Shown here piece after piece: positions 1 through 46,055 of a DNA stretch of 46,055 nt (position 1 is its first letter; each line of letters starts with the position of its first letter). The stretch is taken from assembly GCA_012523915.1 (NCBI GenBank), contig JAAYSU010000048.1:1-46055 (forward strand), read 5' to 3'. Below the pieces are notes generated by a model that was not told where the DNA came from, searched no databases, and saw nothing but the letters and a program-made list of their open reading frames with translations. This DNA is from Clostridiales bacterium. Its GTDB lineage: Bacteria > Bacillota > Clostridia > Peptostreptococcales > Anaerovoracaceae. Made by a program: the position numbers and the translations under genes.

Positions 1-57
1 TGATATGAATAACAGTATAGCTAAGATAATAATAATTAAAATTGGTATTAATGATGG
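1..57 (-). CDS. N-terminal fragment of SPFH/Band 7 (stomatin-like) membrane protein, truncated by window edge
   Basis: Minus strand reads MPSLIPILIIIILAILLFIS, a hydrophobic N-terminus, immediately downstream of an nfeD gene; nfeD-SPFH pairing is common. Family call rests mostly on context. Confidence 0.5.
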
Positions 58-76
58 CATTTAAACACTTCCTTTC

Positions 77-535
77 CTATTCGTCGTGAACGGAAGTTAC
101 AATTAATTTAACCCCCTCGACCTTAAGTATTTTAACCTCTGTTCCCTTTTCCAACCTTTGATCTCTTTTATCTGCAATTGCAGTCCAAATCTGAGAATCA
201 GCTTTTACTAGACCGGTAGAATGGGGATTTATATCCTCAGTTACTACTGCAATCTGCCCTATCAAGGCATCAACGTTAGTTTTTGTGTGGCCGATTTTTA
301 ACTTCTTTTCTGCTATCGGCTTGGTGAAGTACAGTAATATTATTGAAACAATAAGAAAAGCAATTACCTGAGCCGTAATACCACCGCCCACATATGATAC
401 AAGTGCTGCAACAATACTACCTATTGTAAACCATATTGTAGTGAGTCCTAAAGTTACAGCCTCGATAATCGCAAAGATAACCGCTATACCAATCCAAACA
501 AAAGTGCTGTCTAATGTTAAACCGAAAATATCCAA
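77..535 (-). CDS. NfeD-family membrane protein
   Basis: 152 aa; N-terminal TM helices then OB-like domain (LIGQIAVVTEDINPHSTGLVKADSQIWTAIAD). Confidence 0.85.
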   Translation of the reverse strand: MDIFGLTLDSTFVWIGIAVIFAIIEAVTLGLTTIWFTIGSIVAALVSYVGGGITAQVIAFLIVSIILLYFTKPIAEKKLKIGHTKTNVDALIGQIAVVTEDINPHSTGLVKADSQIWTAIADKRDQRLEKGTEVKILKVEGVKLIVTSVHDE

Positions 536-559
536 TTTAATAATATCTCCTTTATTATA

Positions 560-1642
560 TTAACCTTCATCTGCCTTCTTAAGTATAAGTTTAATAACCT
601 CATTTACTATCTCAGATGGAGGACAGCTTTTAATCACATTTCCTTTTTCAAAAATCAACCCTTTATTAGTTCCAAAGGCAACGCCTAAATCCGCTTCCTT
701 AGCTTCACCAGGGCCATTAACCTCACATCCCATGATTGCAACCGTTATTGGTTTAAGCTTTTCTTTTTCCCATCTTTGCTGCAGCGGTTTAAGTCTGTCC
801 TCTATCTCGTCGGTTATATTAATAAGATCAACTCTTGTACGGCCACAGGTTGGACAGGATATGAAGTTAAAAGCTCTTTTGCGTATACCAACAGCATCTA
901 ATATTTCTTTGGCTAGGCCTACTTCTTCAACAGGATCACCCGTCAGTGATACTCGCATAGTATCGCCAATGCCTTCAAGTAACAAGGCGCCAATCCCTAT
1001 TGCTGATTTCATTCTTCCGCTTTTAATAGTGCCTGATTCTGTAATACCAATATGGATAGGGTAATTCAACTTTTCTGCAACTATTTTATATGCATCATAA
1101 TTCATCTTAATATCTGATGCTTTTAAAGACACAACGATGTCATTGTACCCGAGTTTCTCAACTTCTTCAACTGCTTTTAATGCACTTTCAGCCAAAGCTT
1201 GTGCTGTGACGCGTCCATGCCTAGAAAGGATTTCTTTCTCCAAGGACCCAGAGTTAACGCCTATTCTAATAGGAATTCGGTGTTTGCTTGCTGTATCTAA
1301 CACAGCTTTTACACGCTCAATACTCCCTATATTCCCCGGATTAATTCTAATTTTATCAGCGCCATTTTCAATAGCTGCTATTGCTAATCTATAATCAAAA
1401 TGAATGTCGGCTACGAGAGGCAGTTTTATTCGCTTTTTTATTTCTCCCAATGCAATTGCAGCTTCTTTGTCTATAACTGCACATCTTACAATCTCACAGC
1501 CAGCATCTTCAAGCCTTTCAATCTGTTCTACAGTGGACTTTATATCCCTTGTATCCGTATTGGTCATTGATTGTATTGTAACAGGATATCCTCCACCAAT
1601 AGGAACATCCCCGCACATTATTTTCTTCGTTACCCTTTGCAA
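560..1642 (-). CDS. ispG: 4-hydroxy-3-methylbut-2-enyl diphosphate synthase (flavodoxin)
   Basis: 360 aa; VTIQSMTNTDTRD, VRCAVID, SCPTCGRTRVDL, MGCEVNGPGEA motifs of IspG/GcpE. Confidence 0.97.
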   Translation of the reverse strand: MQRVTKKIMCGDVPIGGGYPVTIQSMTNTDTRDIKSTVEQIERLEDAGCEIVRCAVIDKEAAIALGEIKKRIKLPLVADIHFDYRLAIAAIENGADKIRINPGNIGSIERVKAVLDTASKHRIPIRIGVNSGSLEKEILSRHGRVTAQALAESALKAVEEVEKLGYNDIVVSLKASDIKMNYDAYKIVAEKLNYPIHIGITESGTIKSGRMKSAIGIGALLLEGIGDTMRVSLTGDPVEEVGLAKEILDAVGIRKRAFNFISCPTCGRTRVDLINITDEIEDRLKPLQQRWEKEKLKPITVAIMGCEVNGPGEAKEADLGVAFGTNKGLIFEKGNVIKSCPPSEIVNEVIKLILKKADEG

Positions 1643-1656
1643 TTTTTTCCCCTCTA

Positions 1657-2664
1657 CTAATTCAGTATAAAGCGATCAACGTCTTGAATTACTAGATAAA
1701 TCATAAGTCCAAACAGTATTAATATTCCTGCAAAATGAATCTTAGCTTCAATTTCATCACTTATCACTTTACCTGTAAACAGCCGAATTACAAGGAAAAG
1801 AAGCTTCCCACCATCCAATGCAGGAAACGGCAACATATTTACTATTGCAAGGTTTAAGCTTATTAAAGCAGCCAAATTCGCAATATATATAATTCCAAGC
1901 TTCGCTTGATCGTTTATTATACTGACTATACCAACAGGGCCAACTAAATCATCCATTGAACCCTCCCCTTTGAAAAGTAACCCTAAATAGCTTACCATTT
2001 CTTTAGCCAGCGACCATGTACTTGCAACACCTGCTTTCAGGGATTTCCAAACAGAGTGTTCAATTTTGGAGGTAATTCCTATTATACGCCTTCCCATTTC
2101 ATCAGTCGTCACTCCGCTTGTCAAGCTTATTGTTTCTCCGTCGCGAATTACCACTACATCTACAGTTTCTCCTGTACTCTCTGACAGTGTGGAAATAACA
2201 TCATTCCAGCTGCTAATTTCCGTGTTATTTATTTTAATGATTTCATCCCCCGGCTTGAGTCCTGCCAATTCAGAAGGGTATCCCTCAGCTACTTCGCCGA
2301 TAATATTTGTGGTAAACCCTAAAGCCAGCACAATAATCGCTATTATGGCAATTGTAGTTATTAAGTTCATGGCAGAACCGGCAACTACCACAATAGCCTT
2401 CTGCCATGGGGCTTTTCTGTTAAAAGATCTCGGATCATTAGATTCTTCTTCTTCCCCTTCCAGGTTTACATATCCCCCGATTGGTAAAGCTCTCAAGGAA
2501 TATTTAGTCTCTCCTCTTCCAAAGTGAATCAAGCCAGGCCCCATACCTAAAGAGAATTCATTTACACGAACTCCTACGGCCTTTGCTGCTATGAAATGAC
2601 CAAATTCATGTACAAATATCAATAGACAAAATATAATAATAGCATATATTATAGTTAATCCCAT
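1657..2664 (-). CDS. rseP: Site-2 intramembrane metalloprotease RseP/RasP with one PDZ domain
   Basis: 335 aa; HEFGH zinc motif, PDZ-like region, NMLPFPALDGG motif. Confidence 0.95.
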   Translation of the reverse strand: MGLTIIYAIIIFCLLIFVHEFGHFIAAKAVGVRVNEFSLGMGPGLIHFGRGETKYSLRALPIGGYVNLEGEEEESNDPRSFNRKAPWQKAIVVVAGSAMNLITTIAIIAIIVLALGFTTNIIGEVAEGYPSELAGLKPGDEIIKINNTEISSWNDVISTLSESTGETVDVVVIRDGETISLTSGVTTDEMGRRIIGITSKIEHSVWKSLKAGVASTWSLAKEMVSYLGLLFKGEGSMDDLVGPVGIVSIINDQAKLGIIYIANLAALISLNLAIVNMLPFPALDGGKLLFLVIRLFTGKVISDEIEAKIHFAGILILFGLMIYLVIQDVDRFILN

Positions 2665-3800
2665 TACTCTAATTTCCCCCTAATCTCTTGATCTATAGAG
2701 AGTATGTCTGATAAACCAATTATATTCACAGCTACATGTTCTTCCATCACTCGTTCTATAGTTCTCTGAATATCAATAAATGAAATTTTCCCTTCGATAA
2801 ACTGCTGAACTAATACCTCATTAGCTGCATTTAGCACAACCGGGTAGCTTTTACCTTTTTTAATAGCCTCATAAGCTAAATCCAAACATCTGAAAACTTT
2901 TGTATCAGCCTTCTCAAATGTCAAGGAACCCAGACTAAAAAAGTCTACCGTAGGCACATCATTTCGTATCCTCTCAGGATAGGTAAGAGCATAGCTTATT
3001 GGTACCCTCATATCAGGAGCTCCAAGCTGTGCAATGATTGAATGATCCTTGTATTCAACCATCGAGTGAATTATGCTTTCCTTGTGAACAATTACATCTA
3101 TATACTCAGGTTCAATGTCAAATAGCCATCTTGCTTCTATTACTTCCAGTCCCTTATTCATCATTGTGGCGGAATCTATTGTTATTTTGCTTCCCATCGA
3201 CCAATTCGGATGTCTAAGTGCCTGTTCTAGGGTAACTCCCTCAAGTTCCTTTAAAGTGTAACCTCTAAAGGGTCCACCCGAAGCAGTTAAGTAAATTCGC
3301 TTAATATCCTTTTCACTATTTCCCTGTAGAGCTTGAAATATTGCGCTATGTTCGCTGTCTACAGGCAATATCTTAACGCCATTCTTTTTTGCTTCATCAA
3401 TTATAAACTTTCCTCCAGTTACCAAGGTCTCCTTGTTAGCCAGTGCGATATTCTTCCCTGATTTTATTGCTTCATAGGTAGGCACCAGACCTCTCATGCC
3501 TACTAAAGAGTTCAATAGTATATCGCATTCCGCCTTTGACGCAACTTCTTTTAAACCGGATTCACCCCACAAAACTTCCAATCTTCGAAAGCGTTTTTTA
3601 AGTTTAATTGCATCCCTTTCTTCTTCTACACATACAAGATCAGGATTAAATGCTTCTATTTGCTTAGTAAGCACTTCCACTCGCTTACCACAAGTCAATG
3701 CCTTTACTGTAAATTTGTCTCGATTTTTACTTATTATATCCAGTGCTTGTGTTCCTATTGATCCTGTGGAGCCTAATATTGAAATTTTCTTCATTCTCAC
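2664..3800 (-). CDS. dxr: 1-deoxy-D-xylulose 5-phosphate reductoisomerase
   Basis: 378 aa; ILGSTGSIGTQALD, ALANKETLVTGG, PVDSEHSAIFQAL, LTASGGPFR. Confidence 0.97.
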   Translation of the reverse strand: MRMKKISILGSTGSIGTQALDIISKNRDKFTVKALTCGKRVEVLTKQIEAFNPDLVCVEEERDAIKLKKRFRRLEVLWGESGLKEVASKAECDILLNSLVGMRGLVPTYEAIKSGKNIALANKETLVTGGKFIIDEAKKNGVKILPVDSEHSAIFQALQGNSEKDIKRIYLTASGGPFRGYTLKELEGVTLEQALRHPNWSMGSKITIDSATMMNKGLEVIEARWLFDIEPEYIDVIVHKESIIHSMVEYKDHSIIAQLGAPDMRVPISYALTYPERIRNDVPTVDFFSLGSLTFEKADTKVFRCLDLAYEAIKKGKSYPVVLNAANEVLVQQFIEGKISFIDIQRTIERVMEEHVAVNIIGLSDILSIDQEIRGKLE

Positions 3801-3817
3801 CCAATTTCCCTATTATT

Positions 3818-4597
3818 TTAATATATAACGATAATAATATAATAATACACAAATGGTGCTGTAAACAATACACTATCAAACCTATCGAGTATTCCTCCAT
3901 GACCAGGGATTAAATTTCCATAATCCTTTATTCCCATCTTACGTTTAAAGGTTGATGCCGTCAAATCACCAAGCTGGGATACTATACTGCCAACAAAACC
4001 GATCATGATGCAGTGTATCAACAACTCGTATGCAAATAAGTAGCTAAATACTATACTTATTATGACACTTCCGACAATTCCGCCGATAGCACCTTCAATT
4101 GTCTTTTTGGGACTTATCTTGGGGCATAACTTGTGTTTTCCCAAAACATATCCAGTAAAATATGCCATTATATCTGTTGCAAATGAACATAAGATAACTA
4201 GCCAAAGTAAAATGCTAATATCAGTTCTATCTATTAAAACTAAATGGTATGAAAAATATACGACATAAAAAACCCCTGTGATGGTAGCCATCGCATCAGC
4301 AAGTTCTCTTCTGTCGATTTTAAACAAGTATAATAAGCTTAATACAATAACTCCATAAAACCATAGTAGATTATAGAAATTATTTAATTCTAAGAAGGCA
4401 ATAATATATAGCGTAATAGCTGCTAGATAACCTATAAAATAGCTAGGAGCAACTCCTATATTATTAAAACCTCTAAAAAATTCCCTAATGCCGACTAATG
4501 ATAACAATAGGCAGGCAATCAATAACACGGTATCACCCAAGTATATTACAGCCAATAATGGCAACAGTATTAATCCGGATAATATCCTAGTCTTCAT
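3818..4597 (-). CDS. cdsA: Phosphatidate cytidylyltransferase
   Basis: 259 aa polytopic; C-terminal signature SQLGDLTASTFKRKMGIKDYGNLIPGHGGILDRFDS. Confidence 0.96.
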   Translation of the reverse strand: MKTRILSGLILLPLLAVIYLGDTVLLIACLLLSLVGIREFFRGFNNIGVAPSYFIGYLAAITLYIIAFLELNNFYNLLWFYGVIVLSLLYLFKIDRRELADAMATITGVFYVVYFSYHLVLIDRTDISILLWLVILCSFATDIMAYFTGYVLGKHKLCPKISPKKTIEGAIGGIVGSVIISIVFSYLFAYELLIHCIMIGFVGSIVSQLGDLTASTFKRKMGIKDYGNLIPGHGGILDRFDSVLFTAPFVYYYIIIVIY

Positions 4598-5304
4598 TTA
4601 AGCCCTCCAAAACGTCTTACACGCTTCTGATATTCTTTAATCGCGTCTTCTAGACACTCTGGTGTAAAATCTGGCCATAAGGTATCGGTAAAAACAAATT
4701 CACTATAGGCAGATTGCCAGAGTAGAAAATTAGACAATCTCTTTTCTCCACTCGTCCTTATAACTAAATCCGGGTCGGGAATAGCACTTGTAAACAAATG
4801 CTCTTTAAATATAGATTGGGTTATATCCTCAGCTTTCATTTCATTATTTGCAACTTTATCTGCTATTAGTTTAGTAGCTCTAACGATTTCATCACGACTA
4901 CCATAATTTAATGCTATATTGAACTGAAGACCAGTATTATCACGAGTTTTGATCAATGCTTCTTCAATTTTTTGTACTGCTTTTTTTGGTAGTTTGTTAT
5001 AATCTCCTATAATTTTAACCTTCACATTGTTTTGATTTAGCTCTTCTAATTCCCTTTCTACATAATGCACGAGAAGATTAAAAATACCGCCCACCTCATT
5101 TTCTGGCCGCTTCCAATTCTCTGTCGAAAAAGCATATACAGTTAAGTGTTTTACACCTAATGAAGAAGTCCGTTTCACTATTTCTTTTAGGGCTATCATT
5201 CCCGCATTATGACCTGCAAGTCTGGGTAAAGACTTGCTTCTTGCCCATCTTCCATTGCCATCCATTACTATTGCTATATGATTAGGTAATTTTTCACGGT
5301 CCAA
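4594..5304 (-). CDS. uppS: Isoprenyl (undecaprenyl) diphosphate synthase
   Basis: HIAIVMDGNGRWA, FSTENWKRP, RTSGEKRLSNFLLWQSAYSEF. ORF track begins at 5313 (GTG); GAGG spacing favours TTG at 5304. Confidence 0.95.
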   Translation of the reverse strand: MDREKLPNHIAIVMDGNGRWARSKSLPRLAGHNAGMIALKEIVKRTSSLGVKHLTVYAFSTENWKRPENEVGGIFNLLVHYVERELEELNQNNVKVKIIGDYNKLPKKAVQKIEEALIKTRDNTGLQFNIALNYGSRDEIVRATKLIADKVANNEMKAEDITQSIFKEHLFTSAIPDPDLVIRTSGEKRLSNFLLWQSAYSEFVFTDTLWPDFTPECLEDAIKEYQKRVRRFGGLK

Positions 5305-5333
5305 AAAATTCACCTCAATTCAATACGAAACAT

Positions 5334-5356
5334 AAGGACGGTTTCTAACCGTCCTT
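5334..5356 (-). other. 10-bp hairpin (AAGGACGGTT-TCT-AACCGTCCTT) spanning the small-ORF stop codon, inside the frr-uppS operon
   Basis: Perfect 10-bp inverted repeat, 3-nt loop; no strong U-tract follows on the minus strand. Confidence 0.7.
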
Positions 5357-5545
5357 TCTATAAGCATCCGGAATTTTACAAAGAGTCAGAAGGTATTTGT
5401 CTTCTGATAATTCCTGCTTAATTATCCTTAAGTATCCATCTTGCATTTTCTTTACTGGGCCGGTTTCGGTTATTTCCCATTTCAAACCCTTCGAAGAAAG
5501 TATCTTTATAGCATCATCTAAATATAAACCTAATAAATCATACAT
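5345..5545 (-). CDS. Small uncharacterised protein, weakly PASTA-like
   Basis: 66 aa between frr and uppS; GLYLDDAIKILSSKGLKWEITET resembles a single PASTA-type repeat; tightly packed in operon. Confidence 0.7.
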   Translation of the reverse strand: MYDLLGLYLDDAIKILSSKGLKWEITETGPVKKMQDGYLRIIKQELSEDKYLLTLCKIPDAYRKDG

Positions 5546-6099
5546 TAAACTTCCATGATTTCCTTTTCTTTATTAGCTATAATATCATCTATGTCCTTGA
5601 TGCAAGCATCAACACTTTTTTGTACATTATCTAATTCAGACTTGAGATCGTCTTCGGTTATTTCTCCGGCCTTTTCCTGTTTTTTAAGAGTATCATTAAC
5701 CTCACGTCTTATATTTCTAACTGCAATTTTCGCATCTTCACCCATTTTTTTTACTATCTTACTAAGTTCTTTTCTTCTCTCTTCAGTAAGCTGCGGAATA
5801 GCCAGACGTATTACCTTACCGTCATTTGCAGGGTTAATACCTAAATTCGCAATATTTATTGCCTTTTCAATATCTTGTATGGATTTAGGATCAAATGGAG
5901 TTATCAATAAAGTTCTTGGGTCTGGAGCAGAAACATTTGCGATGTTTCTCAAGGGTGTAGGCACACCATAGTAATCGACCATTACCTTATCAAGCAAGGT
6001 AGGATTAGCTCTGCCAGCCCTTACTGTATTCAAGTCTTCAATTAAAACAGACTTAGTTTTTTCCTGCTTTTCATTAAGTAAATCCATTATATCACTCAT
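5545..6099 (-). CDS. frr: Ribosome recycling factor
   Basis: VEDLNTVRAGRANPTLLDKVMVDYYGVPTPL-type sequence, GKVIRLAIPQLTEERRKEL; SD AAAGGAGG before Met at 6099 (ORF track start 6135). Confidence 0.97.
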   Translation of the reverse strand: MSDIMDLLNEKQEKTKSVLIEDLNTVRAGRANPTLLDKVMVDYYGVPTPLRNIANVSAPDPRTLLITPFDPKSIQDIEKAINIANLGINPANDGKVIRLAIPQLTEERRKELSKIVKKMGEDAKIAVRNIRREVNDTLKKQEKAGEITEDDLKSELDNVQKSVDACIKDIDDIIANKEKEIMEV

Positions 6100-6124
6100 C
6101 TTATATACCTCCTTTAATAATCGC

Positions 6125-6832
6125 CTAGTCAACAATCAGTGTACCAAATTTCTCACCGTAAACAGCCTTTACCACGCTGTCAGGTTCTGTTAAACCGAAT
6201 ACATGAATAGGTATATTGTTATCCATACATAAAGATGCTGCTGTTGAATCCATTACCCCTAGCCCTTTATTTAGCAATTCCTTATGAGTCAAGCTTTCAT
6301 AGGGTTTAGCATTCGGATTTATTGAAGGGTCATCATCATATACCGCATCAACTTTCTTAGCTAAAAGTATGGCATCTGCCTCTATTTCAGCAGCCCTTAA
6401 GGCTGCTGCTGTATCTGTTGAAAAAAACGGATTTCCTGTTCCTGCTGCAAAAATCACAACTATATTTTTTGCAAGATGACTTATTGCACGTCTTCTAATA
6501 TAGGGTTCTGCAATCTCTTTCATCTCTATAGCGGTTTGGACCCTTGTAGGAATATCTAAAGCCTCAAAAGCATCTTGTAGAGCTAGTGCGTTTATACAAG
6601 TTGCTAGCATTCCCATATAGTCGGCTGTAGCTCTATCCATACTTTTACTGGTTCTTCCCCTCCAGAAATTCCCACCGCCTACTACAACAGCTACTTGTAC
6701 CTTAGCATCAGTTAGTTTCTTGACTTGAAGCGCTACCATATTCAGCATTTTTTCATTTAATCCGAATTTGTTTTCTCCCGCAAGTGCTTCACCACTGATT
6801 TTCAATATTACTCTTCTATATTTTGGCTCCAT
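6125..6832 (-). CDS. pyrH: UMP kinase
   Basis: [58 protein letters not shown] before Met at 6832. Confidence 0.97.
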
Positions 6833-6862
6833 TGTCCCTCCCCGTTTCCGTCTAATCCAACA

Positions 6863-6918
6863 AGAGGACACCATCAATAGTGTCCTCTCATTATAGCATA
6901 AATGTTATTAATTGTTCA
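6863..6918 (-). promoter_or_regulatory. Internal promoter in tsf-pyrH junction (-35 TGAACA, 17 bp, extended -10 TGcTATAAT) followed by 9-bp 5'-UTR hairpin
   Basis: Minus strand TGAACA (6918-6913), 17 nt, TATAAT (6895-6890); then AGAGGACAC / GTGTCCTCT inverted repeat 6863-6871 / 6880-6888. Confidence 0.55.
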
Positions 6919-7822
6919 TCTGTTTTGCAACTTCTTCTGCAAAATTCTCTTCTTTCTTCTCTATGCCTTCTCCAACTTCATATCTTACCATTTCTGTAAC
7001 TTCTACAGCCTTTCCTAATGCTCTTGAAGTGTCATCAATATATTGCTTTACAGAAATATCAGTATCTTTTACGAAGCTTTGCTCCAGTAGGCAGATTTCT
7101 TTAAGTTCTTTCTTAAGTCTTCCTACCACCATCTTTTCAACAATATTCTGTGGTTTACCTTCGTTAAGTGCCTGCTGAATTAAAATATTCTTTTCATTCT
7201 CAATGTACTCTTGATCTATGTCAGATTCTGCAATAAATCTAGGGTTCATTGATGCCACCTGCATAGCCAGATCTCTTCCTAGTGTATAAACATCTTCTAA
7301 TGAGGCTTCTGTCTTCAAACCAATTATAACGCCGATTCTTCCATTTCCATGAACATAACCAACATGAACCACTCCCGGTTCTTCGCATTTAACGAATCTT
7401 CTAATGCTCATGTTTTCACCGATCTTTGCAATTTTATTATTTAAAGCATCTTGGACTGTGCCTTCATCCATATACTTTAGCGTCATGAATTCGTCCATAT
7501 CTTTTACATCGTTGTTTAAAACCATGTCACAAAGTGTATCAACAAATTCCACGAATTCTTCATTCTTTGCAACAAAGTCAGTCTCGGCATTGACCTCAAT
7601 TGCAGCTGCTTTCTTTCCATCTTCTGTAAAGGCCAATTGTATCAACCCTTGAGATGCAATTCTCCCTGCTTTCTTTGCAGCTTTAGCAAGACCTTTCTCT
7701 CTCAAAAGCTCAATCGCTTTTTCGATATCTCCATCTGCCTCAACTAAAGTATTCTTACAATCCATCATGCCTGCGCCTGTACGTTCACGCAGTTCTTTTA
7801 CCATTGATGCGGTAACAGCCAT
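6908..7822 (-). CDS. tsf: Elongation factor Ts
   Basis: MVKELRERTGAGMMDCKNTLVEADGDIEKAIELLREKG, AAIEVNAETDFVAKNEEF. Confidence 0.98.
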   Translation of the reverse strand: MAVTASMVKELRERTGAGMMDCKNTLVEADGDIEKAIELLREKGLAKAAKKAGRIASQGLIQLAFTEDGKKAAAIEVNAETDFVAKNEEFVEFVDTLCDMVLNNDVKDMDEFMTLKYMDEGTVQDALNNKIAKIGENMSIRRFVKCEEPGVVHVGYVHGNGRIGVIIGLKTEASLEDVYTLGRDLAMQVASMNPRFIAESDIDQEYIENEKNILIQQALNEGKPQNIVEKMVVGRLKKELKEICLLEQSFVKDTDISVKQYIDDTSRALGKAVEVTEMVRYEVGEGIEKKEENFAEEVAKQMNN

Positions 7823-7844
7823 ATTTCAGGCCTCCTTTCCATTA

Positions 7845-8588
7845 TTAATCAGTGGTTTCTTCTACTGTTTCTTCTTCAGTATTGACAGGTTCATCATCAA
7901 ATGATTCACCTTGCTTTGCTTCAATGACAGCATCTGCCATTTTCCCTGCAATAAGCTTTACTGCTCTTATCGCATCGTCATTAGCAGGAATAATATAATC
8001 TACATCATCTGGGTCGCAGTTTGTATCTACTATTCCAACTATAGGTATACCTAAGATACGTGCTTCTCTAACTGCAATTTTCTCCTTTTTAGGATCAACT
8101 ACGAAAACCGCACCCGGCATACCACTCATATCTTTAATTCCACCTAGGAATTTTTCCAGCCTATCTGCTTCTGCTTTTAACTTTAATACTTCTTTCTTAG
8201 TTAAAGCATCAAAAGTGCCATCAGTCTCCATATTTCTAATTTCATTCAGCCTATCGATACGTTGCGAGATAGTCTTAAAGTTAGTAAGCATACCGCCTAA
8301 CCATCTCTCATTCACGTAAAACATACCGCATCTCTTAGCTTCTTCAGCAATTGCTGCCTGAGCTTGTTTCTTTGTTCCAACAAAGAGAATAGGCTTTCCT
8401 TCTGCGGCAACATCTCTTATGAAATTGTATGCCTCCTCAAACTTTCTAACTGTTTTCTGAAGATCAATGATATAAATACCATTTCTCTCAGTGAAGATAT
8501 ATGGAGCCATTTTCGGGTTCCATCTTCTTGTTTGGTGTCCAAAATGAACACCTGCTTCTAAAAGCTGTTTCATTGTAATAATCGCCAT
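7845..8588 (-). CDS. rpsB: 30S ribosomal protein S2
   Basis: [68 protein letters not shown]. Confidence 0.98.
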
Positions 8589-8599
8589 ATTTACCTCCT

Positions 8600-8709
8600 G
8601 GTTTTAATCCTCCACCCCGCATACCTCACAAACGACCTTTTGGGCACCTGTTTGTAAGTAGCAAGATGTGTGTTTTTCTTGGATCTTCTTGCTTTTGAGA
8701 TCCTTGAAT
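8600..8709 (-). ncRNA. Candidate structured 5' leader of rpsB (possible autoregulatory ribosomal-protein leader)
   Basis: Minus-strand pairings: 5-bp GGATC(8703-8699)/GATCC(8685-8681); 7-bp AGCAAGA(8693-8687)/TCTTGCT(8666-8660), which starts inside the first loop (H-type pseudoknot); 9-bp CTTACAAAC(8658-8650)/GTTTGTGAG(8633-8625). Confidence 0.6.
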
Positions 8710-8738
8710 ACTATACTATATCATCTTTCATAATGCAA
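8710..8738 (-). promoter_or_regulatory. Promoter of rpsB-tsf
   Basis: Minus strand TTGCAT (8738-8733), 17 bp, TATAGT (8715-8710); predicted +1 near 8703, at the first base of the leader's first stem. Confidence 0.6.
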
Positions 8739-8746
8739 GAAAAATT

Positions 8747-9103
8747 TTAACACAAATGCCTTAGAAAGCTCTTTTTCGTGTGAGAATACCTTCGTTGACT
8801 GACTGATAAGACCGCCCCATTAACAAGATGAATTTCATAACGCTCTAGATGGACAGTTTTATTCAAATTCACAATAAAACTGTTATGACATCTACAAAAT
8901 CTTTTATCGATCATTTTCTTTAGTTCTTTGAAACTTCCATAAAAGCTATAGATATCATCCTCAGTATACACATGTATTATTCTTAACTCTTTCTCAAAAT
9001 ACAGTATGTCGTCTATCTTAATCCTCGTCGTACCTTGCTTTCTTGAAAGAACTAAATATTCATTCCCACCGTTGACTTGTATAAAACTGTTTTTTTGTGA
9101 CAT
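8747..9103 (-). CDS. Stand-alone LytTR-type DNA-binding domain protein
   Basis: IKIDDILYFEKELRIIHVYTEDDIYSFYGSFKELKKMI...FCRCHNSFIVNLNKTVHLERYEIHLVNGAVLSVSQRRY is LytTR-like; no receiver domain. GGAGG precedes ATG at 9103 (ORF track start 9160). Confidence 0.85.
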   Translation of the reverse strand: MSQKNSFIQVNGGNEYLVLSRKQGTTRIKIDDILYFEKELRIIHVYTEDDIYSFYGSFKELKKMIDKRFCRCHNSFIVNLNKTVHLERYEIHLVNGAVLSVSQRRYSHTKKSFLRHLC

Positions 9104-9106
9104 CAC

Positions 9107-9171
9107 TTGAACCTCCATTTTAACTACATAAAAAAGACGTCGTGTATATATAGACGCCATTTGAGGTTCAA
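9107..9171 (-). promoter_or_regulatory. Nested stem-loops before the LytTR gene: terminator-like inner hairpin, outer 9-bp stem covering the SD
   Basis: Minus strand TTGAACCTC (9171-9163) pairs with GAGGTTCAA (9115-9107), which contains part of GGAGG; inner GGCGTC/GACGTC hairpin is followed directly by TTTTTT. Confidence 0.5.
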
Positions 9172-9184
9172 AAATTGCACTTAT

Positions 9185-9883
9185 TTATAGATTTAATAAA
9201 TCTTTTACAACTTCAGCCCCTATAATTAACCCTGCTGCTGCAGGAACAAAGGCTATGCTAGCAGGTGGATTACTTCCATCTCCAGGGTACTCTTTCCTAT
9301 CAGGCTTTTCATCGGAAAAAACTACCTTAAGCTCGTCAATATTAAGTTCTCTTAATTTCTTTCTAATACTCTTTGCTAAGGGACATGTATGAGTTTTGTT
9401 AATATCGGAAACCTTAAGCTGAGTCGGGTCTACCCTATTGCCTGCTCCCATTGAGCTGATTATTGGAACATTACGTCTCTTTGCCTCACCTATAAGTAAA
9501 ATCTTGGCTGCAACATCGTCAATTGCATCTACGATATAGTCCCAATCCTCAAGGGTTATTTCATCAATGTTATCAGGGTTTAATCGTAGGTTATATGCTA
9601 TTACTTTGGCTTGAGGATTTATATCTTTGATACGCTTTTCCATAACATCAGTTTTAAAGCTACCCATAGTGCTATTTAAAGCTATAATCTGACGGTTAAT
9701 ATTTGTTACATCTATTCGATCGTAATCAACAATACCTAATGTACCGATGCCTGTGCGAGCTAATGCTTCAACTACATATCCTCCAACTCCTCCTAAGCCA
9801 AAAACTAATATTCTTTTTTTCATAAGATCGGTAATAGCTTGTTCACCCAAAAGCATCTTAGTACGGGAATTAAAGGTTTCCAT
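9185..9883 (-). CDS. tcdA: tRNA threonylcarbamoyladenosine dehydratase (ThiF/MoeB-like)
   Basis: GLGGVGGYVVEALARTGIGTLGIVDYDRIDVTNINRQ, DAIDDVAAK, SMGAGNRVDPT. Confidence 0.92.
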   Translation of the reverse strand: METFNSRTKMLLGEQAITDLMKKRILVFGLGGVGGYVVEALARTGIGTLGIVDYDRIDVTNINRQIIALNSTMGSFKTDVMEKRIKDINPQAKVIAYNLRLNPDNIDEITLEDWDYIVDAIDDVAAKILLIGEAKRRNVPIISSMGAGNRVDPTQLKVSDINKTHTCPLAKSIRKKLRELNIDELKVVFSDEKPDRKEYPGDGSNPPASIAFVPAAAGLIIGAEVVKDLLNL

Positions 9884-9887
9884 GTAT

Positions 9888-10085
9888 TTAATTGTCCTCT
9901 CTACTATAGGTTATTAGGTCTTCAGCAATTTCATGTACTGCGATAGAAACAGACTTATCTATATCTATATCAATTAGTCTCGGTTTACCTTCGATGATAT
10001 CTCTTGCCCTTTTTGCGGCCAAAATTGCTAAGGTATATCTGCTGTCTGCCTTTTTCTTCATATGGTTTACAGATGGTTCTAGCAT
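9888..10085 (-). CDS. rpoZ: RNA polymerase omega subunit
   Basis: 65 aa; SRYTLAILAAKRARDI; downstream of gmk. Confidence 0.92.
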   Translation of the reverse strand: MLEPSVNHMKKKADSRYTLAILAAKRARDIIEGKPRLIDIDIDKSVSIAVHEIAEDLITYSREDN

Positions 10086-10088
10086 TAT

Positions 10089-10715
10089 TTATTCCTCCTT
10101 TACAGTATTAAATTCTTGTTTATATTTTTCTATCAACTTATAAATGTGTTCTGTCACCCTTGAATGTTCAGCCCTAATAATGGAGTGCACACGGTCAACA
10201 GCCTCTTTTAGATCTGCGTTCACCACACAATAATCATATTTATCGATGTATGATACTTCCTTTAAAGCTTCTCCTAACCTTTCGTTAATCGCCTCTAAAG
10301 ATTCAGAACCCCTTCCTGTGATACGCTTTCTTAATTCCGTCATGGATGGCGGCAGTATAAAGATAAATATACCATTAGGATAAGATTTTTTAACCTGCAT
10401 AGCACCCTGAATATCGATCTCGAGGATGACATCGCGCCCCTTGTTAAGCTTTTCAATCACCAGATCCTTAGGTGTACCGTAGTAATTTCCAAACACATAG
10501 GCATATTCTAAGAAGCCCCCTCTATTCTTTACCTCATCAAACTCTTCCTGAGAGACAAAATAATAGCTTTTGCCATCTACTTCATTAGGCCTGGGCTTTC
10601 TGGTAGTCATGGAAATCGATAAATCAATGTCCATTTTTTTAACTAGATTTTTGCAAATTGTTCCTTTCCCCGCCGCAGATGGGCCTGAAATCACAAACAG
10701 TAAACCTTTAGACAT
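10089..10715 (-). CDS. gmk: Guanylate kinase
   Basis: GLLFVISGPSAAGKGTICKNL, TTRKPRPNEVDGKSYYFVS, ILEIDIQGAMQVK; SD GAGAGG before Met at 10715. Confidence 0.97.
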   Translation of the reverse strand: MSKGLLFVISGPSAAGKGTICKNLVKKMDIDLSISMTTRKPRPNEVDGKSYYFVSQEEFDEVKNRGGFLEYAYVFGNYYGTPKDLVIEKLNKGRDVILEIDIQGAMQVKKSYPNGIFIFILPPSMTELRKRITGRGSESLEAINERLGEALKEVSYIDKYDYCVVNADLKEAVDRVHSIIRAEHSRVTEHIYKLIEKYKQEFNTVKEE

Positions 10716-10800
10716 ATGCAAACCTCTCATTTGTTTTCAACTATTACTAAATATATAGAATATAACAAATAAATAATCTTTTCAAGGTTTGCTATTTGTT

Positions 10801-11685
10801 TTACTCAATATTTTGAACCTGCTCCCTTATTTTTTCCAATTCACTTTTAATATCCACTACGCAGCTGGTTATTTTAATGTCATTAGCCTTGGACCCTATG
10901 GTGTTTACCTCTCTGTTCATTTCCTGAACCAGAAAATCAAGTTTCCTCCCATCTGGCTGGTTGCTGTTATTGATGATATGATTTAATTGAGAAATATGGC
11001 TATCCAGTCTAACCAATTCTTCTGTAATATTAGATTTATCAGCGAAAATTGTTGCTTCCATTACTATTCGATCTTCAGGTATTTCAACGCTACTTCCTAG
11101 TAATTCTTTTATCCTTTCTACCAACCTATCTCTATAGTCAATCGGAACCTGTGGTGCCCTATCATCAATTTGTTTGAGGTAGTCTCTGATTAAATTACTT
11201 CTCATAATTATATCTTTTGCAAGCTTTTCACCTTCTATAACTCTCATATCATCCAGTCTATTAATGGCTTCTTTAAGGGGAATGGAAAAACTCTGGTATA
11301 TGTATTCCTCATCCTCTATAACTGGCACAGCTTTCATAACATCAGGTAGAGTAGAAACAAACTGTAAATCTAGTTCTCCTGTAAGGTTAAAGTTGTTTTT
11401 TAATTCTTTTAAATTATTTATATATTGCTCAGCCACAATGGTATTCATCTTTATCTGAGTATCTTCCTCTGTAATGTTTTCCACTATAATAGAAATGTCT
11501 ATCTTTCCGCGTCTTAAAACATCTTTAACCAAGTTTTTCAACCGATCTTCTACAAAGGAGTAACGCCTTGGCATCTTAAATGTTATATCGTTATACCTAT
11601 GGTTAACTGATTTTATTTCTACAATTATGTTACGTTTACCATCATTGTGTTCACTTCTACCATAGCCTGTCATACTCTTAATCAT
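10801..11685 (-). CDS. YicC/YloC-family endoribonuclease-like protein
   Basis: IKSMTGYGRSEH start; EMNREVNTIGSKANDIKITSCVVDIKSELEKIREQVQNIE C-terminus. Confidence 0.95.
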   Translation of the reverse strand: MIKSMTGYGRSEHNDGKRNIIVEIKSVNHRYNDITFKMPRRYSFVEDRLKNLVKDVLRRGKIDISIIVENITEEDTQIKMNTIVAEQYINNLKELKNNFNLTGELDLQFVSTLPDVMKAVPVIEDEEYIYQSFSIPLKEAINRLDDMRVIEGEKLAKDIIMRSNLIRDYLKQIDDRAPQVPIDYRDRLVERIKELLGSSVEIPEDRIVMEATIFADKSNITEELVRLDSHISQLNHIINNSNQPDGRKLDFLVQEMNREVNTIGSKANDIKITSCVVDIKSELEKIREQVQNIE

Positions 11686-11809
11686 TATTTGATGCTCCTT
11701 ATTAAACTTTACAAAACAATTTGTTATAATTATGGTTCAAGGTATTGTATACTATACTATTATACATTGATTTACCAAAATAATCTATGAAATTATGTTA
11801 GGAGTAAAA

Positions 11810-13537
11810 ATGAGTTATGATGGTTTTGTAACCGGCGCTATTGTGAGAGAATTGCAGCAGCTCATAATCGACGGTAAAATAGAAAAAATATATCAACCAG
11901 AGGCAGATGAATTAATACTTCACATCCACAAAAAAGGAACAAGGTACCGCCTATATATTTCAGTAAATAGCGGACATGCCCGCCTTCATTTAATAGAAAA
12001 GGATGACTATAGCAATCCTAAGAATCCAATGTCTTTTTGCATGCTGGCAAGAAAACATTTCCAAGGCGGTAGAATTGTTAGAATAGAGCAGATTGACTCT
12101 GAAAGGATAATAGAAATATGTGTTAACCGCATGAATGAATTAGGAGATGCTGTGGAAAAAAAGCTCATCATTGAAATTATGGGTAAACACAGCAATATTA
12201 TTGCACTGGATTCATCTACCGGCAAAATACTTGATAGTATAAAACGAATTACTTTGGATGTTAATCGCTATCGTCAGCTTTTACCTGGACTACCTTATGT
12301 CTCCCCTCCTTCACATGGAAAGGTGGCTTTTTATACCTTAACAGAGGAAGAATTGGCATCAATATTAGATGAATCGAGCTCTTTGAAATCAAAAGCCCTA
12401 TTATCTAACATACAAGGCATAAGCCCTGGCATTGCAGACGAAATCTGTATTCGAGCCTCACAGCGCTTTAATGTTGACTTAGAGCTCCTGACATTTAAAG
12501 AATTGTACCCCATATTAAAAGAAATGACAGATTGCTTACAATCATATAATATTACTCCTGTAGTATATTTCGATGATGATAAAAATCCTATAGATTTTCA
12601 TGTTTTCACACTTTATACTAAGGAAAATTTCTTCGATAAGAAAAGCTTTAATTCTCCCAGTGAAGCTGCAGATTACTATTACCATAACAAAGTATCGTCA
12701 AATAGAGTCAACCAAAAATCATTGGACTTAATCAAAACAATCGATAACAATTTGAACAAGCTATACTTGAAAAAGCAACGCCTTTCAGAAGATATATTAA
12801 AAGCAAAAGACTTCGATAATTACAGGTTATATGGAGAGTTGCTAACTGCAAACCTTCATAAAATCGGCAATAAAGATAAGTCTGTTAAAGTGTTAAATTA
12901 CTATGATAACAAGGAGATCGACATACCTTTAGATACACGATTATCTCCTTCTAAAAATGCGCAGAAATATTTTAAGAGATATAACAAGTTGAAAACTGCA
13001 ATTAAGGAAAAAAATATCCAACTAGATGAAACAAACCAGTATATTGAGTATCTAGAATCAGTCCTCACCTTCGCTAAAAATGCTGATACAGTTGAAGACT
13101 TAGAGGGTATTCGCCAAGAATTGATAGAAGGTGGATATCTTAGAAATAGAAAGAGCAATGTGCGTCGTACTGAATCTAAACCCAAGCCACTTGCTTTCAC
13201 CAGCAGTGATGGTTTCCGCATTCTTGTGGGTCGCAATAATAAAGAAAATGATCTATTAACATTTAAAATTGCAGATAAGACTGATATTTGGTTTCATACG
13301 AAAGATATTCCGGGTTCTCATGTAATACTAATTTTAGAGGGAAAGAAGCCTTCTGATACTTCAATATATGAAGCTGCATCAATTGCAGCTTATTACAGCA
13401 AGGCCCGTTCTTCAGAAAACGTAGCTGTTGATTATACTTTAGTAAAATACGTTAAAAAACCTAGCGGCGCAAAACCCGGTATGGTCATTTTTACAGATAA
13501 TAGCACTGTTTATGTCAGCCCAAGCTTAGTAAAATGA
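11810..13537 (+). CDS. rqcH: Ribosome quality control protein RqcH / NFACT (fibronectin-binding-like) family
   Basis: MSYDGFVTGAIVRELQ N-terminus; C-terminal NFACT-R region (WFHTKDIPGSHVIL, AAYYSKARSSENVAVDYTLVKYVKKPSGAKPGMV). GGAG 5 nt before ATG 11810. Confidence 0.95.
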   Translation: MSYDGFVTGAIVRELQQLIIDGKIEKIYQPEADELILHIHKKGTRYRLYISVNSGHARLHLIEKDDYSNPKNPMSFCMLARKHFQGGRIVRIEQIDSERIIEICVNRMNELGDAVEKKLIIEIMGKHSNIIALDSSTGKILDSIKRITLDVNRYRQLLPGLPYVSPPSHGKVAFYTLTEEELASILDESSSLKSKALLSNIQGISPGIADEICIRASQRFNVDLELLTFKELYPILKEMTDCLQSYNITPVVYFDDDKNPIDFHVFTLYTKENFFDKKSFNSPSEAADYYYHNKVSSNRVNQKSLDLIKTIDNNLNKLYLKKQRLSEDILKAKDFDNYRLYGELLTANLHKIGNKDKSVKVLNYYDNKEIDIPLDTRLSPSKNAQKYFKRYNKLKTAIKEKNIQLDETNQYIEYLESVLTFAKNADTVEDLEGIRQELIEGGYLRNRKSNVRRTESKPKPLAFTSSDGFRILVGRNNKENDLLTFKIADKTDIWFHTKDIPGSHVILILEGKKPSDTSIYEAASIAAYYSKARSSENVAVDYTLVKYVKKPSGAKPGMVIFTDNSTVYVSPSLVK

Positions 13538-13542
13538 TGCGA

Positions 13543-13616
13543 TTATTACATTTAATGTATAATTTATTACATTTAGGAAAATTTGTATTGATTAAGCAGT
13601 GCTTCTTTGCTAAGAT
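13543..13616 (+). promoter_or_regulatory. 12-bp direct repeat TTATTACATTTA (period 21 bp) upstream of a candidate promoter (TTGATT-17-TAAGAT)
   Basis: Repeats at 13543-13554 and 13564-13575; -35 13588-13593; -10 13611-13616. Confidence 0.45.
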
Positions 13617-13670
13617 GATTACAACTATCTCACTGCATAGTTAATTGTAGTAAGAAATGAGGTATCAAAT

Positions 13671-13814
13671 ATGAAAAGTAAGGGAAATCCTATATATTAC
13701 TCAATAATCACAGAAGAATTGCTATGTTCGCTATGTGGTAAACATGGTGATATAAGATTTAAAGATTTCGCCGTATGCGAAGATTGCCTCGAATACGTTA
13801 AAACTTGTTATTAA
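13671..13814 (+). CDS. 47-aa putative zinc-binding micro-protein (C-x2-C-x13-C-x2-C)
   Basis: MKSKGNPIYYSIITEELLCSLCGKHGDIRFKDFAVCEDCLEYVKTCY*; GAGG 8 nt upstream of ATG; below the ORF-track size cutoff. Confidence 0.7.
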   Translation: MKSKGNPIYYSIITEELLCSLCGKHGDIRFKDFAVCEDCLEYVKTCY

Positions 13815-13863
13815 TAGCGCCACACCAATCTCTTATAACCCCATTATCGCCAATATACCATAA

Positions 13864-14805
13864 CTATGCAGTGATGAAACGCTTATTTAATTGATTTAAT
13901 AGCTCTTGAAAATCCCGAGGTAATTCACTGTCGAATTCTAAGTATTCACCAGTTCTAGGATGATTAAAGCCCAGAGTTTTAGCATGAAGCATTTGACCTT
14001 TAATACCCATAAAACTTTTTTTTGGCCCATATAAATTGTCGCCTAAAAGTGGATGCTTTATATATGCCATATGAACACGTATTTGGTGAGTCCTGCCAGT
14101 TAATAATCTCGCTTCTATATAAGTGAATTTCTTAAACCGCTCTAATACATGAAAATGTGTGACTGCTTCTTTACTGTTGGTTTGGGTCACTGCCATCCTC
14201 AACCTATTCGAAGGATCTCTGCCTATCGGTTGATCAATCGTACCTGAATCCTCAATAATGTTGTCATATACAATGGCCCTGTATGCTCTTTTAACTGTAT
14301 GGGCAGCCAATTGTTCCGCCAAAGATCTATGCGAATCATCATTCTTAGCGACTAACAAAAGCCCGCTTGTATCCTTGTCTATTCGGTGGACAATTCCTCT
14401 ACGAATCTCTCCGTTAATAGATGAAAGAGCATCGCCCCTATGATAGATAAGAGCGTTTACCAGAGTTCCTGAGCTGTTACCTGCTGCAGGATGAACGACC
14501 ATTCCTTTTGCTTTGTTTACAATTAATATATCATCATCTTCATAGACTATTTCAATTGGAATATTTTCGGGTAACACAGCCAGAGGCGCAGCTTGCTCAA
14601 TAATAAGCTCAACTATATCTCCCTCTTTTAGCTTATATTTTTTAGATTTTATAATTTGGCCGTTAACTTTAACTCCTACTTCTTCAATAAGTTTTTGAAT
14701 ACTACTTCTAGAAGTGTCTTCTATAAGATTAGCCAGCACACTATCAATTCGTGAGTTAGAATCCTTGCTCTCAATTTTGAAAACATATGATTTGCTATCA
14801 TACAT
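13864..14805 (-). CDS. RluD-family 23S rRNA pseudouridine synthase
   Basis: S4 domain then GIVHRIDKDTSGLLLVAKND, LLTGRTHQIRVHMAYIKHPLLGD. Confidence 0.95.
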   Translation of the reverse strand: MYDSKSYVFKIESKDSNSRIDSVLANLIEDTSRSSIQKLIEEVGVKVNGQIIKSKKYKLKEGDIVELIIEQAAPLAVLPENIPIEIVYEDDDILIVNKAKGMVVHPAAGNSSGTLVNALIYHRGDALSSINGEIRRGIVHRIDKDTSGLLLVAKNDDSHRSLAEQLAAHTVKRAYRAIVYDNIIEDSGTIDQPIGRDPSNRLRMAVTQTNSKEAVTHFHVLERFKKFTYIEARLLTGRTHQIRVHMAYIKHPLLGDNLYGPKKSFMGIKGQMLHAKTLGFNHPRTGEYLEFDSELPRDFQELLNQLNKRFITA

Positions 14806-15262
14806 TATAATCACTCTTTTTTATCCTTGGTTCGAAATATAGGACATATAGTACTAACAGACCACATCCGACACATACTGAAATATCTGCAACATTGAAA
14901 ACAGGCCAAATACGGAAATCCAAAAAATCAACTACGTATCCAAGAATAAGACGGCTAATTAGATTACCTATCCCTCCCCCTGCTACTAAAGATAAAGCAA
15001 GTAGCAAGGACCAATGCTTAGATTTCCTTTTTAGAAAAATGTATAGTAAAACTACAATTATTGCTATTAAGGAAACAATAATGATAAAGTTTTGTTTGCC
15101 TTCTAATACATTAAAAGCAGCCCCGTAATTGCGAACATATGTTATATGAAAAACATTTTCAATAACTGGGACTGATTGATTTATATCCATATTAGTATTA
15201 ATAATATACTTTGTAAATTGATCCAACACTATTAAAAGTACTATTAATAAGCAATAAAACAT
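14798..15262 (-). CDS. lspA: Lipoprotein signal peptidase
   Basis: LIVLDQFTKY, VRNYGAAFNVL, GGGIGNLISRLILGYVVDFLDF, FNVADISVCVG. Confidence 0.96.
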   Translation of the reverse strand: MFYCLLIVLLIVLDQFTKYIINTNMDINQSVPVIENVFHITYVRNYGAAFNVLEGKQNFIIIVSLIAIIVVLLYIFLKRKSKHWSLLLALSLVAGGGIGNLISRLILGYVVDFLDFRIWPVFNVADISVCVGCGLLVLYVLYFEPRIKKSDYNV

Positions 15263-15838
15263 CTACAAATTATCTCCGGTTCTTATATTTAATAGCGTCT
15301 TCTTATCAAAATCGCTTTCTCTTTCTAGGATCCGAGTATCTTCTTTAACATCTAAAATACTTTTTAAATCTTCCAAATCTCTGTCGAATAACAGGTCAGA
15401 ACTCAGTGAATCAATTTTTTCGAGCTCTGATTCTAGCATAGTTCTATATCTCGTTCTAAATACATTTAAGCGATTGCGAATAACCGCAGCTTCTTCATTT
15501 AATCGCTCAACTGACTCTCGAGCTTCTCTTGTTATTCGTTCCGCATCAAGTTCGGCATTTTTTAATAGGATCTCGGCGCGTTTTTCTGCACTTACTGATA
15601 TATCTCCCATCAATGCCTTGGCAGCTTCCAAAGTCTCTAGTACCATGTTTTCGGTTTTCTTATACCGATCAAGTTCACTTGTAAAGCTTTTTACCTGTTC
15701 TTTTAACCTTTGATTTTCTTCGATTAGCTTTTCCAGGTCTAAAGTTATCAAATCAAGGAAACCGTCAACGTCTTCTTCTTTATAACCTCTGACGCTTCTC
15801 CCAAACTCTTTATTCTGAATATCTAGGGGAGTAATCAT
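15263..15838 (-). CDS. divIVA: DivIVA-family protein
   Basis: MITPLDIQNKEFGRSVRGYKEEDVDGFLD plus coiled coil. Confidence 0.95.
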   Translation of the reverse strand: MITPLDIQNKEFGRSVRGYKEEDVDGFLDLITLDLEKLIEENQRLKEQVKSFTSELDRYKKTENMVLETLEAAKALMGDISVSAEKRAEILLKNAELDAERITREARESVERLNEEAAVIRNRLNVFRTRYRTMLESELEKIDSLSSDLLFDRDLEDLKSILDVKEDTRILERESDFDKKTLLNIRTGDNL

Positions 15839-15854
15839 TTCAAACCTCCTTGAG

Positions 15855-16136
15855 TTAAAGTAAAATTAACATTCTAATAATATCAATAATAATTGAATTC
15901 AAAATCCATAGAATTATTAGAGCAAGTAAAGGTGAAAAGTCGATGGTTCCACCTAAACCGAACCGTTGAACTATCCTTCGACAGGGTGCTAGCATGGGCT
16001 CAGTAACTCTAATAATGCCTATGTACAAAGGATATAATTTATCTCCTGGCCTAATAAACCAACTCAATATAGCTCTTGCCAGTATTAGATAAGTTAATAC
16101 CCGGAAAAATAGGTTAACAGCATATATAAATAACAT
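15855..16136 (-). CDS. YggT/YlmG-family membrane protein
   Basis: 93 aa, two hydrophobic regions, ARAILSWFIRPGD, EPMLAPCRRIV; between divIVA and sepF. Confidence 0.92.
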   Translation of the reverse strand: MLFIYAVNLFFRVLTYLILARAILSWFIRPGDKLYPLYIGIIRVTEPMLAPCRRIVQRFGLGGTIDFSPLLALIILWILNSIIIDIIRMLILL

Positions 16137-16139
16137 CCA

Positions 16140-16637
16140 TTACCTCCAAGGGTTCTTTGTGCCATCGTTATGGTTACCATGATCTACATGTGCAGTTACG
16201 TCGACATTTTCAGGTGCAAATATAAATATGTTGTTTGCAACCTTTTGAACATTACCGTTGAGGGCATATGTAGCTCCACTTAGAAAATCAAAAATCTTCC
16301 TAGCTATGTCGGTTTCAATCTTTTCTAAATTGATTATTACAGGTTTCTTTGCCTTTAAGTTATCAACTAAGGTTGGGCATTCATCAAATGAAATTGGTTC
16401 AATAACAATCATCTTAAACTGATTGGAAGCAACTTTGTTTGTCATTGGCAAAACTCTAGGTTCTTTGTTTTGTTTCATTTCTTTATCCCCATATCTGGGA
16501 GAGTTGAATGAACTCCTCACTTCCAAAGGTTTCTTCTCTAAATCAAAACTTTCTTCCTCTTCGTCTTCGAGTTCATCCTCATCAATCTCTTCGATACCGA
16601 CTAACGCCTTAAGTTTGTTTAAAAATCCATCTCCCAT
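16140..16637 (-). CDS. sepF: Cell division protein SepF
   Basis: MGDGFLNKLKALVGIEE N-terminus; KKPVIINLEKIETDIARKIFDFLSGATYALNGNVQKVANNIFIFAPENVDV. AAGGAG before Met 16637. Confidence 0.95.
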   Translation of the reverse strand: MGDGFLNKLKALVGIEEIDEDELEDEEEESFDLEKKPLEVRSSFNSPRYGDKEMKQNKEPRVLPMTNKVASNQFKMIVIEPISFDECPTLVDNLKAKKPVIINLEKIETDIARKIFDFLSGATYALNGNVQKVANNIFIFAPENVDVTAHVDHGNHNDGTKNPWR

Positions 16638-16665
16638 TTTTGTATACTCCTTATTTCTAGTATTA

Positions 16666-17328
16666 TCAATATTTGCGTTCACCAAAAATGGCTGTCCCAA
16701 TTCGAATTAAATTCGAACCTTCTTCAATAGCCACTTCATAATCATTAGTCATTCCCATAGATAGATATTTAAAATCCAGCCTTTCATGTTTGATAGTTGC
16801 GCATGAATCATATAGAGCTTTAAGCTGTTTAAAATACTTTCTAACATCCTCGGGGTTTTCTTCAAATGGTGCTATAGTCATCAAGCCTCTAACCCTTATA
16901 TTCTCATAATTTTTAAGAATTTCTTCAATTAGTGGTACTGCCTCTTCTGCATCTATACCGTATTTACTATCTTCTTGGGCGACATTAACCTGGATTAAAA
17001 CATCCATTGTTATTCCTTTGTTACCAGCTCTTCTATTTATTTCTTTTGCCAGTTTTAAAGAATCTACTGAGTGGATCAAGCTCACTTTGTCGATAATATA
17101 TTTTACCTTATTTGTCTGTAGATGTCCAATCATATGCCAGCGAACAGGTTTAACATAATCATATTTTTCTAATATTTCTTGAACCTTGTTTTCACCTATA
17201 TCGGTGATGCCACAATCTATTGCTTTATTAATCTCTTCAGCTGATCTCGTCTTAGTTACTGCAACTAATAGCACATCATCTGGTTTATTCTCATTAATCC
17301 TTGCAATGTTGTCTCGTATATTACTCAT
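16666..17328 (-). CDS. YggS-family PLP homeostasis protein
   Basis: LVAVTKTRSAEEI, GENKVQEILEKY, WHMIGHLQTNKVKYI, LSMGMTNDYEVAIEEGSNLIRIGTAIFGER. Confidence 0.96.
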   Translation of the reverse strand: MSNIRDNIARINENKPDDVLLVAVTKTRSAEEINKAIDCGITDIGENKVQEILEKYDYVKPVRWHMIGHLQTNKVKYIIDKVSLIHSVDSLKLAKEINRRAGNKGITMDVLIQVNVAQEDSKYGIDAEEAVPLIEEILKNYENIRVRGLMTIAPFEENPEDVRKYFKQLKALYDSCATIKHERLDFKYLSMGMTNDYEVAIEEGSNLIRIGTAIFGERKY

Positions 17329-17331
17329 AAA

Positions 17332-18264
17332 TTATTCCCTTTCCGGATTCGATAGTATCTCATCATATGCATTAACAGTTTTTATTCTAACGTTCTTATC
17401 CTCATCTTCATCATAATAAAAAGAGCTTTCGACAAGGGAATATTCCCCATCGCTGGTAATTACAGATACTGGTGTGAATACAAATTCCCCGCTAATATCT
17501 TTCACAAATACACCAGGCTTACCGTCCTTTGTAGTAATGCTCTTGTTGGATATAAGTAGACCTTCATGGTCTGCTGTGATAATCTCAGCATCAATCTTCC
17601 TTAATTTAGCTAATTCTTGATAGTAGCATTTAAACTCTGCTATGATTAACCAGCTGCCTTTGTTGTCAATAATTTCAATAGTGCGACCCTTTACCTGACC
17701 TAAAGGAAGGTTTAAATATATAGTATCTCCTTTAGTATATTTTAAAACCTTATCAGATTCTACCCAAAATATTACATGCCACAGGCTGTTATCTACAGCC
17801 TTGTACAAGGGTTCTCCAGCTATAGCTGAGTCTCTTTTAATATTACTAACCTCAATTTGAAGGTTTTCGATTACCTCTTTATTTAAGGTTCTCATCGCAT
17901 CAGGTGTAAATATTTCCTCACAGCCGTCAACGTAATAACTGACCAGCCTATTATCCATAGCTATATAGCTTGTAGCAGAAGGAAATAATTCAATTATTTT
18001 GCTTCCCTTTCTGACAAGTTCTCCCTCTTCAAAGTAATACTGTATAATTCCTGAATCAGAAGCATTATAAACCATTTCATCACGTACGAAATAGCAAGTC
18101 ACCCTATCAACAATTTGGATATTTCCGTATTTGACAACTGTGGTTCTAGTGAAAGCATCAGTTACCATCGGCAATAAATAAATAATTGCAAAGAGGACTA
18201 GTACAGCAATAATAAAGAGAGAAATCAGTATTCTTTTAATCTTACCCTTTTTCTTTTTTTTCAT
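17332..18264 (-). CDS. HlyD-like membrane-anchored protein
   Basis: Lys-rich N-terminus plus one TM helix; long extracytoplasmic region with IIQYYFEEGELVRKGSKIIELFP, typical of HlyD/biotinyl-lipoyl-like folds. Confidence 0.65.
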   Translation of the reverse strand: MKKKKKGKIKRILISLFIIAVLVLFAIIYLLPMVTDAFTRTTVVKYGNIQIVDRVTCYFVRDEMVYNASDSGIIQYYFEEGELVRKGSKIIELFPSATSYIAMDNRLVSYYVDGCEEIFTPDAMRTLNKEVIENLQIEVSNIKRDSAIAGEPLYKAVDNSLWHVIFWVESDKVLKYTKGDTIYLNLPLGQVKGRTIEIIDNKGSWLIIAEFKCYYQELAKLRKIDAEIITADHEGLLISNKSITTKDGKPGVFVKDISGEFVFTPVSVITSDGEYSLVESSFYYDEDEDKNVRIKTVNAYDEILSNPERE

Positions 18265-18333
18265 AACATTATTATATACATCTCCATCTCCTACATCAAG
18301 ACTTGTTCTCCTCCAAAAGATGACTAAAAAAAA

Positions 18334-18363
18334 CTGCTGTCATAATAAATCGCTAGACAGCAG
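18334..18363 (-). terminator. Rho-independent terminator of hydrogenase operon
   Basis: CTGCTGTC / GACAGCAG 8-bp stem followed on the minus strand by a run of T. Confidence 0.85.
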
Positions 18364-18400
18364 TAAAAATTATATAAAACTTTGACCCTGATACTTATAC

Positions 18401-20116
18401 TTACTTGTAATGAACATGTAGTAATTCATGGACCCTATCTTTCAACAGGCCCTCATAAAGAGGCGGTATAAAGGGGTTTTCATCGGAATGCCTAAGATTT
18501 GTCTGTTTATCTGATGCATAGAGGCTCTCTGTCCTTCTTTTCTTTTTATCCGCCAAACCAAAGGGCTGACCGGCTCCCCCTACACAACCTCCAGGACAGG
18601 CCATAACTTCGACAAAATGGTATTCAACATCACCCGAATTGATTCTTTGTATTAATCTTTCAGCATTACCAAGACCATTTACCACAGCTATCCTTATAGC
18701 ATCTCCTTCTTCGTTGATAGGAAATTCAAATTCCTTAATACCCTCCATACCCCTGACTCCGCTAAACTTTATGTTGTCAATACTGGTATGAGTCTTATCC
18801 TGAATCACTTTACGGATAACTGCCTCTGTAACCCCTCCAGTGGTCCCAAAAATCAGGCCTCCGCCGCTAAACATGCCGAAAGGTAAATCATGGGCTTCTG
18901 GTTCAAGTTCCTTAAAGACGATACCTGCCTCGGTAATCATATCTGCTAAGCCTTCTGTAGAAATAACCGCATCCACATCATAAAATCCGTCGGTGATAAA
19001 TTCTTCTCGCCTTGCCTCCATTTTTTTTGCTGTGCAGGGCATGATGGATACAACGAAGGTTTCACGGTCATCATCTTGATACTTATCTTTCATATAGGAC
19101 TTGACCAAGGATCCAAACATCTGTTGAGGAGATTTACAGGTCGACACCTGGGGCATCAGTTCTGGATGCTTATTTTCCACGTACCTTACCCAGGCTGGGC
19201 AGCATGAGGTAAATAAGGGGAGTTTTTCTCCTCTTTCCAACTTATTTAAAAATTCATTTGTCTCTTCAATAACAGTAAGGTCCGCAGTAAAAGAGGTGTC
19301 ATAGACTTCATCAAAACCAAGTTTGCGGAGGGCGGCAATTATCAATGGCATAACATTCTCACTGTTTTGAAAACCAAATAATTCGCCAAGGCCCACGCGT
19401 ACTGCTGGGGCAACCTGGGCTACAACCCGCTTTTTCTTATTATAAATAGCATCCCAGACTGCAGGTACATCATTTTTAATAGTGATCGCCCCTGTTGGGC
19501 AAACAGCAGCACACTGACCACAGCTTACACATTCTGTTTCACTGATTGGCTTGTTAAAGGCCGGACATACCATCATCTCATAACCCCTGAAGGCAAAATC
19601 TATGGCCCCTACATTCTGGCTCTCGCTGCACATTCTTACACAATCACCACAAAGTATGCATTTGTTAGGATTTCTGCTTATAGCCATACTTGAATCATCA
19701 ATAGGGTATTCATCTTTAAATGCTTTTTCTGTTTTATCAAACCGCACCTCATCGATACCAAACCTTTTTGCTATAGTCTGAAGTTTGCAGTTTCCACTCT
19801 TAGAGCAGGTCGTACATTCCCTGCAGTGGGAAGCTAAGAGCATACGCAGAATGGTCTTACGGTGTTTATTTAGTATTGGAGTGTTTGTTCTAATCTCCAT
19901 TTTATGGACCGGTGGCGTAGAGCAGGATGCAATAACATTACCCTGGCTATCTTCAACGATGCACATCCTGCAAGCCCCGTAAACAGAAAGCTCCGAATAG
20001 TAACAAAATGTAGGCAATTCGATCCCTGCCTTACGTACCACATCTAAAATGTTCTTTTCGTCAGCAAAGGGAACCTTTTCACCATTTATCACCATATATT
20101 TGTTTGTGTAGATCAC
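18401..20116 (-). CDS. hydA: [FeFe]-hydrogenase catalytic subunit, bifurcating HydA/HndD type
   Basis: H-cluster motifs TSCCPAWV, MPCTAKKME, MACPGGCVGGAGQP; N-terminal 2Fe-2S, HCRECTTCSKSGNC and two 4Fe-4S motifs. Confidence 0.96.
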   Translation of the reverse strand: MIYTNKYMVINGEKVPFADEKNILDVVRKAGIELPTFCYYSELSVYGACRMCIVEDSQGNVIASCSTPPVHKMEIRTNTPILNKHRKTILRMLLASHCRECTTCSKSGNCKLQTIAKRFGIDEVRFDKTEKAFKDEYPIDDSSMAISRNPNKCILCGDCVRMCSESQNVGAIDFAFRGYEMMVCPAFNKPISETECVSCGQCAAVCPTGAITIKNDVPAVWDAIYNKKKRVVAQVAPAVRVGLGELFGFQNSENVMPLIIAALRKLGFDEVYDTSFTADLTVIEETNEFLNKLERGEKLPLFTSCCPAWVRYVENKHPELMPQVSTCKSPQQMFGSLVKSYMKDKYQDDDRETFVVSIMPCTAKKMEARREEFITDGFYDVDAVISTEGLADMITEAGIVFKELEPEAHDLPFGMFSGGGLIFGTTGGVTEAVIRKVIQDKTHTSIDNIKFSGVRGMEGIKEFEFPINEEGDAIRIAVVNGLGNAERLIQRINSGDVEYHFVEVMACPGGCVGGAGQPFGLADKKKRRTESLYASDKQTNLRHSDENPFIPPLYEGLLKDRVHELLHVHYK

Positions 20117-20129
20117 CTTTATTCCCTCC

Positions 20130-21881
20130 TCATATCTCTACTATCGCATCAAATTTGCAGGAATCGATGCATAATTTGCATTTAGTACAACTTGATTTAT
20201 CAATAACATGGGGCTGGCGCCTTTTGCCGCTTATTGCATTTACAGGACACGCATCAAGACATAAGCCGCAGCCTTTGCATTTACCTACAATGATTTCAAT
20301 TCGTTTCAGTCCCTTGCATTTGCCAGTAGGACACCGCTTCTCAACCACATGGGCATAGTATTCGTCCTGAAACTCCCTAATCGTGCTCATAACTGGCAAG
20401 GCAGCAGTTTTTCCAAGGCCGCATAAAGATGTTGTTGTAATGGTGTCGGCTAACTCCATCAGCATATCAATTTGCTCCTTTGTCCCTCTACCATTAACGA
20501 TATCATCAAGTATTTCGTTCATTAGATGGGTCCCCTCTCGGCAGGGTACACATTTTCCACAAGACTCCTGCTCGGTAAAGTCCATAAAGAATTTTGCAAT
20601 GCTGACCATGCAGGTTTCTTCGTCCATGACAACCAGCCCGCCAGATCCAACCATGGCTCCTACCTTTGACAAGGAGTCGAAATCTAGGCTTAGGTCTAAA
20701 TACTTTTCCGTCAGGCATCCCCCGGATGGTCCTCCAATCTGAACAGCTTTAAAGGCCTTATTGTTTTTAATTCCACCACCGATATCAAATATTACTTCTC
20801 TCAAGCTGGTCCCCATCGGGACTTCAACCAAGCCTGTCTTATTGACATTCCCGGTAAGGGCAAAGGCCTTAGTGCCAGGACTCTTGTCAATTCCTATGCC
20901 TCGGTAGATCTGGGCTCCATTTGCAATGATGAAGGGGATATGGGAAAAGGTCTCTACATTATTTAATATAGTTGGCTTTCCAAAAAGGCCTTGCTCCACC
21001 GTTCGAGGGGGCTTGACCCTAGGCATGCCTCGATTTCCTTCTATGGAGGCTGTTAATGCACTGCCTTCACCACATACAAAGGCCCCGGCTCCTAAATTGA
21101 TTCTTATCTCAAAACTGAACTTACTACCTAAAATATTTTTACCTAAAAAACCCCACTCTTCTGCCTGGCTTATCGCCTTTTTCAATCTTTTCACAGCTAG
21201 AGGATATTCGGCACGAACGTAGATATAGCCTATTTGGGCACCAATGGCTATACCGGCAATAATCATCCCTTCCAGCATTTTATGAGGATCTCCCTCCATG
21301 ACACTCCTATCCATGAAAGCACCGGGATCTCCCTCATCCGCATTACAGACCACATATTTAATGGGGTCCGTTTGGGCAGCCACTAGGCCCCACTTTTTAC
21401 CTGTAGGAAAACCTCCTCCACCCCGACCCCTTAAACCCGATTTTTCAACTTCCTGGCAGATGGTCTTTCCATCCATTTCAAAGATCGCCTTTTTTAAGGC
21501 CTTATATCCTCCAACCTTTATATAATCCCTAATATCTTCTGGGTTGATAAGTCCACAATTCTTTAAGGCAATTCTAGTTTGCTTTTCCAAAAAATCAGTA
21601 CCGGATTTAGAAATCCGATATTCCTCCACTGGTTCATGACCCATTAAGTGCTGTCTTACTACTTTATCAACCTTGTCTTCTGTCATATGTACATACCGAA
21701 CCATTTGGCCCCCATCTTGATAAATGTCTACAATAGGTTCCAAGTAGCAGCTTCCTATACATCCTGTGATTGTAACTTCAGCTTGTAAGTTGTTCTCTGC
21801 TACATGCCTTCTGAATGCTTCCTCAATTTTCTTAGATCCTGAGGCAATGCCACAGCTTCCCTGCCCAATAGCAATCTTCAT
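20130..21881 (-). CDS. hydB: NADH-binding hydrogenase subunit (HydB/HndC, NuoF-like)
   Basis: SGLRGRGGGGFPTGKKW, CNADEGDPGAFMDRS, GAGAFVCGEGSAL, ESCGKCVPCREGT; N-terminal thioredoxin-like 2Fe-2S and C-terminal 2x[4Fe-4S]. Confidence 0.96.
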   Translation of the reverse strand: MKIAIGQGSCGIASGSKKIEEAFRRHVAENNLQAEVTITGCIGSCYLEPIVDIYQDGGQMVRYVHMTEDKVDKVVRQHLMGHEPVEEYRISKSGTDFLEKQTRIALKNCGLINPEDIRDYIKVGGYKALKKAIFEMDGKTICQEVEKSGLRGRGGGGFPTGKKWGLVAAQTDPIKYVVCNADEGDPGAFMDRSVMEGDPHKMLEGMIIAGIAIGAQIGYIYVRAEYPLAVKRLKKAISQAEEWGFLGKNILGSKFSFEIRINLGAGAFVCGEGSALTASIEGNRGMPRVKPPRTVEQGLFGKPTILNNVETFSHIPFIIANGAQIYRGIGIDKSPGTKAFALTGNVNKTGLVEVPMGTSLREVIFDIGGGIKNNKAFKAVQIGGPSGGCLTEKYLDLSLDFDSLSKVGAMVGSGGLVVMDEETCMVSIAKFFMDFTEQESCGKCVPCREGTHLMNEILDDIVNGRGTKEQIDMLMELADTITTTSLCGLGKTAALPVMSTIREFQDEYYAHVVEKRCPTGKCKGLKRIEIIVGKCKGCGLCLDACPVNAISGKRRQPHVIDKSSCTKCKLCIDSCKFDAIVEI

Positions 21882-21883
21882 TC

Positions 21884-22420
21884 TTAAGCCCCCTGTTCCA
21901 TCTTCATCTTAAAACCGTTGATTATATCCAATGCTTTTGCTTCTGTCAGGTTTCCGTAAGTTTCTTCTCCATCCTTGTTTTGGATCATCATAACCGGTGC
22001 CAAGCTACAGCATCCCAGACAGGCTACATTATTTAATGTAAATAGGCCATCAACGGTGGTTTCGCCGTCTGATATCTTTAAATCCTTGCAGATTGCCTCC
22101 TCAATGTCTTTTGAGCCACTAACGTGGCAAGCCGTACCTTGGCAGAGCATAATGAGATTTTTTCCCATGGGCTTAAGTCTAAACTGTGTATAGAATGTAG
22201 CAATTCCGTAAATCTTTGCCTGAGTACACCCTGTCTTATCTGAAATATATGCAATTACTTCCCTTGGCAAATATCCGTATATATCCTGAGCTTTTTGCAG
22301 TATATGTATTAGACTTCCCTGCATATCCTTTACTTCGTCCAAAAACTCATCCAGCTGGCTTAGTTCAAATTTGTCTTTGTTTTGACAATCACAGGCACAG
22401 TTGTCGCCCCTATCCTTCAT
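21884..22420 (-). CDS. hydC: NuoE-like 2Fe-2S hydrogenase subunit (HydC/HndA)
   Basis: IYGIATFYTQFRLKPMGKNLIMLCQGTACHVSGS, NVACLGCCSLAPVMMI. Confidence 0.95.
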   Translation of the reverse strand: MKDRGDNCACDCQNKDKFELSQLDEFLDEVKDMQGSLIHILQKAQDIYGYLPREVIAYISDKTGCTQAKIYGIATFYTQFRLKPMGKNLIMLCQGTACHVSGSKDIEEAICKDLKISDGETTVDGLFTLNNVACLGCCSLAPVMMIQNKDGEETYGNLTEAKALDIINGFKMKMEQGA

Positions 22421-22436
22421 TTGCTACCTCCTTTTA

Positions 22437-22454
22437 ATGTTAATAAATTATCAA
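22437..22454 (-). promoter_or_regulatory. Candidate Rex operator at the hydrogenase transcription start region
   Basis: ATGTTAATAAATTATCAA matches TTGTTAA-N4-TTAACAA at 12 of 14 defined positions. Confidence 0.5.
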
Positions 22455-22458
22455 TATT

Positions 22459-22487
22459 ATAATATCACATAAAAGGAGAGATGTTAA
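22459..22487 (-). promoter_or_regulatory. Promoter of hydCBA operon
   Basis: Minus strand TTAACA (22487-22482), 17 bp, extended -10 TGaTATTAT (-10 at 22464-22459). Confidence 0.5.
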
Positions 22488-22647
22488 TAACAAAATACAA
22501 AAAAACTTTTTTATATCATAATTTTACTAAGTTGTAGCTTCTGCGCTTGTTCCTTGTTGTATGGTGAATTGTGAGAATATTATGTTAATTTATTGTCATT
22601 TGTTATATTAAATATTCAGTTATGATAATTAATTTTTTAACAAAAAT

Positions 22648-22668
22648 AGCATGTGGTATCCACATGCT
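22648..22668 (-). terminator. Terminator after trmD
   Basis: AGCATGTGG-TAT-CCACATGCT 9-bp stem; minus strand continues ATTTTTG. Confidence 0.85.
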
Positions 22669-22686
22669 AATTCGACCATCCTGTTA

Positions 22687-23427
22687 CTAATCGTCTTTTA
22701 AAATTTCATTTAAGACCTTCTTCTCCTCTTTCGTAAGTCTATCCTCTTTATCAATAAATGCTTTGAACAAATCCGGCCTTCTTTTGTGGGTTAATTCTAA
22801 GGCTTTTTTCAACCTCCATAAATGAATCATCTTATGATTGCCAGATAGCAGAACTTCTGGAACTTGCATACCTCTGTACTCTCTTGGTTTAGTATAATGC
22901 GGATACTCAAGAAGACCAGAATAGATTGATTCTTCTTTGTTTGATTCAGCACTCCCCAAAACATCTGGCAAAAATCTTGCAACTGCATCGATTAAAATCA
23001 TAGCAGGTAATTCGCCACCTGTAAGTATATAATCTCCAACAGATATTTCTTCCATATTCCAATAATCTATAATTCTTTGGTCAACTCCTTCATAGCGTCC
23101 ACATAATATTGTTAATTCTTGTTGGCTAGCAAGGTCTTCTATCAAATCTTGATTCAATAATTTACCCTTTGGTGACATATAAATGATTCTGCTACTTTGC
23201 GCGTCAATTGATTCTAAAGATCTGAAAACAGGATCAGCAGACATTACCATACCCGCCCCTCCTCCGAAGGGAGTATCATCCGTCTTTTTATGCTTATCCA
23301 GCGTATAATCCCTTATGTTTATCAAACTGATATTTAATATTTTCTTTTCGTTGGCCCTCCCTATAATACTGTGTTCCGTTATGGGAGAGAACATATCTGG
23401 AAAAAGTGTAAGGATATTAATATTCAT
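22687..23427 (-). CDS. trmD: tRNA (guanine37-N1)-methyltransferase
   Basis: MNINILTLFPDMF, PFGGGAGMVM, ILCGRYEGVDQRI, SVGDYILTGGELPAM. Confidence 0.97.
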   Translation of the reverse strand: MNINILTLFPDMFSPITEHSIIGRANEKKILNISLINIRDYTLDKHKKTDDTPFGGGAGMVMSADPVFRSLESIDAQSSRIIYMSPKGKLLNQDLIEDLASQQELTILCGRYEGVDQRIIDYWNMEEISVGDYILTGGELPAMILIDAVARFLPDVLGSAESNKEESIYSGLLEYPHYTKPREYRGMQVPEVLLSGNHKMIHLWRLKKALELTHKRRPDLFKAFIDKEDRLTKEEKKVLNEILKDD

Positions 23428-23924
23428 AATGTGATTAATCCTTCTATCAAATGTACTTTCATTATCTGCTTATCTAAGTCAATTAAAAGAATAAATTCTC
23501 CGACTGCCGGTATCATGAAAGCTTTTCCTCCATCTGTAGGCTCCACAACATATAGGTCCTGTGCGCTACCTATTATTACATCTATTATATTTCCTAATTT
23601 CTTGCCATCTTCATCTTCTACACAAAGTCCGATTAAGTCCTTTACATAATAGGTATCCTCAGGAAGAGGGGGAGCATCTTTACGATATATGAATAGATCT
23701 TTATCTTTAAACCTTTCAGCATCAGTTCTATTGTCTATTCCATTTAGCTTTAGTATTGCTAATCCTTTTATATATCTTACTCCCTCAATAAGCAGCTTTT
23801 CATTATCTATCAGTACATATTCTATTTCTTCAAATTTCTCTTTATAATCCGTATAAGGATAGACTCGGATTTCTCCTTTTAATCCCACCGAATTTGTGAC
23901 CTTACCTAATCTTAACGTCTCCAT
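23424..23924 (-). CDS. rimM: 16S rRNA processing protein RimM
   Basis: LRLGKVTNSVGLKGEIRVYPYTD, MIPAVGEFILLIDLDKQIMKVHLIEGL. Confidence 0.95.
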   Translation of the reverse strand: METLRLGKVTNSVGLKGEIRVYPYTDYKEKFEEIEYVLIDNEKLLIEGVRYIKGLAILKLNGIDNRTDAERFKDKDLFIYRKDAPPLPEDTYYVKDLIGLCVEDEDGKKLGNIIDVIIGSAQDLYVVEPTDGGKAFMIPAVGEFILLIDLDKQIMKVHLIEGLITL

Positions 23925-23944
23925 TTCAGTACCCTTTAGAACAA

Positions 23945-23966
23945 AAGGGACAAAGTATTGTCCCTT
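23945..23966 (-). other. 9-bp hairpin between khpA and rimM (possible partial terminator or processing site)
   Basis: AAGGGACAA-AGTA-TTGTCCCTT; minus-strand continuation TTGTTCT is a weak U-tract. Confidence 0.6.
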
Positions 23967-23978
23967 AAGAATTAATTA

Positions 23979-24221
23979 TTATTGTAATATTTCAACAGCG
24001 ATCTTTTTCTTGGATCTTGTAGCCGCCGCTTTTACTACAGTGCGAATAGCTTTTGCAATACGGCCTTTTTTGCCGATCACTTTGCCCATATCTTCGGGTG
24101 CTACGCGCAACTCAATTACTGTTGCAGATCTTCCTTCTACTTCTTTAACTACAACTTCTTCTGGATGATCGACCAGTGATTTCGCAATCGATTCAACCAA
24201 TTCTACCATAAGTTTCACCAC
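23979..24221 (-). CDS. khpA: KH-domain RNA-binding protein KhpA (YlqC)
   Basis: 80 aa; VAPEDMGKVIGKKGRIAKAIRTVVKAAA KH motif. Confidence 0.95.
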   Translation of the reverse strand: MVKLMVELVESIAKSLVDHPEEVVVKEVEGRSATVIELRVAPEDMGKVIGKKGRIAKAIRTVVKAAATRSKKKIAVEILQ

Positions 24222-24226
24222 TTTCT

Positions 24227-24520
24227 TTACTCAGTGACTTCTGCATCTGTTTCATTTGTCTCTGGCTTATCCGATGTTTTACTGATACCTATTTTATCAA
24301 ATAGGCTTTTTACTGTATCGGTTGGTTTTGCACCATCATTTAGCCATTTCATTGCTCTTTCCTCATCGATTTTTATCTCAACGGGATCCTTTAAAGGATT
24401 ATAGTAGCCGAGCTCATCAATAAATCTTCCATCCCTTGGAGCTCTGGAATCTGCTACAATTACGCGATAGAAGGGTTTTTTCTTAGCCCCTATCCTCTTC
24501 AATCTGATTTTAACTGCCAT
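24227..24520 (-). CDS. rpsP: 30S ribosomal protein S16
   Basis: [43 protein letters not shown]. Confidence 0.98.
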
Positions 24521-24565
24521 ATTTTTTCCTCCTAATATTAATAAAATTATACTATATGTTAATGG

Positions 24566-25903
24566 TTAGAAACCTCTAAACATCTTATTCCTTCTATGCT
24601 TAGGAGCAGTTGTAAACTGCTTCATCATCTTTTTTGTCTCTTCATATTTTCGGATTAATTGATTTATTTTAGAAACGGGCAAACCACAACCTCTAGAAAT
24701 CCTCTTTCTTCTGCTTGCATTTAGTATCGATGGATTTCTGCGTTCTTCCTTAGTCATAGATTGTATTATTGCTTCCATATGAATGAATTCTTTTTCGCTC
24801 TTATCAAGATCAATGTCCTGCATCCCTTTTCCACTCATACCCGGCATCATACCCAGAAGTTTACCAATTCCGCCCATATTCTTAATCTGAGCGAATTGAT
24901 CTAAGTAATCCTCAAGAGTGAATTCATTTTTCCGCATCTTCTTTTCAAGAGCAGCTGCCTTCTCATCATCGTAAGCTTCTTGAGCCTTTTCGATCAGAGA
25001 TAACATATCTCCCATTCCGAGGATACGAGAAGCCATTCTGTCAGGGTAAAATGGCTCGAGGGCATCAAACTTCTCACCAACCCCCACGAATTTTATGGGT
25101 TTACCTGTGACAGCTTTGGCAGAAAGCGCAGCTCCTCCCCTTGTATCACCATCGAGCTTTGTCATGATAAGGCCGTCAATTCCTAATTTTTCATTAAAGC
25201 CTTCAGCCACATTTACAGCATCTTGACCTGTCATTGCATCAACAACAAGCAATATTTCATGTGGCTTTGTTATATTTTTAATACTGACAAGCTCATCCAT
25301 CAATTCATCATCTATATGCATTCGTCCAGAGGTATCGACGATAAGTACATCATATCCCTTATACTGTGCTTCTTCACATGCTTTTTCGGCTATTAGCTCG
25401 GGTTTTTTGCAATCGCGCATTGTAAATACAGGAACATCTACTGATTTACCTACTATCTCTAACTGATCAATTGCCGCTGGCCTATAAACGTCACATGCAG
25501 CAAGCATTGGCTTTTTTCCACTATTTTTGAGATAATATGCAAGCTTCCCAGAAGTGGTAGTTTTACCCGAACCCTGTAAACCTACCATTAGGATGACAGT
25601 AAAGCCTTTAGGTGAATAGGTAAGTTTGCTGCTAGTGCCGCCCATTAATTCTACAAGCTGATCATTTACAATCTTTATAACCTGTTGAGCTGGCGTTAGG
25701 CTAGCCATCACCTCTTCGCCTAAGGACTCTTCCTTTACCTTGGCAACAAAATCCTTAACAACCTTAAAGTTGACATCAGCTTCCAATAGCGCAAGCCTAA
25801 CCTCACGCATAGCTTCATTTATATCAGCTTCTGTGAGTACTCCTTTTCCTTTTAACTTTTTAAAAACTCCTTGTAGTTTTTCTGAAAGTCCTTCAAATGC
25901 CAT
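24566..25903 (-). CDS. ffh: Signal recognition particle protein Ffh
   Basis: MVGLQGSGKTTTSGKLAYYL, DTSGRMHIDDELMDEL, TKLDGDTRGGAALS, C-terminal M domain. Confidence 0.98.
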   Translation of the reverse strand: MAFEGLSEKLQGVFKKLKGKGVLTEADINEAMREVRLALLEADVNFKVVKDFVAKVKEESLGEEVMASLTPAQQVIKIVNDQLVELMGGTSSKLTYSPKGFTVILMVGLQGSGKTTTSGKLAYYLKNSGKKPMLAACDVYRPAAIDQLEIVGKSVDVPVFTMRDCKKPELIAEKACEEAQYKGYDVLIVDTSGRMHIDDELMDELVSIKNITKPHEILLVVDAMTGQDAVNVAEGFNEKLGIDGLIMTKLDGDTRGGAALSAKAVTGKPIKFVGVGEKFDALEPFYPDRMASRILGMGDMLSLIEKAQEAYDDEKAAALEKKMRKNEFTLEDYLDQFAQIKNMGGIGKLLGMMPGMSGKGMQDIDLDKSEKEFIHMEAIIQSMTKEERRNPSILNASRRKRISRGCGLPVSKINQLIRKYEETKKMMKQFTTAPKHRRNKMFRGF

Positions 25904-25923
25904 AATATTATCCTTTACTATTA

Positions 25924-26280
25924 CTACTGATTAAGCTTTTTTATCTCATCCTTCATCATATGAAGTTGAGTTATCAGTTCTTCATTTTGATCAAATTTTA
26001 ATATTAATTTATCTATTTCTTTGCTTAAATGGGTTAATACATGTTCTGTTTTTTTAAATTTGTCTTTCAATCCGAGCTTATCTTCATAGGATTGAAGTTT
26101 CTTCTCTGATCTCTTAACAGCTTCATGTACACCCTGTCGTGTAATTCCATAATGTTGAGCGATTTCTGCCAAGCTGTAATTATCTTCATAGTATAGACTA
26201 AAAATTTCTCGCTGTTTTTGCGGTAACAAGGCACCATAGAAATCATATAGGATACTATTTTCTTTTAATTTTTCAAGCAT
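25924..26280 (-). CDS. ylxM: YlxM-family (UPF0122) HTH protein
   Basis: LYDFYGALLPQKQREIFSLYYEDNYSLAEIAQHYGITRQGVHEAVKR; upstream of ffh. Confidence 0.95.
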   Translation of the reverse strand: MLEKLKENSILYDFYGALLPQKQREIFSLYYEDNYSLAEIAQHYGITRQGVHEAVKRSEKKLQSYEDKLGLKDKFKKTEHVLTHLSKEIDKLILKFDQNEELITQLHMMKDEIKKLNQ

Positions 26281-26315
26281 TTTATCTATTGCTCCTTTTT
26301 AAACTTGGCCTAAAT

Positions 26316-26345
26316 AATATAACATGACTTATGTATAACTGTCAA
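26316..26345 (-). promoter_or_regulatory. Promoter of ylxM-ffh-rpsP-khpA-rimM-trmD
   Basis: Minus strand TTGACA (26345-26340), 18 bp, TGtTATATT (-10 at 26321-26316). Confidence 0.65.
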
Positions 26346-26360
26346 GCATTTTACTTTACA

Positions 26361-26915
26361 TCATATTCCCCAGTTTTTTCTAATCTCATAAAATTCATCT
26401 CTTGTCATCGAATAGCATGCTACATCGCGTATTTCACCATTATATGCCTTATATGCTTTTCTTAGAGTTCCTTCGTAAACAAATCCACATTTTGCAATGA
26501 CCCTTCCAGATCTGCTATTTGAAGGATTCCGGTATATTGATATCATGTCTAATCCCATTTTATCAAAACCAAAGCATATGACTGCTCTAGCCGCCTCAGT
26601 CATTAAACCTCTGCCCCAGTAATCTTCTGACAGTGCGTAACCTAGCTCCATACAATTTATTTTATCTCTCTTTGAGTCCCGTTCAAAAGCAATCGAGCCA
26701 ATTACCTTACCACCGTAATTATCAACCATAGCCCAACATTTATACCTGCCTAAAAATAAAGTTTCAATTATCTCAGCCGATTCCTCTATGCTTTCATGAG
26801 GTTTCCATCCACCATGGGGTCCGACGTTAGGGTTTTTAGCATATTCATATAGATCCTTTGCGTCAGACATAGACCAGGATCTTAATGTAAGTCTTTTGGT
26901 TTGGATAGTTTTCAT
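26361..26915 (-). CDS. GNAT-family N-acetyltransferase (RimJ/RimL-like)
   Basis: TKRLTLRSWSMSDAKDLYEYAKNP, ELGYALSEDYWGRGLMTEAARAVICFGFD, NSRSGRVIAKCGFVYEGTLR. Confidence 0.9.
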   Translation of the reverse strand: MKTIQTKRLTLRSWSMSDAKDLYEYAKNPNVGPHGGWKPHESIEESAEIIETLFLGRYKCWAMVDNYGGKVIGSIAFERDSKRDKINCMELGYALSEDYWGRGLMTEAARAVICFGFDKMGLDMISIYRNPSNSRSGRVIAKCGFVYEGTLRKAYKAYNGEIRDVACYSMTRDEFYEIRKNWGI

Positions 26916-27008
26916 TCCCAAATTCCCCCTAAACCTTATTGATCATACATTAACAGAATTTTACTTTAATGTCTATTGGATTTAAATTGATTATATATCA
27001 TAAAAGTA

Positions 27009-27036
27009 TTGATTTAACTGGTAGAAGAATTATAAT
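27009..27036 (+). promoter_or_regulatory. Promoter of trkA-trkH-trkH
   Basis: TTGATT (27009-27014), 16 bp, TATAAT (27031-27036); lies inside the over-extended ORF-track start, supporting the start at 27071. Confidence 0.55.
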
Positions 27037-27070
27037 ATTAGATCATAGATCGATAGAGGAGTTTAATGTA

Positions 27071-28435
27071 ATGAAAGTTGCGATTGTAGGTGCAGGCAAA
27101 CTAGGTCTTACTATTACAGAAGCATTGCTTGGTAGTGGTTATGAGGTGACATTAATTGATAAAAATCAAAGCCTAATGCAAATAATTAGTAATCAATTGG
27201 ATTTATTAACTGTAACAGGCAATGCTAAAAATATAAATCTATTAAAAGAAATCAAAATTAGTAGCTATGATTACCTGGTAGCCGTCACCGATAACGATGA
27301 AAAAAATATAGTTATTAGCTCAATAGCTAAAAAATTGGGATGCACTAGTGTTATCGCACGTATTCGCAGTCCAGAATATGTGAATCAGTTAGATTTCATA
27401 AAAGAGAATATGAATATAGATTATATCGTTAATCCGGACCTTTCTATCGCTAACGAGATTTACAAATATCTTGTAGAAAAATATACCCTAACAGACGGAT
27501 ATTTTACTACAGGAAAAATATCTATTATAGAGTTCACTGCTGATAAACTACCAGCTATAATTGACCAAAAAATATCCAGTATAGGAAAAATATTAGAAAA
27601 TATGCTAGTTGTGGCTATTTCAAGAAATGGAAAAATCATCATTCCAAAAGGAGATACTGTCATCCAAGATGAAGATATATTATACGTGCTAGGGAATGAT
27701 GATCCTATAAAGAAATTGAACGAAGAAGTGCATGAGGAAAAGTTATACAAAGATCTGGAAAAGGTTATGATAGCAGGAGGCGGTAAAATCGGATTCTATC
27801 TAGCTAAGAAACTAGCCGATTTCAATGTCAGTGTAAAAATAATAGAAATTGATAAAGAACGTTGTCAATATCTATCCGAAAACCTAAACAAAGTATTAGT
27901 GCTACACGGTGATGCTACAGATCCAATGCTATTAGATGATGAAAATATTGATGATATGGACGCTTTCGTTACTGTCACGGGTTTCGATGAAGAAAACCTT
28001 CTATTGGCCCTTATTGCGAGTCAAAAAAATGTTGAAGACGTAGTTGCAAAAGTAAGTAGGAAGAGCTATGCTGATCTAATCGAAAAACTTGGTGTTAATA
28101 TGGCACTAAACCCCCTTGAAATAACAGCTACAAACATTTTGCGATTTATTCAAGGATCTGAGCGGATAATATTCTCTAAAATGATACAGGGGCAAGCTGA
28201 ATTCATTGAAATTCTAGCAAATAAGAGCATGAATATCCTTAATATCCCGCTAGCAGAACTCAACATACCTGAAGGCGCAATAATAGCTGCAATCCACCGT
28301 GGAGACCAAGCAATAATTCCTAGAGGTAGTACAAAAATAAAAAAAGGAGATAAAGTAATAATTCTATGTCTCCTTTCACAAATCCCAAAACTCGAGAAAT
28401 TGTTCCAGGCAAAGAAATGGGGTTTGTCTATTTAA
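27071..28435 (+). CDS. trkA: Trk potassium uptake regulatory NAD-binding protein TrkA (two RCK units)
   Basis: MKVAIVGAGKLGLTITEALLGSGYEVTLIDK and second KVMIAGGGKIGFYLAKKLADFNVSVKIIE; GAGGAG before ATG 27071. Confidence 0.95.
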   Translation: MKVAIVGAGKLGLTITEALLGSGYEVTLIDKNQSLMQIISNQLDLLTVTGNAKNINLLKEIKISSYDYLVAVTDNDEKNIVISSIAKKLGCTSVIARIRSPEYVNQLDFIKENMNIDYIVNPDLSIANEIYKYLVEKYTLTDGYFTTGKISIIEFTADKLPAIIDQKISSIGKILENMLVVAISRNGKIIIPKGDTVIQDEDILYVLGNDDPIKKLNEEVHEEKLYKDLEKVMIAGGGKIGFYLAKKLADFNVSVKIIEIDKERCQYLSENLNKVLVLHGDATDPMLLDDENIDDMDAFVTVTGFDEENLLLALIASQKNVEDVVAKVSRKSYADLIEKLGVNMALNPLEITATNILRFIQGSERIIFSKMIQGQAEFIEILANKSMNILNIPLAELNIPEGAIIAAIHRGDQAIIPRGSTKIKKGDKVIILCLLSQIPKLEKLFQAKKWGLSI

Positions 28436-28455
28436 TATTCATGAGGGAATGCTGA

Positions 28456-29913
28456 ATGTTACTAAACTATAGGTTAATACTAAAAATCATAGCTGCTGTA
28501 TTGGTTATATTGGGCCTATCTATGATTCCGCCTATTATACTAAGCTTTTACTATAGCGAATCATCAATTGTTTTCATTATACCTGCTATAATTCTAATAG
28601 CTTCAGGCTTGATAATTTTATATATAAATAAGCCAAAATCCTTAGATTTAAAAATACGTGACGGCTTATTAATAGTCGCCCTTTGTTGGATCATTGCCTC
28701 TTTATTCGGTTCTTTACCTTTTATAATTTCCGGAGTAATCCCAGGCTTTGCAGATGCAATATTTGAAAGCACATCTGGCTTCACCACAACAGGAGGATCG
28801 GTATTATCTGATGTAGAAAGCCCACCAAATGGAATTATATTTTGGAGGTCATTCACTCATTGGCTTGGCGGTATGGGAATACTATTACTTACAATCGCTT
28901 TATTACCTTCTTTGGGTATTAGTGGCCAAAGACTTATAGATGCTGAGGCCTCGGGTCCAAATATAGACAAATTTACCTCCAAAATGTCTGATTCAGCTAA
29001 GCTTATCTATATTATGTATATTGGTATGACAATTGTTGAAACAGTTCTTCTCATGCTAGGAGGCTTGGATTTTTTTGATTCCATCATTCATGCATTCGGT
29101 ACGGTTTCAACAGGTGGATTTTCGAGCTATAATAATAGCATTGCTCACTTTGATAGCATTTACGTAGAATTGGTAATATGTATTTTTATGATAATGGCAG
29201 GCACTAACTTTAATTTATACTTTGTTGCCATACGCTCAAAATTTAAGAACATTTTTCGCGATGGCGAATACCGTGCCTACTTAATGATAATCTTTGGCTC
29301 AACAATAGTTCTGACAATTCAGCTTCTTTATTTTGGACCGAAGAATTCTTTTTTAGAAAGCCTGAGGCATTCTTTTTTTCAAGCTGTTTCAATTCTTAGC
29401 ACTACTGGTTACACTACTTCGGACTTTAATATCTGGCCGACTGCATGTAAGTCTATAATTTTTATGTTAATGTTTATCGGTGGCTCTTCCTCGTCTGCAA
29501 GTGGAGCAGTTAAGACTGTTCGAGTTTTAGTTTTGCTAAAATTGATAAGGCGAGGTATATACAAAAGACTACATCCAACAGCAGTGGTGCCTATAAAGTT
29601 AAATAATAAGAATGTTTCATCCAATAGCGTATCAAACATAACAAGCTTCTTGTTTTTATATATTTCACTTTTACTAGTAAGTACATTGATAGTCTCTTTA
29701 GACCAAGTAGACATAATGACTGCAGCAACTGCAGCGGCAGCTTGCCTAGGGAATATAGGGCCTGGATTTGAAATGGTGGGACCCATGTCAGACTATAGCT
29801 TTTTTTCAGGACCAATAAAACTATATTTATCATTTTTAATGATTGCAGGACGTTTAGAAATATTCACTGTGTTATTACTATTTACAGCTAAGTTCTGGGA
29901 TCCTGATCGATAA
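28456..29913 (+). CDS. trkH: TrkH-family potassium uptake protein, copy 1
   Basis: Pore motifs STSGFTTTGGSV, GTVSTGGFSS, ILSTTGYTTSDF, CLGNIGPGF; 485 aa polytopic. Confidence 0.95.
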   Translation: MLLNYRLILKIIAAVLVILGLSMIPPIILSFYYSESSIVFIIPAIILIASGLIILYINKPKSLDLKIRDGLLIVALCWIIASLFGSLPFIISGVIPGFADAIFESTSGFTTTGGSVLSDVESPPNGIIFWRSFTHWLGGMGILLLTIALLPSLGISGQRLIDAEASGPNIDKFTSKMSDSAKLIYIMYIGMTIVETVLLMLGGLDFFDSIIHAFGTVSTGGFSSYNNSIAHFDSIYVELVICIFMIMAGTNFNLYFVAIRSKFKNIFRDGEYRAYLMIIFGSTIVLTIQLLYFGPKNSFLESLRHSFFQAVSILSTTGYTTSDFNIWPTACKSIIFMLMFIGGSSSSASGAVKTVRVLVLLKLIRRGIYKRLHPTAVVPIKLNNKNVSSNSVSNITSFLFLYISLLLVSTLIVSLDQVDIMTAATAAAACLGNIGPGFEMVGPMSDYSFFSGPIKLYLSFLMIAGRLEIFTVLLLFTAKFWDPDR

Positions 29914-29937
29914 GGAAATTCGCTTGAGAGGTAATCT

Positions 29938-31398
29938 ATGGGACTTAATTTAAAGGCCATCATCAAAATAATGGGTGCAATACTAACTATATTAGGGATA
30001 TCAATGATACCGTCTGTTATAGTGTCGCTAATATATGATGAATATGATGTGGCAATAGCTTTTATAAAGTTGTTAATACCCATTGTGATAATAGGTATAT
30101 TGATCATTAGAAAAATTGATGTTAAAAGAAATAAACTTAAAATTAGGGAAGGTTTTTTAGTAGTAGCTCTTACATGGTTAACAGCATCTATTTTAGGAGC
30201 CTTTCCTTTTATATTGACAGGTTCAATAGATAATTTTATTAATGCTTTCTTTGAGTCCACATCAGGCTTTACTACTACAGGAGCTACTATTCTTAACAAC
30301 GTAGAAATACTTCCTAAGGGTTTGCTATTTTGGCGTTCATTTTCACAGTGGCTGGGAGCTATGGGAATACTTATCTTTGCGATTTCATTATTACCTGCTT
30401 TAGGTATAAGTGGACAAAGAATGGCTAAAGCAGAAACCCCTGGACCTACACTGAATAAACTTGTTCCTAGAATGTCAGATTCAGCTAAAATATTATATTT
30501 TATATATATAATATTTACGATAGTAGCATTTTTGCTTTTTGTTGCTAAAGTTAATACCTTTGACGCAATTATACTAGCCTTCAGCAGTGTAGCATCAGGT
30601 GGATTAACTAATTATAATAATGGAATTGCGCATTTTAATAGTTTATATATCGAGTCTATATTATTTATCTTTACTTTATTAGTATGTGTAAATTTCACAC
30701 TATACTACAATATAATCCGCGGCAACCTGCGTGATTTTTTTTCCGATCGTGAATTGAGAGCTTTTATAGGAATATTAATAACAGCTATTATATTAATTGC
30801 TACAAACTTATGGATTACTAATACATATGACTCTTTGGGCGAATCAATCCGCTATTCAGTATTCCAATCCTCTTCCTTCATAACAACTACTGGCCATTTC
30901 GCTACTGATTTTAATCAATGGCCTTCCTTTAGCAAAATGATTCTTTTTCTTTTGATGTTAATAGGCGCATGCTCCTCATCTACTGGTGGAGGAATTAAGG
31001 TTATTAGAGTATTAATTCTTTTCAAGTTGATACAAAGGGGTTTCTATAAAAGGCTGCACCCTAGAGCTGTAGTACCAATAAAGATTCAAGATAAAGCTGT
31101 TCCAACAGAAAGCGTTACAGGCATAACCTCCTATTTATACCTATACATCTTTATATTCACTTTAAGTACCCTTGTTCTCTCATTTGAGAATATTGACCTT
31201 TTAACTATTTTTTCAACGGTAGCCGCTATCATAAATAATGTAGGAACAGGGCTAGATATTATAGGACCGATGGGATCCTTTGACGGATTTTCAGCATTTA
31301 GCAAACTCTATCTAAGCATCCTAATGCTTGTGGGAAGGCTTGAACTATTTACCATAGTTATATTATTTACCCCATCCTTTTGGAATCCCGACAGGTAA
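29938..31398 (+). CDS. TrkH-family potassium uptake protein, copy 2
   Basis: 486 aa; STSGFTTTGATI, SVASGGLTNY, FITTTGHFATDF, INNVGTGLD; paralogous to the upstream gene. Confidence 0.95.
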   Translation: MGLNLKAIIKIMGAILTILGISMIPSVIVSLIYDEYDVAIAFIKLLIPIVIIGILIIRKIDVKRNKLKIREGFLVVALTWLTASILGAFPFILTGSIDNFINAFFESTSGFTTTGATILNNVEILPKGLLFWRSFSQWLGAMGILIFAISLLPALGISGQRMAKAETPGPTLNKLVPRMSDSAKILYFIYIIFTIVAFLLFVAKVNTFDAIILAFSSVASGGLTNYNNGIAHFNSLYIESILFIFTLLVCVNFTLYYNIIRGNLRDFFSDRELRAFIGILITAIILIATNLWITNTYDSLGESIRYSVFQSSSFITTTGHFATDFNQWPSFSKMILFLLMLIGACSSSTGGGIKVIRVLILFKLIQRGFYKRLHPRAVVPIKIQDKAVPTESVTGITSYLYLYIFIFTLSTLVLSFENIDLLTIFSTVAAIINNVGTGLDIIGPMGSFDGFSAFSKLYLSILMLVGRLELFTIVILFTPSFWNPDR

Positions 31399-31400
31399 TC

Positions 31401-33347
31401 TTATGCCATTACAAATTCTATCTCCCTACATTGAATATCCACAGATTGAACTCTTATACGTACAGAATCACCGATTCTATATGTTTTATGGGTCATCTCA
31501 CCTATAAGCCGGTATTTAGCCTCTTCATAGATATAATAATCATCGTGAAGGCTATCTACCCTAACAAGGCCTTCGATTGTGTTTTCAATTACTACAAAGA
31601 AGCCAAAGTTTTGAACCCCACTAATAATACCGTCAAATTCTTCTCCTATATGATAGCTAATATACTCTGCCTTCTTTAACTTTTCAACCTCGCGTTCCAA
31701 TTCTTCAGCAATTCTTTCTGTCTTAGACGCTATATCTGAGGCCTCTTCTGTTAATTTATCTAAGCTCTTTATTCTATTCCCATGTAACTTGCCTTTAAGT
31801 GTCTCCTTGATTATTCGGTGGATAATTAAATCAGGATAACGTCTTATGGGCGCTGTGAAATGACAATAATAATCAACACCAAGCCCAAAATGACCTAAGC
31901 ATTGGGTTCCATAAAAAGCTTTTCTCATAGAGCGAAGCACTACAGTATTTACTACATGTTCAGAATTAGTATCTTCAACTTTTGTTAGAATATCATTTAA
32001 CGCCTTTGGGTGTATGCTTTCTGAATTACCCTTTAATGTTAGACCCAAGCTCGATAAAAAAAGTTTCAATTCTTCTATCTTCTCAAAAGATGGTTTCTCA
32101 TGGATTCTAAAGACAAATGGCAAGTCCATATGATAAAAGTGTTCAGCTATAGTTTCATTTGCCACGAGCATGAATTCTTCTATCATGCGGTTAGCAACCC
32201 GTCTTTCTGCAATATTGACAGATACAGGAATACCTTCTTCATCCAAAGTAATGTAGGCCTCATCGAAGTCAAAATCCAGACTACCCCTATCCTTTCGCTT
32301 GTTTTTCAAAATAGAGGCCAGTTCCTGCATCATAAGCAAATTAGGGTATATATCTTTAAATCTTTCTTTTAGTTCATTATCTTTGTTTTCTAATAAGTCA
32401 GAAACATCTTTATATACCAATCTTTCCTTACTTCTTATTACGCTTTCATAGATTTCATGAGATATTACTCTACCCTGGCTATCTATTTCCATATCTATAG
32501 AAAGTGTAAGTCGATCGAGGCCTGGATTCAAACTACAAATCCCGTTAGAAAGTGATTGAGGAAGCATAGGAACTACGATATCAATAAGATAAATGCTTGT
32601 CCCTCGCTTTAATGCTTCTTTATCGATATATCCTTTTTCTTTAACATAATGGCTTACATCTGCAATATGAACGCCAAGTAAATAATTCCCATTATCTAGT
32701 TTTTCCAAGGATATAGCATCATCTAAATCCTTTGCATCTTCGCCGTCTATTGTAACTATAGTTTTTTCGCGAAGATCCCTTCGATTAATAATATCGCTAT
32801 CTGAAACTGTTTGTGGTATAGACTGGGCTTCCCTTAATACTTTGTGAGGAAAATTTTCTATTATGTTAAAGGAACGGATTAATGCTTTTATATCTCCTCC
32901 AGCTTCTCCTTTTCTACTAATTATTTCAGTAATCTTACCCTGCGCAAAATGATCTTTATTAGGCCATTTGGTTATTTGGGCAACAACCTTGTCTCCGTCT
33001 TTTGCACCATTAAAATCCTTTTTTTGTATATATAGTTCTTCATTAACGGTGCTATTTTCCGGTGTTACATATCCATATCCTCTTGAATGGTTAAATGTGC
33101 CTACAATCTCAGTTGTAGCTCTCTTTAATACTCTTTCAACCTGTCCTTCCATGTTCTTGTTAACAGCTTTTATCGGATCAACATAAACAGTTACTATGTC
33201 ATTATTCATGGCCGATTTCATCTCATCCCTGGGGATATATATATCTTTACCACCAGTTAGTTCATGTTCTTCAGGAATTACAAAACCGTAACCTCTCCTA
33301 TGTTTTTTCAAAGTTCCTGTTATTTTTAAGCCTTTGCGTTTCTTCAT
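31401..33347 (-). CDS. rnr: Ribonuclease R
   Basis: TIDGEDAKDLDDAISLE, HIADVSHYV, GTSIYLIDIVVPMLP, YCHFTAPIRRYPDLIIHR, C-terminal S1 domain. Confidence 0.97.
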   Translation of the reverse strand: MKKRKGLKITGTLKKHRRGYGFVIPEEHELTGGKDIYIPRDEMKSAMNNDIVTVYVDPIKAVNKNMEGQVERVLKRATTEIVGTFNHSRGYGYVTPENSTVNEELYIQKKDFNGAKDGDKVVAQITKWPNKDHFAQGKITEIISRKGEAGGDIKALIRSFNIIENFPHKVLREAQSIPQTVSDSDIINRRDLREKTIVTIDGEDAKDLDDAISLEKLDNGNYLLGVHIADVSHYVKEKGYIDKEALKRGTSIYLIDIVVPMLPQSLSNGICSLNPGLDRLTLSIDMEIDSQGRVISHEIYESVIRSKERLVYKDVSDLLENKDNELKERFKDIYPNLLMMQELASILKNKRKDRGSLDFDFDEAYITLDEEGIPVSVNIAERRVANRMIEEFMLVANETIAEHFYHMDLPFVFRIHEKPSFEKIEELKLFLSSLGLTLKGNSESIHPKALNDILTKVEDTNSEHVVNTVVLRSMRKAFYGTQCLGHFGLGVDYYCHFTAPIRRYPDLIIHRIIKETLKGKLHGNRIKSLDKLTEEASDIASKTERIAEELEREVEKLKKAEYISYHIGEEFDGIISGVQNFGFFVVIENTIEGLVRVDSLHDDYYIYEEAKYRLIGEMTHKTYRIGDSVRIRVQSVDIQCREIEFVMA

Positions 33348-33519
33348 TTTTAAACCCCACATTTAGTCAGATTTTTTATATATGTTACCATCTCTGAAGA
33401 CTATTGTCTAATAATTCCAATCTTCATTTCTATTATATTATAAAAAAAGCCTACCAGGTTATAATATTAATAGTTTCAACAGAGTTCATGCATCTAATAC
33501 TTACGTAAGGAGGCAATTT

Positions 33520-33942
33520 ATGAAAGTAAAAGATTTGATGTCAACCTCTATCGTCTGTGTCCGGCCTGAGACATCTATTGCCCAGGTGGCCAAGCAAATG
33601 CGCCAGGCTGACGTTGGTTCAATACCAGTCTGCGATGATAAGGGACATATTCTTGGGATAATAACGGACAGAGATATTGTAGTAAGAGCCCTATCTGAAG
33701 ATGAAGGGCCGAAAACTGCTAAGGAAATAATGACTCAAAATCCCATATCTGTATCACCAAACATGAATACTCATCAAGCAACTATGACAATGGCGAAGCA
33801 TCAAGTCCGTCGTCTTCCAGTAGTGGAAAATAATAAGCTCACAGGTATGCTTTCCTTGTCTGATATTGCACGAAAGAATATCTACGTTGATGAAGCAGGC
33901 GATGCACTATCTGCAATATATAAGCCGGGCACACTGAATTAA
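33520..33942 (+). CDS. CBS-domain pair protein
   Basis: 140 aa; DVGSIPVCDDKGHILGIITDRDIV and QVRRLPVVENNKLTGMLSLSDIAR. Confidence 0.92.
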   Translation: MKVKDLMSTSIVCVRPETSIAQVAKQMRQADVGSIPVCDDKGHILGIITDRDIVVRALSEDEGPKTAKEIMTQNPISVSPNMNTHQATMTMAKHQVRRLPVVENNKLTGMLSLSDIARKNIYVDEAGDALSAIYKPGTLN

Positions 33943-33952
33943 ATTAGGTGAC

Positions 33953-33979
33953 AAAAAGGGTGTTATGAACACCCTTTTT
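33953..33979. terminator. Bidirectional Rho-independent terminator between CBS gene and lipoprotein gene
   Basis: AAAAAGGGTGTT-ATG-AACACCCTTTTT 12-bp inverted repeat between convergent genes. Confidence 0.88.
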
Positions 33980-33983
33980 TGTT

Positions 33984-34235
33984 TTATTGATTTAGGTTAT
34001 TTGTGTTTTCATCTAGATCATCCATTAAACCGCCATTGTTACCATTTCTGTTCCCGTCCATTCCATTACCATTAAATCCGTTATTATCGGTAATGTCGTC
34101 AGGAACTGTGGTGCCATTTCCACTATTCTGCGGGGGATTGTTGTCTAATACCCCATCATCATTATTAGCACATCCTGAAAACAGCAAAAGACCTAAAATC
34201 AACAGAAAAGCAAGAAAAATTCTCTTATGTCTCAT
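33984..34235 (-). CDS. Small Asn/Gly/Asp-rich putative lipoprotein
   Basis: MRHKRIFLAFLLILGLLLFSGC signal peptide with lipobox; low-complexity mature region. Confidence 0.75.
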   Translation of the reverse strand: MRHKRIFLAFLLILGLLLFSGCANNDDGVLDNNPPQNSGNGTTVPDDITDNNGFNGNGMDGNRNGNNGGLMDDLDENTNNLNQ

Positions 34236-34300
34236 TTTCTCATCTCCTCTCTTTTCATCTGTATTATTTGCTGCTTCCATAATTTTTAGACATAATAAAA

Positions 34301-34328
34301 AAAGGAAGTTATTTTTCTAACTTCCTTT
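34301..34328 (-). terminator. Terminator downstream of hppA
   Basis: AAAGGAAGTT-N8-AACTTCCTTT with T-run on the minus strand. Confidence 0.88.
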
Positions 34329-34344
34329 TTAAAAACTTTCATTT

Positions 34345-36366
34345 TTATATTAAACCGCCAATAGATACAAACAGATTAGCAAATACAACTGCTACTATTG
34401 TCATCAATTTAATTAAGATATTTATTGACGGACCAGAAGTGTCTTTAAACGGGTCTCCAACTGTATCTCCAACAACTGCCGCTTTATGAGCATCACTGCC
34501 TTTGCCTCCAAAATGGCCTTCTTCAATATATTTCTTAGCATTGTCCCATGCTCCACCTGCATTTGCCATCATTATTGCAACCAATACTCCAGAAGCTAAA
34601 GCTCCTGCTAGCATTCCTCCTAAAGCCTCGGTACCTAAAATGATTCCTACAGCTAAAGGAGCTATGATTGCTAACAAACCTGGTGCCAACATTTCTTTTA
34701 AAGCAGCTTTAGTACTTATGTCAACACATCTTGCATAGTCAGGCTTTGATGTCCCATCCATGATACCTTTGTTCTCTCTAAACTGCCTTCTGACTTCTTC
34801 AATCATCTGATTTGCAGCTTTACCAACTGAATTCATAGTTAAGGCAGCAAAGAGGAATGGAAGCATCGCACCTATAAATAATCCTGCGATTACTAAGGGA
34901 TTCAAAAGGCTGATATCATTTAATCCTACTACTTGTGAATAGGATACAAACAATGCCAAAGCGGTCAATGCGGCTGATCCAATAGCAAACCCCTTACCTA
35001 TTGCAGCTGTAGTATTTCCAACTGAGTCAAGCTTGTCCGTAATTTCCCTTACTTCTTTAGGCAGATCTGACATTTCTGCAATTCCGCCCGCATTATCAGC
35101 TACCGGACCATAAGCATCTACTGCAACTACCATACCTGTGGTTGATAGCATACCAACGGCTGCAAGTGCAATACCATAAATACCTGAAAATGCATTAGCT
35201 ACTAAAACTCCTATAGCTATAAAAATAATTGGCCATACTGTTGAAAGCATTCCTGTTCCAAAACCACTTATAATAGTTGTTGCAGAACCAGTCTGACTTT
35301 GTTCAGCTATTTTCTTTACATGCTTGTAATCTGCTGAAGTATATATCTCTGTTATCTCTCCAATTGCAGATCCTACTACAATACCAGCTATTATTGCAAT
35401 TGAGGGATTGAAGGTGTCAAAGAATACTTTGCTCAAAATAATTGAAACAATTATTACAATAATACTGCTTGCATATGTTCCCATATTCAGTGCTTTTGCA
35501 GGATTACCATTGGTATCTCTGACCATCATAACACCAATAATCGATGCTATTATGGCAGCAGCAGATACCACTAAAGGAAAAACGGTTCCTGCAATTGCAT
35601 CGAGTTCAAACGCTCTGCCTATTAGGGGTGTAATCGAAGGTATTGCTACCGCAAGTGTAATTGCAGAGACAATAGAACCTACATATGATTCGAATAAGTC
35701 AGATCCCATGCCAGCTACATCACCCACGTTATCTCCTACATTATCCGCAATTACAGCAGGGTTTCTCGGATCATCTTCTGGAATACCTGCTTCTACTTTA
35801 CCAACCAAGTCTGCTCCTACGTCTGCAGCTTTAGTGTAAATACCGCCACCCACACGGCCAAAAAGAGCCATTGAAGAAGCACCAAGTCCAAATCCCGTGA
35901 TTACTGATGCAGAATCAATACCTAATATAACGAAAATTCCGCCTAAACCTAGAAGTCCAAGTCCTGCTACGCATAAACCCATTACTGCTCCACTTCTAAA
36001 AGCCACCTTTAATGCTTTAGACATTCCAGATTCCATGGCTGCATTAGCAGTTCTTACATTACCTTTAGTCGCTACTGACATGCCGAAATAACCAGCCAAT
36101 ATTGAGAATAAAGCACCTATTACTGCAAGAACAGCTGTTGTCCAGTTTATTATTAAACCTAAGACTAGGAATAATATGATAATAACAACTGCCATGTAAC
36201 GATATTCTCTTTTCAAGAATGCCATAGCACCTTCTTTTATATATCCGGAAATTTCTTTCATACGTTCATTACCTTCGTCTATCTTGTTTATCCAAGATGA
36301 TAGAGCAAAGGCAACGATCAGTGCAATAACGCCACATAGGGGCGCAATAATCGCAAACTTGTCCAT
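34345..36366 (-). CDS. hppA: Membrane-bound, K+-dependent-type ion-pumping pyrophosphatase
   Basis: 673 aa; [95 protein letters not shown]. Confidence 0.96.
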
Positions 36367-36399
36367 TTGCTATTCATTCCTCCTTCGTCAACACATTAA

Positions 36400-36419
36400 G
36401 AGGCGCTTTGTAGCACCTC
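36400..36419 (-). other. 8-bp hairpin between secG and hppA
   Basis: GAGGCGCT / AGCACCTC pair as RNA with one G-U, 4-nt loop; possible weak terminator or 5'-UTR element. Confidence 0.5.
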
Positions 36420-36457
36420 CTGGATTACTAATATATAATAACTATTATTTAAATTTA

Positions 36458-36688
36458 TTACTCAATTGCAACTAAGGCAAGAGAACATAGAATAAAACAA
36501 ACAGCACCAACCACGGTAACCTTGCTTAATATAGCTTCATAACCTTTACTTTTCTTTTTCCCAAATAGCTGTTCTGCTCCACCACCGATTGATCCTGCTA
36601 AACCTGCACTTTTCCCGGATTGAAGCAGTATGCTTGCAATCAAAATGATGCTGGCTAATGCAAGTACAATCATTAAGATTGTTTTCAC
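36458..36688 (-). CDS. secG: Preprotein translocase subunit SecG
   Basis: 76 aa; LASIILIASILLQSGKSAGLAGSIGGGAEQLFGKKKSKGYEAILSKVT. Confidence 0.95.
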   Translation of the reverse strand: MKTILMIVLALASIILIASILLQSGKSAGLAGSIGGGAEQLFGKKKSKGYEAILSKVTVVGAVCFILCSLALVAIE

Positions 36689-36761
36689 CTTTGCACCTCC
36701 TATTTCGTAATTTACGTGAATCAGTTTATCACATCAAAATATATAAATCAAGAATTATTAA

Positions 36762-38066
<1,305 letters not shown>

Positions 38067-38813
38067 CTAAAAATTCACTATCTCTATAAGATCTGTAGGT
38101 TTTAAGCTTGCCCCTCCTACTAAAGCTCCATCTATCTCATACATATTCATCAATTCTGAAATATTAGAAGGTTTTACGCTTCCTCCGTACTGGATAATTA
38201 CCTTGTCGGCTATTTCTTCACTATATAGTTCAGTTATTACACTTCTAATATACCCACACATCTCATTCGCTTGTTCTGGTGTAGCAGTTCTCCCTGTCCC
38301 AATAGCCCAAACAGGTTCATAGGCCACAGTCAGCTTTTCCATTGCGGCTTCAGAAATTGATTCAAAAGCTTTAATTAACTGTGTTTTTACTACATCATAT
38401 TCTCTTCCTGAGTCTCTTTCTTCCAATTTCTCACCTACACATAGTATCGGAAGTATATTGTATTCAAAAGCCTTTATAAGCTTTTTATTCACGGTTTCAT
38501 CTGTTTCGCCAAAATACTGTCTTCTTTCCGAATGCCCTATTATGCAGTAATCAACACCGATCTCCTTTAGCATATTTGCGGAAATCTCACCTGTATACGC
38601 ACCATTATCTTCATAATGCATGTTTTGAGCACCAACTTTAACTCCTGTACCTTTAAATGAATCTACCAATACAGAAAGCTGAGTATAAGGAGCGCAAATA
38701 GCTACTTGAACATCTGATGGAACGTATAGTTTTAAAAATTCTTCTGAAAACTCCTTAGCTTCTTTAATATTCTTAAACATTTTCCAATTGCCGGCTATGA
38801 AAGGTTTTCTCAT
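38067..38813 (-). CDS. tpiA: Triosephosphate isomerase
   Basis: RKPFIAGNWKMFKN, IIGHSERRQYFGETDE, VAYEPVWAIGTGRTAT, GGSVKPSN. Confidence 0.98.
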   Translation of the reverse strand: MRKPFIAGNWKMFKNIKEAKEFSEEFLKLYVPSDVQVAICAPYTQLSVLVDSFKGTGVKVGAQNMHYEDNGAYTGEISANMLKEIGVDYCIIGHSERRQYFGETDETVNKKLIKAFEYNILPILCVGEKLEERDSGREYDVVKTQLIKAFESISEAAMEKLTVAYEPVWAIGTGRTATPEQANEMCGYIRSVITELYSEEIADKVIIQYGGSVKPSNISELMNMYEIDGALVGGASLKPTDLIEIVNF

Positions 38814-38825
38814 ATATACCTCCTG

Positions 38826-40010
38826 TTACTTATCCTGTAGTACTGAAACTCCCGGAAGTGTTTTTCCTTCTAAAAACTCTAAGGATGCCCCTCCTCCAGT
38901 AGATATATGTGTCATCTTTTCTGAAAGTCCAAACTGGCGTACAGCAGCTGCTGAATCACCACCACCAATAATGGTAACCCCATCACTTTCTGCTAAAGCT
39001 TCAGCTATAGACCTAGTACCATTTGAGAATTTAGGCATCTCGAACACGCCAACAGGACCATTCCAGATTATTGTCCTGGCTTTTATTATCTCATTTTTAA
39101 ATATTTCTCTAGTCTTATCTCCAATATCTAAACCCATCCAGTCATTGGGGAAATCTTTAATATCAAATACCGAAGTCTCTGCATCGTTGCTGAATTCTTT
39201 TGCAGCTAAAATATCAACTGGGAGTAATAGTGTCACACCCTTTTCTCTTGCTTGATCCAGTAAATGCTTTGCCAGTTCGATCTTTTCTTCATCAAGAATC
39301 GAAAGTCCAACTTCATAGCCTTGTGCTTTCAAAAAGGTATAACTCATACCTCCTCCGATAATAAGGCTGTCGACCTTCTCCAGCAGATTTTCAATTACAG
39401 GTATTTTATCTCCTACTTTTGCACCTCCCATAATAGCTAGAAGTGGCCTTTCGGGATTTTCAACTGCATTACCTAAAAATTCTATTTCTTTTTCAATAAG
39501 GAAACCTGATACAGCTGGAATAAATTCAGCTATTCCAGTTGTGGAAGAATGGGCTCTATGTGCAGTTCCAAATGCATCATTAACATAAACATCTGCTAGA
39601 TTAGCAAGTTCTTTTGAAAAATTAGGATCATTCTCAGTTTCTTCTTTTCTAAATCTTACATTTTCTAATAGCATAATTTGACCAGGTTTAAGGTTTGCAG
39701 AAATCTCCCTAACCTCTTCATTGACCACTTCATCTACACTATTGAAAATGATCTCCTGTTTTAAAAGACTGGACAGTCTATCTGCGACAGGCCTAAGACT
39801 AAACTTAGGATTAGCTTTCCCTTTCGGCCTTCCAAGATGAGAGATAAGAATAACAGCTGCATTTTGTTCAATTAAATAATTGATCGTCGGTAAAGCGCTT
39901 GTAATCCTTATATCGTCAGTAATCTCACCTTCTTCATTCAAAGGGACATTGAAATCGCACCTAACGATTACACGCTTTCCGGAAACATTTATATCCCTTA
40001 TAGTCTTTTT
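38826..40010 (-). CDS. pgk: Phosphoglycerate kinase
   Basis: [54 protein letters not shown]. True start 10 nt after gap; ORF track over-extends to 40100. Confidence 0.97.
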
Positions 40011-40029
40011 CATAATGACTAGCCTTCCT

Positions 40030-41058
<1,029 letters not shown>

Positions 41059-41073
41059 TTAATATATATTTTA

Positions 41074-42498
41074 CTAATATCTCTTTCTTTTGGATGATGA
41101 GGGAAGATTCATTTCATCTCTATATTTTGCAATAGTACGTCTCGATATATCAATGCCCATTTCTCCTAATTTCTCTGCAAGTGCCTGATCAGATAGTGGA
41201 GCTTTGGGATCTTCGTTTTTTACCATTTCCCATATATGGGTTTTTATACTTTCTGAAGCAATCCCCGAGCCGCTGCTACCCGTTACCCCGCTCGTAAAAA
41301 AGTATTTGATTTCAAACAATCCCCTGGGAGTCTGCATATACTTTCCGTTAATAGATCTGCTAACCGTAGATTCATGAATTCCTACTTCGTCGGCTATCTG
41401 TTTTAATGTAAGTGTTTTTAAATGTTTAGGACCTTTTTCAAAAAAGTCCAATTGATAGCGAACTACTGCTTCTACTACATTATATATAGTCTGTCTTCTC
41501 TGTTCTATACTTTTAATCAGCCAAAGTGCCGAATTAAGTTTACTAGTTAGAAATTTAGAAGTTGATGATTCTTTATCAGCCTCTTTCAACATCTTCCTAT
41601 AATATCGGCTGATATTAAGACGGGGCGCAGAGCTGTCATTTACCATAATAATGTACTCCCCATCAATCTTTTCAACCGTAACATCAGGAACAATATACCT
41701 ATTATCAATGGATGAACCAAACTGTCTTCCAGGCTTAGGTTCATATTTTCTGATAATGTCGCTTATTTCCTGTACTTCTTTAACCGTTATACCAACCGCT
41801 TTCGCAATATTCGAAAGTCTATTTTGAGCAATATCTTCAAGGTGATTGTCAATAATTTGTCGTATTTCCGGTCTATCATCACCATTATTGACCATTTGTA
41901 TCAATAAACATTCCTTGAGGTTTCTAGCTCCTACACCAACCGGTTCAAAACCTTGGAGAATTTCTAAAGCCTCTAACACTTTATCAGTTCCTATGCCGAA
42001 TACCTCTGCCACTTCTTCCACCGAAGAGGTAAGATAGCCATTTTCATCTAAGGCTTCAATCAGATATTTTACTACCTCTTTACAGGCTGGCTTTATCTCA
42101 ACATATCGTAGCTGATTAAAAAGATGATCAGTAAGAGTTATTTCCGAGGAAACAAATTGCTCATATGTAAAATCTTCTTTGTCAGCTTCAAATGAAGACT
42201 GATAGTGTTGTTTATAGCTTATATCATCTAATTCTGTTTCTTTAAAATACTCAGCCCAGTCGCGCTCGAGCTCTTCTATCTTTGCTGATGATTCCTTAAG
42301 AATATCTTCTTCCCTATAGCTTTCGTCAGTTTCTATCTTTTCTTCCTTTTCCAATATTGGATTAGCTAGTAACTGTTCTTGCACAAAGCTATCTAACTCT
42401 TGAGTATTAAACTGCAAGATCTGAATAGCTTGTATTAATTCTGGAGTCATCACCAGCTTCTGAGTTTGTTCAATTGTAAGTTCATAACCCAGTTTCAT
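41074..42498 (-). CDS. rpoN: RNA polymerase sigma-54 factor
   Basis: N-terminal LTIEQTQKLVMTPELIQAIQILQ; ADEVGIHESTVSRSINGKYMQTPRGLFEIKYFF; ISRRTIAKYRDEMNLPSS RpoN box. Confidence 0.97.
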   Translation of the reverse strand: MKLGYELTIEQTQKLVMTPELIQAIQILQFNTQELDSFVQEQLLANPILEKEEKIETDESYREEDILKESSAKIEELERDWAEYFKETELDDISYKQHYQSSFEADKEDFTYEQFVSSEITLTDHLFNQLRYVEIKPACKEVVKYLIEALDENGYLTSSVEEVAEVFGIGTDKVLEALEILQGFEPVGVGARNLKECLLIQMVNNGDDRPEIRQIIDNHLEDIAQNRLSNIAKAVGITVKEVQEISDIIRKYEPKPGRQFGSSIDNRYIVPDVTVEKIDGEYIIMVNDSSAPRLNISRYYRKMLKEADKESSTSKFLTSKLNSALWLIKSIEQRRQTIYNVVEAVVRYQLDFFEKGPKHLKTLTLKQIADEVGIHESTVSRSINGKYMQTPRGLFEIKYFFTSGVTGSSGSGIASESIKTHIWEMVKNEDPKAPLSDQALAEKLGEMGIDISRRTIAKYRDEMNLPSSSKRKRY

Positions 42499-42592
42499 AG
42501 CAACACCATCATTCTAATAATAATATAATAACTGTCTGCAATAGTTAATTATATCACTAATACCTCAATTTCGCTAATATAAAATAATTGTA

Positions 42593-43075
42593 TCAAAACA
42601 TCTGAGGAAAATTAAACTGCCTTAAGGACTCATATAAAATTACTGCTACACTATTTGAAAGATTGAGCGATCTCAGTTCTGCATTCTTCCCCATCGGAAT
42701 CCTTATGGCTCTATCTAGGTTTTCGTTTATAAAATCCTTAGGGAGTCCCGCAGTCTCCCTCCCAAATAGAAACATTGCATCTTTTTCATATTTTACATCT
42801 GTATATATTTTAGTCCCTTTAGTCGTTATTAAATATAAAGGGCGATCTTTGTATTTTTCTAGAAACTCTTGTAAGTTTTCATGTATTTCCAAATCAATAA
42901 ATCGCCAGTAATCTAAACCTGCCCGTTTTAAATGAGCATCGTCAATCGAAAAACCTAGAGGTTTTACTAGGTGTAGTTTTGTGCCCGTAGCAACGCATGT
43001 CCTGGCAATATTGCCCGTATTAGGCGGAATTTCAGGTTCTACTAGTACAATGCTTAAGTTTAATTCCTTATCCAT
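42593..43075 (-). CDS. trmL: tRNA (cytidine34-2'-O)-methyltransferase TrmL-like (SPOUT)
   Basis: LVEPEIPPNTGNIARTCVATGTKLHLVKPLGF, FGRETAGLP, RIPMGKNAELRSLNLSNSVAVILYE. Confidence 0.95.
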   Translation of the reverse strand: MDKELNLSIVLVEPEIPPNTGNIARTCVATGTKLHLVKPLGFSIDDAHLKRAGLDYWRFIDLEIHENLQEFLEKYKDRPLYLITTKGTKIYTDVKYEKDAMFLFGRETAGLPKDFINENLDRAIRIPMGKNAELRSLNLSNSVAVILYESLRQFNFPQMF

Positions 43076-43122
43076 ATTAACCTCATATACAATTTTTTCC
43101 CTATTTGATGAGATATATTTTG

Positions 43123-43154
43123 ATATTTATATTATAATACGTTAATATAAATAT
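43123..43154. repeat. 12-bp perfect inverted repeat in the trmL-hom divergent promoter region
   Basis: ATATTTATATTA (43123-43134) / TAATATAAATAT (43143-43154), 8-nt spacer; overlaps candidate hom promoter TTGATA (43120-43125)-17-TAATAT (43143-43148). Confidence 0.5.
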
Positions 43155-43188
43155 AGTCTAGCGTAATAATAATCACGGAGGTTAAACT

Positions 43189-44205
43189 ATGGTTAATAAA
43201 ACTATTAATATCGGTCTAATGGGACTAGGAAATGTCGGGATTGGTACCTATAAAACTTTGGAAATGAATTTTGATTCTATATTAGCTAATACTGGTATCA
43301 ATTTTAAAATAACAAAAATCCTAGTAAACGATTTAGATAAAAAAAGGGACATTGATGTTTCAAAGGATCTTTTAACTCAGAATCCGGACGATCTTCTTTT
43401 AGATCCTAATATAGATATTATTGCAGAGTTACTGGGCGGAATCCAACCTGCGACTGATTATATGCTCAGAGCAATGCAAAATGGAAAACATGTCGTTACG
43501 GCAAATAAGGCCGCTGTAGCAGCAAATTTTGAAGCCCTAAGGAATGCCGCAAAAGAAAACAAAGTTATGTTTAGATACGAAGCCAGTGTCGCTGGAGGAA
43601 TACCTATACTAAATGCTCTGACAACAGCGCTTCAAGCAAATCAATTCAATGAAGTTCTTGGAATTTTAAATGGGACAACCAACTATATCTTGACACAGAT
43701 GACAGACTTCGGCCTTGAGTACGCTGATGTGCTCAAAGTTGCTCAGGAAAAAGGTTTTGCCGAAGCTGATCCTACTGATGATGTTGAAGGGTTCGATGCT
43801 GCAAACAAACTTTCAATCCTTATTTCCCTCGTATTTGGTGAAAGGGTTAAACCTGATGAAATACCAACAGAAGGTATTACAAAAGTAACTAAAGAAGATA
43901 TAGAAAGGGCTAGCCAGACTGGCCATAAAGTTAAACTTATAGCTTCTGCGAAGCTTGAAAATGGCAAATTGAATTATAGTGTCAAACCTACCCTACTCCC
44001 CCTAACACATCCACTCGCCGGCGTAAGCAATGAGTTCAATGCTGTTTTTGTCAAGGGAAACGCAGTGGACGAGCTTATGTTCTACGGTAAGGGCGCAGGT
44101 CCACTACCCACAGGAAGTGCAGTCATGGGCGATATTATAGATGTAGGAAAAGCTATAGCTAAAGATGCTTCATATGATATTATAGTAGCAGGAGGATCCA
44201 AATAG
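43189..44205 (+). CDS. hom: Homoserine dehydrogenase, short form without C-terminal ACT domain
   Basis: [67 protein letters not shown]; ends at 338 aa. Confidence 0.93.
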
Positions 44206-44702
44206 TGAGTCTTTATACGCAATGGAAAGATCTAATCGATAACCAAAATGAAAAAACCTTTCACAAATTTTGGGAAGATTACAGTTTAACAGAAAAGAAT
44301 ATATATTCTAGTATCTTAGAAAATAAAAAGACTAGCCTCTCAGGTACTATTAAAGATTTATATACACAATATGAGGCTGACCCTGTGTTGTTTATGGGAT
44401 TTCTCGACGGTATAAACTCCAGCTTAGAAAAAGAATTGCAGCTGGAAGATCTTAGTGAAGAATCAGATATAGAGTTGGAAATTGATTTTGAAAAGCTATA
44501 CTTTAATATGCTGAAGGCGGAAGCTAACTACCTGTATACATTAGAGCAATGGGATGGCATATTAGATGAAGTAAAACGAGATGAAATTAAAAAAGAGTAT
44601 AAGCGATCTAAAACTGTAATTAAAGAGAAGTCTCCAGGTAGAAATGATCCCTGCCCCTGTGGCAGTGGGAAAAAATACAAGAAGTGCTGTGGCGCTAATT
44701 GA
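44205..44702 (+). CDS. SEC-C motif (SecA-type zinc-binding tail) protein
   Basis: C-terminal [24 protein letters not shown] start overlaps the hom stop by 1 nt (TAGTG), AGGAGG upstream. Confidence 0.88.
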
Positions 44703-44729
44703 TAATGATAATAACAACAAACATACACT

Positions 44730-44751
44730 AGGGTTGCTAAATAGCAACCCT
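44730..44751 (+). terminator. Hairpin / weak terminator after SEC-C gene
   Basis: AGGGTTGCT-AAAT-AGCAACCCT 9-bp stem; weak T-tract. Confidence 0.6.
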
Positions 44752-44794
44752 ACTTTCAAGTATAGATTAATAATAAATGTTGGAGAAGCTAAAG

Positions 44795-45718
44795 ATGAGT
44801 AAAGAAATAAAAACAGTTGCAATAGTCGGTTTAGGTGCTTTGGGTATTCTATTTGGACATCATTTGTCAAAAAAGATGCCCTTTGATGATTTAAGAATTA
44901 TTGCTAATCAAAATAGAATAGATAGATATAAAAAGAATAAGATTTACAGTAATGGAGAAGTTTGCAACTTCAATTATGTGACACCGGATAAAGATTTAGG
45001 CCCTGCTGATCTCGTTCTTTTTGCAGTCAAATTTAACGATCTTGATAGTGCAATACAGGATGTAAGAAACAATATAGGAGAAGATACAATCATCCTTTCA
45101 TGTCTAAACGGAATTGTAAGCGAAGAAATAATAAGTAAAGCTTATGGGTGGGACAAAATATTGTACTGTATTGCCCAGGGTATGGATGGAATCAGAAAAG
45201 GGAATGTACTTGAGTATACTAATATGGGCATGCTTTGCTTTGGAAGCCGGGAACCTGGCCTTATAACCGATAAGGTAAAAGCTGTAGAAGACTTCTTCAA
45301 TAAAACTGATTTCCCTTATGAAGTAGCTACTGACATGCAGCACAGACTTTGGGGCAAATTCATGCTAAATGTCGGGGTTAACCAAACTGTAGCAATATAT
45401 AAAGGTAATTACGGTACGATTCAAAAGCATGGAGAAGCAAGAGATACAATGGTTTCCGCCATGAGGGAAGTTATTACATTAGCCAATAAAGAAGGAATTA
45501 ATTTAACAGAAAAAGACTTGGAATATTGGTTAGATGTCCTTTCTAGGCTAGATCCAAATGGCAAACCTTCGATGGCACAGGATATTGATAACAAGCGCTT
45601 CAGTGAAGTTGATTTATTTGCTGGCACAGTAATCGAAATGGGAAAAAAACATCGAATAGCTACACCAGTAAACCAAATGCTATATGATCGAATAAAATAT
45701 ATTGAAAGTAGTTTCTGA
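44795..45718 (+). CDS. 2-dehydropantoate 2-reductase-like (PanE/ApbA family)
   Basis: VAIVGLGALGILFGHHLSKK; LWGKFMLNVGVNQTVAIYKGNYG; PSMAQDIDNKRFSEVDLFAGTVIEMG. Confidence 0.88.
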   Translation: MSKEIKTVAIVGLGALGILFGHHLSKKMPFDDLRIIANQNRIDRYKKNKIYSNGEVCNFNYVTPDKDLGPADLVLFAVKFNDLDSAIQDVRNNIGEDTIILSCLNGIVSEEIISKAYGWDKILYCIAQGMDGIRKGNVLEYTNMGMLCFGSREPGLITDKVKAVEDFFNKTDFPYEVATDMQHRLWGKFMLNVGVNQTVAIYKGNYGTIQKHGEARDTMVSAMREVITLANKEGINLTEKDLEYWLDVLSRLDPNGKPSMAQDIDNKRFSEVDLFAGTVIEMGKKHRIATPVNQMLYDRIKYIESSF

Positions 45719-45739
45719 TATTAGCTTGGAGAGATTATT

Positions 45740-46055
45740 ATGAGAAGAGAAAGTCTACAAGGAAAAAATGATTACAAGATTCCATGTATAAGCTATCTTA
45801 ATAAAAACAACGAAAAGGTTGTAATTATCAGTCATGGTTTAGGTAGCAGTAAAGAAAGCCCAACTGCAAAGGCTGTATCATCTGCACTTATTGACCTTGG
45901 TATAGGAACAATAGCTTTTGATTTTCCTGCACATGGAGATAGTCCTGTTGATGGAGAATACTTTAGCATTAAAAACTGCCTTGATGATCTGGCTATAGTA
46001 GAGTCCTATGTAAATGAGCAACTTCCTGATGCTCAAATATCATATTTTTCTTCAA
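45740..46055 (+). CDS. Alpha/beta hydrolase, 3' truncated by window edge
   Basis: VVIISHGLGSSKESPTAKAVSSALIDLGIGTIAFDFPAHGDSPVDGEYFSIKNCLDDL; open to the window end. Confidence 0.85.
   Translation, partial: MRRESLQGKNDYKIPCISYLNKNNEKVVIISHGLGSSKESPTAKAVSSALIDLGIGTIAFDFPAHGDSPVDGEYFSIKNCLDDLAIVESYVNEQLPDAQISYFSS

Follow-up and report, generated by a model that had tools for sequence, protein, structure and literature searches.

The region upstream of rpsB in this Anaerovoracaceae genome raises the question of what kind of structured leader precedes the gene, and which of its possible pairings are kept among relatives. The window, that is the whole stretch of 46,055 nucleotides that was analysed (contig JAAYSU010000048.1), contains the genes rpsB-tsf-pyrH-frr in this order on one strand, according to the ORFs, with rpsB first and pyrH standing for a pyrH-like kinase gene; all features described below lie on the same minus strand. 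rpsB (7845-8588) encodes ribosomal protein S2 (Pfam PF00318 Ribosomal_S2, E = 4e-106), starts with an ATG at 8588 and is preceded by a Shine-Dalgarno sequence AGGAGG at 8594-8599. The promoter (8710-8738) that an earlier note on this DNA had proposed is correct in its letters and positions: a -35 TTGCAT (8738-8733) and a -10 TATAGT (8715-8710) are separated by 17 nt, and a +1 near 8703 is predicted from the promoter sequence. A -10 is found at the corresponding place in the family leaders; a strict consensus promoter scan did not report the rpsB promoter, whose -35 matches the consensus at only 3 of 6 positions. The -10 is tandemly repeated as TATAGTATAGT (8720-8710), an arrangement common in rpsB promoters of the family and present in three copies only in its own genome; the other two copies precede no such leader, and TATAGTATAGT was rejected on this ground as a marker of a wider leader class. 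The product of the gene lying upstream (8747-9160) is a small protein carrying a LytTR DNA-binding domain, and the stop codon of this gene is located about 9 nt upstream of the rpsB -35.

We identify the leader at 8703-8589, with good confidence, as the clostridial rpsB motif, an S2 autoregulatory leader, to which a 5'-terminal hairpin has been added. The motif has been described by Meyer et al. (2009) as a long P1, a P2 absent or short in Firmicutes and a P3, with a pseudoknot that joins the P2-P3 junction to an extension 3' of P1 and comprises three pairs in Firmicutes (PMC2704228). The window leader shares the position upstream of rpsB, the long P1, the absence of P2, the presence of P3 and a three-pair pseudoknot between GGU (8648-8646) and ACC (8602-8600), and differs by the hairpin at +1, which the published description does not mention (PMC2704228). 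The comparison with Rfam ribosomal leaders that the earlier note had suggested gives t44 (RF00127), with 28.3 bits and E = 3e-4 in a permissive scan, and membership of t44 as curated by Rfam was rejected since this score falls below the gathering score of 44. The t44 model did not reach its cut-off in any of 20 Firmicutes loci (best relative 38.1), while the E. coli leader scores 83.5. Likeness to this S2-repressed E. coli rpsB-tsf leader extends to the overall layout, to the motifs CACAC, GGUGCC and GUGGAGG and to reciprocal model matches: t44 matches the window leader, and a covariance model built from 20 family leaders (R1) matches the E. coli rpsB leader, weakly, at 23.3 bits. The two leaders differ in their pseudoknots, the E. 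coli one having five pairs (GGGGU/ACCCC) and lying about 13 nt before the Shine-Dalgarno sequence, whereas that of the window abuts it. Descriptions of the S2 leader in some Firmicutes date back to 2009; the window leader is a new member and its core is a known element.

The 118-nt rpsB leader folds at -31.2 kcal/mol, better than chance (z = -2.85). P1 consists of 17 pairs in two parts, a lower helix (8668-8661/8620-8613) and an upper helix (8658-8650/8633-8625), both strands of which were followed in two alignments, one of 20 family leaders and one of 76 model matches. In the lower helix, rich in G-U pairs, the 5' strand CAUCUUGC contains UCUUGC and the 3' strand GCGGGGUG is followed by GAGG; two-sided changes affect 6 of its 8 pairs in the 20 leaders and 7 of 8 in the 76 matches. 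The upper helix, formed by CUUACAAAC and GUUUGUGAG, is the 9-bp stem of the earlier note, and all 9 pairs change on both sides among relatives in either alignment. P3 (8635-8645) is a hairpin of three pairs, GCC/GGU at 8645-8643/8637-8635, closed by the loop CAAAA, with 92% of paired cells in the 20 leaders and 98% in the 76 matches. Lastly, the pseudoknot strands GGU (8646-8648) and ACC (8600-8602) are near invariant in the 20-leader alignment, and ACC adjoins the Shine-Dalgarno sequence in the window as in relatives, the gap being 0-1 nt in 55 of the 64 family leaders measured. Of the stems first proposed, the 9-bp stem is thus retained; the lower P1 helix and the GGU/ACC pseudoknot had been overlooked, and the wrong pseudoknot had been chosen.

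A check for covariation among relatives, proposed in the earlier note, was run on rpsB leaders gathered from the same family (Anaerovoracaceae) and from other Firmicutes; Mogibacterium and Clostridiales Family XIII are among the names of the relatives whose loci were fetched. When 20 family leaders were aligned with structure annotation, changes on both sides were seen in 16 of 24 pairs (ancestry uncorrected). Paired cells amount to 82% in these leaders against 74% in shuffles, with none of 500 shuffles as high, and a slide of the partners by one column lowers pairing to about 50%. RNAalifold, run without a supplied structure, recovered five pairs of each P1 helix. Covariation is stronger on the 76 model matches, where again 0 of 500 shuffles equalled it, in an alignment that is fitted to the structure and uncorrected for ancestry. 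The pseudoknot is supported because the pair beside its GGU/ACC core is C-G in 18 and U-A in 20 of 62 leaders (Fisher p = 1e-7, ancestry uncorrected); the window's own fourth pair at this place is an A/A mismatch. These comparisons show that the predicted fold of P1, P3 and GGU/ACC is conserved and covaries, and that its ACC strand touches the Shine-Dalgarno sequence. Together with the published architecture of the rpsB motif, the covariation upholds the idea of a structured, promoter-anchored rpsB leader, and makes this leader a supported candidate for S2 autoregulation.

A different pseudoknot had been favored at the outset, in which AGCAAGA (8693-8687), in the loop of the 5' hairpin, pairs with UCUUGCU (8666-8660) to give an H-type pseudoknot or two mutually exclusive folds, an early anti-P1 fold opposing the S2-binding fold. 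The letters and the perfect 7-bp complementarity are as described, the pairing is sterically possible, and the AGCAAGA word is transcribed ahead of the P1 3' strand. The pairing excludes lower P1 because UCUUGC is the 5' strand of that helix, a rival rich in G-U pairs. The chance of a 7-bp match between that loop and the downstream stretch is p = 0.012, and some 7-bp match is present in 15% of shuffled leaders. Nested folding, which excludes pseudoknot energy, makes the alternative fold about 8 kcal/mol worse. Six pairs, one of them G-U, are kept in the single other genome that made up the same-genus comparison, whereas pairing of the loop with downstream sequence reaches p <= 0.05 in only 8 of 70 relatives. 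Matched-versus-mismatched pairing across 67-70 relatives gave a nominal excess (p = 0.002 with a 20-nt target, p = 0.006 for apical loops), these values being optimistic as several windows were tried; but no excess was seen for the P1 strand alone, and p rose to 0.065 once correlated GC content was corrected. The H-type pseudoknot was thus rejected by folding, shuffles, 67-70 relatives and GC correction, and a switch of this kind is very improbable; the AGCAAGA/UCUUGCU pairing is possibly a private feature of this genus.

The 5'-terminal hairpin itself (8681-8703) has a GGATC/GATCC stem (8703-8699/8685-8681) that starts at the predicted +1; the letters given for it earlier are correct and its position is conserved in the family. 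With promoters that were computed and unmapped throughout, the hairpin region folds beyond mononucleotide shuffles (p <= 0.05) in 59 of 70 family leaders, with a median z of -3.1, or in 56 of 70 under a stricter promoter-calling rule, and 39 nt is the median distance from the -10 to the motif. The median distance is 17 nt both in 51 loci chosen from a second collection (8 of which fold significantly, and one of which, L032, resembles a family member) and in leaders of other families in the order, of which 21 were sampled and one reaches p = 0.05. Because the hairpin is frequent in the family and rare in the leaders sampled from other families, it looks like a lineage-specific insertion near the predicted +1, a reading drawn from sequence comparison. 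L223, a leader belonging to a different family in the order, has a -10-to-motif stretch of 38 nt with a short GGAT/ATCC hairpin, non-significant at p = 0.14; given this leader, the insertion may predate the family.

Another reading takes the hairpin as a component of this family's S2 operator instead of a separate protector of the 5' end, as its constant position immediately before the motif would suggest. We regard this as unlikely: its stem and loop sequences vary widely across family leaders, an A/U-rich single-stranded spacer separates it from the motif in most of them, and other families function without it. Protection of the mRNA 5' end is the probable role, judging from work on mRNA decay. 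B. subtilis RppH acts only where two or more 5' nucleotides are unpaired (PMC3997798). With a hairpin placed at +1, degradation starting at the 5' end would therefore be slowed; the hairpin would conceal this end from both RppH and RNase J, and the mRNA would stay stable. The hairpin is reminiscent of the 5'-terminal stabilising stem-loops of E. coli ompA and papA, in which the transcript is likewise paired from its first nucleotide or close to it, the window stem beginning within a few nucleotides of the +1 predicted from the promoter. It differs from them in that it directly precedes a ribosomal-protein operator, and does so in one family, its stabilising role being putative. A literature search found neither the added hairpin nor a pseudoknot abutting the Shine-Dalgarno sequence described, within an incomplete coverage of key S2 work.

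As to the operator, surplus S2 in E. coli represses translation of its own operon with S1 needed as a helper, by a mechanism described as unclear (PMC10931766). By extension from E. coli, surplus S2 would bind the window leader and stabilise the P1/P3/pseudoknot fold, ribosome loading on AGGAGG would then be blocked, and S2, probably with the product of the downstream tsf, would fall. S1 differs in Firmicutes, which counts against a straight transfer of the E. coli S2/S1 mechanism. The rpsB leader showed no terminator-like site; attenuation was rejected for this reason and control of translation is likelier. Our literature search found no experiment on any clostridial rpsB leader. Tentatively, and with somewhat less than even confidence, we propose that a hairpin of variable sequence was inserted at the transcription start of the S2-regulated operon in a single clostridial family, giving two modules, a 5'-end stability lock and an S2 operator whose pseudoknot contacts the Shine-Dalgarno sequence, with repression and decay possibly coupled. 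This contact offers a simple and testable mechanism of repression, and the hairpin constitutes a natural experiment in which the same operator occurs with or without a 5' lock in neighboring families.

The distribution of the motif bears on a further reading, namely that the conserved fold serves general RNA stability or ribosome loading and not S2 binding. R1 was applied to 75 family leaders, its 20 training sequences included, and retrieved 73 at E <= 1.4e-4. It also matched 62 of the 78 other loci fetched (E < 0.01; some also family members), and 73 of the 98 genomes searched in the order gave exactly one match apiece; in its own genome, the rpsB leader is the sole convincing match, the next standing at E = 0.15. 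A general role would suit the putative status of S2 binding to the window leader, and also the 5' hairpin, which points to selection for stability. But the motif keeps its association with rpsB throughout the order and in other Firmicutes, and it has a relative in the E. coli S2 leader; we therefore consider such a role quite unlikely and keep the S2 operator as the preferred reading. The S2 leader is hence conserved and detectable throughout this clostridial order and in many other Firmicutes, and a dedicated covariance model would annotate many genomes.

Some leaders depart from the common fold. Eight low-scoring family leaders (L137, L142, L147, L153, L172, L176, L182 and L187) have a longer or rearranged P3 or junction, exemplified by a repeated GGTTGCCGC...CCCTGCCATAAGGGC block, and it is possible that they form a separate subtype. 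Three Oscillospiraceae/Ruminococcus rpsB leaders without a model match (L054:1426-1439, L055:1426-1439 and L060:1453-1466) gave no match in an Rfam search either; they have in common GTCAAAATACAAGG followed by a CGGCGGAGG end, and possibly represent a different type of rpsB leader.
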